Assembly (NCBI GenBank): GCA_030248295.1
Contig: JASANH010001073.1
Coordinates: forward strand, 1 to 64,000
Reading direction: 5' to 3'
Length of the DNA stretch: 64,000 nucleotides
From: Mesodorylaimus sp. YZB2_4
Taxonomy: Eukaryota; Nematoda; Enoplea; Dorylaimida; Dorylaimidae
In this document: piece after piece, positions 1 through 64,000 of the stretch
Position numbering within the stretch: the stretch's first letter is position 1
Layout of the letters: every line of letters starts with the position of its first letter
Notes under the pieces: generated by a model
What the model was told of the DNA's origin: nothing
Seen by the model: the letters and a program-made list of their open reading frames with translations, nothing else
Databases searched by the model: none
Program-made: the position numbers and the translations under genes

Positions 1-539
1 GATAGTGGCAGCGAATTTATCGAGCTAGAAATTCAGTAGTTAGGATTCGACGTGTAATTATATGGGAAATCGATGGCAGGTTAATTATGGTATTGATAGT
101 TGCGCGGCCAGCCGAAAGATTGTCATATATTGAGCGAAGCATCATTGTTCATATCACTTTGCAGAGTTGATCAGTTACACTTGTGAGCTAAAATACTTGT
201 CACTCGAATTTTTTGTGACAGCTATCTTTTTCGTTTTTTTGCTCGATCAAGCCAAGGAAAAAACTATTTCACGAGACAGGTATATTATACAAAGCCCTAC
301 AAAGCTAGTGAAAATATCGTGGTAAATCCAGTTTATCATGAATCCATCGATTATTCCTTTGATGTGGGACGACGCTCACGTAAAAATGTTACCTTGTCCA
401 GGCAATGATCGCTGAGGTGACTGATCGCCACCTCTTCCTCGTCCTATTTTCTGTAAAAGAAAGAATCCTTACCTGATTTTCACCCCATCAGCAGGTACCG
501 CATGCATGGTACCAGTTCCCGCTTCACACCACGTGGAGG
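1..539. other. Intergenic, nothing recognised
   Basis: No supported gene or repeat was seen. A short near-palindrome surrounds the GGTACC sites at about 493-513. The stretch is moderately AT-rich and no reading frame here shows a familiar motif. Confidence 0.3.
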
Positions 540-602
540 TTGGGTGAAATCGTGAAGCAAACAAAAAGGAATCGGAACAACATGCAAACGGAATTGGAAT
601 TG

Positions 603-791
603 ATGCTAGATGGTCAACTGGCTATGGGTCCCCGCAGTGGGGCCATCCAGATCCCATCATCGGCAACGACAAGAACAAGGGGCATGCAGAACAACGTGGA
701 ACACGAAAGACAGGACAGTGCCGCAATGCTAGATGGTCAACAGGCTACGGGTTCCCGCACTGGGGCCGTCCAGATCCCATCATCGGCAAAA
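603..791 (+). repeat. Two-copy in-frame tandem repeat, 123-bp period
   Basis: A block of about 66 bases beginning ATGCTAGATGGTCAAC occurs at 603-668 and again at 726-791. The spacing is 123 bases, or 41 codons, so an open frame from about 540 to 869 keeps the repeat in phase (MLDGQ..TG/MGxR.GA.QIPSSA in both copies). That frame has no ATG start at its beginning and resembles no family I know. It could be an exon of an unrecognised low-complexity protein or a chance open frame through a duplicated segment. Confidence 0.45.
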
Positions 792-1003
792 CGGCAAGCA
801 TGCATACAGAAACAGCGAATATGCGGAATACGAAAGCCATCTAAAAACAAACGGCTGAAATCTGAGTAACTGAAAAGCTAAATGACCGTGTAGCAGTGTC
901 TCAATAAATCAAACAGCCGGGAATAATTTGAAAGCAAATATGAAATAAATTCTTACCGATACTTACTTTTAATGCACGATAAATCGAAAATTATTTCTCT
1001 CCG

Positions 1004-2683
1004 TCAAAAATGAGTGTGATATCCGATGAAAAAATCTTGAAAGCATAAATTGGAGTTACAAAACGCACATCTGATAAAGAAAGGATGCAGACATCCTCTG
1101 ACAGAGCAACTGGTTTCGTTTTTGGGAAACAAAATCTCAGCAGCGTTTTTGAAAGGACCAGGCGCATCTGGGCGCAGACCTGCCTTGTACCATGCATAGT
1201 GCCCCATAGGAACGAATGCATCCGACGTAAACTGGTTATGAACCAGGGACTGCAGTTTTAACACACTGTCCCTGCTCGTCATGTTCAATTGTTTACCAGT
1301 TTTTGGATCAATTATGCTATTCATACTCACAAAATCGTAACATCGCCTTACAACACCTTTCCATTGCCTGAAAATGCCCACGTCGAGAGGCTGGGTAGTA
1401 CCCGTCGTTCCAGCTGGTATTTTTAGCCGGGCGCAGGTCTTCCCACTATGGTCAAAAATTTCGAAACACTCATTGTTGTGATGCAGTGGTAGAGAATCGA
1501 GCAAAAGCAAGCAGTCATCATCTACCACTGGAAAAAAGACCAAGTCCACGTATCGCGTAAATAAACTGCCAGATAGTTTACTCGACTTGCTACACGTTAC
1601 TTCAAGATTTGGTGCTCTGAAGTAACTTTTCTCAACTTGCTCCCCCATTCGTCCTTTAGGCTCCCACAAACAAACATACAATTTACCTCGAATCCTACCG
1701 TTGTAATCGATAAGCGGCTGAATGGTATACGAATGCGTACCCTTGTCCTTTGACCTCACTCCTACAGCAGTTACTTTCTCACCTTTCCTGGACAAAGTTC
1801 TTGTTGAATGAAATTCATAATTGAAGCCTGACTGATCAGTGTTAAAAATCAAATCATGCGGAAAATTTAGAGCCTTTTCTTGCACCTGTGCTCGGAATTC
1901 CTGTGCAGATTGCTCAATACGTGCGCTGTCAGTCACCTGCTTGGACGTTTGGATCAGCGTGACTCTACGAGACGTTACACCATGCTGCTGTTTAAATGCA
2001 GAAAGCCACCTTTTGCTCCCTTTGAACTTATTACATCCTACTTCACTTGCTGCAATCTTACCCCACCGGCGTAGATCAGAATCATGTACTGCATGCAAAT
2101 TATTGCGAGCATCTTTGAACTGTTGCAACACAGCTGCATCAATACCTCGCTGCTTTTGAAGTCGTGATCCATTTTGCTTTAAGTACATGCGCATGCGAGA
2201 AAGCATCTTATGATCCTGAAGTCTGCGAAATTTTTGCTTTAAGGACTTAAACGAGTAATTCGGATGACTATCAGCGAATTCAACAACCTTTCTTATTTCA
2301 TCTACAGTCCAATCTTTAATTCCAATCGCTTGCTTACCTGATTTAAGGTAGTCAACTTGGTCATCCGAATCTGAATCTGATTCATTAGAATCTAAATCTG
2401 ATTCTTCAGATTTCAGATCAGATTCCACCTCGTTCATGCTTATATCGTACTCGTGAGTACACCCTGCATCACCCATGCTATTATTTGTGTCGGATTGCAC
2501 TGATCGTGAGGTATATTTGTGCAAAGACTCTCCATTTTGCATTTTTTTCACCATGTCTTGCATACAATGCCAGAGATGTGACGCAATTAGTTTTTCGTTC
2601 TCTGAAAAACTACTGCCGTGTGCGATTATTGCCTGCACATCTGCGAGTTCAGCAAGACAAGCAAGAATATTAGGAACACTCAT
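1004..2683 (-). CDS. pogo-type DDE transposase (Tc1/mariner superfamily), apparently intact
   Basis: This single 559-residue open frame starts with ATG at 2683. The N-terminal third is acidic and Ser-rich. Residues about 130-250 look like the paired helix-turn-helix DNA-binding region of pogo/Tigger/CENP-B-like proteins (for example the DWTVDEIRKVVEFA stretch and later GSKRWLSAFKQQHG). The DDE catalytic domain follows: the first Asp in FNTDQSGF, the second in LLLLDSLPLHHN and the third in TTQPLDVGIFRQWK, which is the usual pogo-type context for the last acidic residue. No internal stop or frameshift is visible, so it is either a young transposon or a domesticated gene. I looked for terminal inverted repeats on both sides and could not define them. 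The C-terminal tail after about residue 520 is unlike the family and may be read-through into flanking DNA. Confidence 0.75.
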   Translation of the reverse strand: MSVPNILACLAELADVQAIIAHGSSFSENEKLIASHLWHCMQDMVKKMQNGESLHKYTSRSVQSDTNNSMGDAGCTHEYDISMNEVESDLKSEESDLDSNESDSDSDDQVDYLKSGKQAIGIKDWTVDEIRKVVEFADSHPNYSFKSLKQKFRRLQDHKMLSRMRMYLKQNGSRLQKQRGIDAAVLQQFKDARNNLHAVHDSDLRRWGKIAASEVGCNKFKGSKRWLSAFKQQHGVTSRRVTLIQTSKQVTDSARIEQSAQEFRAQVQEKALNFPHDLIFNTDQSGFNYEFHSTRTLSRKGEKVTAVGVRSKDKGTHSYTIQPLIDYNGRIRGKLYVCLWEPKGRMGEQVEKSYFRAPNLEVTCSKSSKLSGSLFTRYVDLVFFPVVDDDCLLLLDSLPLHHNNECFEIFDHSGKTCARLKIPAGTTGTTQPLDVGIFRQWKGVVRRCYDFVSMNSIIDPKTGKQLNMTSRDSVLKLQSLVHNQFTSDAFVPMGHYAWYKAGLRPDAPGPFKNAAEILFPKNETSCSVRGCLHPFFIRCAFCNSNLCFQDFFIGYHTHF

Positions 2684-2699
2684 TGTAAAACTTCTGAGC

Positions 2700-3573
2700 G
2701 AGACAAAATGAAGACAAAAACCGCAACAGAAACTTTAAGATTTTACCTGTTCAAATGAAGTTTTTCTCTTCTCCAGTTGAAATCGCCGAGATTTTCAACC
2801 CGATCAATCAAAATCAAATTTTTAAATCCATTAAAAAGGGGTGATGATAACGTGAAAAGGCGTGTCGTCCGCGCCCCCGCGCACAGCAGACAGCGCGATG
2901 TAACAGCAAACGATGGCGGGAATTTCAAAATCAGTGTAAGCTTTACTCGTTTGTACAGCGGCCGCTAGCGCGCGTTCGCGCGCATGAATGTTATGTTCTG
3001 TTGAGCCTATAAGAGGACTACAAAATCCGTATAGTCTCCCCACCATACGCGTCGGGCACCAAGGAGACCTCCCTCGTCAATTATTTCTTAATTACGTTTC
3101 CGCATGCGAACAGCTCTTTTTCAGGAAATTACGGTATCCTTTTTCTGTCCCGTGAGTTTCTGCATAATGCATTGTTTCGAGTTAGGTTTCTGGGGCACAG
3201 CGGGTCATTTGGTATCAGACTAGACATGTAAATAATGCATTTGCACGTGAGTATTCGATGTGACTTCTTGAGAACAAAAATGTCTGTGTTTGCCAGTTTT
3301 TCTTCGCCACATCGAGAATATCGATCAGATAGTTATGCAATGCAGCGTTTCGTCTTACTGGAGCGGCCAGTTTCAAGTAAATGACCCTGGGTCCACAGGT
3401 TAGAAATTCTATATTGGTAGACGATCGGCCATGCTACGACAGTCGATCCTCTGAATAGAGCCACGGCTATAGGCACATTCGACACATGCGAAAAAGTGCA
3501 AGCAGTCCCATGGTTGAATACGACAATATTCCTAGGAAATTTAAGTGGCATGAGATTGGAAGCCTCGGAGTGT
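2700..3573. other. Intergenic, upstream of the transposase
   Basis: No gene is supported here. A G+C-rich alternating purine-pyrimidine hairpin (GCGCGCG TT CGCGCGC) lies near 2968-2983, about 290 bases upstream of the transposase ATG. Short open frames on both strands lack motifs. Confidence 0.3.
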
Positions 3574-3581
3574 GACCAGCC

Positions 3582-4162
3582 TAGTGTTAGAAATGAGTCA
3601 AGGTCAGAATTCTGTCAAAACTTTGATTGACCAACCCTTGGTCAGAGTCAGGGTCAAGGTCAGAAAATTTTGATTTTTGATTTTGAGTATAAAACGAGGA
3701 TTCCCAAATAATAAAAGCTTTTTCTCGCGAGCCAGCACCGCGATTGGTGGGAAAAGAAATCGATCATGGGGCAGGCAGTGGGAACAGGAATTGATGTTAT
3801 CGAATGAAATTTATTTTTGATTTTGAATGGGTGTCAACTTCTCTAGTTTTCCCAAATCCATTAAAAACAGCTTTGCATATCTTTTTGAGCTTGATAAAAA
3901 TTCAGTTTCTTGCGCTGCTCGTGAAATTTCACGGAAATTGGCACCTGTAGTAAAATTTCTTGGTAAAATTGCAAACACAGAGAAGCTTTGTTGCTGGTGC
4001 CAATTATAAGCAAAATTTTTTGTCCGATCAATGTCAAAGTCAACGCCAGAAAATTTACAATTCCTCGCAAGTCAACGGTCAGGTCAGAAAATTTTTTTAG
4101 TTCAATCAAGGTTAGGGTCAGGTCAGGTCAGAGAGTGAAATACCCAGGTCATTTGAACACTA
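3582..4162. mobile_element. hAT-like non-autonomous element with GGTCAAGGTCA repeats
   Basis: The 581-bp element begins TAGTGTTAGAAATGA and ends with the inverted counterpart TCATTTGAACACTA. It is flanked by GACCAGCC (3574-3581) and GACCAGTC (4163-4170), an 8-bp target duplication with one mismatch, as expected of the hAT superfamily. Both ends are loaded with GGTCA/AAGGTCA repeats. It has no coding capacity. A truncated relative starts with the same terminus at 18956. Confidence 0.65.
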
Positions 4163-4391
4163 GACCAGTCAGTCTACCTCCTCTTCCTCCTCCTCTAAGT
4201 CCTACCTGCATACTCGCAGGTCGGCATCAGCTGGTGAGCAGGGGAGGAAGCATTGCACTGCGCACGATACTCGTACATTGCAGAGCGGCTTGACTAGTAA
4301 TCCTGTATACTGTACAGTGCATGCGGTCATATGGGCAGGCAGAAGGCTGGCTTCCTACGCGGTCGGGTGGGATGATACTGCATCCAACCAC

Positions 4392-5513
4392 TAGACACCG
4401 GGCCCGGGTAGGTCGGGTTGCACCCGACCCGACCCGAAAGTCCCTGACCCGAAATTTCGGGCCGGGTTGACCCGAAATTATAGCAGCTGAAGTTCCCTGA
4501 GATAAAAACCTTTCACAAATCCTCAGAACATGCGGTGACTTTGCTGTAAAGGTGACCATATGAAAAGGATGGAAGGGTTTTGATTATACGCACCCGAATT
4601 TGCATGTTTTGTTATCCCTAGTACACCATCCAAAACAGCGCTCCTTCATAACGTTATTTCCGACTATAGTAGCCTAATTATTTGAAAAATACCTTGGTAG
4701 ATCTAAGAGCGACTAAAGTCTGTCTGCTAGTCTTTTAAATGAATCCAAATAATATTGTCTACTTGCAGAAATTTTGCAATCAGACAGGCTATACTGGCTA
4801 AATATAGAAATACCTCTAGATATTGACCCACCGAAGAATATGCATCTAGTCTTCACAAAAAGTACTGCTCACAAAGTCATATTGTGCTGGAGTCATATAG
4901 CTCGTCAGAACACTGCTACTGATGGAGGAATGTACAGTATGTAGGGTAATAAGACTTTTCAACAGAGCGAACTGTTTCGCAATGGTGCGTGAATGGTGGT
5001 CGAGGGGACTATTATTGGTGCAAATTTTTTGTGGTTTGGGTTCAGACTGAATCGCAGGCTTTTCCAGCCAGGTCCCAAGACTTTACTTGTCACATTCAGG
5101 AATAAAATGCGGTTGCAGATAATTCAACGACCTGCTATCAAAGATCATCAAGTCCTTCTCAGACTATGGCTAGTCCCGGCCATTTATCAGAGTTGCTAAG
5201 ACTGTTAATAGGAGCTCTGAGATATCGACCTTTCCTTATGCAGAAATTACTCGGAAAATTCGCTCATTGTCACATCTTGCAGTTTGTCTGACATTCTTTT
5301 AAAAGTTACGCAGAATTAAAACATTGTAATGCAAGGCTCTATATGTAAATGCATGCATGAGGCAAATTCCGCAAATCCTGGAGTTAAACAGCTATGAAAA
5401 AGTTTTTGTAACTGTCAAAGTAGAAACTAGCAAAATTGCTGTATTTTTGACCCGATCTTTCAAAAAGGTTACCCGACCCGATTCTGACCCGACCCGACCC
5501 GACCCGGGGTCTA
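4392..5513. mobile_element. hAT-like non-autonomous element with GACCCG-rich ends, perfect 8-bp TSD
   Basis: This 1,122-bp element begins TAGACACCGGGCCCGGG and ends with the inverted CCCGGGGTCTA. Immediately outside lie CCAACCAC (4384-4391) and CCAACCAC (5514-5521), a perfect 8-bp duplication. Both ends contain runs of GACCCG or its complement CGGGTC. The interior has no long reading frame, so it would need a transposase from elsewhere. Diverged copies occur at 18262-18660 (partial) and 39181-40220. Confidence 0.75.
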
Positions 5514-5771
5514 CCAACCACAACGGCGGAGTACTGTATACACGGCTGCTACCCACATGTACAAGGCGTCTAGAAACAGCCCTCCTACTCTGTAAACGCA
5601 GAACTGGCGCCGCAGAAGTCGATAATTTCCTTGGCGCAAAAAGCAGACAAAACTCGACAAAAGTCTGCTCGCATCAAACTAGAACTTGCGAGTAGCAACA
5701 ACGCATATCGTGACGTCGCAGCGACACCAGGCGAGCCCAGAGAGAGGGGGGTAGCGTGGCGAACACGTTTT

Positions 5772-6379
5772 GCAAGGAGTTGGACCTATAAATCAGAAGG
5801 AGACTGCATTTCCTATACCGCAATGTTATAAATTTCCAGCGGGCTTATTTACACCTTGTCATAAGCAGTTTGTGTCTGCGCAGAGTGTGCGCGGCCTCCC
5901 CTTTGGGTCTTCCCTTCGCTGGTGTGGGGGAAAACAAATATACGCAAAGAAAACAAGAAGAAAAATAGAATATAATGCCAGCCATGATGAAGGAAAAAGA
6001 AGTTTTACTGGTTTGATCGCACTTTTTGACAGAACATAAATTTTAGCGTTCGAAAAACATTTCTAATAACAAAGTACAGTACCTAATCCATTGCCGAAAT
6101 TGATATGAATCAGAATAGCCGTCCATAAAACGGTTCAAAATTAAGCATTAATGGTAAGTGTCGTCGAAACGTCTTCTGTTTCTTTTTACACCTTTTTATT
6201 CGTCAAAAATGCAATATAAAATTAAATTTGATCACCAAGAACTATGAGGCCGACTGCGCACACTTTGCACAGACACTTGAAACTGCTTATGACAAGGTGT
6301 AAATAAGCCCGCTGGAAATTTATAACATTGCGGTATAGAAGATGCAGTCTCCTTCTGATTTATAGGTCCAACTCCTTGC
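5772..6379. mobile_element. Foldback/MITE-like element with about 130-bp inverted arms
   Basis: The arm at 5772-5898 is the near-perfect reverse complement of 6246-6379. Both contain GCAAGGAGTTGGACCTATAA and the GCGGGCTTATTTACACC region, separated by about 350 bases. No open frame of note lies between. It sits directly upstream of the methylmalonate-semialdehyde dehydrogenase start (6540), so its outer arm may fall in that gene's promoter or 5' UTR. The TSD was not resolved. Confidence 0.7.
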
Positions 6380-6539
6380 GTTTTGCGAGATAAAACAACC
6401 AAGTCTTAACGGTGAATGTAGGCTTGTTTCAGCATTCTTTATCTCGCCTTTCAAGGCCTCGAGTCGAGTGTCGAGCTGAAATAGAATTTACCTTCCCTGC
6501 GTTGTTTTGCATCGAAGAGGTTGGTATCATTGAAAGAAA

Positions 6540-9500
6540 ATGGCTACCTTGGCACGCGGTATTTGGAATAGGGCGACAACATCTAGTTTGTCTGTTTTTG
6601 CTGTGGTAAGTTTAAAAAAGAAAGAAAATTTTGCAGAGACATTGATTTGTCATTTTCTCATAGGGAAAATCAAGTCGATCCATTTTGATACGATGCTACG
6701 CCACTGGAAGCCCAGTTAGTCAATTGTTTTCGCTGAAATTTTGTATTTATTGCTACTAATATTTTAGACGACAACGAAACTTTGGTTAGACGGAAAAGCA
6801 GTTGAATCCAAGACGAAAAGTTGGATGGATCTTTATAACCCAGCTACCAACGAGCTTTTGACTCGCGTCCCGAAAGCGACTAAAGAGGAAATGGAGACAG
6901 CTGTGATATCGTGTAAACGAGCTTTCCAAACATGGAGTCAGACCTCGATTATGAGCCGTCAGCAGGCAATGTTCAAGTTGGCCGAACTAATTAGGCGTGA
7001 TAAGGTAACAGAAAATGAAGCACATCTTGAAACTACTACATTTTCACATTTTTCATCTATCTGACTTTGTCATCTGGATGGAAAATTTTAATTAGTATTC
7101 AGGAGCTCCCTTTTTGCAGTCGCGCTGCTGGACGCCAAAAAAGTTGCAATTTTTTAAGAAATTGCGCTGCTCTGAAATTTTTGCCTTTCGAGCCGCCAAA
7201 GTCGGTATTTTCGAAATACCCACGCAAATCTACTTTCCTGTAATCACTCCTCTGCAGGGAACTACCAGCAGGGAGCGTCTCCCATCAGGGAATCCACATC
7301 GGATAAAATTTTATTAGAAATATGATTGACCAACCAATCAATCATCTCTAAGTTCGTTAATCTTCATTCAAAAACTTTATTCTACATTGCTTTAACTTAA
7401 TCAGCGAATAATTTTCTCATCTTTGCTGTTTAGCCCCCCCCCCCATGTGTACGACAAAGATGAGAAAACTATCCGCTGATCACATCAACGTCTTCAAGGC
7501 ACAGAAGACCAACATCTGGCTAATTGCAACAGACTTGTATCTAGCTTTTAGCCGTTTCACCTGCCTGGTGTAGGTCAGATAATTACACCCACTTTTCATG
7601 TCCAAAGCCCTTTTTACTTCGCATTTGCAATTTTTCAGGAGCTCCGCCAAATTGTAACGATAGGTAGGGATCCCTATACCGATGTTCATGTGTTGGGATT
7701 CTGCATAAACATAAGGTAAAAGCACTTCAGGCTGGTAGGTACTGTCTGTTTACAGCCTGCAGAAGTTCTTTGCGCAATTCTGGGGGTGGGGGGGGGGGGG
7801 GAAAGCTGGCATGGCCTTATCCATGCCTGGGTGTGCTTATGTTATCGAGACGGGCGATGAGTTTATTTCATCAACTGCACTTTATATATAACGATTGATT
7901 ATCCGAAAGAGACTAAAAAGTGTGCTTAAGTTAGGAAAATGGCTCATACGCAAAAAGGAGAAAGACTCAACAAATCGTGTTCCCGATCCCGAAAACAAAT
8001 GGTCGGGACTGAATGCTGTAGAGACGTCCAGAGAATGGGAAGTACTGTGGAGGAAGGTAATGGGAAGGGGAAGCTGGAGAGAAAATTTGGCGGATGATTG
8101 AACTGATAAAGGGATTTGTCTGCTAATTGGTGACTGATTCTCCGCTTTTTTGATCGCTTGATTTTGAATGCAATGATAAATACTGCACTAAAAATTATCC
8201 AAGGAAATGTAGTTTTTTGGCTGTATACGTATTTGCTGGCTACGCAAGATGGGTTTTAGGTCATCTACAGCGAATTAAAACGTGAAAAAAGCACTCTTAA
8301 AATCCCTATCCCAGTCGGGATTGAGCGAGTTCTGATCCCAATCCCGAACAAACGCTATACCAAATGCACGACAGGCGAAGTAAAAATGGTGCACGAATGG
8401 TATACACAAAAAGTTGGTGCAAAAGTTGGACTACATCTGCATGTAAAACATGGTTAAACACTATGCAGGCTACAAACTGTTGCAATTACCGAGATATTGG
8501 TCTTATCCTGATGCAATAACGGTCCAGTGCATGTTTCACTTTCAGTACCCTACCTTACAAAAATGTTCTCTCTTTTGAGACCGTTTTGTATTTTTTAGAA
8601 GCGTTTGGCCGAAAGTATTACTCAAGAACAAGTAATTTTTCAGGCCGTCTTTGAATTATTCAGCTTTACCAATCTTTTCATGCACAGGGTAAAACTTTGG
8701 CCGATGCTGAAGGCGATGTGGCTCGCGGGCTTCGTAAGAAAAGATGTTTTTATTAGGATACAATATCTTCATTGAAATATATTTTCAGAGGTTGTCGAAC
8801 ACGCGTGCAGTATTACGAGTTTACAATTGGGCGAGACCCTGCCCAACATTTCCAAGGATATGGACACGGTTAGCTATCGAGTGCCTCTTGGTGTAACCGC
8901 TGGAATCACGCCTTTCAATTTTCCCGCCATGATTCCACTTTGGGTGAGTAATTTTCTTTATTTTTGGCCTACTTTCCATGTAAATTTGTCTGCAAATATC
9001 TCTTTTTTCAGATGTTTCCCATGGCTCTGGTTTGCGGCAATACAATGCTGCTAAAACCATCGGAACGCGATCCAGGCGCGAGCATGATTTTGATGGAATT
9101 AGCGAAAGAGGCGGGCATTCCAGATGGATGCGTAAATGTTATTCATGGCGCTCACGAAGCGGTCACATTTATTTGTGATCATCCTGATATCAGAGCCATT
9201 TCGTTCGTGGGATCAGATCAAGCGGTGAGGATCTTAGTTTTTTCCCAGGACATAAAGATTAGATTATAAAAATTTGTCTCTACGGACGGAACAAGCGAGC
9301 ACGAAACTTTATATTCAGGGCAAGTACATTTACGAACGCGGGTCGAAGAATGGTAAACGAGTACAATCGAATATGGGAGCTAAAAATCATGGCGTTATTA
9401 TGCCTGATGCTAACAAGGAATCTACGTTGAATCAAGTGGGTTAATTTATGAGGAAATCCAATTAAAACTTGCACGCTTTATATTTCAGCTGGTCGGCGCA

Positions 9501-10349
9501 GCCTTCGGCGCCGCTGGTCAGCGTTGTATGGCACTTTCGACAGCCGTTTTTGTCGGAAAGGCGAAAGAATGGTTGCCTGAGCTGGTCGAAAAAGCAAAGA
9601 AATTAAAAGTGAATGCGGGTAGGTTAAAAAATCAGATGTGATTTTAAAGGATTATGAAACTGTGATTGGGTTTTTAGGTTGGGAAGCGGATGCAGATTTG
9701 GGACCAGTCATTTCGCCACAGGCTAAGAAGCGTATTTGCGATTTGGTGGAAAGTGGAAAGAAGGAAGGCGCGAAGGTGCTCTTGGACGGTCGTAATATCA
9801 CAGTAAAGGGGTACGAAAAAGGCAATTTTGTTGGGCCAACTATTATTGCAGATGTCAAAGTAAGTTTTTCCCATGGCTAGCTCACGATCGCATCACATTT
9901 CGATTTTTAGCCATCGATGGAGTGTTACAAAGAAGAAATTTTTGGACCAGTGTTGTGTGTGGCCAGTGTGGATACATTGGACGAAGCCATCGACCTAATC
10001 AATAAGAATCCGTACGGCAATGGAACAGCGATCTTCACCACAAACGGAGCAACAGCTCGCAAATTTACTCAAACCATCGACGTCGGTCAAATCGGAGTCA
10101 ACGTTCCCATACCCGTGCCCTTGCCCATGTTCTCGTTCACTGGCAGCCGCGGGTCATTCTTGGGCGATAACAACTTTTATGGAAAAGCTGTAAGCAATAT
10201 TTTGGAAAAGTAGTTCGACTTAAAAAGATTCCTGTTTTATTCAGGGTGTCAACTTTTTCACTCAACTCAAGACTGTAACGCAATTATGGCGAGAAGATGA
10301 CGCAAGTGCTGAGGCGAAACCGCAGTTACATTTCCCACAAATTCGATAG
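6540..10349 (+). CDS. ALDH6A1: Methylmalonate-semialdehyde dehydrogenase (acylating), mitochondrial
   Basis: Eleven exons in consistent phase: 6540-6605, 6768-7004, 8599-8631, 8688-8733, 8789-8943, 9012-9224, 9319-9435, 9489-9618, 9678-9859, 9911-10189 and 10245-10349, giving 520 residues against about 535 in vertebrates. The enzyme converts methylmalonate or malonate semialdehyde plus CoA and NAD to propionyl-CoA or acetyl-CoA in valine and thymine catabolism. The first 22 residues ([16 protein letters not shown]..) look like a mitochondrial import signal. Visible signatures are [22 protein letters not shown], the catalytic Cys in [15 protein letters not shown], the segment around [19 protein letters not shown], and [17 protein letters not shown] near the C terminus. 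Most introns are 51-94 bases. Intron 2 (7005-8598) is 1.6 kb and holds repeats. Every exon joins without a break, so the gene looks functional. Confidence 0.96.
7005..8598. other. Large intron 2 of the dehydrogenase gene
   Basis: The 1.6-kb intron contains a poly-C run near 7434-7444 and a poly-G-rich stretch at about 7783-7800. CCCGATCCCG-type motifs lie at about 7980-7995 and 8305-8345, resembling the ends of the repeat elements found elsewhere in the window. No coding segment was identified. Confidence 0.5.
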
Positions 10350-11132
10350 AGAATTTGGGTTTGTTGATTTCTACAGTGAATTTATGCTAATAAGACCAGG
10401 AGGGAAAGTGGTTTATCTATTTTATATTGAGTTATTCGAAATACAGTTGCATTATACCGTTCTCTTGACACGAACCCTTCAATTGCATACTGATCCAGGC
10501 CTAACAGGTTGCCCTAACCCGACCCATCCTGGGAACCTGGCCCGACCCGGATGGGTTTTGAGCCAGTTGGGTTGGATAGTGAATGGATTGGGTTTGGGCC
10601 AGGCCAAGATTTGAAAATGAGCGTGCCAGGCTGGTCAGAAAGTCAAATCCATCAAAACCCGCAAAATTTGAATTACTGATTTGCTGCTTTATCAAAATGC
10701 AACGACAAATTTCAAGAAACAGCTAAATATCGGTCTCAAGAAAAAAAATTGCAAATAATTGATTAATGATCAAAGCATTCTATTTCAACTTTACTTATCG
10801 AACTTGTAGATTCGGCCGATTCTGAAACGTGTGCGGAAAATCAAAAATTTTCGTCCAAGCATTCTCGAGTTATTAGCTGTCGAAAATAGCCCTTTAGCAT
10901 AAGGTGTCTGGCTGGCTGGTCTAACAAGGGAACATCGCCGACCGTTAATTCGAACTTTGCAAAACCAAAATTGTAATTTGTACCTACAGTAGGTGCAAAT
11001 GAAAGCTCTGTGCAAAATAACTGAGGCGTCTGGGGCCATCCATAAAGGTCAACCGCAGCCTAGGGGGGAGCGGGCTAGCAAAAAGTGGTCAGGTGCGGTC
11101 GGGGGAGGGGAAGAAGTAAAGGCCAATGGTCG
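10350..11132. other. Intergenic with GACCCG-type and other dispersed repeats
   Basis: GACCCG/TGGGTT-rich sequence lies at 10500-10640. The segment at about 10925-10985 (AAGGGAACATCGCC .. TTGTAATTTGTACC) recurs in inverted orientation at about 13825-13885, so it belongs to a dispersed repeat. A G-rich tract lies at 11060-11115. No gene is supported. Confidence 0.45.
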
Positions 11133-12209
11133 GTCCCGTGACGATTCCCCCACTGGTCAATTCCCCCACTGAGACGATTCCCCCACTATGTCGTTTCCCC
11201 CCACCGTGCCTGGTGGGGGAATCGACTCACTGAGACATGTGACGTTTCCCCTATTGTGCCGGCTCCCCCACCGTGTCGTTTACCCCACCATAATTTTTCG
11301 CCTGATGTGCTGACCCGACTTGGGTTGCAACAGGCGGTACGAGTGTGATAGGCTTGTAGAATGTGGGCGGCGTGAAGTAAAATTTCGGTGCTGCAGCTCA
11401 TGTGCAAGGTATTCAGGCTACGAACTTTTTGAACTCCTTCGAGTATTTCAGGAAGGATATTTGGCACTTTGCCAATACGAGTGAATGTAAGACCAGGCCA
11501 GTTTTCTCTGCTTATCAAGGCAGCGGCTCAAATTGCAAATGTTTGTAAAAACCCGATCTGAGGGGTGAATCAGTTCTCGATCCGATCCGACTTCTGGATC
11601 GGCAGCATTGGCAACTGGAATTTTCGCTCTGTATATGCTGAAGAATGATAAGGTTTGGCATACTAAGATGAGAAAATCCCGTTTTTTCTCTCAAATCAGC
11701 ATTCAGTCGCACTTTATGCTCTGCTTATCTCTCACCTGTGTCCTTCGGAGTAGAGAGAGTGACAGCGAGAAAACAGAGCAGGTTGGCGAGGACGCAGTGC
11801 CAAGTACGACATCCCCACTAACTTAAAATTTTTTGAAGCGGATCCGATGGATCGGATCGGTCGATGCTGCCCTTGGACCAGGCGAAAGTGACCCAGGGAG
11901 CAAACGTTTTAAGGCTGCTATAACAGCATGGCATTTGCATGGCACTTGAATAATAAAACAAGATCGCGAACTATTCGAGGCTTATTTCAATCTTCTAGGA
12001 GTTATGATGACAATTTGCGCATGAATGCTATATTCTTAGACGAAGGCTCAAAATTTTGAATGGCCGCAGTTTCTCAAAACTGATGGTGGGGGAAACGACA
12101 CGGTGGGGGGACTCGTCTCAGCGGGGGAATCGACGCATGTATCAGTGAGTCAATTCCCCCACCAGGCACGGTGGGGGGAATCGACCAAGTGGGGGAATCG
12201 TCTCACAAT
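11133..12209. mobile_element. MULE-like terminal-inverted-repeat element
   Basis: The inverted arms are about 11138-11292 and 12082-12206. They share CCACCGTGCCTGGTGGGGGAA and repeated GATTCCCCCAC / GTGGGGGAATC blocks. CCAATGGTCG stands on both sides (11123-11132 and 12210-12219), a 10-bp duplication, and the long arms fit Mutator-like elements. Inside, a GATCGG-repeat segment at about 11575-11600 and 11838-11872 looks like a nested insertion. No transposase is encoded. Confidence 0.6.
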
Positions 12210-13558
12210 CCAATGGTCGATCGCAGCAAATTTTTAAACCTTTGATGACAAAAAACATATTATATCTTCACCAGCAGTGCGCGTTTACACCTTCAAAACT
12301 TTTTGTCTTCTCTTCTCCTTGGTCGGTTATTCTCGATAATGCAATTTCGAATTCACCAGGACTCTTATTTCCAACTTGAATGGCATCTGATCCGAATCGG
12401 AAAAGTTGGGAGGCGATGGCTCAGCCCGGAGGGAGTCGGTTGGAAGTACTCTGGACCGGCTGGCGTTTTCCGCCTTGCTGGCCGGCAACCGTGACTGGGA
12501 GGCCGAGGTTCTATTCCGACAGAGGACGGCAGCTTAGTAGCTTTTCGCTGGCTTTGGACACCTGGCTCTGGGCGACACCCCTGCTACTGTCAAATGGCGA
12601 ACGCCCACCCAAGGAGCAGAAAATTGAGAAACTGTCGTCAAAAACCAATCGGGAAGGTCCCTACGCTAAGCCTGAACCCCTTCTCACCCAGTATGCCCTC
12701 GTGTTGAGGTGCTCCCTGAAGACACATGGAGCCTGCTGTTAGAGCTGGTCACCTCGAGGCATAGGTCGGGATTACCTTTTTCCAGGATCGGGATCAGGGC
12801 AATCTCGATCAGGATCAGGGTTTTTTGTATTTTCCTGTTTTTGCCTGAGTCTATTTTCCTCACTAAAGCACACTGTAGTCATCCAGATTTTTTTAAGCTT
12901 TTCATGAGGTCGATTTTCAGTCATTATAAAAAAGCTGAAATTGATGAGTACATTCGCAGTTTCGATACGCGTCCAGCAAGGTCGGCCTGGGCTAAGTAAA
13001 ATCAGTGTGGCTATCATTATCGATTTGAGCTGATGTTGCTGTTGTCTCTTCATCGCTACTGCTTCATGGCAGATATGAAGGATCAGAGTGTAGCATGCTT
13101 ATGCATATCATAATTATATGCAGAATCCCGATGCCTCAATGTCAGGATCGGGATCGGAATCGGGATCGGGATCCCAACCTATTCCCAGTCACCTCACAGC
13201 CACGCTTATCATGTCATGACTGCTGGCCAGCTAATATGATTGAAAGTCCCGTGGAGGTCGACGCGGCCCAACCCGCAAAACTTTAAAAAAATATGGGTAA
13301 AAGTTGTGGGAAAAGTTTGTGGAGGCTTTTACAAAATAGAAAACTGCTCCATGAATCAAAAAAAGATTTCTCTTCGAAGGAGAGGGCACCTTGTCGAGCT
13401 CAAGAAAACATAAGATGAAACATTTCACAAAACTGCTTTTTGAAGGGAAGTGTGGCTGAAGTGGTCGACCATTTTTGAGGGGGGTTCGCGATGAGTGGTC
13501 AGGGGGGGGGGTGTCAAAAAATCGTGATTTTGTTCGGTCGACATTTATGGATGGCCCC
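12210..13558. repeat. Repeat-rich intergenic DNA
   Basis: GGGATC/GATCGG-type repeats occur at about 12783-12825 and 13143-13175, and a poly-G run at about 13500-13510. Several short open frames on both strands carry no recognisable motif. No gene is supported. Confidence 0.4.
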
Positions 13559-13783
13559 CTGGCCAACTGGTCAGCAGTGCTCAGCGCCTAAAGTCGTTGG
13601 AAATTGTAGAATTCTTTCGGGTTTCATAAGTATCTTGAAGCAAAAAACCAAACCCAAGTGTTGGAAGCTGAAACTCGAAGCCTGAAACCCGAAAACCAGT
13701 CTCAACGCTCAAGCTCATTACCACTCAAAAATTCAAAAATCCTTGGGACTTTAGGCGCTGAGCACTGCTGACCACTTGGCCAG
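13559..13783. mobile_element. Small inverted-repeat element (MITE), 225 bp
   Basis: The left arm CTGGCCAACTGGTCAGCAGTG...GCGCCTAAAGTC (13559 to about 13600) is matched by its reverse complement at about 13746-13783. The CAGTGCTCAGCGCC core resembles hAT-type ends. A fragment with the same GAGCACTGCTGACCA core lies at about 58236-58250, inside an intron of the receptor kinase. Confidence 0.6.
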
Positions 13784-14764
13784 GCGCCTCTGATATTTTG
13801 TAAGGAGCTTTTTTTGGCCCATCAGGAACAAATTACAATTTTTGGTTTTGCGAAGTTCGACTTGACGTTGGCGATGTTCCCATGTCAGCCTGCTGATTTG
13901 ACGACACGACTTTTCACAGACAAAAGAAGCTAGTATGTAACAAAGGCCCCTTGCCTTGTATTACATGGTTCCAGGGTTGAACCAAATGCTTGCAAGCCAC
14001 TTCCATGTGGACACCCTCCGTGTGCTCCACCCCTGAGTGCGTTTCACAATGCTTGGTGAGAGCAAATGACATGACATGATATGAAAACGCTAGTGACCAC
14101 ATTCATGGTTTCTAGGGCACTTGGACATTTCCTTTTCGTTATATAGTTTACGACTTTAGTGCCGGACAATGCTCCACGGAAAAAAGTTGCAGAGACTAAT
14201 CCCATACGTATGGGTGGGGGAACTTTTCGTCTTTGTATTGCACTGTGAAGTGGTGCCATAGCACTGTGCGGGAGAGTGCTATCGTGGTTGGGTGCAGGAA
14301 CATGCTGGTTCCTGCTTGCCATTCCGCAAGTGCGCGATTGGTATATGGGTAAAAAACACTGTTTATTTCCGGACACATGTCATATTTGTACCTTCTCCAT
14401 AATAATGCCGTTTTCTGAAAACTTTTTAGCGATTTTTGAATAATAGCTGTAAACGCCCATGGCTTAACTCGGCTGTTTTGTACACATCTATTTTTGATGC
14501 TCTGGAACCATCGCTAGTCTCCAAAAGCATTCACACAGTCAAGAGAACCGGTTTCCTTGTTTAGATTCCAGAATCATTCGAAACTCCATAATCGTCTATT
14601 TCGTGATATTTGTCTGGTTCCATGAATACAGATTTGTTCGTTGTTTATACCGAAGTTTCAGTGAGCTACAGTACCGCTCATTTGTGAATATATGTCCCGT
14701 GTGCAGTCAGGATGCTGAGTATACGAAGCCCAGACAACTGTCTCGCAATGTCAATGCGCTAGAA
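13784..14764. other. Intergenic, upstream of the DEG/ENaC gene
   Basis: At 13825-13885 lies an inverted copy of the repeat at 10925-10985. The open frame of the channel extends upstream to 14603 without an ATG, so an unseen 5' exon or untranslated leader may lie here. Confidence 0.35.
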
Positions 14765-17270
14765 ATGGGCAAATCCAGCATGTCATCAATTTTTATGCAG
14801 TTTATTCGAGAATTGAAAAAGATGAAGCAACCACTAAAAAACTTTATCAAACAGAAGTTGAACACTTTGCACACTTTTATTGTAAGTGTGCTTTTGGGTG
14901 CTTCCATTTACAGCATTTATTGTGCCGTTTACAGCTACCGTCTTGAAAATATATCTACTACTGCAAGCATAAAAACGGCAACAAATTTGAACACATTTAT
15001 CAACTATTTAACAATTTTTTATTCCTTTGACAACAATACCATATTTCCCGAGACTTGGAGCATGAATGACGAGGAATTAAGGAATTTAGATTTGGAGCCA
15101 GACATTTTGATTCTCAATCACTCTGATATTGCACATAATTCGAAGAATATATGTGCCGCGCATTTAACCTCGCAAGATACGATCAACGTGGCAACAATTG
15201 TCCGCATTGTTCGCGATGTGGATTTAAAATATTTGGCTAGGATTTCAAACCAGAACATGTTCGTTGATGCTATAAAAAGCGAAGCGAATTTCTACGACTC
15301 GAATGTTTTCAATGGACTAGCTTTTCATGGTGACAATTTTGAACCCTATAATAAAACGGTGCTGGGAGCACTGCTTGAAAACTTCTTTTTAAACAAGTCA
15401 GCTGCTGATTGCATTGTGGACCATCTAATATCACATATAAGGGGTCCAGAATTCATTCATTTGTTTACAGTGCATGATGGTAAGTAGAGTGCTGTGCAGG
15501 CCCTAATTCTGTGTCTTCTTGCCTCTCGCGTTGAACGTACTTTCGTTTTTTCTCCTGCGCCCTTCTTCCTTGTGTCATATTATCCTATTGCGAATAGTAG
15601 CAGAGCGCTAACCTTGAAATAAGCGACTATGCAGTACTGTGATATCAAGTTCCGTGGGCGACAAAGTTGGCATTCTTTGTTTTTGCTCAGATCCGTCTCC
15701 CCGATCTAAAAATGCGAAAACCGAATTTTCAGAGGAAGTTGAATGTCACTCACTTCGCTCGCTTTTGGCTGTGATGCGAAGGTAGCAGGTCATACTGTAG
15801 CCGCTGGATTCTGGTCACAATTATACAATTATTCGCCTATCCTGTGATACGCCCAGTCGAAAACGCGCGAGTTGCGTGCGAATTCAACTTTCTCTGAAAA
15901 TTTAGTTTTGGCATCTTTAAAACCGAGATAGGGATCTGCAAATGAGCAAAACTTGGCATGCCATCCTGGTCTTTTATGGGTCTATATATCAGCATACTCA
16001 TCTTTCTCAAGGATACCTTCCCTGCTACTATTAAGGACCCTCGGAAGGACGCTTTTTTATCAGCCTATGCAATGGACCGAAACTTCCTTCTTCAGAATGC
16101 ATTCATCGAATTAAGCTTACAGAAATCTGTATTTTAGAGACGCCTGTGATACTCGATCCTAATCTTATCACAACATTTGTGGATTGGCTGAGTCCACGAT
16201 CATTTCAATTTACAATAAACCTTTCATTCCTGAGCGACACATCCGTCAACAATTTTCTTCTGGGAATATTTCCAGCGACGAATTCTTCCTTATCAGGGCC
16301 TCCTTTTTCAAGAATTGCACTGAAATTTCTGGAATACGACTCGCCTTCTTCTTCATTCAATCCGGTTCCAGCTACGAGACCAATAATTCATAGCAGAATA
16401 ATATTTCGGAATACAGGCAAATACGACTCTAATGATGTTCGACCAGGCGACTGCGGCATGTGTGCTACATTATCCACTATTGATCAGTGCAAATTAAAAT
16501 ATATTTTATCTTATTTTATTGACTTCTGCCAGTGCGTTCCATTCACTTTTCGACGACTATTTCCTAAAGACCAATATCAAAGTCTTCCATATTGTAACAT
16601 TAAATCTTATGAAACTTGTCTGCTGCAAAAATCTAAAATTCAAAACCTTTGCAATGGCGAGGAGTTTGAAAAGAAAATTGTTCCATGCATTGCTCAAGAA
16701 AATATTGAGGAAGTAATTAATGATGGGTATAACGATAATCAAATACTTTTCGACGAGCAGTACGATAGAAGTTTGGATCAAGCTTACAAAGTCGCAGGCA
16801 ATGACAGCCACCAACATCGATTTTACTGTTACGTACAATTATTGCAGAGAACATACGTCACATTTCAAGACAGATATAAGAACACTTTAATGGAAGCCTT
16901 GGGCAATTTGGGTGGCAATTTAGGTGTCCTGATATCTTTCAGTCTCCTAGGAATATGGAAAACACTGATTTATGCATATTTGCTGTACAAACGACGCCAA
17001 GAGGAAAATTCCCAAGCTCGTCACGCAGATTCAGCTTCCTCCATCCTAATCTCATGGATACACTTGGCCAGATGGAATATAGAAGCTGAGGAGAGAATCA
17101 CGATCAGAAAAATATCTGAGCAGGATGGAGTGATGGAGCGTTTAAGAGAACTTGAAAAAGCGAAACGCGACATGGAGAAGAAACTGAACGACTTTGAAAG
17201 GATGATGAAACGCAATGGCTTCGAAAGCTGTCACGATGTATCGTCTCGTCTTGAGGTGGCTGATGGTTGA
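14765..17270 (+). CDS. DEG/ENaC family sodium channel subunit
   Basis: Two exons, 14765-15479 and 16138-17270, join in phase 1 (GATG|GTAAGT ... TATTTTAG|AG) to give about 615 residues, a normal length for amiloride-sensitive/degenerin channels. The first in-frame ATG is at 14765; an upstream exon cannot be excluded. Seen: a first membrane helix soon after the start (LHTFIVSVLLGASIYSIYC), a long extracellular region, and the Cys-rich signature DFCQCVPFTFRRLFPKD..YC...ETC. The second membrane helix follows GNLGGNLGVLISFSLLG, the pore region where family members carry a G-x-S filter. A charged, probably coiled-coil cytoplasmic tail (about 1,900 daltons of Glu/Lys/Arg-rich helix after residue 560) ends the protein. 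An AATAAA signal lies at 17410. Gating stimulus cannot be predicted. Confidence 0.85.
15480..16137 (+). other. Intron of the DEG/ENaC gene
   Basis: The 658-base intron is bounded by GTAAGT and TTTTAG. No repeat family shared with the rest of the window was noticed and nothing coding was seen. Confidence 0.6.
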
Positions 17271-17409
17271 GAATATTGTGATAAAATATTTACTCTTTCC
17301 ACAGTAGTTGGTGTGTTTTGTGCGCTCGGCTTAGCATGTTTTAAAATCAGCAAGTTAGAGACACAGCAATTTGCGGAACACGCAGAGATAGAGATATGCT
17401 CGCGATGGC

Positions 17410-17415
17410 AATAAA
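17410..17415 (+). terminator. Polyadenylation signal AATAAA of the channel gene
   Basis: AATAAA lies 140 bases after the DEG/ENaC stop codon on the same strand. Confidence 0.5.
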
Positions 17416-17639
17416 CACGTACCGCAAATTTAAATAATCTGCATTATTAAGAGTTTCAGGCATTATGTTATAATACTTATTGCCATTAAACGACATCTAA
17501 AACCTCAAATGCCCTGGTTTGATGGACGGCTTTTATGCCTCAGTAACACAATACGCCATTCAGACCTTTCGCCCCTGGTTTTTTAAGCCACGGAAGGCTT
17601 TTCCATTTTAAAATCCGCCTGGCTCGATTTCTGGGCTAT

Positions 17640-17775
17640 CACGGTACGTGTGCTGCGGCCGGGCACCGTGGTGGGTGCTTGTAACGCAGCGACTTGCGGG
17701 GTTGGAAAATCTGGGTTCAAATCCTGGTAGAAGCTCCACCTTCCATCCCTCCTGGGTAGGTGAACGAAGAAACCA
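17640..17775 (+). repeat. Possible tRNA-derived (SINE-like) sequence
   Basis: GGTTCAAATCC at about 17714 fits an RNA polymerase III B box, and a weak A-box-like stretch precedes it by about 45 bases. Cloverleaf pairing looks poor, so this is more likely a SINE relic than a tRNA gene. Confidence 0.3.
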
Positions 17776-18261
17776 ACTAACACCGCCGAATCAACGACGC
17801 GATACACTGGACCCCTAGTCAGTGGCTACGTCAAGCCAGGGATCAGTCGGGCAAGGTCATTGTCGATGGCGAGATCAATCCAACGACTAAATGGTTCGTC
17901 TGCATCATTAATTCGATGATGGGTCAAGGGCAGTTTAGAAACAGTGTGAACATATTTTAATATCATCAGCGGACAAAACGAAGCTTGAAGACGATATATC
18001 GAAAGGCAAGCAGCAACGATGGATGAAAGTTGAAAGCGGACGATCAAGTTGACGGCATAAGGGTCACGGCGCTCTTTCAGTGAAGCTGTGATGTGGTCAG
18101 GGATCGGTCAAACTGAAAAAGGTGGATCAGAAGCTTGAGGTGACGAGCGAAGTTGTTTGTGATGAACCGGGTGAAGCTTGAGAGTGACGGGAAAAAAATA
18201 AAAAACTGATACGGTCGGGTGGTACAGTTAGATAACGGCAGAATGGTCTCAGGTTGGCGTA
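17776..18261. other. Intergenic, nothing recognised
   Basis: No repeat, RNA or coding signal is supported. Purine-rich short motifs (GGTGAAGCTTGAGAGTGACGGG region) carry no further information. Confidence 0.3.
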
Positions 18262-18660
18262 GTTGTACATTGGATCAGCAGGTCGGGTTCAACCCAGCCC
18301 GAAAGTCCCTGACCAGAGTTCAGGTCGAGTTGACCTGAACTCGTTATAAGCAGCTGAAGTTCTGAACAATAGGGGCTTCTTGCATAATTTTCAGAGTCAG
18401 AGACAGGCTGTACTGGTTAAACAAAGAAATATCTAAATACACGACATATGTATAAACCCAGGGTAGAGTGCATCAAGTCTTCACAAAAGTTACTGCTTAG
18501 AGAGTCGTATTGTGCTAAACTAACCACCGTCAGAACCTACACAACTGATGAAGGAATGTAAGGGCATCTATGACTTTGGAACATGGCCAAAACTGTTTTC
18601 CAATGGTAATGTTAATAGTGCAAATTTGGTGTTTGGTGTCATCAATGAATAATGTTTATC
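18262..18660 (+). mobile_element. Partial copy of the GACCCG-ended hAT-like element
   Basis: This segment aligns with 4400-5020: the GCCCGAAAGTCCCTGACC start, AGCAGCTGAAGTTC, the AGACAGGCT.TACTGG block and GTCTTCACAAAAG.TACTGCT all recur in order. An internal block is missing and the right end is lost, so it is a decayed copy. Confidence 0.7.
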
Positions 18661-18955
18661 ATCCACTGAAAGGAAACTCGGGCAAATGCTGCTAAATAAA
18701 CTACCATCTTGAGAGGATCATCGCGCTCAGCCAAGATCTGCCAGCTAAGCAATTTGTGCAGCTGAAGTCGTATCCGCCCAACGGGACTAACTGATTAGTC
18801 ATCTAACCGCAGCTGGCAGCTTAATTTAAATCTGATGCAACATTTAGCAATTATGGGTGGAGAGGCGGTTTGGTTTTAGGCAGGTTTGTTTGGGCTCGGT
18901 CCTAAACCTGCCACTCGACCTCGCCATCAGGCGCTAACCACGAGCGCTCTTAGTC

Positions 18956-19150
18956 TAGTGTTAAAAATGACCTCAAGGTCAGAATTCTGTCGAAACTCCG
19001 ATTGACCGACCCTTGGTCAAAGTCAGGGTCAAGGACAGAGAATTTTTTGGGGTCTGGTCAAGGTCAAAGTCAGGTCAGAAAATTTTTTGAGGGGTCGGTC
19101 AAGGTCAGGTTTCTTGCAGCCGGTCAGAGTATTCTGACAGCGAAAGAAAG
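18956..19150 (+). mobile_element. Truncated copy of the GGTCAAGGTCA hAT-like element
   Basis: It starts TAGTGTTAAAAATGACC, the same terminus as the element at 3582, followed by matching AAGGTCAGAATTCTGTC and repeated GGTCAAGGTCA motifs. The right terminus was not found. Confidence 0.65.
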
Positions 19151-19309
19151 TGAATTTAGTGAAAATTTGGTGGAAACATTTCAAGCTCCTGACTTCCTGA
19201 GTCCTAAGCCATTTCACAATCAGCTTGGTATCCCACCCATAAATCCCATAAATCCCCCCCCCACCCACCCCATAAATCTGTCATTCCAAGCAACTATCAA
19301 CAGAGATCG

Positions 19310-19845
19310 ACGCCTATCATAAGTCTGAGAAAACTCGACCAAGCTCTATCGATCTTTGACCGAATAGAATGGAGCATCGACAGCCTAGTTCCTTATCAGT
19401 ATAGAAATGTTCCCATCAAGAAGTACTGGTCCGTGCTATTCAACCATGGGAAGCAAGACTGCACCGAAGTGTTCCGAAACCCGAAGTGATTATTTCCACA
19501 AGCAATTTTCGAAGTCACACCACCTCGCAATTGCCAATTAGACAGTTCGGATGCGTCCGTTAAAAATAGAACCAAATAGCTTTTACAGGCTAGGCTTGGC
19601 GGAACAAGTAAATCATTCCTGCGCACCCGAAGTACCCAGCATCCCATTCCATGGCAATAATATTCACCTGTCCGATTACAAACGCGAGATCGGAAACAAA
19701 AACAGCGTCATTCAGATCATCTTTAAAGACATTAGCCAGTTGGATATTAGTAATTGGACTATTAGTCTGGGAGTGTCTTCCTCGCAACTGTACTGCGAAG
19801 ACATTTTTAATGACATAGAGGGCGCGCCAGCGATTAGTTAACGGC
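19310..19845 (+). other. Unidentified protein-like fragments
   Basis: Two reading frames look protein-like but are broken. One includes VPIKKYWSVLFNHGK near 19405-19450. The other runs from about 19551 to 19841 and includes LYCEDIFNDIEGAPAIS. They might be parts of one decayed gene. I do not recognise a family. The segment ends just before the TATA box of the neuropeptide gene. Confidence 0.25.
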
Positions 19846-19877
19846 ACATATCCGCTCAATTTGCTCCGACACTCCCA

Positions 19878-19885
19878 TATAAAAG
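19878..19885 (+). promoter_or_regulatory. TATA box of the neuropeptide gene
   Basis: TATAAAAG lies 78 bases upstream of the ATG at 19956, a spacing that fits a core promoter with a leader of about 45-50 bases. Confidence 0.6.
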
Positions 19886-19955
19886 CGTCCACTTCACAGG
19901 TAGCCGGCAAAACGTGAGTTGCTACCTGTCTTTTCGTCGAAGCTAATAGTGAACT

Positions 19956-20319
19956 ATGGACTTGGGAAAAGTATTTCTGTTTTTCGCACTCGTGTTGCTG
20001 GCCGCGCCTCAGAGCGAATCAGCCGTCATTAGATTCCCTGGTATCTTCAGTCACAGGTAATGTGAGTGGGAAAAAAGGACTTTCTCGGATAAGTATATTG
20101 TCTGTCTTCAGGAATGGCCGAGGCCGCAAAAATATCAAGCGATTATCGAATAATGGAGAAGTCGAAAGTCAACCAATCTCATCTACCACGATGACCCCGA
20201 CTACACAGATGATTGAAACGAATCCAAAACAAGGGATTAGAACACGAAGTAATCAGCCTGATCGAGTTTATATAAACTGTTTTTTCACGCCGATTCAGTG
20301 TTTGTATGTTAGTGGGTGA
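19956..20319 (+). CDS. Allatostatin-C-like neuropeptide precursor
   Basis: Exons 19956-20056 and 20112-20319 join in phase (CACAG|GTAATG ... TCTTCAG|G) to give 102 residues. Residues 1-22 (MDLGKVFLFFALVLLAAPQS..) are a signal peptide. A basic, polar spacer follows. The last 23 residues run from SNQPDRV through a Cys-bounded loop CFFTPIQC to a final LYVSG and stop. The loop has the eight-residue Cys-to-Cys spacing of allatostatin C (family pattern CYFNPISC), with Phe, Pro and Ile in the matching positions. It is preceded by arginines (RTR) suited to prohormone cleavage. The terminal Gly before the stop predicts C-terminal amidation. The tail after the second Cys is longer than the usual single Phe. 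The role is inferred from the family: a secreted inhibitory peptide acting on somatostatin-type GPCRs. Confidence 0.72.
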
Positions 20320-20411
20320 GAAATGGGGAGTCTGATGATATGTTCTGGTATGTCAATGAACAGCATGAAGTTGAAATAGCTGGAAATTTTTAATCAGCAC
20401 TCGTAAACACT

Positions 20412-20417
20412 AATAAA
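20412..20417 (+). terminator. Polyadenylation signal AATAAA of the neuropeptide gene
   Basis: AATAAA lies about 93 bases after the stop codon at 20319. Confidence 0.55.
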
Positions 20418-20419
20418 TG

Positions 20420-20957
20420 TTAGGTTTAAAATGTATGGGATTTGTTAGAAATCATTATTTCTTGCTCCCAAAACACCAGCAGCATGTACTTTCTGGCCCA
20501 AATACTACGCACTGGCGCATGAACCCCGATCTAGGGGGCCGTACATAACAGCTGCAAGTTCGGGGCTCATGGTTAGCTTAGCTGTAAGCCAGGATGGCTT
20601 GTCTTGAGCAGCGATTCTGTTTCCTGACTTTAGTTGACGGGTCACGTGAGCCGGATGCCTAGATTCTTCGGGACAGAAGCGAGGGTTGGACTGTCTGAGA
20701 TCAAAAATGTGGACGGCGTGGTGCGATTATCGACTTACACAGACGGCTACCTAGTAATTAATGAGGGCGTGGTGCGGGTGGTGACGACAATAACTGATAC
20801 TGAACGTGGAGTTTGTGGACAGGGCGCATTGGCTATTGATTGCGTTGAGAGTTGGTGGAGACTTGAGGATTGGCGGCAACCAGTCGATCGGAATTTCTAT
20901 TTCGGCAAAATGTGAGTTGTCCTCCTGCCTGGTGTTAAAAGTGAGAAGCCGTTATTT
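20420..20957. other. Intergenic, nothing recognised
   Basis: Short open frames on the plus strand (about 20634-20915, rich in Val and Gly) have no motif and no clear start. No gene is supported. Confidence 0.25.
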
Positions 20958-21146
20958 AGCCTGATTTCTTGTCATACTTTATTCACAGTCAAGCACCATA
21001 CGCCGCGTTCGAGGGGGGGGGGGTTTAAACACATAGATTGAAAATCATTTCCTGCCCAGGAGGGAGTATAGGCCTCCCCTGTAAGTGCCCACCAGAGTGA
21101 GAGTCAGACGCCTACCGCTAGGTAACGACCAATGCCTCATGAGCTA
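20958..21146 (-). repeat. tRNA-derived SINE family 1, copy a
   Basis: Read on the minus strand, a degenerate tRNA-like head (B-box region damaged) is followed by a conserved body and the tail GGCTAAGGATAAAGTATGAC-type sequence, here diverged to GACTGTGAATAAAGTATGACA. It matches copies at 23824, 60948 and 62795. A poly-G run at about 21015 interrupts it. Confidence 0.6.
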
Positions 21147-21234
21147 CTGAAAGCTCCTCTGGCAAATCGAGCATGCGGTGCACAAGTGGCGACAAGGAGT
21201 TGGACCGGGGCCCGGTTTTTCTAGCAGTCAAACC

Positions 21235-21490
21235 TTATAAGCTCATGATCAGCTGTGCGGGGACCAGCACACACAGCAGCGTCAGTCTGCGTCTCTCCAC
21301 TCGGAGCACCTCTAGGGTGCCGGGCGAGTCACCCACGGCTTGGCTTGCAGTCAGCGATGGTTTTTTGGTTCGCATCCCTACCTCCATCACCGGGGATCGA
21401 GCCCGGGACGAGTCTAGCCACTCGATCCCAATCAAAACGGGGAGATGAATGCCTAACTGCTGCACCGCCGTGGCCATGAGTCGGGTTTTT
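21235..21490 (-). repeat. tRNA-derived SINE family 2, copy a
   Basis: It shares GAGCACCTCTAGGGT.CCGGG.GAGTC and CCTCCATCACCGGGGATCGA with the copy at 59207-59580. On the minus strand the second motif reads TCGATCCCCGGTGATGGAGG, which includes a polymerase III B box (one mismatch here from GGTTCGATCCC). Confidence 0.6.
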
Positions 21491-21882
21491 TGATGAACTA
21501 ACAAGTTTCCCCCACGTAAACAAATCAATTGTTTAACGTAGTCAGTATCGATGATGAAAGGTCGCAACCAACTTTTCATGCACTTCTCCGTGCCCTCACG
21601 CCATAAGGACAAAGGTTGGCCAGCCAACCAGGTCAAAAAACTCTGATTTTCAAATTATGTCGACCAAAAATTCCCTTCCCTTTTAAAAACTCTCAAATTT
21701 TCTGAACACATGGAAGTAGTTTGAAGTCAGGCCAAGAGAACAGAGCGGATGATCAAGTTGCTCGAAGCAATTTTGGTCGGGTGGCGGGGCAAGCGGTATC
21801 ATACGAAATCAGAGCGCCTGCTCAAGTTTGATTGCATCGCGCGAAACGGATTATAGTAGACTTTCACAATAGCAAGACGTAA
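21491..21882. other. Intergenic flank of the capsid-bearing element
   Basis: No feature is supported in this stretch. Confidence 0.3.
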
Positions 21883-22153
21883 GTAAGTAGTATAAGTGTA
21901 CCCCCCTCCCCGCACTTGACCTTATTGTGGTACAATGGTTAAGCAAAGGCAGTGTTAAGTGTAAAGTAAAAAGCATGCGTGCAGTGTAAAGTTTAAAGTG
22001 AAAAGTTAAGTGAAGTGAAGTGTTAAGTAAAAAAAGCGCACAGGGAGTGCGCAGTGTGAAGGTGGTGTAAAGAGCTGTTTGCAGTAGACCGTTTGAGTCA
22101 GTGTAAAGGGATCGAGGGTGTTCTTGTTGGCTGAGAGTGAGTCTCTTTGTGAC
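21883..22153 (+). repeat. Left terminal inverted repeat of the Polinton-like element
   Basis: It is rich in GTGTAAAGT/GTTAAGTGAAGTG-type motifs and is the reverse complement of 24863-25131 with scattered mismatches and small gaps. Confidence 0.8.
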
Positions 22154-22337
22154 CAAGATTTTCAATGAGTTTTCAGTGTCATGGCAGATCAGCCAGCGGC
22201 TAGAAGTAACCGCCCGGTTGATCGATTGTATTGTTCTGTTAGTTGGGAAAGGCTGGTCCAGCTAAGAAAAGTCTTGAATTTAAGTTAAAGAAACGTAAAA
22301 GCCAGAAAAATACGAAGATCCAGCATAAAAAGAGGAA

Positions 22338-23204
22338 ATGAGTCGATTAGATACAACGGTGGACCTGGACGTTTTCTCAGAACCGCCTAAAGAACAAAGT
22401 ATCGCTGAAAGTAGGATGGAGACTCACAATTCACTATTGGAATTCCGCATACCAAGTGTTCCTACTGATTTGTCGCCCACCCTCCTGGAAGTGCACATGA
22501 AAATCCAATATGCGGCTGATAAAGAGGCTGATAAAGGTATCCCCAAAACGGAAAAGATTGGTCTGGTGTCGAATGTGTTGATGTCCATGTTTTCTGGTGT
22601 CACTTTATTGTTTGATAACGAAATGATACTCCAAAGCAGCAACTGCTTGCCATGGAGCGCTTACTTGGACGTGCTGGCTGGCTGCCCCTACGATCAGCGA
22701 AAATCCTGGTTGAGCACCAGTGGATGGTACGACGGCGGCTTATCGTTAGATGGACTGTCGCCAGAATCGTTGGACGCATTTAAACCCTATTTTGAAAGTG
22801 GTATAGGTAATCTGATCGGACCAGTACAGTTGGATTTCTTCAAAATGCGCAAATATGTCATTGTGGGCATCGAAATGGTCGTCCGCTTGTTCCGCCGTAT
22901 CCCAAAAGCATACACAATGTATATGCGGGAAGAAACCAACGAAGAGTTTACTGTGACCGTGGAAAGGGCCTACCTGCTCGTACGTCGTGTCAGATTGCAC
23001 GACGCATCCTTGGCGGCCATGGAAAGACGCCTGATGACGACTCCAGCCAAGTACATGTTCACCGACACAGTCTTGAAGCCGATCATCGTGCCCGAAGGTG
23101 TCTCGACAATATTTACAGCAAGTTTGGAAATCGTTCATTTATTACGAAGTGAATTTACTAGTCCATTTGCCCATAATCCGCTCAAACTCAACCTTTCTAC
23201 ATGA
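22338..23204 (+). pseudogene. Polinton/adintovirus-type major-capsid-like protein, broken
   Basis: The 288-residue frame starts at the ATG at 22338. It resembles the family annotated in animal genomes as F54H12.2-like, a jelly-roll capsid protein of Polintons/adintoviruses. Features seen: an early DLDVFSEPP segment, the SNVLMSMFSGVTLLFDNE segment, and IGPVQLDFFKMRKYVIVGI followed by VVRLFRRIPKA in the second half. The frame ends at 23204, shorter than usual. A one-base frameshift at about 23200 moves the homologous reading into another frame, which continues from 23201 to 23296 and stops inside the first palindrome. The gene is therefore disrupted twice. It is the only viral-type gene left between the inverted repeats. 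The assignment rests on recognition of the family pattern without an alignment. Confidence 0.6.
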
Positions 23205-23272
23205 ATAACATTGCCTTAGAAAAGAATGGTGTGCTTGTGACTGCTTATCAGTGTGATTTTGTGAAAAATGAC

Positions 23273-23316
23273 TATGCGCGCATGTACTTGGACTAGTCCA
23301 AGTACATGCGCGCATA
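23273..23316. repeat. Perfect 44-bp palindrome
   Basis: Positions 23273-23294 are the exact reverse complement of 23295-23316, centred on ACTAGT. The left arm overlaps the last codons of the shifted capsid-like frame, so the palindrome marks where the coding sequence breaks off. Confidence 0.95.
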
Positions 23317-23338
23317 TGACGTCAATACGCGGGCGTTG

Positions 23339-23394
23339 TTTCACAAGTTCGGTGCGCGCGACGTCATACACGCGAGCGCACCGAACTTGTGAAA
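23339..23394. repeat. Second inverted repeat, 19-bp perfect arms
   Basis: The arm at 23339-23357 (TTTCACAAGTTCGGTGCGC) is the exact reverse complement of 23376-23394, with an 18-base loop holding GACGTCA. A further TGACGTCA lies at 23317-23324. Confidence 0.93.
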
Positions 23395-23823
23395 TATAGT
23401 GCGATAATTGCTAAAAGTTCACCAAGGAAGGGTTAAAAAGTCATTATTTCATAAAAATTTACACAAAGATGAAGAAAAATTACGCAAAGAAGAGATTTCT
23501 TTGGGAAAACTCTCAAAATACACCGAAAAAAGAACTCTAGAAACGGTAACTGTCGCGCAAAACTTCCCGCAATTTATTAAAATAATTAATCTTTTCTTGG
23601 AAAAACTGCGAACTCTTCGTAAAATTTTAAGAAACACGATTCAAAAAATCAGTAAAATATCATTATCGGACGAGCGGGCGAGTATATCGGGCGAGCTGAT
23701 GTGATTAGTCTGGATTACTCATTTCAGCTGAACCAAATGGTATAAATACAGTGAGTGAGGGCTGGATAGGTTCATCAGTCGTCCGAATTTCAAGCAGTCT
23801 ACAATGTCGATTCACGACGCCTC

Positions 23824-24003
23824 ATGCCATGTCATGTCATACTTTATCCATAGCCAAGCACCATAAGGCGCGCTCAAGGGCTAGAAAACACATATTTGAC
23901 AATCATTTTGTACCGAAGCGGGAGTCGAACCCTCCCCTCTAAGTGCGCAGCCAGCGTGAGAGGCAGACGCCTTAACCCGTGGCGCTAGGCCATGACCCCG
24001 GCT
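23824..24003 (-). repeat. tRNA-derived SINE family 1, copy b
   Basis: On the minus strand it begins GGGGTCATGGCCTAGCGCC and has a clear B box (GGTTCGACTCC) at about 23924-23934. A body follows and it ends in a CATGACATGGCATGAGG-type tail. The cloverleaf is imperfect, so this is SINE rather than a functional tRNA. It is inserted inside the Polinton-like element. Confidence 0.75.
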
Positions 24004-24229
24004 CACAAAATTCACGCCTTGTCCATGTACGTGCGACGCATGTGATTCAATTTTGGAAAACGGCTCTACACTAGTTAAATTCATGCATCTCCTCTGTATG
24101 TGACATCTGCGTTCAATTTACTGAAATACATACGTTGGCTACGTTGAAAAGACACATCACGCAAAAGTGCATAAACTCAATAAATACAGCATTGTAACAT
24201 ATGTCTATTTAGTCACACAAAAAATATAA

Positions 24230-24730
24230 ATACTAAGCTAACAAATACAAACAAAGAGGATCCTGCTGTAATGTACTTACTCATCAACAAAAAATTAACC
24301 CTACTGCAAGGCAGATGCACATCAACAAAATATATCCATGTGTAAGGTACTACTCCAAGAAAATATATCCTACTGTAATGTACCTGCACATCAACGAAAT
24401 ATATCCTCAAAAAATATAAAAAGATTAAAATATATCCAACTGTAATGTACTTGCTCATTAACAAAGTCTTACTGTAATGTAATTGCTCATCAGCAACACC
24501 CTACTGAAATGCACTTGCAGATCAACAAAATATATTCTAGTGAAATTTGCTACTCATCAGGAAAATATATCCTACTGTAATGTACCTGCCCATCAACAAA
24601 CTCTTTCTGTAACTACCTGAGCATAAAAATTCTTACTGTAATGTACTTGCTTACCAAAAAACTCTTTCTGTAATGTACTTTCATATCAACCAAATATATC
24701 CTACAGTAATGTACTTGCTCATCAGGTCTG
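24230..24730. repeat. Degenerate minisatellite, about 35-60-bp units
   Basis: Units of the type CTGTAATGTACTTGCTCATCAACAAAATATATCCTA are repeated about ten times with substitutions and deletions, inside the Polinton-like element. Confidence 0.75.
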
Positions 24731-24862
24731 CAGGGATAAATCTCATGTTACCTTTTGCAAGACACTATTACACTGCGGCAAAATACAGCAAGTGACAAAC
24801 AGTTTGGCGCATACTACTACTTTACACACTCCTTTCTCCGATGGACCCCGCTGCCAGCAGCA

Positions 24863-25131
24863 GTCACAAAGAGACTCACTCTCAGCCTACAAGAACACCC
24901 TCCCCACCCTCCTCACTGACTCAAATGGTCTACTGCAAACAGTCCTCTACACCACCCCCACACTGCGCACTCCCTGTGCGCTTTTTTTTCTGAACACTTC
25001 ACTCCACACTGCTCTCTGCGTGCGCGCTTTTCACTTTAAATTTTTCACTGCACGCATGCTTTTTACTTTACACTTTACACTGCCTATGCTTGACCATTGA
25101 ACCAAAATAAGGTCAAGGGTGTACGCTTACT
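24863..25131 (-). repeat. Right terminal inverted repeat of the Polinton-like element
   Basis: Reverse complement of 21883-22153. It ends at GTACGCTTACT, next to flanking CAAGTAATG. Confidence 0.8.
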
Positions 25132-26270
25132 CAAGTAATGTTCATAGCCGGTCTCAAACGCTTGTTGTCTTGTCATTCGCGATTAATGATCACGAGTGCG
25201 GTAATCTCGATCACATCGTATCGAGCCCGTTTAGACAAATCAAAATCCCAAGCACAGTCATCTCATTACAAGTCTGTTCAACCCCTTGCCCGTTTTCTTT
25301 CGAAATCCTTCAACCCTCCAACTCCACCTGACTGCTAGTGTGTCGAAGTAAGATGGCATATCATGCTAGAAAATAGGCGACCAAGCGCGATACGCTACTC
25401 TGGGTCACTACATCGGATGGCTGATACAGACCTTCGCTCAGTGCATGCTGGCTTTTACCAAACATTTCGTATGTCAGCTGTAGGATTTTTGGCCTTGCAA
25501 ATGATGTCTTATTGGAATGTGGCCCATTACCCAGGGTCCATGTCTATCTAGGTGGATAATGCAACAGTAGTTCTGGTCCATTTTCATACATCTTGACTTC
25601 CATTCGTGGAATTCAAGTCAGGCCCGTGCGGAACCAATAAAACCACGCCGGATCCACATGGATCATATGGATGCCGCCTGGTGCCATTCGGAGCACTGTA
25701 GATTCACGTGCAAGGCGTAGAAATTAAAGTTTCAAATGAAATCTACTTGTAGCTGTAATGGAAAGGGGATCGTATTTCTTCATCCTGCAGTGAGCCGCTG
25801 TGTTCCAGATCACTTTCTCTTATGGTCATGCTGCGCTTACCATAAAGGTGAATGATCATGTGAGAATACTACTCTACACTACTATATTTTAAATTTTGTA
25901 TCCACAGGAAAAGTGGTAACAACAGGCGGCTTGAAATACAAACGAGTATGACAGAGCCTCTGCGAACGATATAAGAGTCAAACACCCTGGCGCCAGAAAA
26001 AGCTAAGCATCTTCGCATTAGAAAAGTTGCCCCCGGCCAATGGTAGAAATGCCATTCTTTAGCCATCGCCGCGAGTTAATTTATCGAAGCTCGTAATCTA
26101 ATGTACCCGCATTGGGGCCGCTAGTAGCTCCTTCTATGAGCGTCATCCTGATGACGCTCATGGGCATTTCGGCCTAGCACCAGCTGCATCTCGCGATTCA
26201 AGCGACCGCTCCATCAATCCATCAATGTCTATCTGACACTCAGGCTAAAACTTTATTTTCTAAATTTTAG
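25132..26270. other. Intergenic, mostly unannotated
   Basis: A 12-bp perfect inverted repeat (ATGAGCGTCATC / GATGACGCTCAT, 2-base loop) lies at 26136-26161. Short open frames have no motif. No gene is supported. Confidence 0.3.
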
Positions 26271-26616
26271 GAAACGCCTACTCAGTGAAATTCATCCAAC
26301 TCAGCAGAAGCAAAACTCGTCCATACAATTAGTCAAGAAGACCTTGCATCACTGCTGGTTACAACTTGGCCAGTTAATTCTGCTAGCGACATTCTGCATC
26401 TTTCATTTCACAAGATCCGTGTGGTACGATACTCGATTCATCGAAACAGAGATCGGTGAAATTGATTTTACCCCTGCCTATACTTACATATTTCTCTGGC
26501 AGATCAAGATAGTTCTGGAGGACGGGACCTCCACTTCTACTTGTGTCTGCTATTCAGCTCTAAATTAAGAGAGGAATTCTTGAGAAGCTTCTGCAGGAGA
26601 AGCAATTCAGTGATGA
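26271..26616 (+). pseudogene. Possible membrane-receptor fragment
   Basis: After a TAAATTTTAG acceptor at about 26270, a frame contains a hydrophobic helix (LQLGQLILLATFCIFHF) and stops near 26568. In another frame, from about 26500 to 26615, lies LFSSKLREEFLRSFCRR, which resembles the end of helix 7 and helix 8 of a class A GPCR, followed by a GTAAGT donor-like site. The two frames do not join cleanly. It may be a decayed GPCR or chance. Confidence 0.22.
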
Positions 26617-28153
26617 GTGTAAGTGATTGATTCTGGTTTAGGTAGATTGCACCACCAAAAAGTGTTGTACTGTACGGTATGCAGAGAAGATCTTTCCTCT
26701 CACGTTGCAGGCCACGCACACTTTATTGTGAAGGTTAAGCATGTTTTCGTTCAGAAACTGCGAAGTAGTGTCTCTATCCTGTCGCCTGATCAGGCTCGTA
26801 ATCGTTGCCGCATCTCTGTTGCTGCAAATGCGATCAGTGCTTTCTCTTTTTTAGGGTCCGAAGTAATATACAGTATACTTCACGCGTGCGCAATCTCACA
26901 TTTTGACCACGCTCATGCTGCCTGTTGCTTGCAGTCTCTAACCTGCACCATATACAAATTTTAGACACCCGTCCATGGCGACTACGTGTCCTCGATGAAT
27001 TTTCTGTAAATCTCTAGCTTCGTACCACCTGTTGCTGCCCATGAGCTTTGCATGTTCTGTAAGTACGGTATTTTGTATTGTTTTGGAACTGTGACTTTTT
27101 GCGATGCGTCGGACTGATGCTAATATGGTGTAGTGAGAGAAGCGTTGTGAAAGCGTACTGTAGAGTTGAAGAGAGAATGAGCGAACCGACCGCTCAGGCC
27201 GGTCGACGATGAGAGACTGATCGTGTGTATAACACAGACTTCGTTACATTGTCTTCACGGACAAAGATAGGAAGGGACCACACTGGTCAGCGACAGAAAT
27301 GAAGACTTCGCCACAGCGACGTGTAGGCATGAAACGGGAGGAGGATCGTATCGTAAAGTCACAGATCGACGTTGCTTCTCCTGGGCTGTAATGTGATCGT
27401 TGAATCCATCACGAACGCACTCGCGACACTCGGGCAGGCAAGAGAGCCCCAAGTAGAGGAAGGATTGAATTAAGTTCAGGGATTCCTAAGACCGGACTGG
27501 TGTTCAAAGGGTGTAATAGGCATCGACTATTCGTGTACTATGCCCTCTGGCCTAGCTATTCGTGCACTGGTTCAGGGAGCCGGTCCACCTCTCCTAAGTC
27601 AGGACCAGCGCGAAACCGAGAGCGAGGTCGAGTGACTGGTCTGATTGCAGGTCTCGGTAGAGAACTAGTCTAGAGCTCCTGACTGAACGCTCTGTGAGCA
27701 CTTCGGGCTCAGGACCGTCAGAACCCCTTTGACGGTCAGCAAGTGCGGCTGCTCCCCGAATTGTGAGTCTACACGGCCCTTGTGGTGTGGTGGCTAGTAA
27801 ACTATATCGCAAGGCGTCTTGGGCTGCGTGGGACTGTTCCTGTTGCTTGAGCCATCCTCTGGCCATCCCTAGATAGTCCTAGGGCGAGCCAAGGATTTCA
27901 GGGGGAAACATGTCGCAGCAGGGGTTAATATCGAAATTTACATGCAGACCCAAAGAAAAGCATCGAGAGCTAGAGAACCAAGCATACTGAAAAAAGGATG
28001 AGAAGCACAGATCACTCTTTAGATAGAAGTTAAGATGGTCTTCTTGAATACGAATTTGGACAAAGAAGTAGATAGATCTCTTGTAGTCTATACCTTTATA
28101 CACCTGCTATGTGGTGTGCTATGTGGCGCATTCTTGCGGGAATAGATGCTTAA
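26617..28153. other. Intergenic, no gene supported
   Basis: Short open frames on both strands were examined. One region (27750-27790, with TTGTGAGTCTACACG) shares a short motif with 58370-58390, suggesting a diffuse repeat. Nothing else is recognisable. Confidence 0.3.
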
Positions 28154-29540
28154 TTGGACGACGAACTATTCGTCCAAATGAGATTCGGACAGCCGTACTT
28201 CGGGCTTGCCCATCCGTTCCGAATGTCAATTTTTAAGATTTTGTCCATCAGTCAAAGCATGCCAGGGAAGGGCCCTTTTAGACGAACGATTTCTCCAAGA
28301 CACCAAGTACAGCATGACTTGATACGAGGTGTGTGATGTGGCCAGCGAAGTTTCTCCATAAGGGACGTAGGGATGAAGTTTAATGCGTGAATCGGAAGAT
28401 AGGACAAGGTCCAGTTTTTCTCCGAGCTTAGCTTGGTCTCGACTAGCAGAGGTCCAAAATTGTCAAGGCCAGTTTGAATGAAAGGCAGCGTTTTCGCGAT
28501 TCGAGGAGCGGGAGTAGGAGCGGTAGTAATATGTGACACCATCGTCGTGTTTTCGTACCAAGCGATTTTGATGGATAGAGGAAACGATAGCTCGATGAGC
28601 AGGTATCCAAATCGGTTGCCAAATAGCGGGTGGAGCATGCGAAACTCCAATATGTTTCAGCTGGACATTAGTGCTGAAATTGAGAGGATGAGGAAATACC
28701 TATATTTCGTCTCAGAAGCAGCAAGTGTAGCAAGGATGTGTTTGAATTGCCGCGCATCAGTATCGTGCCCGTACTCAATACCTCGCCGTAACCGTTTATT
28801 CGTATGTAAATAACGAGCCCGCATACGTTTGGGGCCCACTCCGGAATTTTATATGGTAAATTGCCTAATGTGGATTGTCGCGTGGACCTGTACGCAAATA
28901 GGATGTATAGAATCCAGCCATCCCACTGTATTTGATACTGTTGCACATAGATGCCTAATATCGTACCTGATATTTCAAGAGAAGTGGGCCATTCATTGGG
29001 CGACTTGTGGAGGAAATCATGTTTTCTCCAACTCGTGTTGAGAGTATTGATGGTTTCCGTGCACCCACTTTGATGGGGCAGAGTGGGCCGAGATTGTGGC
29101 AGATAGCATAAACGATGAGCGAGATGAACTAGGGGCAATACGTGACGTCGAACCTTGGCTGACGGACGTCCTAGATTGGCGATAAGATGCCGAGGAGGGA
29201 GAAGGGCCGCAAAATGAGCGGTGGTGCCTTCCGCGACAAGTAGGGCAGTCGTTTGTACTTTTGCACACGCCAATTCGACGGTTATTGAAGAGACAATTAA
29301 AGCAACGTTTCTTGTGATCGTTGATCGTAGCATAGTTTGGACACTCACTCGGCCAGTGAGAGGAAGTACTGAATGACATTTCACCACCGTTTGTGGAGGT
29401 TCGGAGATCGATAAATTTCGAATGCAGGAGTTTTACCCGTAAATAGGAAAATATGATCAAAAATATCAAGCTGATTACGCTGATTGTAATTGCATGACAT
29501 GCATCAGGAAGAATTTTTGCAATGTGAATCACTGCCTACG
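28154..29540 (-). mobile_element. Remnants of an LTR retrotransposon, probably BEL/Pao
   Basis: Near 29300-29240 (minus) a Gag-like zinc-knuckle array reads CFNCLFNN, then CPTCRGRHHRSFC. This C-x2-C..HH..C arrangement is typical of BEL/Pao Gag. At about 28560-28440, minus, an integrase-like stretch includes FIQTGLDNFGPLLVETK. Another integrase-like piece (FAYRSTRQSTLGNLPY) lies near 28850-28900. The frames shift repeatedly and reverse transcriptase was not found, so it is a deleted, inactive copy. LTRs were not located. Confidence 0.5.
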
Positions 29541-30110
29541 ACAGACGAGAGCAGTGTACCGTTGGCAGCCAGCAGGTCCCACTCCCACTGATCGTAAGCT
29601 TGCTTACGTGGAAAACAGTTTTTGACTTGAGTTATAGCTGATTTGCATAATTTTTGTTCAGTCATGAGGTGCGCAAATGTGTGGGCGGGAACTTGTCAGC
29701 CATCGAACAGCGCATGCAAATGCCTAAAACCCTCTTTTCGATAGTTTAAAGGCGCTCGATGAGTTGGTCCTTGATCACGCCACAATGCGTGGTGGGTGAA
29801 CAAGAACAAAAAGACCTCACAAAAACCAGCAAAGAATATTCTAGTTTAGCGCTCGACGTTGTTACTAAAACGTTTGAATCGAAAAACCTATCGTAATTAT
29901 CTCGATGCACAGGTTATAATTACGTCCCTCATAGGAAGATATTTTTCTGAAGGTTTTTCGCAGCAAAATGCTCGGGTCAACAATATGCCGTGCTTTATCG
30001 GTTAATGACGCATATGTACAGCCTGTTTGTTTCTATAAACCGTATGATCTTCTTCAATCTAATGATATCGATTCGCAAAGGGCGAAGGTATGATAAAAAA
30101 GTAGCAAAAC
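29541..30110. other. Intergenic, nothing recognised
   Basis: AT-rich sequence without a supported gene or repeat family. Confidence 0.3.
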
Positions 30111-30125
30111 CGAGTCCTAAAATTT

Positions 30126-30345
30126 TTGATGAAAAACTTGAAGAATGCTGTAAGTAGCAAACTTTTTTGCAATACCTGTCTTCTGCAGACTTTTGAGAAG
30201 ATTTTTCTTTATGGCCAAGGCAGTACACTTACGATCAGCTGTGTCAGGGACGCTATGCACAGCACTGTAGAAGCTGGATCTATCTTTTCGAAGTTCAAAG
30301 GGCCGAGCAGAAGGTCTTTTTTTGAAGAGAGGCTGAATTTCGACT
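30126..30345 (-). repeat. Duplicated locus, copy 1, left half
   Basis: This segment resembles 31440-31640: CAGACTTTTGAGAAGATTTTTC / AGCCTTTTGCGAAGAGTTTTTC, GGCAAGGCAGTACAC / GTCAAAGCAGTACCC and the ATGCACAGCA..GTAGA / TGTACAGCA..TTAGA blocks occur in order. On the minus strand both read as short peptides with a shared Lys/Ser-rich pattern. Copy 1 is separated from its right half by a SINE. Confidence 0.5.
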
Positions 30346-30439
30346 TCTAAAGCCCTGGTTCCCTGATCACAAAGAGCACACAATAAGGCGTTTGCTCTTT
30401 TGTGGATGCAAGTGCAATGTTCATGTTCATGTTCATGTT

Positions 30440-30592
30440 TTACCACATCACCAAACGCTTATGCGCACTCGAGGGTGAAGGGACACATTTTACACGAAAT
30501 GATTAACCGGCCCGCGAGTCGAAAACTCGCCCGTAACTGCGCACCTGGCGTGAGAGGCAGACGCCTCCACCAGGCCACGAGGCCGGTAAAGG
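30440..30592 (-). repeat. tRNA-derived SINE family 1, copy c
   Basis: On the minus strand: CCGGCCTCGTGGCCTGGTGG head, a B-box-like GTTTTCGACTCGCGGG, a body ATCATTTCGTGTAAAATGTG and a tail of repeated AACATG units (to about 30408). It splits copy 1 of the duplicated locus. Confidence 0.7.
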
Positions 30593-30670
30593 TGTAACCG
30601 GTAAAGGTAAAGTGCAAACCGCTATCAGTCTTTCCACCGCCATCGCTTATTATTAAAGTTCGTATTAGTA

Positions 30671-30853
30671 ATGGCCACTATATTCACCGCGAATTTCTGT
30701 TATGAGGTGATATATGCTCAAGAGCCAAGCTACGAGTTCAAAGTGCAAGCGGTAAAACATGGCGCACACGGAAAACAACTGGGCGTAATAATTAAAGACT
30801 ACAGTCACAAGGCGCTGTGTGAGGGCGCGAGCCTGATGAGTGTCCATTATTAG
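30671..30853 (+). CDS. Small unidentified protein, 60 residues
   Basis: An ATG-initiated frame starts MATIFTANFCYEVIYAQEPS. A similar but broken frame starts MAPPITSNFC at about 31759, after a TATAAAAATATG sequence at 31709. Conservation of the start region and its promoter-side context in two copies suggests a real small gene, but the family is not recognised and there is no signal peptide. Confidence 0.3.
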   Translation: MATIFTANFCYEVIYAQEPSYEFKVQAVKHGAHGKQLGVIIKDYSHKALCEGASLMSVHY

Positions 30854-30974
30854 CACTGTAATGACTACAGTCCTTTCTGCGAGCGCTAAAAGACACTCTA
30901 GTTGACGATGCGTGGCAATCAAGCACAGAAAGATGTTGCTACAGAAACGATAAGAAAAGTTCCAAACGTTGTAA

Positions 30975-31406
30975 TTAAAAATGCTTACATCGAAGAACCC
31001 ATGTCGTTATATACAGTATAAGTCCTTGATGGAGAGAAATTTTCCTTGAGATTTCCCCGGGCATTTTGCTCCGCAGAAAAGAGAAAAGGAAAAAAGAGGG
31101 AAGAAACGAAAAGTAAAACGGAAAGAGTTTTTTAACCAAAAAATTCCATAGCGCCACAGTATTGTCAAATCGTAATTCAAGAAACTAACGCGTCCTCGAA
31201 AAATGTCTTCGATCATCCCATGGCGATGTGCAGTTCTTGGAATAACTTTCTGTTGCGAGACCACATTCCTACTTGAACTATGACTTGCAAATCTGAGCTC
31301 ACTTGTTTGCAGCTTGCATGGTTCCGTAAACTTATGATACTTGTGATTCAGATAATAGAAGATATGAAGAGAAACAGGACCAGGACAAGCCCTCAATTAA
31401 AACGGC
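30975..31406. other. Spacer between the duplicated loci
   Basis: AT-rich, with no supported gene. Short minus-strand open frames rich in Phe and Ser lack motifs. Confidence 0.3.
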
Positions 31407-31409
31407 TGG

Positions 31410-31640
31410 AAAGTGCTATAAATAGCACATACTGTGTATAGAGCGCTGCTGATTTTTTAGCCTTTTGCGAAGAGTTTTTCCTGTCTGGTCAAAGCAGTAC
31501 CCGTCGTCAGCTGGCATGAGGACAGCATGTACAGCATTTTAGAGTCTGACTTTATTTTTTTAATGATCTTTTCGTAGGGCCCGTCGAACAGGTAGGATTT
31601 TTCGGAGAGGTGAGACAGCCTTCGGCATTTTGAAGCCATA
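31410..31640 (-). CDS. Duplicated locus, copy 2: small unidentified protein
   Basis: A 60-residue ATG-initiated frame occupies 31639 down to 31457 on the minus strand (MASKCRRLSHLSEKSYLFDG...). Its counterpart is at 30126-30345. It points away from the TATA-like sequence at 31709 and the plus-strand relative at 31759, so the arrangement is divergent. The function is unknown and the coding status uncertain. Confidence 0.25.
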
Positions 31641-31749
31641 GGTCACTGACTGCATACAGCCACACCGGGATTCATCTAGCTTTGTGGAACATGTTGTACA
31701 AGGCGAGTATAAAAATATGAAAAACGCGGTCGTTTCACAGCAAGTTGCT

Positions 31750-31905
31750 ATTCATCATGGCTCCTCCGATCACCTCGAATTTCTGTTCTAAGGTGATATG
31801 AGCACGGAAGCCAAACCAGACTTGAGGCTCCATCACAGCGCACATGGAAAACAACTGCCGGCTTACGACAAAAGACCACACTTATTATGGAGAATTCGAT
31901 GAAAA
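31750..31905 (+). pseudogene. Broken copy of the small gene at 30671
   Basis: It begins ATGGCTCCTCCGATCACCTCGAATTTCTGTTC, similar to the ATG region at 30671, and retains GCGCACA.GGAAAACAACTG. Stops interrupt the frame after about ten codons. Confidence 0.45.
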
Positions 31906-32369
31906 ATAGTGGGAAGATCTGTTTGTCATAGCATTTTAATCAAAAGTTCGCTTTGAGCGTAAACATTTTAATTTGTGCGATTTCCTTCAGTCTGCGCAAC
32001 TTTTTAATTGACTCCTGTGCGACTAGCTCATATAATTCGATAAGAATACAGGTCTCTGAAAGACGTGCGCACAAAAATATCGTGACGTCTAATGACGAAT
32101 TTTTGGCGACGGATGGATAGAAGATTCACGAGTCTTTTGACAAAGTTTGAGTCCACTCTACTCGGTCTCATACAGCGCAGAGTCAGAAAGCGTAAGGATA
32201 AGGATAAGGATGTTGTTGATGGGTTAAAACTCCTTGGTCGGCTTCCTTGCGGGTTTATGCTGCAAGCATTTCAGGACATAATAGTACTGTACCTACTTCA
32301 AAACCTACAAGCATTCAATTCATCGCTTTCGTTTGACACGCCATAACTACTGGTTAGAGCTCTTGCGAC
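31906..32369. other. Upstream region of the GPCR gene
   Basis: A GGATAAGGATAAGGATG short tandem lies at about 32193-32211. An 84-codon open frame (32092-32346) has no motif and probably lies in leader or promoter DNA. Confidence 0.3.
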
Positions 32370-33509
32370 ATGTCGCCGATGAACGGAACCAACAGTTCTG
32401 GCCATAATACCTGCATTGCTCGATTGCAATATGAACAAATGCCACTGGATTATGGCTACTACATATCAGGCCCCATATTATCTATTTTCATCACCATCGG
32501 CGTGATTGGTAATCTTTTATGCTTGATGATATTTCTCAGGAAGAAGCCCACGTCAGTTGTCAGTATCTATACCATTCCTATTTGCATGGTCGACTTTGCT
32601 GTTCTTCTGGGCTCCTTCTTTATGTCCAATCTACCCTATCTTTTGTACGGTCGCATGAAACCGTACGGGTGGTATGTCAGGATGTACCCTCCCGCCATGT
32701 ACTTCTCTAATGCAGCTTACACTGCGTGCATTTGGTTGATCGTATGCCTCTCGACGGATCGCTACTTCGCATTGTGCCATCCGTTCAAACATAGATTCTT
32801 TAACGCAAGGCGAAGATCTGCCATTATGGCAGCCGTGTGCTCAGTCCTGGCCATCGTGTACAACATTCCACGTTATTTCGAAGCTGATGTGTTCCAATGT
32901 TACGAAATGACAAAAAGAGAAGTGCTGTACTTTATCAGACCATCTGAGTTTCGCAGTCGGCCATCGTATCGGATCGGTTACAAGCTGGTCTTGAATCCAT
33001 TGCTTTTATCGTTTGGCCCAGTCGTTTTTCTATGCGTCTTGACAATTCTGATGCACCGATCATTGAGAAGGACCCAGCGCCTTTTGTCAACTACACGGGA
33101 GTCTGCTCCAAGTGCCATAGTCGCAGCAGAAGAGATAGAAATGCATTCTTTCAAGCCAAAGGAAGAAGAGGGGTCAGTTGGTTCACCGTCAACAATGGTA
33201 CACGATTTTACGGCTAGCGTACCGTCACTCCGCAAAGGGCGATCGAGGAATGGCTCTTGGCAAAACAGAACAGTCACTTACACGATATTCTGTTTTTTGA
33301 TAAAATTCATCATTTGCCATAGTTTGCCAGTGATCATTGATTTGTGCGAGGCTACCATGAGCGCTGAGCAGTTTGCTAGTCCTTGGATGGACAGCCTCGT
33401 GGACACGTCAACTTTGCTAATAGTAGCTAACAGCAGCATAAGTATATTTTTGTATGGTTTTTTCAATCGAGAATTTCGGGAGAGATGTTGGAGGTTTATA
33501 TGTGATTAA
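32370..33509 (+). CDS. Class A GPCR, FMRFamide-receptor-like
   Basis: One exon encodes 379 residues from the ATG at 32370. Seven hydrophobic helices are visible. Helix 1 carries GVIGNLLCLMIF. The end of helix 3 has the DRY-type motif STDRYFALCHPF. Helix 4 continues into YNIPRYFE, which is highly characteristic of the FMRFamide/myosuppressin receptor group. Helix 7 has NSSISIFLYGFFNREFRER in place of the common NPxxY pattern. N-terminal sequons (NGTNSSG) fit an extracellular start. The third intracellular loop is long (about residues 225-295), polar and partly acidic. The protein would signal through heterotrimeric G proteins at the plasma membrane. The ligand is inferred from family resemblance only. 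Confidence 0.85.
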   Translation: MSPMNGTNSSGHNTCIARLQYEQMPLDYGYYISGPILSIFITIGVIGNLLCLMIFLRKKPTSVVSIYTIPICMVDFAVLLGSFFMSNLPYLLYGRMKPYGWYVRMYPPAMYFSNAAYTACIWLIVCLSTDRYFALCHPFKHRFFNARRRSAIMAAVCSVLAIVYNIPRYFEADVFQCYEMTKREVLYFIRPSEFRSRPSYRIGYKLVLNPLLLSFGPVVFLCVLTILMHRSLRRTQRLLSTTRESAPSAIVAAEEIEMHSFKPKEEEGSVGSPSTMVHDFTASVPSLRKGRSRNGSWQNRTVTYTIFCFLIKFIICHSLPVIIDLCEATMSAEQFASPWMDSLVDTSTLLIVANSSISIFLYGFFNREFRERCWRFICD

Positions 33510-33919
33510 TTTCGTTTGGTGTACTCGATAAGGCCATGCGCGTTGGGTATTTGGTATCAGTGTATGCATTTTGTCTGTGTTGCTACAGAATTAGTGCTGG
33601 TATCAGGCTCGAGTGAACAAAATATGCCGACATCCTCCTTGCATCTACTTCGCCGCGAGGACACAGTTGAAGCAGGAGGGACTACCGCATTACGTACTGT
33701 ACGGTCGAATCCACTACTGCACTCCGGATATTCAAGTCCTTGGCAATCCAACGGTATAGCCGTACTGACAAGCCAGAAGAAGGCTTAGCTCGTGAACGGT
33801 CCAAGGCAGCCCACGATGCTCCCTCTGTCTGTTTTAACACAAGAGTTGACTGCGCTAATGCCACTGGAATCTTATTCGTGCAAGTTTACTTCGTTTTACG
33901 CGTGGTTATAAGAATCAGT

Positions 33920-34651
33920 TTAGTCGGCGATGCCTGTAACAACCCAAGAAGGCCTATTAAACAGACCACCGAATGTCGAGAACGTCTGCAGTTGGTTTTG
34001 GATCTGAAAAGAGACGTCAACAAATATCTGAATAATATGTGCAGTCGAATCAGCGCTCAATTAGCGGAAGCCGAGACAGCTGCGGCGACTGCGGACGATG
34101 CTCAAGCGATTTCTTTATAGCAGGAAATCAAGAAAATGATGGACCCATTGAAACAATTCGAAGACAAACTGAACATTGCTCTCGCAGTGCACGATCAAGT
34201 CGATCCGGACGTAAGAGAGTCTTCAGCGCAGGCAGTTCGATCGCCTGATCCCCCGCCTTTATTGGCAGCGGCCTCCAGTCAACTGTCTCGAAATGATCGT
34301 GGCGCTATGGCTACGCACTGGCTTGGCATTTCAGACGAAAGTGCCTCGTTGGTTGATACTGACAGCTTGGTTCCGAGCGGCCAAACTGAGCAGTGCCAAG
34401 TCCCAATCGAGAGTGCCCCGAATATCGCAAGTAGGAATCACGAGGCGGCATCGGTCAGCGAAACGACGCAATGCGTCGATTGCACAAAATTCGTTGTTAG
34501 CAAGGGCCTCGGAACAATGGAACATCGTTGTCAGGAGAGCGTCGAATTATCCGCGTGTCGGACGATCCCGCTCGGCTGCAAGGTTTCACAAATTGTGAGC
34601 TCCAGCTTACTTCATGTCTTGCTTACGAACCTCACTAAAAAAGTTCCATAA
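33920..34651 (+). pseudogene. Coiled-coil reading frame with one in-frame stop
   Basis: One frame is open from at least 33920 to 34651 except for a TAG at 34118-34120. Before the stop are heptad-like helices (ECRERLQLVLDLKRDVNKYL). Directly after it the helix resumes as QEIKKMMDPLKQFEDKLN, then a Pro/Ser-rich stretch and a Cys/His cluster (CVDCTKF...MEHRC) that could bind zinc. No ATG lies upstream in frame; an acceptor-like TTAAACAG precedes ACCACCGAATGT at about 33967. The TAG could be a mutated CAG (the next codon is CAG), a read-through codon, an assembly error or a sign of decay. The family is not recognised. Confidence 0.35.
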
Positions 34652-34666
34652 AAAGGACCAAGGCCT

Positions 34667-34756
34667 AGGGCTTAGGAATAGAGAACACAAAGCTGCCACC
34701 AAAAAAACCATGCGAAAAATCTCCCCTCTCCACGAGCTTCTCTATTCCTAAGCCCT
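34667..34756. repeat. Inverted repeat, 18-bp perfect arms
   Basis: AGGGCTTAGGAATAGAGA at 34667-34684 is the exact reverse complement of 34739-34756, with a 54-base loop. It begins just after the end of the coiled-coil frame and could form a stem in a 3' UTR. Confidence 0.85.
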
Positions 34757-35588
34757 GACAAATGGTAGGAATGTGCGTAGCTGCGGGAAGCTGAAGCTTC
34801 GTGGGATGTGGTCACTACAGTTATCTAGGTTCTATAACGCACCGACCGTGCCAAATATTATCCACTGTTTTTTCCACAGGCCACACACGCAAAATATACG
34901 CACCCCACCCCCACCCCCCCGTCTATAGTTTTATACTCTAGTCCTAAGGTAAGCGCTACCGCGCTTACGATAACACGGGCGCCGAAATCGAGGATTAGTT
35001 AAACGATGCGGTCGAATCGAACGGAACGCCGCTGAAAAAGCTCCACTAATCCCTCCCTTACCCAGTCGTATTACAACAGTATAGCCGTCAAGCACTGTGG
35101 TACCGATCAGACCTGACAAAATCAGGCAATGAAAACAACCTGTTTCTCGAAATCCGTCCATCCAAGTGACTAAAAGCCCGACATAATCTGCTTATCGCCT
35201 AATAAAAAAAGTAGCAAAACTTATGTCAAACGAGTGATAAAGCACGATTAAGTACGACATGTTTCATTAAAACTTTCAGAGTTTTACATTTGTTACACAA
35301 CCAGTTAGTGCCAGCATGTAGGATTACTGTATTAGGACTCTTTCATTGCTCCAATTGTGCCAAAACAGCAAACGTCGAGGGAGAAAGCCATTTTGAAAAG
35401 TTCATTTTGAAAAATGCATTTCTCTGTACTCCCAGCGTTTACCTCTTTGAAACGGTGGTGTTGATTCATGCTACTCCAGTCCCTTAGGCGGGAGAGGAAA
35501 AGGCGGGAGATATGCAATTGCCGTCCCGTATAATAGAAACTTTGCTGGTAAGTGATCTGAGTCTCGATCTTGTCTTATTGTAAGTGGG
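34757..35588. other. Intergenic, nothing recognised
   Basis: A C-rich run lies at about 34907-34920 and a donor-like GTAAGTGATC at about 35549. No gene is supported. Confidence 0.3.
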
Positions 35589-36775
35589 AGATGCCATCGG
35601 GAGGGGATACTGTCAATGACCAGACCGCGCCAAGGTGCGAACGGACGAAGCCTGATCTCTCTGTTACTGCATTTTTAAAACAATATTTCTACTGTATGCC
35701 TTCTGAAAATCTGTCAAACAATTGCTGTCAATTGTATGTTGCCCAGGCTAAGTGTCAAAAGAAGAAGAACAAGTGCAAAGGACAAACAAAAGAATATGAA
35801 CAAAGTAGAGAAAGCGTCAAAGACACCCTACTGAGGGATGTAAAACGACAAAACGCGGTTATATCGGATGGCGAAGCAGCGAAGGAAGCGGAAAGAAATC
35901 TTGGCAAACTATACGACCTGAAAAAGAAGATTCATGGGCAAAGGGTCTAGAGGATATTGATCCAGCTGATGATGGCTTGCTTGATGAGGACATGATCTCC
36001 AAACCAAATTGATGGCATCATCCCCAGCATCGATAACCCCCTAAAAATATCTGGCGACCACAAGGCAAACCGTTCAGCGTCCTTTTACTTCGAAGATCAC
36101 CCCATGGCGCATTAGAAAAAATGTGAATCCATTATTGGGTATCGCCCGCGTTCAGTTCTATCGAGACGAGCCTGATCGATGCTGGCCTCAGTAATGTCAA
36201 TCTTGTTGTTCCGTGCATCATTTTCAAAAAGGACTTCAAGCAACTAACTTCGGGAAGTCAGATACAATTCGAAAAGATAGATTGGATATACGATGGGAAT
36301 TCGAGAGTTGGTCGTGTGGACATCAATATAATTAATATGGGCGAGATGGATGGAAAACAGTGCACTGACGTGATGTGCAAGGGTGAAGTCATGCACGAAA
36401 TCATACACACCCTCGGAGGGTCTCATGAACACAGCCGCATGGATCGAGATAAGTATTTCGAAATAATATGGGAGAATAGACCCACAATATTCGTACGCTT
36501 TCGAAATAAAAGACCTGACACCTTCTTATGGCGTTCCCTATGATCCAAGTTCGACGATGCATTTCAGAAAAAATGGATTTCCTCTCTCGCCAGGCTTGGA
36601 AACCATAAGGCCGTCAGATCCAAAGAAGGAACTGGCCGTCCCACTCCTAACGCCCATTGACATGTTGAACCGAATGTACTGCGTGCCCGATGATTGCGTT
36701 GATAAAAGCCAATATTGTGGAATTGGGCTGCCGTGGGAAACAATTGCGAAAAGCTGCAATGTGGTCTGTGGATGA
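35589..36775 (+). pseudogene. Astacin (M12A) zinc metalloprotease, frame-broken
   Basis: The centre (about 36388-36456) carries the astacin zinc signature HEIIHTLGGSHEHSR followed by MDRDKYFEIIWEN: three zinc-binding His, the catalytic Glu and the family's conserved Arg/Asp context. Upstream in the same frame, from about 36120, is a plausible N-terminal half. Shortly after IIWEN a frameshift at about 36478 moves the reading to another frame, which carries YGVPYDPSSTMHFRKNGF (the YGS-x-MHY/Met-turn region) and a C-terminal Cys-rich tail resembling an ShK-type module, ending at 36775. Further upstream (35589-35950) a Lys/Glu-rich open frame may be a pro-region, also out of frame. Several breaks suggest a pseudogene; assembly errors are the alternative. 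Confidence 0.65.
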
Positions 36776-36779
36776 ACCG

Positions 36780-38019
36780 AAATTGCGCCAGGTCGTGTGG
36801 AATGGGTTAGGATTAAAGGGAAACTTGTAAATTTATCAACCTGGAGAACATAAGCAAAGAGTGACCACTACAACTGTATGTTGCGATGAGTGCAGGTATA
36901 CCGTAGATCCTGCTTTCCCATGATGATCCTTGATGCCTGTCGCGCTAAACTGGACTCGTTTTTTGTGCACTTGCCTACTGGACCATATACTCGTACGTAC
37001 ACGAACATAGCCCATTGGGAAGTTCCTCCACTTCTCTTGGTCAGGAAGTCCAGCTCCTGCCACGAGACCTTAGTTAGGCCACCGTACGCATCTCTTGTCG
37101 CCATCAGAGATCAAATCTGTGATCACAAAGTATCTTCCCAGCGTATGGCATGGTTCTATTGTCCACCAGCATGGGTATAGCAGCACAATGCCTCTCGGTG
37201 AGGCCTGTTCATTTTCACCGAAGCTGCTTCGCCAGAAAACGGCCGCCTTGTTATTTGTACGTTGGATCACTGCATTTTCAACACTGACTATCCACTATCC
37301 ATTTTTTCCTGCGTTTTCCAACAATCAAAATTTTCACATAGCTACCATCCTTATTAGGCTTTTAAAAACCTTGTTGAAAACAAAGTCTTACCTCTCGCTT
37401 GCTCAACAGCAACTTACCGCATGGAGGAAAAAAGACAACTGCATTTTAAAATATTGATCTACAGTATCTAAGGCTTTGGGGGAGACAAAGGGGTAGTTTA
37501 TCCAAATGATCACTGTTCAAATATCCTGAATCAGTGAGTTGTTGAGCACACTTCTCGGTTTGAAGTTTTTTCTTTGGTCACAAATAATCTTACAATAAGT
37601 CCTTTCAAATTATCCTACTTGCGGGACTATTGGAATTCATTGTAAGGGCGAGTTACAACATTTATCACCTCAGCCGTTCCTCTCCCACCTGATCAAATAA
37701 GATCCCTTTCCCCAATGTGACTGGGGCTCTAATGCAAAGGTGTCCAGAATAATCCTTTGAAAAACTTTACCAGTCCTGAATTTACATCGCTTTATCCGCA
37801 CCAAATTTCAGACTCCTAAATTCCAACTTTAAAAAATGCGCAGATACAGTAGGTTTGTTGGGTCAATATACTGCGAAGAGAGCACTAACGAAACACTGTC
37901 GTTACTTTTCTTGAAATAGATATTAGTGTCATACGAGCCATCTGAAATTTAGGATCAACGGTAATCAACATTTTTTACTCTTTTTTCCACAGATCGAAGC
38001 AATACGAGTACACGAGCAC
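36780..38019. other. Intergenic, nothing recognised
   Basis: Short open frames on both strands lack motifs. No repeat family from elsewhere in the window was noticed. Confidence 0.3.
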
Positions 38020-38376
38020 CTATGCATTCCTTTTGCACACACGCTCACATTGGTTTCGAGTGTAGAAATTGTTTTCATTTCCTCCATGTGGAATAAAGGT
38101 GAATTGCAAACACTGACCAGTCGCTGCATTGTAGTACCATCGCTGCACTGGGCCCACAGCCGCTGCCTGAAATCCTTCATCTTTGGGCAACAAGCATCGT
38201 CCAGGAATTTGAGATGATTGTTTTCTAGGCTGCGGCGCCTGCTGACGAACGTCAACGGAGACTAAATACAAAACACTTCGAAATTTTTTAAAATTTCTAG
38301 ATTTTAAGGCAAACTTACATCCAAAACAGGCAGGCACTGCAATACTTAGATATAAAATGGCCACGGCAATTTTCAT
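38020..38376 (-). CDS. Secreted Kunitz-type protein lacking one disulfide
   Basis: Two exons, 38376-38319 and 38261-38020, are separated by a 57-base intron and give 99 residues. A signal peptide (MKIAVAILYLSIAVPACFG) is followed by a short basic linker and one Kunitz/BPTI domain. The domain starts at RCLLPKDEG, includes VQRWYYNAATGQC and GNENNF and ends NQCERVC. Only four of the six usual cysteines are present. The second and fourth of the canonical pattern, which pair next to the inhibitory loop, are replaced (GFQ where G-x-C is usual, and HGG where GGC is usual). Family members inhibit serine proteases; loss of this disulfide suggests altered or lost inhibition. I chose this frame over an overlapping open frame at 37965-38255 because it splices in phase and shows the domain. 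Confidence 0.82.
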   Translation of the reverse strand: MKIAVAILYLSIAVPACFGCKFALKSRNFKKFRSVLYLVSVDVRQQAPQPRKQSSQIPGRCLLPKDEGFQAAAVGPVQRWYYNAATGQCLQFTFIPHGGNENNFYTRNQCERVCKRNA

Positions 38377-38443
38377 TTTTCACCGTCTGTTGGCCGAATT
38401 CTGTTCGCCTTTGCACTAAATTTTAACGCACACCTGCATGGAC

Positions 38444-38451
38444 CTTTATAT
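38444..38451 (-). promoter_or_regulatory. TATA box of the Kunitz gene
   Basis: ATATAAAG on the minus strand lies about 70 bases upstream of the ATG at 38376. Confidence 0.55.
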
Positions 38452-38579
38452 GGGGAAGGTGTTGACAGAGTTTGGTTTCGCCGAACTTCCACAAAGCAAG
38501 CGAACGTTGCACACGTAGGTATTTCACAATGACTGATGAACGCAAGAGCCCGTAGTAGGCGTGTTATTTTCAGGCAACC

Positions 38580-39180
38580 CACGCTGGCTAAATCGCGACT
38601 AGTTTTCGCTGTCTAAACAGGGAACACATTTAACGAATTCATGCGGAATTTTTCATTATGTGTAAAATTTAAATGAAAATACTCAGAAAACTAGGTAAAA
38701 TTAGGGAACTCCTGCATAGTATACTAGGGTTCAGACAGACATGATCAAAGCTTTTTGAGGACAAAGGTTTCTGAGGACTGTATGTATGTATATTGTTCTG
38801 ATTTTACTGTCTGACTGCGCTTGAAGATGACAGAAAACTTATAAAAATGACGGGAGAGAGACTGGAGATATATGAAAGAATCCACTGGCATTCGTACAAG
38901 GTCCACTAGATGCAAAATCAAAGTCGTATGGAAAAACAGCGCCCAGGCTTTTTACAATCAGCCTAAAGTCATTTGCCGAATCATGAATGCTGCAGTCTAG
39001 TGCTCAGAAATTATGAATGTCTTGGATAATTTGGAACCCCATTTGGGGTTCCTGATCAAACATTAGAACATATTGTGGATAGTGTCCTTTCGTGTGGATA
39101 TCTCTGGGAGAGGCCGGCAGGCTAATAAAGGACCCTGTCAGGAACTAGAAAGAGTCGTTTTTCAGTGTTTACCAGCCTAC
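38580..39180. other. Intergenic, nothing recognised
   Basis: No gene or repeat is supported before the hAT-like copy that starts at 39181. Confidence 0.3.
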
Positions 39181-40220
39181 TAGACACCAAATCACCCGGC
39201 CTGATCCGACCCGAAAGTCCCTTACTGCAAATTTCGGGTCACGTTGACCCGAATTTGTTAGCGGCAGCTGAAGTTCCTTAGGATATAAAATTCGCACAGC
39301 CTTCCTTCCAAAATATGGGGACTTTGGTATAAATGTGACTGTGTGAAAATATTTCGATGAAGAAACAATATTTTTACGCGCCGGAATTTTCAACTTTTGT
39401 TATTCCCTAACTGTTCCTTACAAAACAGCATTCCATCGCATTTCCCGCAATAGTGGCCAAATAAGTAAAAACCTTGTAAAAAGCAAGCGACTAGGGTCTT
39501 TAGCAGGACTTACCCAATGCAAGTAAAAGAGACTACTTGCAAGAGACAGGCTTTATGTAGACTTGGAGACAGGCTTCACTGTAATCCGCTAGAGTATGCA
39601 TCTGCTGTAGTCTTTACAAAAGGCACTGCTTACCAATTCATATTGCGCTGGAGACTAGCTCCTGTGAGGACCTTGCTACTGACAAAGTAATGTAAGGGCA
39701 TCTATGTCTTTTGATCACATTAAATTGGTTTGCAATGTAACATGAATCAGGTCAAGGGAGTTATTGCTGCACAGAGGACATGCCGGGGTTTAACAGCCAG
39801 TTATACCCAAGATCTTACGTCTTCATGTTCAGGAATCAAATGTGACCGTATTCCACAAGACATGCTAGAAATTATCAAGTCCGACGCAGACTATGGCTAG
39901 TCCCACCCATGCATCATAGTTGCTGAGAACGTCAGTGCGAACTTACAAAGAAATGAGCCATTTTGCTTACTGTAAATGACTCAGAACATTTGGTCATGCT
40001 CAAATCTTATCTAAAATTAGTCTGACATCGTAGGAAGTTACGCCGAATGAAAACGTGGGAATGCATTCTGCCAAGCAAGTTTTGCGGGTCCTCTGGAGTT
40101 GAGAGCAGATATGAAATGGTTTCTGTCCCTGCTAGTAGTGGTAACTCGCAAAATTGCAGCATTTTTGACCCAATTGAACCGATCCCTTAAAAAGGTGACC
40201 CGATCCGATCTGGGGACACA
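39181..40220 (+). mobile_element. Diverged copy of the GACCCG-ended hAT-like element
   Basis: It starts TAGACACC like the copy at 4392, then GACCCGAAAGTCCC, GCAGCTGAAGTTCC and further blocks in the same order, ending near GGTGACCCGATCCGATCTGG. The right terminus is damaged and no target duplication was found. A short stretch (AGTCTGACAT...GAAGTTACGCCGAATGAA, about 40020) is repeated near 40236-40275, suggesting a local duplication. Confidence 0.7.
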
Positions 40221-40279
40221 CATCTTACAGTATCTACAGTTAGTCTGACATTCTAGGAAGTTATGCCGAATGAACCGGT

Positions 40280-40753
40280 GGGAATGCAAGGCTTTATGCA
40301 TGCCGCCAAACAACCATAGAATCAATTGGATACAGTTTATGTCTACTCAGTCATGCAGATTTTTGGAGAAGCGTTTCACATCGAAAGCTGACAAGCCTCA
40401 AATATCGTAGCTGCGCAGTAAGAACCATCCAAAAGTGTCTTTTGATGTAGCATATCTTTTTCATAATATACCGCCAGCCTCGACCAATTTTTCGCTCAAA
40501 ATTCCTACATTTTCTTTTTCCCGTTTCGCCACTGGGCATGTGAAGGGTGTGATGGGGGCAAACCTAGATCGGTGGCGTTCGTGAGCTTTGAATCTGGTAC
40601 ACGTGTGTCTTTTTACTGCAATTTGTCTGCAAGAAGCGGCAACATTCAATAGCTATTGCACGTACGAGAGGATAGCAAGAAAGTGAAGAAGATAAATTTT
40701 GAAGAAGAATTGAAGTTTCGAATGAATTTTGCTGGACTCTTCTTTGTTTGAGA
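40280..40753. other. Upstream region of the METTL gene
   Basis: No core promoter motif was firmly identified. Minus-strand open frames have no motif. Confidence 0.3.
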
Positions 40754-43700
40754 ATGGATCCATCAGCTTCTGCCCCTAAGTCAGACTCAATTCATAAGAG
40801 GCCCCAATTCGGTGCCCGTTATTTAGAAGATCCTGACCAAGTGTTCCAACACAATGCCTGGTAGGCGGATTTATTTGTGGCTTGTGCAGTTTACAAGGAA
40901 GTTGAATTGATTACGTTTTTACAGGGATAATGTGGAATGGGATGACGAACAGCAGGCAGCTGCTGATCGAATGGTAGCAGAAAATTCGACCAATTTTCTT
41001 GACGAAGGAACCGCCGAAAAGTATGCATGATTATAGCATCAAATTGACACAGCTTCATTTGCGTTTGCTATGATTTGGGTCTGCTGGGGCATTGCTCGAA
41101 TAGCAGTGTAGGTTAGCGAGTCTCAGCTGGAGTTCTGGGCGCCTGCAGGGTTCATACAAAGCCGGTGGAGAACCATGAAAAGTCACTTCAGGGGATCTTA
41201 AGTGTCTGGAAAACCCAAAAATTGAAGGAAATGTGACTGTTGGAGCCGAAATCAGGGAAGCCTGCTAGAGGTTGCATTCTGAGGTTTCCAATTTCGAATA
41301 TCCCTTTTCGACATGGATGGCTCATTTGGCCTCAGTGAACCAATGCGACTAACTCTTTGTTATCTTGTTGCTGGTGTGGCTAAGCAGTTGGCGATAGTAG
41401 ATCAGTTGAAATTGATCCAGTAGTGCTGCGACAGCTAGGATCAGTGAAAAAATTGAATATTTGCCAGTGGAAAACCTTAATCCACGAGTGCCCTGGCTAA
41501 GCGTTTGTGAAGTAGTAAAACACGAACAGGTTCTTACTCGTAGGTTTTAAATTTCGACTCGTCCGCCTTTTTTGGAGCTGTTGATCATGCTGGTAATCAA
41601 TAAATCAGCATGAGCAGGTTATAGCCGTGAGACTGTAAAAGTAATGAGGATACGTCAGATTTTGTCTGAGAAACCTGGAAAATTCAGGGAAAATCGCTGC
41701 GCTTTTTGTGTGAACCGTGCTCTATTCATAATTGAATGAATGATCACTGCTTCCAAGTTTCGAGTCACAATCAGCCCTGTTTTGAACTAGATATGAATCA
41801 AAAGCTAGCAATTACTGGGATGAATTTTATGGTCAACATCAAACTGGCTTTTTCAAAGATCGGCATTGGTTATTCACCGAATTCCCTGAACTATCTCAAG
41901 CGGACCAAGGTGCGTCGCGGGATCTTGGCGTGGTAGAGAGCGAAAGCGGAATATTAGGTAGCGGATCGTTTCCAGGAGCTCGCGCTCGCCAAAGAATTTT
42001 CGAGGTCAGTCAAAGGTTTGTTAGTCAGATTTTGTGCATGTCGCGCATAGTGTTTTGATGGGCATAAAATTTGGATAAAACCCGCAGAATGCGTGCAAGG
42101 TTACTCTGGGTATGTGCATGCCTTTCTAGCATGTCTGTGTTTGTGGTGTGACCATGCAGGGTGGGGGCGACGCCCAGCTCTCACGGCAGCTTCCCTCTGT
42201 GTGTCTCCACTAGGAGCACCTCCACACGAGGGCCAGCATCGACCGACCCGGGTGTGAGGTCACCAAACCGACCCGACCCGACCCAGGGGCTGGATCGGCC
42301 CGACCCGATCCAGAACCGACCCGATCCGACCGACCCGACCCAAACCGACCCGATCCACCCGACCCAACGTTGTATTGCGCCCACTCATTTGTTTTCTGGC
42401 ATGATGCACTTCCTTCCTTTGATGAAGGACCATCGATATCAGAAACTCGCAGTCAAGGAGGAAGGGGCTGACGGATTTCGGACAAAAACGGACAGGAAAG
42501 GAGAACTTTGGGAATAAGTTAACGTTATTGTCCCTTGTGTCATGCTGTCTGAGCTGACAGCGTAGAATTTCACAAATTTTTCTCGTCCAACTTCACCTGC
42601 AATATCTCGTTCCGTTTTAGACTTGACTTCTTAGAGTGGAAGGTGGCTGGTATGAGGACAGCTTTTTATATGTTTTTGGGGTGGACCCCCTACCTACCTC
42701 AAATTCCTATGGGTTTTGCCAGTTGCCAGCCAGCGGTCATACTGACGAGCAGCCATTGTGAGGCTACTAACTCTTATGGAAGGTTCTCTAAGGGCTGCTC
42801 CCCGGATGATAGAGGGCAAGAACGGAGGGCCCCGACTGGGAATTGGACCAGTTTTCTCAATCTAGGGCGGCATGGGCGTCCACCACTTCCACCTCCAATT
42901 GAATTCCTGGTGAGTCGCCCAGGGCCAATTCCCTCTCTGAGAACGCGTTTCCCAAACTGATGTCTTCAGCCAGAATAGAACTGACGCGTTACAGTCAGGG
43001 TTGCCCCCCAATCAACCTCTTACAAGCCGAATGAGCCCCTGCGCTCCTATGTGCACAGAAGGTGGGTGGGGTCAAAAATTCAAAATAGCGTCGATGTCAT
43101 GCATGGGCGGCCAGTCCAGTGGGTTATACTGTCGATCGTAGCTGCCTGCATGAAGACATGACTGGACGCCAGACAAGATATTTTGGCGGGAATTCAAAAT
43201 TCCGATCCGGCCGACCCACAGCTTGGGTCGGTTCCCCCAAACCGATCCGGCCCGGATCGGCGGGTCGGTTCAGCCGGGTCGGTGGGTCGGTCGATGCTGG
43301 CACGAGGGCATCCTGTGCCAGCACCAGCGTCCCATGATGATACTGGGCGAACAGGGAGGGGCCTCCCCGACTGATGTTCGGGAACCAGTTTCCTGATTCT
43401 CTACTCGTTCTGCATCCGCCACATGACGGTACCGGGTGAGTCGCCCAGAGCCAGGTGTGCAAGGCCAGCGACGGACTTACTAAACTGCAGTCGAAGACCA
43501 GTTCCTACTCTGAGAACGGGCATATGACGCTGCCGTCCTCAGCCGGAACAGAACTACGGCCTTCTGGTCAGGGTTGCTGGCCCAAGCAATGCCGGATGAA
43601 CGCCTTAACGAACTGATCTAGCTCTCGAGCCTCCCCTGGTCGCATACAGTTGATGCCCTGTTGTTCTATGTGATTGTTCACATGCTAAAAATGTCAGGCA

Positions 43701-44886
43701 GCGACCCTTCGTTTTTAAACATGCTCTCTTACCTCACACCCAGTTGAACGCATCAAGTCGTTATTTCACATTCCTCTCCAGATCGGCTGTGGTGTTGGCA
43801 ATACGGTATTTCCTCTCTTAGAGCAAGTGAGGTGAGAATGAGCATCACCTGCCCTTTTTCTGAAACGATGTCTTGCTGGTCTTTTAGCGACCCTGGAATG
43901 TTCATTTATTGCTGTGACTTTTCTTCAAAAGCTATTGGTTTAGTGAAGGTAAGCTCAGGGGAAAGTTGAAAATTTATTGTGTCTATTAGCTCTCATTTCT
44001 TTTTATAACCCTTGCCTTTTGGTTTCAAAGCTTTTAAAAAACCTTTTTAGGAACACGGTCTGTATGACCAAAATCGCTGTCATGCCTTTGTCTGCGACAT
44101 CACCGCTGATCCACTAGTGTTACCGTTTCCAGAGGGCACTTTGGATATAGTGACATTAATTTTCGTATTGTCTGCTATTCATCCAACTAAGTAAGAACTA
44201 TTGAATTCTTCAGAAATTATGACAACACTTCTACTGCCAGAAAAATGTTATAGGATGAAAAAAACAGTGTCTAATGTCGTGCGATATCTGAAACCTGGCG
44301 GACTGTTGCTGCTGAGAGATTATGGTCGATATGATATGGCGCAGCTGAGGTTTAAGAAAGGTAACGTGCAGTGGCCATTTTTGGCAGGCCCGACTGCTTA
44401 TGCAGGAGAATTTGCATTTCACTAATGTTTCCTTAAATTTTTATTGGAAAAATATGTCTTATGTCAAAAGTTTGTTCTTCAGTGCGTGCACTTTACACTG
44501 TTTTTATCTTCTGAAATTGTAACTTACACTATTCCCGTTTTTTTCAGGCCGTTGCATTGGCGACAATTTTTACGTTCGTGGTGATGGAACGCGAGTTTAC
44601 TTTTTTACTTCGGGTAAGTAACATCCTTTCAGTTATATTGTAACATGCAAATGCACAGGATGGCCTACAGTATTTTTTGAGTAGGAGTTTAAAACATAGT
44701 TTTGATTTTAACGACGGGTATTCAATTGAAAATATCGTTTTAGAAGAATTGGACGAAATCTTATCTCAAGCGGGATTGACAAAAGAAACGAATCATATCG
44801 ATCGACGGCTTCAAGTAAATCGAGGAAAAATGTTGAAGATGTACCGGATATGGATTCAGTGCAAATATAGGAAGCCCTTATGTTGA
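40754..44886 (+). CDS. METTL2: METTL2/8-type tRNA N3-methylcytidine methyltransferase
   Basis: Nine exons in consistent phase: 40754-40860, 40925-41020, 41791-42004, 43782-43831, 43888-43948, 44051-44190, 44254-44360, 44548-44613 and 44744-44886, giving 327 residues. The family uses S-adenosylmethionine to form m3C at position 32 of certain tRNAs. Seen: the N-terminal family signature [13 protein letters not shown] followed by [28 protein letters not shown]; the SAM-binding motif [19 protein letters not shown] split by intron 3; [46 protein letters not shown]; and the C-terminal [19 protein letters not shown]. The WDNVEW segment favours METTL2/8 over METTL6. Introns 2 (770 bases) and 3 (1,777 bases) are long; intron 3 holds a SINE split by a hAT-like element. 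All joins are clean, so the gene looks functional. Confidence 0.94.
42160..42232 (-). repeat. SINE family 2, copy b, first part
   Basis: TCTCCACTAGGAGCACCTCCACACGAGGG matches 59219-59247. The copy is interrupted after the target duplication CACGAGGG by the hAT-like element and resumes at 43301. It lies in METTL intron 3. Confidence 0.7.
42233..43300. mobile_element. hAT-like non-autonomous element inserted in a SINE, perfect 8-bp TSD
   Basis: This 1,068-bp element starts CCAGCATCGACCGACCC and ends GGGTCGGTCGATGCTGG, a 17-bp perfect inverted repeat. It is flanked by CACGAGGG on both sides (42225-42232 and 43301-43308). Subterminal regions are arrays of GACCCG/GATCCG. The unoccupied SINE sequence (CCACACGAGGGTATCCTGG) is present at 59236-59254, so the insertion point is confirmed by comparison. 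The interior carries SINE-2-like fragments at about 42840-42970. It has no transposase. Confidence 0.82.
43301..43570 (-). repeat. SINE family 2, copy b, second part
   Basis: It continues the SINE after the hAT-like insertion (CACGAGGGCATCCTG..), followed by GGTACCGGGTGAGTCGCCCAGAG, shared with the copy at 59207-59580 (GGTACCGGGTGAGTCGCCCGCGG). Confidence 0.65.
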
Positions 44887-44917
44887 GAACACGAATGACC
44901 GTACAGCAGATTATGAT

Positions 44918-44923
44918 AATAAA
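44918..44923 (+). terminator. Polyadenylation signal AATAAA of the METTL gene
   Basis: AATAAA lies 32 bases after the stop codon. Confidence 0.6.
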
Positions 44924-44929
44924 TATTGT

Positions 44930-46287
44930 GATGCTGACAATAATGCGTGGTGAATTCTAAGAGCGTTGGGTAAATAATAGTTTCAGCGAATCTGTAATGC
45001 GCAATTCTTGGAGAGTTTCCTCTCATACTTAGGCTAGGAGCTAAAAGAGGAAGATTCATAACGATATTTATTACAAACGACAACTTTTCCATCATCGTCA
45101 GTGCGGATGGTATAATGTAACTCCTAGAACGTATGTACCTACACTATTTCCTGGAATACAGAATACTATCAAAAGTCTACTCGGATTTTTTGCCGCACCA
45201 TCAAACAATGCTGTGTTCTAGGATGGTAATTACTTGTTTAGCGTGCCATGTGTATGTAGAGTGGCGGTCGATTCATATAGGAAATATTGGCGAAATGTAC
45301 TTTTTTGTCTCCCCCTCCCCCCCCCCCCCCCCCCCTCCCATCTAGAAAATATTCTCTCTGAAAAAGCATCGATTGAAACGATGAACGGATCATTTCAATC
45401 TGATCCGACTGCTGCATCATCCGAATTCGCAACAGAAATTTTTCCCCTTCTTTCTGCTTCGAAATAAAAATATGCTCCATAGTTGGTTTTGAATCCTGTT
45501 GTATGTACATACAGAGGTGCTGGTTAGTTCTCCCGAGTTTTTTGGAATGGTCTAGACAGTGACAGCGAGAGCGTCAGCCCAGGTATAGTCGGAGGAGTTG
45601 CCTAGCTTTCACCAACTTGGGTCAGCCAGCCACATCCTCTCCTACGTTTCCAGGCTTGGTTTCGCAAGGCACCTGAATGGAGTAACACTGGCAAACTGGC
45701 ACTGGCAGCAAGCATTGAAATCGTTTTATCTGCCTCAGATAAAGAAACCAAAAGATGAAACATGTTTTGAAAAACTTCAACATGATCGATCTCGTCGTGA
45801 GACCCTTAACGATCGTCGTTTGATGGTAATTTTTTTTTTGTTTTTTATATCCAATTTCTATTATGTATACAGTAGATAATTATACTATTTTGCCGAGATA
45901 CCGCACACCAAATATGGAGGGAGAAGTGGAGGTTCACTCGGCGCCAGCCTTTCCCCTCCCCCATCCGTTTCGGCCCACTTTTTGCTCATCCCGCTCCCTT
46001 GGCAAATTTACAGCATATCTCTTAGGGACATACATACTGTCTTCATGTGGGTCACTGCACTGGCAATCAGGTAGCGCGGCTTCGAAACTTGCTTAAGGCT
46101 CAAAGTTTCTGTAAATAAATGCGGATTTGAAATTACAGAGCCTCTTTTTATGCTGACCTTACGTGTATATTTTCTGTCTATGCCTGGAGTGGCTATGACA
46201 GTATAACACACTGATTGTATAAGCGACCAGAAACAGATGCTTTACTAGTAGGTCACGTTGACTTCTGTTATTGCAGGTCTCCATTTT
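44930..46287. other. Intergenic between convergent genes
   Basis: A long C-run lies at about 45317-45334. An open frame at about 45690-45822 (ending NDRRLM before a GTAATT-like donor) might be a lone exon, but no family was recognised. The METTL gene and the lectin-PAN gene converge on this stretch. Confidence 0.3.
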
Positions 46288-46293
46288 TTTATT
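46288..46293 (-). terminator. Possible polyadenylation signal of the lectin-PAN gene
   Basis: AATAAA on the minus strand, about 300 bases beyond the stop codon at 46592. Confidence 0.35.
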
Positions 46294-46591
46294 CTTCACA
46301 TTTCTTTTATAAATGGGTATAATGGTAAATAAAAATACAGGCGTCGTCAGATGAGATGCACGAAAATCAGTTTCAAATAAAGATGGGATAAGACACCGCG
46401 TAGTCTCTGATAGCGGATGTGTTGCCTCACATCACAAAAACTTGGCCACATTGCTGACAAATGATGCTAAAAACAGTTATACCAAATACGATAGTGTATT
46501 GTAGCTGTAGTAAATTGTAGGAGCATGCTTAATTTTCAATTGAAAACCTTAATGAGGAAGATTTTCGTGAAACCAAAACTCTTGTCCTTTG

Positions 46592-49500
46592 TTATTCTGG
46601 ATGCTTATCCCACTTGAATAACCAAACCGAAACGGCAGAACTTCTGGAACAAGAGCTTAGCGTCGATTGCAGGAAACAGGTTCCGTCGGACGAGTATTCA
46701 ACGCCCACGCAATCACTTCGACCTCGACATTTTTCGATGCATTGATCCATATTCTTGGTTTGGATCTTCCCAATATTGTTTCCACCACATTCTACATTCA
46801 TCTTCACGATTACTGTTGATAGATTTTCGTGACTGCTACAATTTTCAAATTTGGATTTCAAATTGCACAACTTTGTTGAAAAGTCGTACAAAAATCCGAC
46901 GCAACCAGCCAATGTATAACAGCTTTGGAGACAAGATGTGGTCGAATTTTGGCTTATCTGTTTTAAATTATTTCCTTGGCAAGTAAAGCCACTTTTCTTC
47001 GCTGGTGCTCTCAGGAACACAGCCATCGCTCGAAAATCTTCCAAGCAATTGGTCAAAGTGGATTTCAATATGCATCCATCGGATTGCTTGTAAACCACAC
47101 CATTGCATCCAGGTCTAGCATCACATTTCTCAGTGCACTCGTCCAAAGTGGTAGCCTCTAAGCGTGCCATGTCATTGCCAGGACAGTCTTTCATATGAAT
47201 TGCTTGGACGGGATAATCTGTAGGACGACAATTTTCCATATTCGATTTGAGCAGGCATTGTTGCGTGGTCGGGTAATAGACAGCACCAGCGCAATCTGTT
47301 TCGCTTTGACAAAGATAAGCGCATGATGTGAGTGGGATGGACCAGAATTCCATTTCGTCTTTCCCAGAACAAATATACCCACCTCTGAGAGCTCTCTCTC
47401 TCACATGAACTATGAGGCCGCCCGAATCTTCAGAACATTTAGAAGCTACCGATTTCAAATAACATCCTTCTTTTCTGAATTGAACTGCAACACAATTTGA
47501 TGTTTGTTCGCATTTGAGGACGCATGCTTCCAGTGTTGTCGGTGGCATTTCAGCGATGTCATTACCGAAGCAATCATGGTTGATTCGCATTGTTACAACT
47601 GGTTTCGATGTGGCGTGACAACCGTCCCCTCTTGATTTGAACAAACAGTGTTTATTCTTCTGATCATAAGAAGCAAGGCTGCATCCTTCAGTGCCATGGC
47701 ATTGTTTCCAACATTCCGCAAGTGATAGGTTGATTTGCAAAGCTAGGTCGTAGGCGTCCGAACATTCATATCCAACAGGTTTGTTGGGATCTTTTACAAA
47801 AACCATCGTGCCCATATCGTCTTCGTGACAGTCTGTATGAGTATTTTTCAAGAAGCAGCGGGTGTCTTTGAATTGCACACTGATGCAGCTGGAATTTCGT
47901 CGGCAGTGATCGATGCAGGAATTTAAATCTGTAGGATTGATTATTTTAATGTCATGCCCATAGCAATCAAATTTTGTTCGAATTAATGCCCTCCCATTGT
48001 TGTCGCCATTCTCAAAATATGTTCCAATGTTTGATAATAATACGCATTCCGTAGTATTGAAAGTGTAAAGTGCGCCTTTGCATCGATTATTATCCCAACA
48101 ATGATCGGAGCATTCAGTTATGGATGTCCTGACGTGCAGAATTATCTTGTTTTTGTTGAATCCATTCGAAGATGAGGGTGATTTCTGTTTATTGATTGCA
48201 GGATCTTGCACCCAAGCAGTTATGACGGAGTTCTCTTGTGATGTGCAATTATCTATAGCCGACTTTAGGGAGCACACGCCATGATTATAAAGGACTCCCG
48301 CAACTGACGATATCGATCGCCCAGAATCGACGCAATCAGACATTGTCATATTATCGGCTCTGTCAATATCGTATCCCACGCATTCCTAAAATATTTTCCA
48401 ATACATATTTGTACTGTAAATAATTATAACGCATGCGAAACCCAAGCTCCAGTATACAGTAAATAACTTTTTTCTTTGAGAATACTGTATACACGCCCTT
48501 TGCGCGCCGTATGGTGCCGCTTGTATTTCCATAGAAAACAGATAGTATGTAGTGAATATTAAAATATCTTTTGAGGTATCAACATCATATCTATATCTTT
48601 TTGCAAATGAATATCTGCGTGTATATCTTATGTTTTTAAAGCGGAGATATGCATTTGAGATATGAATTTAAAAATCTTACGGAAATCTGAAATACATGGA
48701 TGTGATCATTGCTTGCATCAGCATGAACTTTTCGATGTTTTCTACGGATTATTTTGTGAACCTTCGCATCCCGCATTGGAATCACCTTTGCGCCAAGAAG
48801 CACCAAGTGTGAAAATATCAGTTTTGAGAAAACTACATTTACAGTCTCAGCTTCTGAGTGTGTGTAAGTGCAAAGCACTGATTATGGTGTAAGACTTGGG
48901 CCATCTTTAATTTGCGTTTCCTACTGATTTCATGCAGCTGGGGAAATGATAACGATATTTTCAGATACAGTTCTTTGACAAAAAGCGCGCTTTTATGTTC
49001 CTATTTGTTCAAACTCATTAGGGCGTGAATAAACAAGGTCATTAGCATAACCGAAACTGAAATTTTCTCTCAAAATCCATCTCCATAATCACTATCGATT
49101 CTGTCTGAATCGGTTTCGGCGAGTGCAACCAATTGGCACCAACTGCTCCATCTTTCCTTCCCCACATTCGAGTTTTTTGAATCAGCAAAAACGCACTAAC
49201 TGCAGAAAAAAGACGAAGTTGATGCCTTTTTGCCTGCGATCTTTGGCAGATGAGAATCAGAAAAAGTGGGTATTTGGGGGCTCAGTAATTCATGATGTCA
49301 TACTGTAGATACGGCTGAGTCGTTTTGGCAGATGAAACTTCTGAGTGCTCGAAATATATCTCAGCATTTGGTGCACTTTTCCAGTTTCACACTTGGTGGC
49401 TTTTGGCATACAGGCATCGCATTTGCGCTTTAATGCTGGTATTCGCAGGAACGCACTCTTACATATATCGGAGCCGAATATTATAAAAGGGGGGAGCAAA

Positions 49501-52500
49501 CCACTCTCAAAAGGCATTCGTAGTCACTGCAGTGAGCACAGGTGCACTGGCTGGTCTAAAAATTTTCGATTGAGATTATTTAGAAATCCGATGTTTGTTC
49601 GTTTATAAGATAATTAAAATTTTCTGAGCTCGTCTCTCCTCTATAAAATGTGAATTCCTCCTCCAAGCTCCTGAAATGTGAATGCATTCAGCTAAGCTGC
49701 GTCAACTGCAAATCGCAGGCTTGACTTGCAGTTCAAGCTGATACAGCACACTCCTCAGCTTTTGCATTTCTAATATGAACAAAGCTAACAAGTTGAAAGT
49801 TATGAGACCACTGCTGCTGCTTGGTTTGACCGATGGCCGAAACAGCAGTGTCTGAGAACAGTCAAAAAATTTTCAGGCTCTCAATTTTTCAGATTTTTAT
49901 TAATAATAGTGATTTTCAAGTTTCATAAATTTATATCTTGAATGGATGGTCATTCATACCTTTGCAGAGGATATGCTTTGAATGTTCAAACATAACTATA
50001 TCAATATCTTTGTAGGATGAACTGTAGAGAAAGTTATAAATCATATCTACCGTATTTCCTGGAAACTTTCCCCCCCCCCTTCGAAATTCTCCTCTCTGGT
50101 TATTCTCCCCCGTCTAGAACCCGATTGAATTTTATTCTCCCCCTCTCCCGAATATATTTGAGGCGCATATTATTAAAGGAATTACCGCACAGAATCATCA
50201 GGTGTGGAAAATGTGAAGGACATTAGTGTTAGCGTTACAATAATGTTTACCTTGAAGAGTCAGATGAAGATGAGGCTGCAGACGAAGATATCGTGCATAT
50301 TGATTGAATTCGGCTATGAGTAGCATGAATACGGGAAGAGAAGTATTGAAATAAACAAAGTTAGTGGTACTTGTTGGGAAGCTGTAGACTGTCTATCTTT
50401 CTATAATGGCATCGCGAAAATGTTTAATTTTTATTTTTCCCCCTCTGGAAATCCTCCCCCCTCTGGTTATTCTCCACCGTCTGGGACCCATTTGCAAAAA
50501 TTTCTCCCCAGGGGAAAATTTCGGGGAAATACGGCATGTTTTCTCTAGTTCTCATCAACACTAACTGAACTACAAACGCTTTTACCCAAATTTACAATTT
50601 TCTAAAGCTTCACTAAAGATTTCCAAGTGCCGAAAATCCAACAAAACTGAACGCTTACCTGTCGCATTTTCAATGTGACAATTGGGGTTGATGTGCTGCG
50701 ACAATTTTCAAATTTTGATTTTAGCCAGCAGTTTCTTCTGTCTAATCCATACGATACTCCTATACAATCTGGATTTCTCATGCAGGATTCCGAACAATTG
50801 TCCAAACTTATGTTCGAAATATGTTCCATATCGTTGCCTAAACACTCCACGCCTTCTCTGACCAATGGATCTTTCACCCACGCACTTGTTCCACTATTGT
50901 CTAATCGGCAGTTGAGCATTTGCGATTTCAGCCAACATTCGTCCGATATCTTGAAAACACCCACACATTTTGGAGTAGTTTTGCATTTTTTGATACATTC
51001 GTCGAGTGTGTCAACTTGAAGTTTCTCGATGTTATTTTCTGGACAGTCGTATCGCGGTATGACGGTCGTGATATCTTGTTTGGTATAACGGCAGTTTTCC
51101 ATTTTCGATTTTAACCAACATTGGGAAGTGGTCGGATTGTGAGCAATGCTGAGACAGTCTTTTGTGCGAGTGCACTGGGACACACATCCGGACAGAGATA
51201 AGGGTGTGGGAGAAGATATGTCGTTGCCGCGACAGTGATAGCCGCTACATCTCCAAGATCTGATTGCCAAGTGGGCAAGCGTCATATCATCGCTCAGATT
51301 CCTTACTGGCCATGACTCCCAAACTTCTGTGCCATTCGAGTCCGTGATGACGAGTCGCCCTTCGTCGCCCAGTGTCGCATTGAAGGGTCCTGCTGTTCCA
51401 TTTAGAATGTTTATAGTGGACCAGACCCAGAGGTAGGTGGAGTCCATAATGACCATGTTACCCTTTTTATGGTCCACAAAAAGAGTGTAGGGTGGGCGAG
51501 TGCCTGGGATATTGGCTGTGTACGACGACCACATGGTTCTTTGGTGATCTTTGATGACCAAATTTCCAGTTTCTTGTAAAATCAGTTTGAATCTGCCATT
51601 CTGCGATTGAAGTCCACTGTTTTGTTGTATAAATCTTGTGCATAGTTCGTCCATTGACTCGAGAGAGTCCTGTTCGAGAAGTCTAACTGAGATATCGATC
51701 GTGTTATGGGGATCGGTTTGATGCAAATAAGGCTCAGCAGTTTTGACGTCAGTTGGCATGAGGTACATGTCCGGATGTTTGAATCCTTGGCGACACGGCC
51801 TGAGATGAGTCGATTTAGCGCACCAGATTTCAATATTTGCAGCGTCATAAAGTCTTAAGTTTTCATCTTCGATCACGAGTTTGTATCCGTCCGAAGTTGC
51901 ATCGGCTCGTCGTGGTACACCAACAGTGTAATTATGAGCGACCGATACTGTCGACCAAACAGTGATCCATTGATTTACTCGATATTTTTGTTCACTAAAA
52001 ATATTTTTAGCTTCGATAATAAAATGACCTTTTTCAGTAATTCTAGCACGCATTGGAAAATTTTCCATGTTTTCTAATTCAGTTGACCAAACAGTCAAAT
52101 CGAATCCAACCTTTGCCAACTCTAAATTACCGTTGCGAAATTTAAGTTCATATTCGCCCCATTTCTTGATTCGTTGCGATGTCAATGGCTCTTCGTGACT
52201 TTGAAGCATACTATCTGCGGGAATATTTTTCAGATGATTATCAGTATCGACTCGAATGGCTTGCTCGTCGTCCGTGCATTTGAGCAAAGTGACTGAACAA
52301 GGTTCCGATTTTCGCACTCGGGACACTTCTACGTATCGAATTTCCTCCACTCCGTACGAATCGACGCACGTGAATGGAACTACGACCACGTCCAAATGTT
52401 GCAAACAAGCCGCTTTTACGCATTCGCCAGGTCGCACTGTGAATTCATCGCTGCTCGAGGTAGAAACGGTTTTCGTGTTGGTCTTCTCAGTTGCATTGGA

Positions 52501-53928
52501 AACAGTGATATCAGTTCCCACATCCTCTCCCTTGGTGAAAGTTCTTTCCAGTTGTCTAGTACGAGTCTTCGCTTCCTCTTCTGTCTTTCCATCAGTTCGA
52601 CTGTTCGTCTTTGAAGTTCCATGCGTGACAGTTTTGCTGACAGTTTTTGAATTTGTTCGAGTCTGACTTTCCTGTTCAGTATCGGTGGTCGAGTCGGTTT
52701 CGCTCCTTCCTTCCACTGTGTTCCAAGTCACTGTATCTTGGGTCGATTCTGAAGTGCCCGTATTGACTGTGTTGGAAGATTGGACCGAATTGGATATTGA
52801 ATCTGTCACTCGATCGTCCCGGGTCGAACTTTCCGAGTGGCCCACATTGAGCGAGGTCGAGCCGCCATTCGACCGCGCACGATTTCTGGATTGAGACGAA
52901 CCTTGGGTTTGAGACTGTGACTGGCCGGAATTGAGCGACTGGCTGGACGAGTCTGATCTTCCCCTAGTTGATGTGGAGGAACCACCCCGAGATGCGGTCG
53001 ATGATTCCGAAGTTCCTCTGCTATGACTGAGGCTACCGCCGCCGCCGAAGCCTGCGAAGGAAAAACCGGCCGAAACTGACCCACCCGTTTCCTGGGTCCG
53101 GCCGTGCGAGCGCTGGTCTTCCCAATTCCTTCCAGTCGCCTCCGATTCTTCTCTGCTCTGCGATGCTTGTATGCCTCGCTCGAAATTTGTACCGCTGGTC
53201 TGACTGGACTCTGATGTGGTGCCCTCGGACTCCGTATCTTCCCAAGTTTTGCCAGTTGTCTGCGATGTTTCTGTGCCCGTCGTCAGCGAGGTCCCCTTTG
53301 AGCGATCGTGGCCGATCGTATTGGTGTAACCTTGCGTCGATGATGTCGACCACTCCTTTCCGAATGTCTTTGACCAACTGCCACCTCGCGAATCTTCTCT
53401 GGATCGGGTTACGGCTTTTGTGCGACTGCGTTCGTGTCCTATGGTCAATGCATCGGAAACAGTATCGGCTATCGAACTTTCTTCGCCTTGATTTTCTGCC
53501 AGACTAAATCCCAATTCCAGTGAATGGGCGATGGATTTTGTGAATGAATCGCCTTCGCTTTTACTGAATCCAGTAGAAATAGATTTCCTGTAGGATTGAG
53601 CCCGACTGTCCGTGACGCTAATCGATACGGCTTGTGATAAGGTCACTTCGCCACTGATTGTTCGTTTACATGGTTCAGGAGAGGATGTGGGGCAATGCAG
53701 TGAACTGATGCCACGAATTAGAGCGCCATCGCCTTGGCCTCTTTTCAAATTGGCGTATTTCACACCCGTCAAAACTTCGTGATATGGATTGGCGATCGGA
53801 TTTTTGCTTACTAAGGGAATGCAAACGACAATTTTTTCTGGGTCGTCACCGTCATCTAATTTTCCACAATTTTGTGGTGGAAATGTAGAAAAGAAAAATA
53901 ACAAAACTAAAATTTTTAAAGGTTCCAT
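46592..53928 (-). CDS. Giant secreted protein: Ser/Thr-rich region, bulb-type lectin domains and about 12 PAN units
   Basis: Two exons, 53928-50659 and 48385-46592, join in phase 0 (CGACAG|GTAAGC ... TTTTAG|GAATGC) to give 1,687 residues. Residues 1-21 are a signal peptide. Residues about 94-493 are almost entirely Ser, Thr, Gly, Arg and Glu in alternating polar patterns with no long hydrophobic run. Residues 494-560 are Cys-containing (RPGECVKAAC, VVVPFTC). Residues about 585-705 and 775-872 each hold three repeats of the bulb-lectin type (NGNLELAK...VWST, TGNLVIKD...MWSS, EGRLVITD...VWES), the mannose-binding beta-prism fold. From residue 894 to the end run about 12 PAN/apple-like units of some 65-80 residues (CxGNDI ... 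CI.KC...C.GV ... CWLKS..NC), three in exon 1 and nine in exon 2; one lacks its first Cys. There is no membrane anchor. The role is inferred as extracellular glycan or protein binding. A pore-forming-type fold for the Ser/Thr region is conceivable but unproven. Confidence 0.82.
48386..50658 (-). other. 2.27-kb intron of the lectin-PAN gene
   Basis: The intron is bounded by GTAAGC and TTTTAG on the minus strand. It contains the inverted-repeat element at 50048-50535. Open frames inside (for example 48636-48878) have no motif. Confidence 0.7.
50048..50535. mobile_element. MITE-like element with CCGTATTTCC ends
   Basis: The left end TACCGTATTTCC(TGG)AAACTTTCCCC and the right end GGGGAAAATTTCGGGGAAATACGGCA are inverted copies. 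Pyrimidine-rich blocks (TCTGGTTATTCTCC.CCGTCT) are also repeated inside. It lies in the intron of the lectin-PAN gene. The TSD is unclear. Confidence 0.5.
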
Positions 53929-53939
53929 TCTTGTTGCAG

Positions 53940-55600
53940 CCTTGACTACTTTTATGAAAAAATCGATGGTACCCTAAAAATGCAAAAAAATTAATTACGA
54001 CCAGCACTCTTTAAAAATAAATTATTTAGGTAGATCTGGCTAATGCAGACTGTTCGAAAGAACGGGCAGCATAAGATTTGTGTCCTCCCGTCTGTACTGT
54101 ATGAACGCTTTGACCAGGTACCGTAACAAGCCCCACGAAAAGCAAATCCACAGTTTCTAAAACGCTATTTCTGGCGCCTTATAGCGGGGGGGGGCTGCCT
54201 ACAACATCAGATATATTAACGAACCGGTCTGCTGTAGTCCTACTCCTTCCAACCCACGAATGTATTTGGTACTGCGACAGTTTTAGTTTTCGCGCTATGC
54301 CCCCTTGACCTAGCGATAGTGCACTCCCACTGGTCACTTCGATGTTTCAATCAAGGTCACTTTCTTCAAGAAGGTATGCCGCGGGCTCACCTTGGTCAAG
54401 GCCTCGTACTCCAGTCTTTCGCCCACGCCTACTTGATGAATGACTGGCTGCACCAGCTGAAATAAAATGTGAGCGCGTATCGACTTTAACGCACCGAATA
54501 GAGTTTTGCAACTCCGAATCCGATTTTCCCTTTACTGGTTTCTTCCTTTTTTTGATTTTTTGGCTGAAGCCCGTTTTCACGTATACCGAGGTGCCTTCTT
54601 CAATGTACGGCCATTCAGCCTGTTTCAAGTTCTCTCGCAATAACAGCCTCTCAATAGTCTACCCCGCAAAAAATCCTAATTGTGTCCAGACAAGGCGTCC
54701 CCTTTGTATTTTTTTCGGGATGCTGGGTTTTAGGGCAATTTCAGGCCAATCTCCATGTAAATGTCTCGTTCGGACGGATACTCGGTGTAAACTTCGTGCG
54801 AGTACAAACCTCTCTCAATTATATCCGCAGTCGCTGGATATAAGAGGAGACAAGCTCAGAACAGACACAACAAGATGAGAAATATGCGAGTTTTTCGAAA
54901 TGACCAAGGCTCACTCACTCTGTCTATCATGATCCGGGGGGGGGGGGGCGCGCTGTGCGGATGGAGCCTTATAGCTGATGCAACAGAGAATTTTGTTGGC
55001 TGCTCCTTTCCTAGTTTCTTTGACCGCACTAAAAATGCGTGCAACGCCCTTACAACTTTTTTTGCTTTCAACTTCTTGAGCAATCCGGACTCGTTTGAAA
55101 TGTCGATTATCAGTGATATGCTTGGTGAAAAAAGGGTAAGCAGTGCTTGCACAGTGCGAGCCATCCACTACGCCACACTTAAATCCTTATCTTAAGGCAG
55201 AGGCTCATGAAATTTCAAATTGCTGACCTTGACCTTGACTTCAATTCGTCGCCTAACTATCTAGAAGCCCACCGTACTGTAGCAAGTCCACAAATTTTTA
55301 AATGGAGGAAAGGGTGGCGAGGTGGCGAGGGGGTGAGGAGGAGGGTCACATGAAAAGTTCTGGCAGCCTTAACATCTCTATCTTTTCTCACACTTTCATA
55401 TAACCGCCCTAAATTTTTTAAAGCAGTAGATGATTAGGCAATAGTGGCCAATGATTTCGCGGGCAAGCAGAATAGGGCACACGAATACACAGTTGGCTTC
55501 TACTAATGCATTTGTGGCCTGAAGTTCAGTACCTATGCTGTAAGTAGACGTAGAGTACAGTGCACCTGAGCTTGGTAGGAAATATGTATATAATCGCTAC
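53940..55600. other. Intergenic between the lectin-PAN gene and the channel fragment
   Basis: A TTTTTAG|GG acceptor-like site on the minus strand just upstream of the ATG at 53928 hints at a 5' UTR intron. Poly-G runs lie at about 54187 and 54938-54946. TGACCTTGACCTTGAC at about 55225-55240 matches the GGTCAAGGTCA repeat. No gene is supported. Confidence 0.35.
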
Positions 55601-55611
55601 CCTCATTTCAG

Positions 55612-56041
55612 TCAGCAGCGTACATGGAAGAGGCTGACCGCATAATAAGACTGTCAACTGAGGAGGAATTCTGCCCAAAGCATTGCCGCTGGACTTACAT
55701 CAGCACAGGAAGCTTCTTTGAGCTGGAGCCAAGCAGACAGCAGCAACCTTCAAGACCGCATTTATAGCAAGATACACGTTTACTACTCCGATTTCGCCTA
55801 CCTTCACCACACACAGGTCAAGGAAACATCCGCTTGCCTTACCTTTCATGATTTGGGGAATGTGATGGGCCTGTACTGGGGAATGTCATTGATTGCCTTC
55901 TCTCATGTCATATACTATACCCTCAAATATTTATATGTTAGGAACAGGGAAAGTAGAAACCGAGTCGCTCCAGCTATGCTCGAAACTACTTCGGATATTG
56001 AGCTTTCAAAAGAAGTGCTGAGGAATCCGGTGTGTGAGTAA
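55612..56041 (+). pseudogene. DEG/ENaC channel C-terminal fragment, frame-broken
   Basis: After a CATTTCAG acceptor, one frame gives AAYMEEADRIIRLSTEEEFC followed by PKHCRW, like the Cys-rich segment before the second membrane helix of DEG/ENaC channels. At about 55705-55720 the homologous reading changes frame and continues as KIHVYYSDF, LTFHDLGNVMGLYWGMSLIAF and a basic tail, stopping at 56041. The FHDLGNVMGLYWGMS segment corresponds to the pre-pore region and second helix. No upstream exons were found within 1.5 kb. It looks like a truncated, frameshifted relic of a second channel gene. Confidence 0.55.
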
Positions 56042-56881
56042 ATCTGATATGATACGAGAAATACGTGCTTGTTTTGACGTATGACCAATCACGCTATGCA
56101 TATTCTGAATGAGTGTAGAATGACATTTTTGCTAGTGGCACCGATAACAAAAAAGCATACCAAACCCAATAAGAAATGTCAAAAACAAACAAAACACTCC
56201 GACATTTTGCTACCAAACCTGCTACTAATTCTTTTAGGGCAGGACTCAGATTCGACATCCGCGTATTATTGGTGGTAGTCAAAATTTTTGACCGCCATCT
56301 CAATTATTTTCAAAGTCGAAAATTTCATTCCGACGTCGATTTTAGAGCGTACTTTGTGCAAGCAGTGAGCACCGTATTCGGACCTTCATCATGCCATATC
56401 TAATTGCATAAAGCACACATTTCCTGCATCACGCACTGATCATGCAGATATGGTTGGAAAAGCTAAGATCTCGAAAAGCCCTTACTGTAGCCCTCAAAAG
56501 TGTGTAGATTCGTGAGTTTATTCAAGGCGAGACAAGAGTGCGACCAAGGATAACGAGCTGGCAGCTCTGAATAGACTAATTCACCTATTACTTACCTGGA
56601 CACGTAGTTTTGATTGAGACACATAGCCAACCCGCTGTCCCTCTGTGCTATCATGCCAGACCGAAATGTCCAAAACACGCTGAATTTTGGCCTTGGTTCC
56701 CTTTCAAAACCACGGGCATGTCTCAAATTCAGAAACTGTCGTACAGCTATGATTGAGCGGATTCTAGTAATGATATCCTAAGATTGAGGACACGCATTAT
56801 CTAAATGTGACCCCTAATGCACATTTGCTGTTGTATTAACCTTGCCGATGATATAATTTCAGAAAGCGAGGCACATTATCA
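56042..56881. other. Intergenic, nothing recognised
   Basis: No gene or shared repeat was noticed between the channel fragment and the 3' end of the receptor kinase gene. Confidence 0.3.
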
Positions 56882-56887
56882 TTTATT
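56882..56887 (-). terminator. Possible polyadenylation signal of the receptor kinase gene
   Basis: AATAAA on the minus strand, about 165 bases beyond the stop codon at 57052. Confidence 0.45.
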
Positions 56888-57051
56888 TGCATTCATACCG
56901 AAGTCTTCCAAATCTATGCGCATCTAAATCCTAGCTTGTAATACATCGTGCTAATAAGACGGCACAAATTCACAGATTTGATTGTCATCAGTCAAGTATA
57001 CATTAGGTGCTAATATTAGTACATTAGTAGTAATTTAATCGAGTACGTATA

Positions 57052-60000
57052 CTAGTTACCCTCGCCACGTAAATAGCGAGGATTTTCAACCGACGTTGCG
57101 ACGAGGACAGTGGGATCCAAAGCGTAGGTGACTGGAGCGGTTTCCATCTTTGCCACATTATCAAATCCATCGTAAGGATTTCCCAAGTTGCGCATTTCCA
57201 CATCTCTGCCCGTCCTTTTTTCATTTGAAATGGCAGTGAAATCTGTTGAATAACGTTGATCCTTAGTATCGTTCCCAGTTAGCAACGCCTCCTCCTCTTG
57301 CTCCTGCTGGGGTGCATCTTGTGCCTCGACCGTGTCTTCTCCTTCCATGGTGGAGAGATTGAGGTAAACCCCGCATACCCTGACCCATTCTTCCGACAGG
57401 GCCACAAAAGCCGACTGATAAGTAGATGGTGACAGCTGCTGGAGAATAGTTGAAATCCATTTCTTGCATTGATGAAAATTCGGGCGGGCTTCGGCATCGA
57501 CTTTCCAGCATGCACGCATTAACTGATATCTATAAGTATGAAATACAGTTTATAGGGGTATCAAGGACAGAGTGGCCACGTGTGCTCACATAGGGTCACA
57601 CGCAATGCCAGGCGGTCCCAAACGGTTATTTTCGCTAGCTCGCAACCATCTACGAAATTCCATGGGATCGCCTCGCTGTTCCAAATATGGTGTTTTACCG
57701 CAGTTGAACATTTCCCACAGAACAACACCAAATGACCACCTGAAAATTTAGACTTGGAGCTTGGAAATTTTTAGCTTGCAAAAGATCAGAACGAGTTCAT
57801 TCTGATCTTTTGCAAGCTAAAAATTTCTCGACACTCACACATCAGATTTTTTCGTATAAACTGAAGGGTTGATCAAACATTCTAATGCCATCCAATAAAT
57901 TGGCAGTGGAGTGTCAGGGCATGAGCCTCGTTTGCGACCAGCGTCATCTTGGCGAGCTAATCCAAAATCAGCGATTTTCACAATGTGATTTGACGTCAGT
58001 AATAAATTCCTGAGTGCCAAATCGCGATGAATTATCTAAATACATGGAAATTTTTTAAAAGATTTGTGGGACAGAGTAAGAAAATAATTCACATTTGATG
58101 CACTCAAATGAGCCATTCCATTGCCCGCCTGGTAGGCAAAACACAGCAATTTCTCGACGGCACCCTGTGCTCCCTGAAAAATAACTAGAATAGAAAAAGA
58201 GATAATCATATTTGGAAGGCATGGCTTAAAAACTGACGATGAGCACTGCTGACCAGCTCACAATCAGCCTCAGCGACGCTGGGCGCAAAACCAATTTCCC
58301 TTCTGTCGTGAGCCTCCACCTCAGCAAGCTTCGGAGGGAGCCACAGCTGATCGTGAGTAGGTAACCTCCCTCCTGATTGTGAGTCTACACGTTGCATCAC
58401 GTGTCAGATCACAAGTATGTCAGAGCTGTAAAAGAAGTGTGCGACTGCCAAGCATGAATAATCTGCGTCCGACTCTATGAGCTGTCTCAGGAGTCAGGCA
58501 TAAAACTTATCGTGCCAGGCCAGCCAAGGAAGTCGGAGCTCCAGACCCTGAGCCTGCTCAACAAGCCACCCCTTTTTGGTCCTGAAGAGGGTAAATAAAA
58601 GAAGCACTGGTTCAGGGCGGCCTTTGCACTGTGGTTCGCTTCCGCAGTGTTTTAGCTGTTTGCTTTCAGTGTCCCCAGTTCGCTTACCAAGAACTGCCCA
58701 GTGGCATTGACCGAATGGCCTTCAAAGGCGACGGATCGTTTGATTAAATAATCGCGCAATGATCCATTTTCACAGAATTCGATTAGAACGAATAACTGTC
58801 TTTTGGCTAAATCTTGCGTACATGCACCAATCAGAGTCAGCACATTCACGTGGGGTCGAATGTGGCACATTATTTTCAGTTCATCAACCAATGCTTGATA
58901 CGAGTGGACGTCAGACGTGTCTAAAATATTTACGGTGCATAAAATTGAACAATGTCATTCAAATTTTGTAGCAGGCTACGGGGCACAACAACCAGTCAGA
59001 TTGATTTTCACTGGTGCACTTCTGGTGGACAGTCAGTGTGACACTGATGATGAGTTTTGTCCAAGTGCATAAGCTCCACGTCCTTTTTTTTTGGTGGGTT
59101 GGGCCCAGCACCGCCGCATTTCCCGCACAGGACCTCCAGCCCGTTATACCTGCAGCTGACCAGCAGTCGTGATATGCTTAGCGAGACCGCGAGGTGACCA
59201 CGGCACCTTCCTTTTGTGTCTCCACTAGGAGCACCTCCACACGAGGGTATCCTGGACCGGACAATGACTTCCTGTGACGATGGCGGGTGGGCTGTGAACC
59301 CTGTCAGTCTTCGACCAATGAGACTGTCTACTCGTCTGGCTTCCGTCCCTCCACGCGGAGCACCTCTAGGGTACCGGGTGAGTCGCCCGCGGCATGGCAT
59401 GCAAGGTCAGCGAGGGTTTATGGTTTCCAAGCCGACCTCCATCACCGGGGATCGAACCTGGGGCGCAGCTAGCGGCTCGCTACCCAGAAATACGGGCAGA
59501 CGGTGCCAAACCACTGCACCTTCGCGGCTGCTCCCCGCGGTCTTGTCTAGCAACGGCCGATCCCGCCCTGGGGAGACACTATGGTGAAGGTGACCGTGTC
59601 GTATTATATTTTTACGCTTCACCTATGGCGTGCCATATAACAGGCGGTATGCCTCTTATGGAGAGTAATATTTACCTGATGGTAGCTTCACAGCGACATC
59701 AATTTTCGAGTTTTTGCTTGGCCTCGATTTTAACTCGCCCTTGATAACTTTTCCAAACTGTCCTAAGCCAAGTTCGATTGATGTAAGACTCAGCAAATTT
59801 TTATCTATTTCGTATTTCTTCGCATTGTATGACAATATGGTCACTTGTTCGTTGAGAGCCTTATCCGCGTCGATTTTCTTCCCAGTTGTTTTTAGCTTTT
59901 CAGCTACGAGGCTGAATGATTTCTGCAAGGAACGAAAGAGCTGGGTTTCGAAGGACTGTCGTAAAAACGTAAAAAAGGCTCACATTTAATTTTCTATTCT

Positions 60001-62343
60001 TCCAATACCAAACTACGAGGACGAGGAGAAAACCAAAAGTGATCGTGCTCAAAGTAGCGATGATGACTGTCGTCGACACAGAGAAGGATGGAGTGAATTT
60101 CTTGACCAGAAATACTTTGTTCCGTTGTCCGTTTACATTTGCAACATTACATTGATAGACACCAGGTTCAGTCACTTCGACAGTCTCATTATTGAAGAAT
60201 TCTTGCCTTTGCATGAAATCAGGTTGCTCTGGATCAGTTGCGTAGCTCCACTCTATTTTTGGTTTTGGATACCCGCCGGCCTTACAAGTCAGAGCGACCA
60301 TGCCATTAACAAGAAATCTTTCCTCTTCACTTTCGTCCAAAACTGGTGCTTCGTAGTCGCTGAAAAGTGAAAAGTATCCTGAGCTTTGAAATGTGGAGAT
60401 GCAGGGGCCAAGATTAGTGCGACTTGCTATGGGTGGGTGAGTCATGGGGAAACGACCGTTCGACCTGTTGAATTGGGGACCCGCTGTGGGGACAAAGGGA
60501 GGTCTGTCGTGATTCAACGAGCAGATACACTTAGGACGTGCTTTGCTGTGGGAACGTGACCCATTAGGACGTGCTGTGTGCTCGACTCGCGGGCCGGTAA
60601 ATCATTTCGTGTAAAATGTGTCTCTTCACCCTCGAGCGCGCATAAGCGTTTGGTGATGTAGTAGGTGTGTTTGGCATGTGGAGAAGGTAGTGTATCTGGT
60701 TGTCTTTACTGGCCGCCTGCCGGCTATTCCACCTATTACAGTGATGTGATAAAACATGAACATGAAAATGTAGGCGTTTGGGGGGGGGGGGGATGACAGT
60801 CTAACAGGGATAACAGAAGGCGCTATCTGAAAGAATGTCGAGTGCCAGCCAGCGCTAAAAAATTACAGCAAGGTATCTACTGTACATTCACCCGCTCAAA
60901 ATGGAGTTATTAAAATCCTCTTCATATAGCCGCCAGCAGTTTACAGAAGAGTACCTCGGTCGTGGCCTAGCAGGCTACGGCGTAGGCCTCTCATGTGGGT
61001 GCGCACTTAGAGGAGAGGGTTCGACTCGCGCCTCGGTAAAAAGTGACTGTAAAATATGTGTTCCTTAACCCGAAAGTGCGCTGTAAAGTACTTGGCTAAG
61101 GATAAAGTATGACGCGACATAGCATAACTTACCGCCAGCTTTGGACGCCACTCGCTAGCACACAGTCTTTCACTTTGAATGTTCTTGTAGAATTATTCTC
61201 AAAAGTGAACACTATTATTGCATTTTCTGTGAACCTCTGGTCTCCTTGCGCGTCAAACTCAAAGTAGCTGCTGTCATCTCGGGATACACCCATAATCCCA
61301 GCAGTCACTGCGCCCTTGACGACCCAACCAACATTGAATACACCCACAATAATATGATCGAGCCGAGGAACGCTCTTTGGACGGAAATAGCACGCTGCGT
61401 CTTTTGTCTTTAATGAATTGACGTAATAAAGGTTAATTCTGCACTGTTCTTCCTCCGATTGCAGTTTCCCGCCAGTGACTTCATTCCATGTCTTTTTCAT
61501 TAAAGCCACCCCGCATGAGCCGAATTCAGACTTGCAGTATCCGGCAACCACTGCCTCTGCGAGAACACCTCCGCAATCCACTTGCACCACTTGTCCACAA
61601 AGACCATGTCTCCAAATCAGACCACCAAGAAGCGGCGAGTCGCCCAAGAGTAGAGCGTGGTGGATTTGATAATCAGCGGTTGGTAATCGGCAACTGCCAA
61701 GGTCTGTTTCATTTTTCCATACAGTGGCCTGTGCTGAGTGCGACCTGGTGCCAACTTTCATGATACCGCAGATGGCGGGGCCCAGACTGGAAGTAGGCTT
61801 TGCTTGGTCCCTCGACAAGGCCCCACTTTTTAGGACGCACATTCCGCTGGATTTGGTCCACGTAAAATGTGTGCATCCGCGCGTGTGAACACATGATGGA
61901 CCACATCTTTCGCCGGAGCTCATGGGGACATGGCTGATATTAACATGGATATCCCAGTCACAGCTATCCGCCCAATACAGATCACCCTCCTGGTGCCAAC
62001 CAAATCGCACGTCCTTCATCAGTCCACAGATACAATTCCTACAACTCACATACTCAGCTCGATCCGATGTCAAGGATCCTTGTTTCAATCGACACAATTC
62101 ATCGTCTTTAGTCCAAGTGAAATGAGTACAATTTGGATCGCGCGTGCACTGATCTCCGCAATATTCAGGATCAACTTTTGATAAGCTGAAGTCGCTGAGA
62201 TTCCATCCACAGTTTTGTGCCCAAAACAAGTTCAGTTCTTCTTTCCAATATACTGTTTGATTTTTCACGACCTTGCCAAAAGCTGGGTGAAATTTCAGCA
62301 GCATAAGTAGATAAGTAAAAAGTGAAGTGCTAGAGTGCGCCAT
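57052..62343 (-). CDS. Receptor tyrosine kinase with PAN-PAN-expansin-like-Ig ectodomain
   Basis: Eight exons, all in phase: 62343-61133, 60359-59984, 59922-59676, 58920-58688, 58173-58093, 58035-57839, 57739-57590 and 57529-57052, giving 990 residues. Signal peptide about 1-23. Two PAN-like modules occupy about 35-108 and 118-194 (each with C.....THFTWTK...C.LK.G). Residues about 210-395 look like a double-psi beta-barrel/expansin-like module (GSC, GLCGQVVQVDCGG, CRINLYYVNSLKTKDAACYF). An Ig domain has cysteines at about 429 and 474, and the membrane helix is at about 498-523. The kinase spans about 575-850: GLGQFGKV loop, VAVK lysine (about 608), HRDLALRN (about 719-726), DFG (about 739) and SDVWSFGVVLWE. 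The motifs CHIRPHVNVLTLIGACT and FCENGSLRDYL recall VEGFR/PDGFR-type kinases. The segment between DFG and PIYWMALE has no tyrosine. The tail is acidic with NPYDGF and NPRY motifs. The exon 1-2 join uses a perfect GTAAGT donor and TTTTCAG acceptor with matching phase. Confidence 0.83.
57765..57826. repeat. Perfect 26-bp intronic hairpin
   Basis: Positions 57765-57790 are the exact reverse complement of 57801-57826, with a 10-base loop. The hairpin fills most of the 99-base intron (57838-57740) of the receptor kinase. Size and perfection recall a small-RNA precursor or a tiny foldback insertion. Confidence 0.9.
59040..59590 (-). repeat. SINE family 2, copy c (with unoccupied insertion site)
   Basis: On the minus strand the tRNA-like part at about 59535-59440 includes GCGAAGGTGCAGTGGTTTGG (A-box region) and GGTTCGATCCC (B box). 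The body extends to GTGTCTCCACTAGGAGCACC at about 59217. It lies in an intron of the receptor kinase (59675-58921). The motif CCACACGAGGGTATCC at 59236-59251 is the uninterrupted equivalent of the hAT insertion site at 42225. Confidence 0.65.
60573..60775 (+). repeat. SINE family 1, copy d (5'-truncated, interrupted)
   Basis: It starts in the B-box region (CTCGACTCGCGGGCCGG), then ATCATTTCGTGTAAAATGTG and GCGCATAAGCGTTTGGTGATG, as in copy c. About 80 extra bases precede the GTGATGTGATAAAACATGAACATG tail. It lies in intron 1 of the receptor kinase. Confidence 0.65.
60948..61128 (+). repeat. SINE family 1, copy e, adjoining a splice donor
   Basis: It begins CTCGGTCGTGGCCTAGCAGG with a clear B box (GGTTCGACTCG), then the body and the tail TTGGCTAAGGATAAAGTATGACGCGACATAGC, which stops about four bases from the GTAAGT donor of receptor kinase exon 1 (minus, 61132). 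Confidence 0.75.
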
Positions 62344-62794
62344 CTGGGATTTCTCTCCTTTTGACAGTACAGTATGAGAGTAATGATTCTCCTATCCTAA
62401 TATACATACCTATTGCCCTGGGGCACTTCGCTCTCGCCCCCACATTTGTAAGACTATGCTGGTGAAGGCTATGATTGTTTGGAAACATCAGACGCGTCAG
62501 AATTATTTGCGTAATTCCACTAAAGTTACCAGTCACCAGATAATTCGAAAAATTGGTCATTGTTTCATAGAACTCAGAACCCTGACTGATCGTCAGTATT
62601 GCAACTGCGGTGAAACGGCTGGAGATAAGGCTACGATAGTAACCAAACCTTCTGGGTGGTCTTGCCCCTAATGTGGCCTAGTCAATAAATTTATAGGACG
62701 AAAAAGACCTAAGCCAACATCATGGCTTAAAAACAGGCAAAAGATAACAAGTATTGCAGTCGTATTGCAGTCTCGGGGCTAAGTAGCACATATC
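62344..62794. other. Upstream region of the receptor kinase gene
   Basis: No clear TATA box was identified. Plus-strand open frames have no motif. Confidence 0.3.
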
Positions 62795-62897
62795 TGACAA
62801 TCATATTTTATCCAGGCGGCAGTCGAACCCTCCCCTGTAAGTGCGCCCATGACCTGAGAGGGGGACGTCTATCACTAGGCCACGATCTGGGCTTTAA
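62795..62897 (-). repeat. SINE family 1, copy f (partial)
   Basis: On the minus strand: AGATCGTGGCCTAGTGATAGAC, then a B box in GAGGGTTCGACTGCC. The 3' body is only partly preserved. Confidence 0.55.
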
Positions 62898-62947
62898 TTT
62901 CTTTGTCTCCGTTTTATAATCTCCCGTATTTCCCAAAATGACATTTT

Positions 62948-63260
62948 CTCACAAAGATCTTTGCTATTTTCTCACTAAGACTTCCTGAGTCCGAGCTGAG
63001 ATCTTAATTGCAGATACAGTACGCCTAATGCTGCATACTTTTTCGAAAGCATGACAGCCATTTCTGCAAAAGTGAAGGTCTTGCGTAGATCTTGTTGAGA
63101 ACTCGGGAAGAAGTCTGAGAAAACGTGTGTAGTTTTTTTAACAGTAAATTCTCACCAAGATCTTTCTAGGCGTCGTGTTCTTACCCAGGGCTTGCCAAGA
63201 TCTTTGTAAGAAATGTCCTTATCGCAGATCTTTCTGAGAAAATAGCAAGATCTTTGTGAG
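62948..63260. mobile_element. Small inverted-repeat element with CAAAGATCTTTG motifs
   Basis: CTCACAAAGATCTTTGCTATT...CTCA at 62948-62974 is matched by the inverted TGAGAAAATAGCAAGATCTTTGTGAG at 63235-63260 (one-base gap). Between them AGATCTTT recurs several times. It is probably a MITE relic. Confidence 0.5.
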
Positions 63261-64000
63261 ATTGCACCCTGATGCTAAGATTTTGCTCAGACTGGGTGAG
63301 AAATGAGTGAGGTGGGAAATACGGGCAGAAAGGCGCAGCTGAGGCTTTAAAGCTGAGACGACGAGAAAAGATTGTAATGTCAGTAATGTCATCAGTATTG
63401 TAAAGTCTGATTTTGACCGTCCTTGGTCTCCGAGGAGTGTCCGTCAATGCGTTGGCTTTTTATGAACTCACCAGTGCAGAGTGAAGGCACAGCTTGGATG
63501 CAGCGTCTATTTTTATGATTGTGAGACGTCTTTGGTCAGCCGAAAGGGGGCACAATCTTTAAATTGACCACCCAGCTGTCATTCGATATCTGATTAGAAA
63601 GAACCAAGCTGACTCTTCCTTCTTTCATACCTACTATAAAAGTTCATGAGTTCATAATGGATCTTTGTGTGGGTTGTTCTTCCGCATCGAGTCGAGTTAC
63701 AGCTCGATGCTCAATATCCAGATTTGCAGCAATTCTTCGCGACAAACAAGAGAATGTGGGGAAGAGTATGAGCAAGACTTGAGACTATATCTATTGCTGA
63801 ATCATCAGCCCGAGAGGTTGACGTCTCCCAGCCTGGGGAGAGTATCGATCCCTTCGTCCGACTGGCCATAGCTCGCCTGTAGAGGGTTGCGGCAGTCACG
63901 GACTGGACACATCAAATCGCCATAGAACCATAAAAATGGACGCTCTACTTAACAGTGAGCTTGACTTCACACTGCACCCGCGCAATATCATAAGCCACCT
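63261..64000. other. Intergenic, nothing recognised
   Basis: No gene or known repeat is supported at the right edge of the window. Confidence 0.3.

What the first reader, a model, noticed from the sequence alone, without database searches (positions are those of the whole stretch)
57052..62343. A receptor tyrosine kinase whose ectodomain is PAN-PAN-expansin-like-Ig
Seen: an exon with a signal peptide, two PAN-like modules and a DPBB/expansin-like module reaches its stop codon exactly inside a perfect GTAAGT donor. The next exon (TTTTCAG acceptor) completes the split codon in phase and continues into Ig, membrane helix and a full kinase. The Ig exon has no start or signal peptide of its own. 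Established: animal RTKs use many ectodomain modules, but I know of none with an expansin-like module, which is a cell-wall or polysaccharide-related fold. Inference: a glycan- or matrix-sensing receptor specific to this lineage.
Basis: partly seen in the sequence, partly recalled or inferred. Interest (0 to 1): 0.92.

Follow-up and report, generated by a model that had tools for sequence, protein, structure and literature searches.

The report
Receptor kinase wearing an expansin-like ectodomain
An invertebrate growth-factor-type receptor gene seems to have swapped most of its outer antibody-like domains for a secreted protein made of two PAN modules and an expansin-like (plant-wall-loosening) module, whose wall-active residues have since been lost.

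Summary
Eight minus-strand exons (62343..57052) join into one 990-residue frame: signal-like start, two PAN modules, expansin-like module, one Ig, membrane helix, intact tyrosine kinase motifs. Best support for one gene: the order PAN-PAN-expansin-like > Ig-helix recurs at two loci on another contig with the same phase-2 junction. One (C84a) is a broken receptor gene; the other (C84b) shows no kinase exon in ~20 kb. "Stop in the donor" is trivial (any phase-2 GTAAG intron), but a stand-alone relative (C174) has its real stop at that codon and no donor, and four related receptors run open across the site: intron 1 looks like a fusion scar. The kinase is PDGFR/VEGFR-like. Expansin identity is only moderately supported: no Pfam hit, hhalign negative; C174 plus P0001 score above shuffles; the model is circular. 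Expansins' catalytic Asp is Ala in 4 of 4 PAN-PAN copies, Asp in C174 and P0001; the D2 aromatic pair is lost in the window copy. Cellulose sensing is doubtful; an exapted binding head is likelier. No RNA evidence; organism unnamed.

The parts
61133..62343 (-). exon 1: signal-like segment, PAN, PAN, expansin-like module (residues 1-403 and two bases of codon 404)
62029..62202 (-). PAN module 1 (about residues 48-105)
   Evidence: Pfam PAN_1/PAN_4; ends approximate
61750..61953 (-). PAN module 2 (about residues 131-198)
   Evidence: second Pfam stretch; ends approximate, set by eye
61396..61719 (-). expansin-like D1 (double-psi barrel region, about residues 209-316); expansin Asp site = Ala280 at 61506-61504
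   Evidence: alignment A5, model, coordinates
61135..61395 (-). expansin-like D2 (CBM63-like beta-sandwich, about residues 317-403); aromatic pair of expansins reads Asp329-His330
60360..61132 (-). intron 1, 773 bases, donor GTAAGT (stop TAA in frame), acceptor TTTTCAG, phase 2; proposed fusion scar
   Evidence: open coding frame across the corresponding linker in 4 related receptors
59984..60359 (-). exon 2: membrane-proximal Ig (residues ~409-487) and membrane helix (~501-523)
59676..59922 (-). exon 3: juxtamembrane, glycine loop, VAVK
58688..58920 (-). exon 4: kinase N-lobe and hinge
58093..58173 (-). exon 5: kinase
57839..58035 (-). exon 6: HRDLALRN, DFGLAR, activation loop
57590..57739 (-). 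exon 7: kinase C-lobe
57052..57529 (-). exon 8: end of kinase and C-terminal tail, stop TAG

Best explanation
A PDGFR/VEGFR-like receptor tyrosine kinase in which the membrane-distal Ig domains were replaced by a secreted PAN-PAN-expansin-like protein. Shown by sequence: one open spliced frame, and the same order and phase at two paralogous loci. Inferred: intron 1 arose at the fusion. On its 5' side the donor sits on the codon where the stand-alone relative stops. On its 3' side the acceptor sits in the linker before the last Ig, where four relatives have continuous coding sequence. Inferred mechanism: the PAN pair and the two-domain expansin-like fold form the ligand-binding head, ligand clusters the receptors, and the kinase signals through its tail. 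Because the expansin catalytic Asp and the D2 aromatic pair are gone from the window copy, I think the head binds something other than crystalline cellulose: a glycoprotein, another glycan or a peptide.
For: Spliced frame of 990 aa; PAN, Ig and kinase by Pfam; kinase best matched by solved VEGFR2, PDGFRA and KIT chains (the very top row is a chain with two EGFR kinases, counted twice). C84a, C84b and the window: exon 1 > Ig exon, same strand, introns of 1445, 548 and 773 bases, phase 2 to phase 2 in 3 of 3. GTAAGT at the homologous place in 4 of 4 PAN-PAN-expansin copies, although synonymous sites are near saturation among the three intact ones (pS 0.70-0.83 against pN 0.26-0.38; C84a, broken, not included for exon 1). 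The stand-alone copy C174 ends CGA TAA GCC, with no donor. In 4 of 4 Ig-type relatives inspected the last Ig is preceded by open coding sequence with no break (a second Ig upstream is confirmed by Pfam in C86b, and read by eye in the others). Asp in C174 and P0001, Ala in the four PAN-PAN copies. Asp82 and D2 aromatics matter for activity and binding in bacterial expansins (passages of PMC5072189).
Confidence: 0.68

Rival explanations
1. Two genes: a secreted PAN-PAN-expansin-like protein that ends at the TAA, and a separate Ig-kinase receptor with an unseen 5' exon.
For: C174 is a stand-alone relative ending at the same codon; C157b, just upstream, has no Ig or kinase exon of its own in the stretches searched.
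Against: Same order and phase at three loci; donor GTAAGT in 4 of 4 PAN-PAN copies but not in C174; no signal-like start in exon 2's open frame; no AATAAA in intron 1 of the window gene.
Confidence: 0.1
2. A two-form gene: spliced mRNA gives the receptor, intron-1 retention gives a complete soluble ectodomain because the stop lies in the donor; C157b upstream is an alternative first exon feeding the same Ig-kinase exons.
For: C157b has an intact 395-codon frame that differs from the window's with pN 0.28 against pS 0.76, the same GTAAGT donor, and the next Ig exon downstream is the window's exon 2. AATAAA lies 36 bases after its stop. Soluble VEGFR1 by intron retention is a precedent (recalled).
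Against: Every phase-2 GTAAG intron has such a stop; no RNA data; no AATAAA within intron 1 of the window gene or of C84b (C84a has one 144 bases in); C157b could simply be a secreted protein.
Confidence: 0.17
3. The module at 204-403 is not an expansin but another disulfide-rich domain; the resemblance is chance.
For: No Pfam, PDB-sequence or hhalign support; best model has mean pLDDT 55.5 and was guided by expansin rows; in the plant hmmsearch run a reversed control outranked C174.
Confidence: 0.22
4. A wall-polysaccharide sensor: the expansin-like head binds plant or algal glycans from food and signals.
For: The same genome carries a PAN+thaumatin protein, on C84 near the paralogs, and a PAN+GH18-like one.
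Against: Asp to Ala in 4 of 4 PAN-PAN-expansin copies; D2 aromatic pair reads DH in the window copy.
Confidence: 0.25

Closest known systems
PDGFR/VEGFR-type (class III/V) receptor tyrosine kinases
   Same: membrane-proximal Ig, one membrane helix, kinase domain most like VEGFR2, PDGFRA and KIT
   Different: one Ig instead of five to seven (number recalled); the membrane-distal part is PAN-PAN-expansin-like
Ig-type receptor kinases of the same genome (C86a, C86b, C3, C238)
   Same: kinase 46-64% identical to the window's, homologous last Ig and membrane segment
   Different: Ig-like coding sequence runs open up to the last Ig, no PAN or expansin-like match on their strand in the stretches searched (C238 has PAN matches on the opposite strand nearby), no intron at the fusion site
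C174 stand-alone protein and metagenome protein P0001
   Same: two-domain module, both 47% identical to the window module
   Different: C174 has its own signal exon and stop; both keep the Asp and an aromatic pair; P0001 is a 185-residue protein from a 1234-base contig whose upstream part is unknown
Bacterial and plant expansins (e.g. PDB 3d30, 4jcw, 1n10)
   Different: 14-19% identity to the 22 aligned, no Pfam match, catalytic Asp and D2 aromatics replaced
Plant S-domain receptor-like kinases (recalled, not tested)
   Same: PAN module in the ectodomain of a membrane kinase
   Different: bulb-lectin ectodomain, Ser/Thr-type kinase; presumably unrelated origin

Membership tests
PDGFR/VEGFR-type receptor tyrosine kinase | intact tyrosine kinase domain (glycine loop, VAVK, HRD, DFG) | tested here: met
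   Pfam 3.9e-71; motifs read; activity not testable
PDGFR/VEGFR-type receptor tyrosine kinase | kinase closest to class III/V kinases | tested here: met
   PDB sequence search, best 60 of 845 rows seen: apart from one chain holding two EGFR kinases, VEGFR2, PDGFRA, KIT, VEGFR1, CSF1R lead, FGFR2 follows; no tree with outside kinases was built
PDGFR/VEGFR-type receptor tyrosine kinase | membrane-proximal Ig and single membrane helix | tested here: met
   Ig_2 27.7 bits against cut-off 27, Ig_3 29.2 against 30; one strong hydrophobic peak
PDGFR/VEGFR-type receptor tyrosine kinase | five or seven Ig domains outside (number recalled) | tested here: not met
   one Ig only; residues 1-404 hold two PANs and the expansin-like module
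Expansin | match to DPBB_1 or Expansin_C profiles | tested here: not met
   0 of 5 family members match an expansin profile at E<=10; PF01357 finds nothing in the genome, but its control was silent too
Expansin | two-domain fold, double-psi barrel plus beta-sandwich | tested here: inconclusive
Expansin | catalytic Asp (Asp82 of B. subtilis EXLX1) | tested here: not met
   Ala280 in the window copy; Asp in C174 and P0001; role of Asp82 from passages of PMC5072189
Expansin | D2 aromatic residues that contact cellulose | tested here: not met
   window DH where expansins have YW, WW or YF and relatives YF, YY (read by eye)
PAN/apple domain proteins | PAN profile above cut-off | tested here: met
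   PAN_1 42.3 bits against 21.4, two stretches

The most novel reading that the evidence does not exclude
A receptor kinase locus with two interchangeable PAN-PAN-expansin-like first exons (C157b and the window's exon 1) feeding one Ig-kinase body, where the choice to splice or not at a stop-codon donor decides between membrane receptor and soluble decoy. The receptor itself arose when the stop codon of a secreted wall-active protein became a splice donor, and the wall-active sites then decayed into a new ligand-binding head.
Probability: 0.17. Interest if true: 0.85.

Novelty: new variant of a known kind. Interest (0 to 1): 0.64.

Why it matters
If right, it gives a traceable case of how a growth-factor-type receptor acquires a new outer head: the donor protein (stand-alone relative), the acceptor receptors (Ig-type relatives), the junction and the later loss of catalytic residues are all still in one genome. 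I know of no other receptor tyrosine kinase with an expansin-like ectodomain, and two narrow literature searches found none.

Tried and rejected
Pfam on the expansin-like family, PDB sequence search with its profile, hhalign against 4, 9, 78 and 49 expansins (set sizes) and a single-sequence structure model gave no support for expansin. Expansin_C profile in the genome: nothing, but the control was silent too. The genome's DPBB_1 matches are seven places on C120, C87, C79, C376 and C21, none of them a locus of this family. A prokaryotic source of the module: 87 stretches matched a pattern, none encoded a relative. Exon 1 against the protein database: no hit at E<=0.001, but that search takes only proteins of 0.55-1.75 times the query's length, so a full-length receptor was never a candidate; a profile search with the module alone found one protein, P0001, among 2641 candidates. 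Naming the organism through lipocalins led nowhere; 'tardigrade' remains a guess. The genome-wide count of TGGCGGTAAGT (104 against 76 for the control) says little. A glucanase partner for a PAN-PAN protein on C84 was suspected and not confirmed (0 families). AATAAA near the stop does not separate secreted from fused copies: C174 and C157b have it at 53 and 36 bases, C84a at 144.

Full report
What is there. On the minus strand, exons 62343-61133, 60359-59984, 59922-59676, 58920-58688, 58173-58093, 58035-57839, 57739-57590 and 57529-57052 have GT/AG ends and join into one frame of 990 residues. Pfam gives two PAN stretches in exon 1 (PAN_1 6.9e-11), an Ig near threshold, and a tyrosine kinase at 3.9e-71. 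A strong hydrophobic segment lies at about 501-523. Glycine loop, VAVK, HRD and DFG are intact. Among solved chains (best 60 of 845 rows seen) the kinase is closest to VEGFR2, PDGFRA, KIT and their kin, apart from a first row that holds two EGFR kinases.

Is exon 1 part of the gene? The stop inside GTAAGT is not evidence either way, since any phase-2 intron that begins GTAAG or GTGAG shows it; introns 6 and 7 of this gene do. Paralogs carry the weight. In the genome (145 Mb, 1067 contigs) five loci of the expansin-like module were found (such counts are lower bounds): the window gene (C157a), C157b directly upstream (C157:64131-65276), C84a, C84b and the stand-alone C174. In C157a, C84a and C84b the PAN-PAN-expansin-like exon is followed on the same strand by a homologous Ig-membrane exon after 773, 1445 and 548 bases, and the junction is phase 2 on both sides in 3 of 3. 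All four PAN-PAN copies have GTAAGT at the homologous place; C174 reads CGATAAGCC there. Exon 1 looks constrained: pS 0.76-0.78 against pN 0.28-0.38 in the three pairs among C157a, C157b and C84b.

State of the copies. C84a has two in-frame TAGs and a frame change in exon 1, a frame change in the kinase and HGY in place of HRD: a broken receptor gene. C84b has open exon 1 and Ig-membrane frames but no kinase match at E<=0.01 from its Ig exon to C84:318000. C157b has no Ig or kinase match between it and the window gene, nor upstream to C157:85999. A further remnant (PAN pieces and a kinase end) lies at C84:293.7-294.4k.

Origin. In four related receptors (C86a, C86b, C3, C238) open coding sequence runs into the last Ig without a break. 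Pfam confirms a further Ig just upstream in C86b, not in C86a (C3 and C238 not scanned); in the others I read it by eye. So an intron at this place is missing from those four. Intron 1's acceptor sits in the linker before the last Ig. Its donor sits on the codon where C174 stops. I read this as a fusion in which the stop region of a secreted protein became a donor. The reverse (C174 derived from a receptor) is not excluded. Parsimony favours the first: C174 and P0001 (77% identical to each other) keep the expansin Asp and pair in the unrooted tree (support 0.974), with C84a next to them. Against a simple story: the window kinase is 65% identical to C84a and 64% to C86a, and in the seven-sequence tree C84a groups with the Ig-type C86a (0.874), not with the window gene.

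Function. In bacterial expansins Asp82 is needed for activity and W125, W126 and Y157 contact the glucan (passages of PMC5072189). The Asp column is Ala in C157a, C157b, C84a and C84b, and Asp in C174 and P0001. The aromatic pair is YF in C174, YY in P0001, and DH, HR, NG and SF in C157a, C157b, C84b and C84a (read by eye). So the PAN-PAN copies have lost the known wall-active features, at least in part. PAN modules in this genome also precede a thaumatin domain (5.9e-11) and a weak GH18 match (E 0.0014, below its cut-off) whose next open frame I read as chitinase-like. A secreted glycan-handling ancestry is therefore plausible, a cellulose sensor less so. The most likely mechanism, inferred, is a ligand-binding head that clusters the kinase.

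Limits. Window genes with Pfam matches to a rhodopsin-type GPCR, astacin and (below cut-off) an amiloride-sensitive channel, beside the receptor kinases, point to an animal; 'tardigrade' is a guess. No eukaryote genome collection or RNA was available, so neither splicing nor lineage range is tested. The protein database does hold some eukaryote proteins (plants), but the one search with exon 1 excluded full-length receptors by length, so absence of relatives is not shown. Papers: PMC5072189 and PMC9249922 seen as passages; the others only in search listings with abstract starts.

Noticed in passing
C157:64131-65276 (just beyond the window's right end), L023: Second complete PAN-PAN-expansin-like exon with the same GTAAGT end and no Ig or kinase exon of its own found; possible alternative first exon.
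   Followed up: partly
window 57765-57826 (intron 6): A perfect inverted repeat with 27-base arms, 57826-57800 and 57791-57765.
   Followed up: partly
window 46592-48385 and 50602-53973, minus strand: A PAN-repeat protein, and a 1123-aa frame with a Ser/Thr-rich repetitive part (by eye) and C-terminal PANs; this region is PAN-rich.
   Followed up: partly
L024 2085-2861 and L044 2412-4061: PAN fused to a thaumatin domain, and PAN with a weak GH18 match followed by a chitinase-like frame.
   Followed up: partly
window 57870-57970: The activation loop of the kinase has no tyrosine between DFG and PIYWMA; C86a, C84a and C238 also lack one there, while C3, C86b and C403 have VY(K/R)K.
   Followed up: no
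G000 C120, C87, C79, C376, C21: Seven DPBB_1 matches over the Pfam cut-off in this animal genome, at places other than the loci of the window's module.
   Followed up: no
window 59400-59560 and 62810-62890: tRNA-like (SINE-like) stretches with GGTTCGA boxes in intron 3 and upstream of the gene, by eye; ARAGORN finds no tRNA in the window.
   Followed up: no
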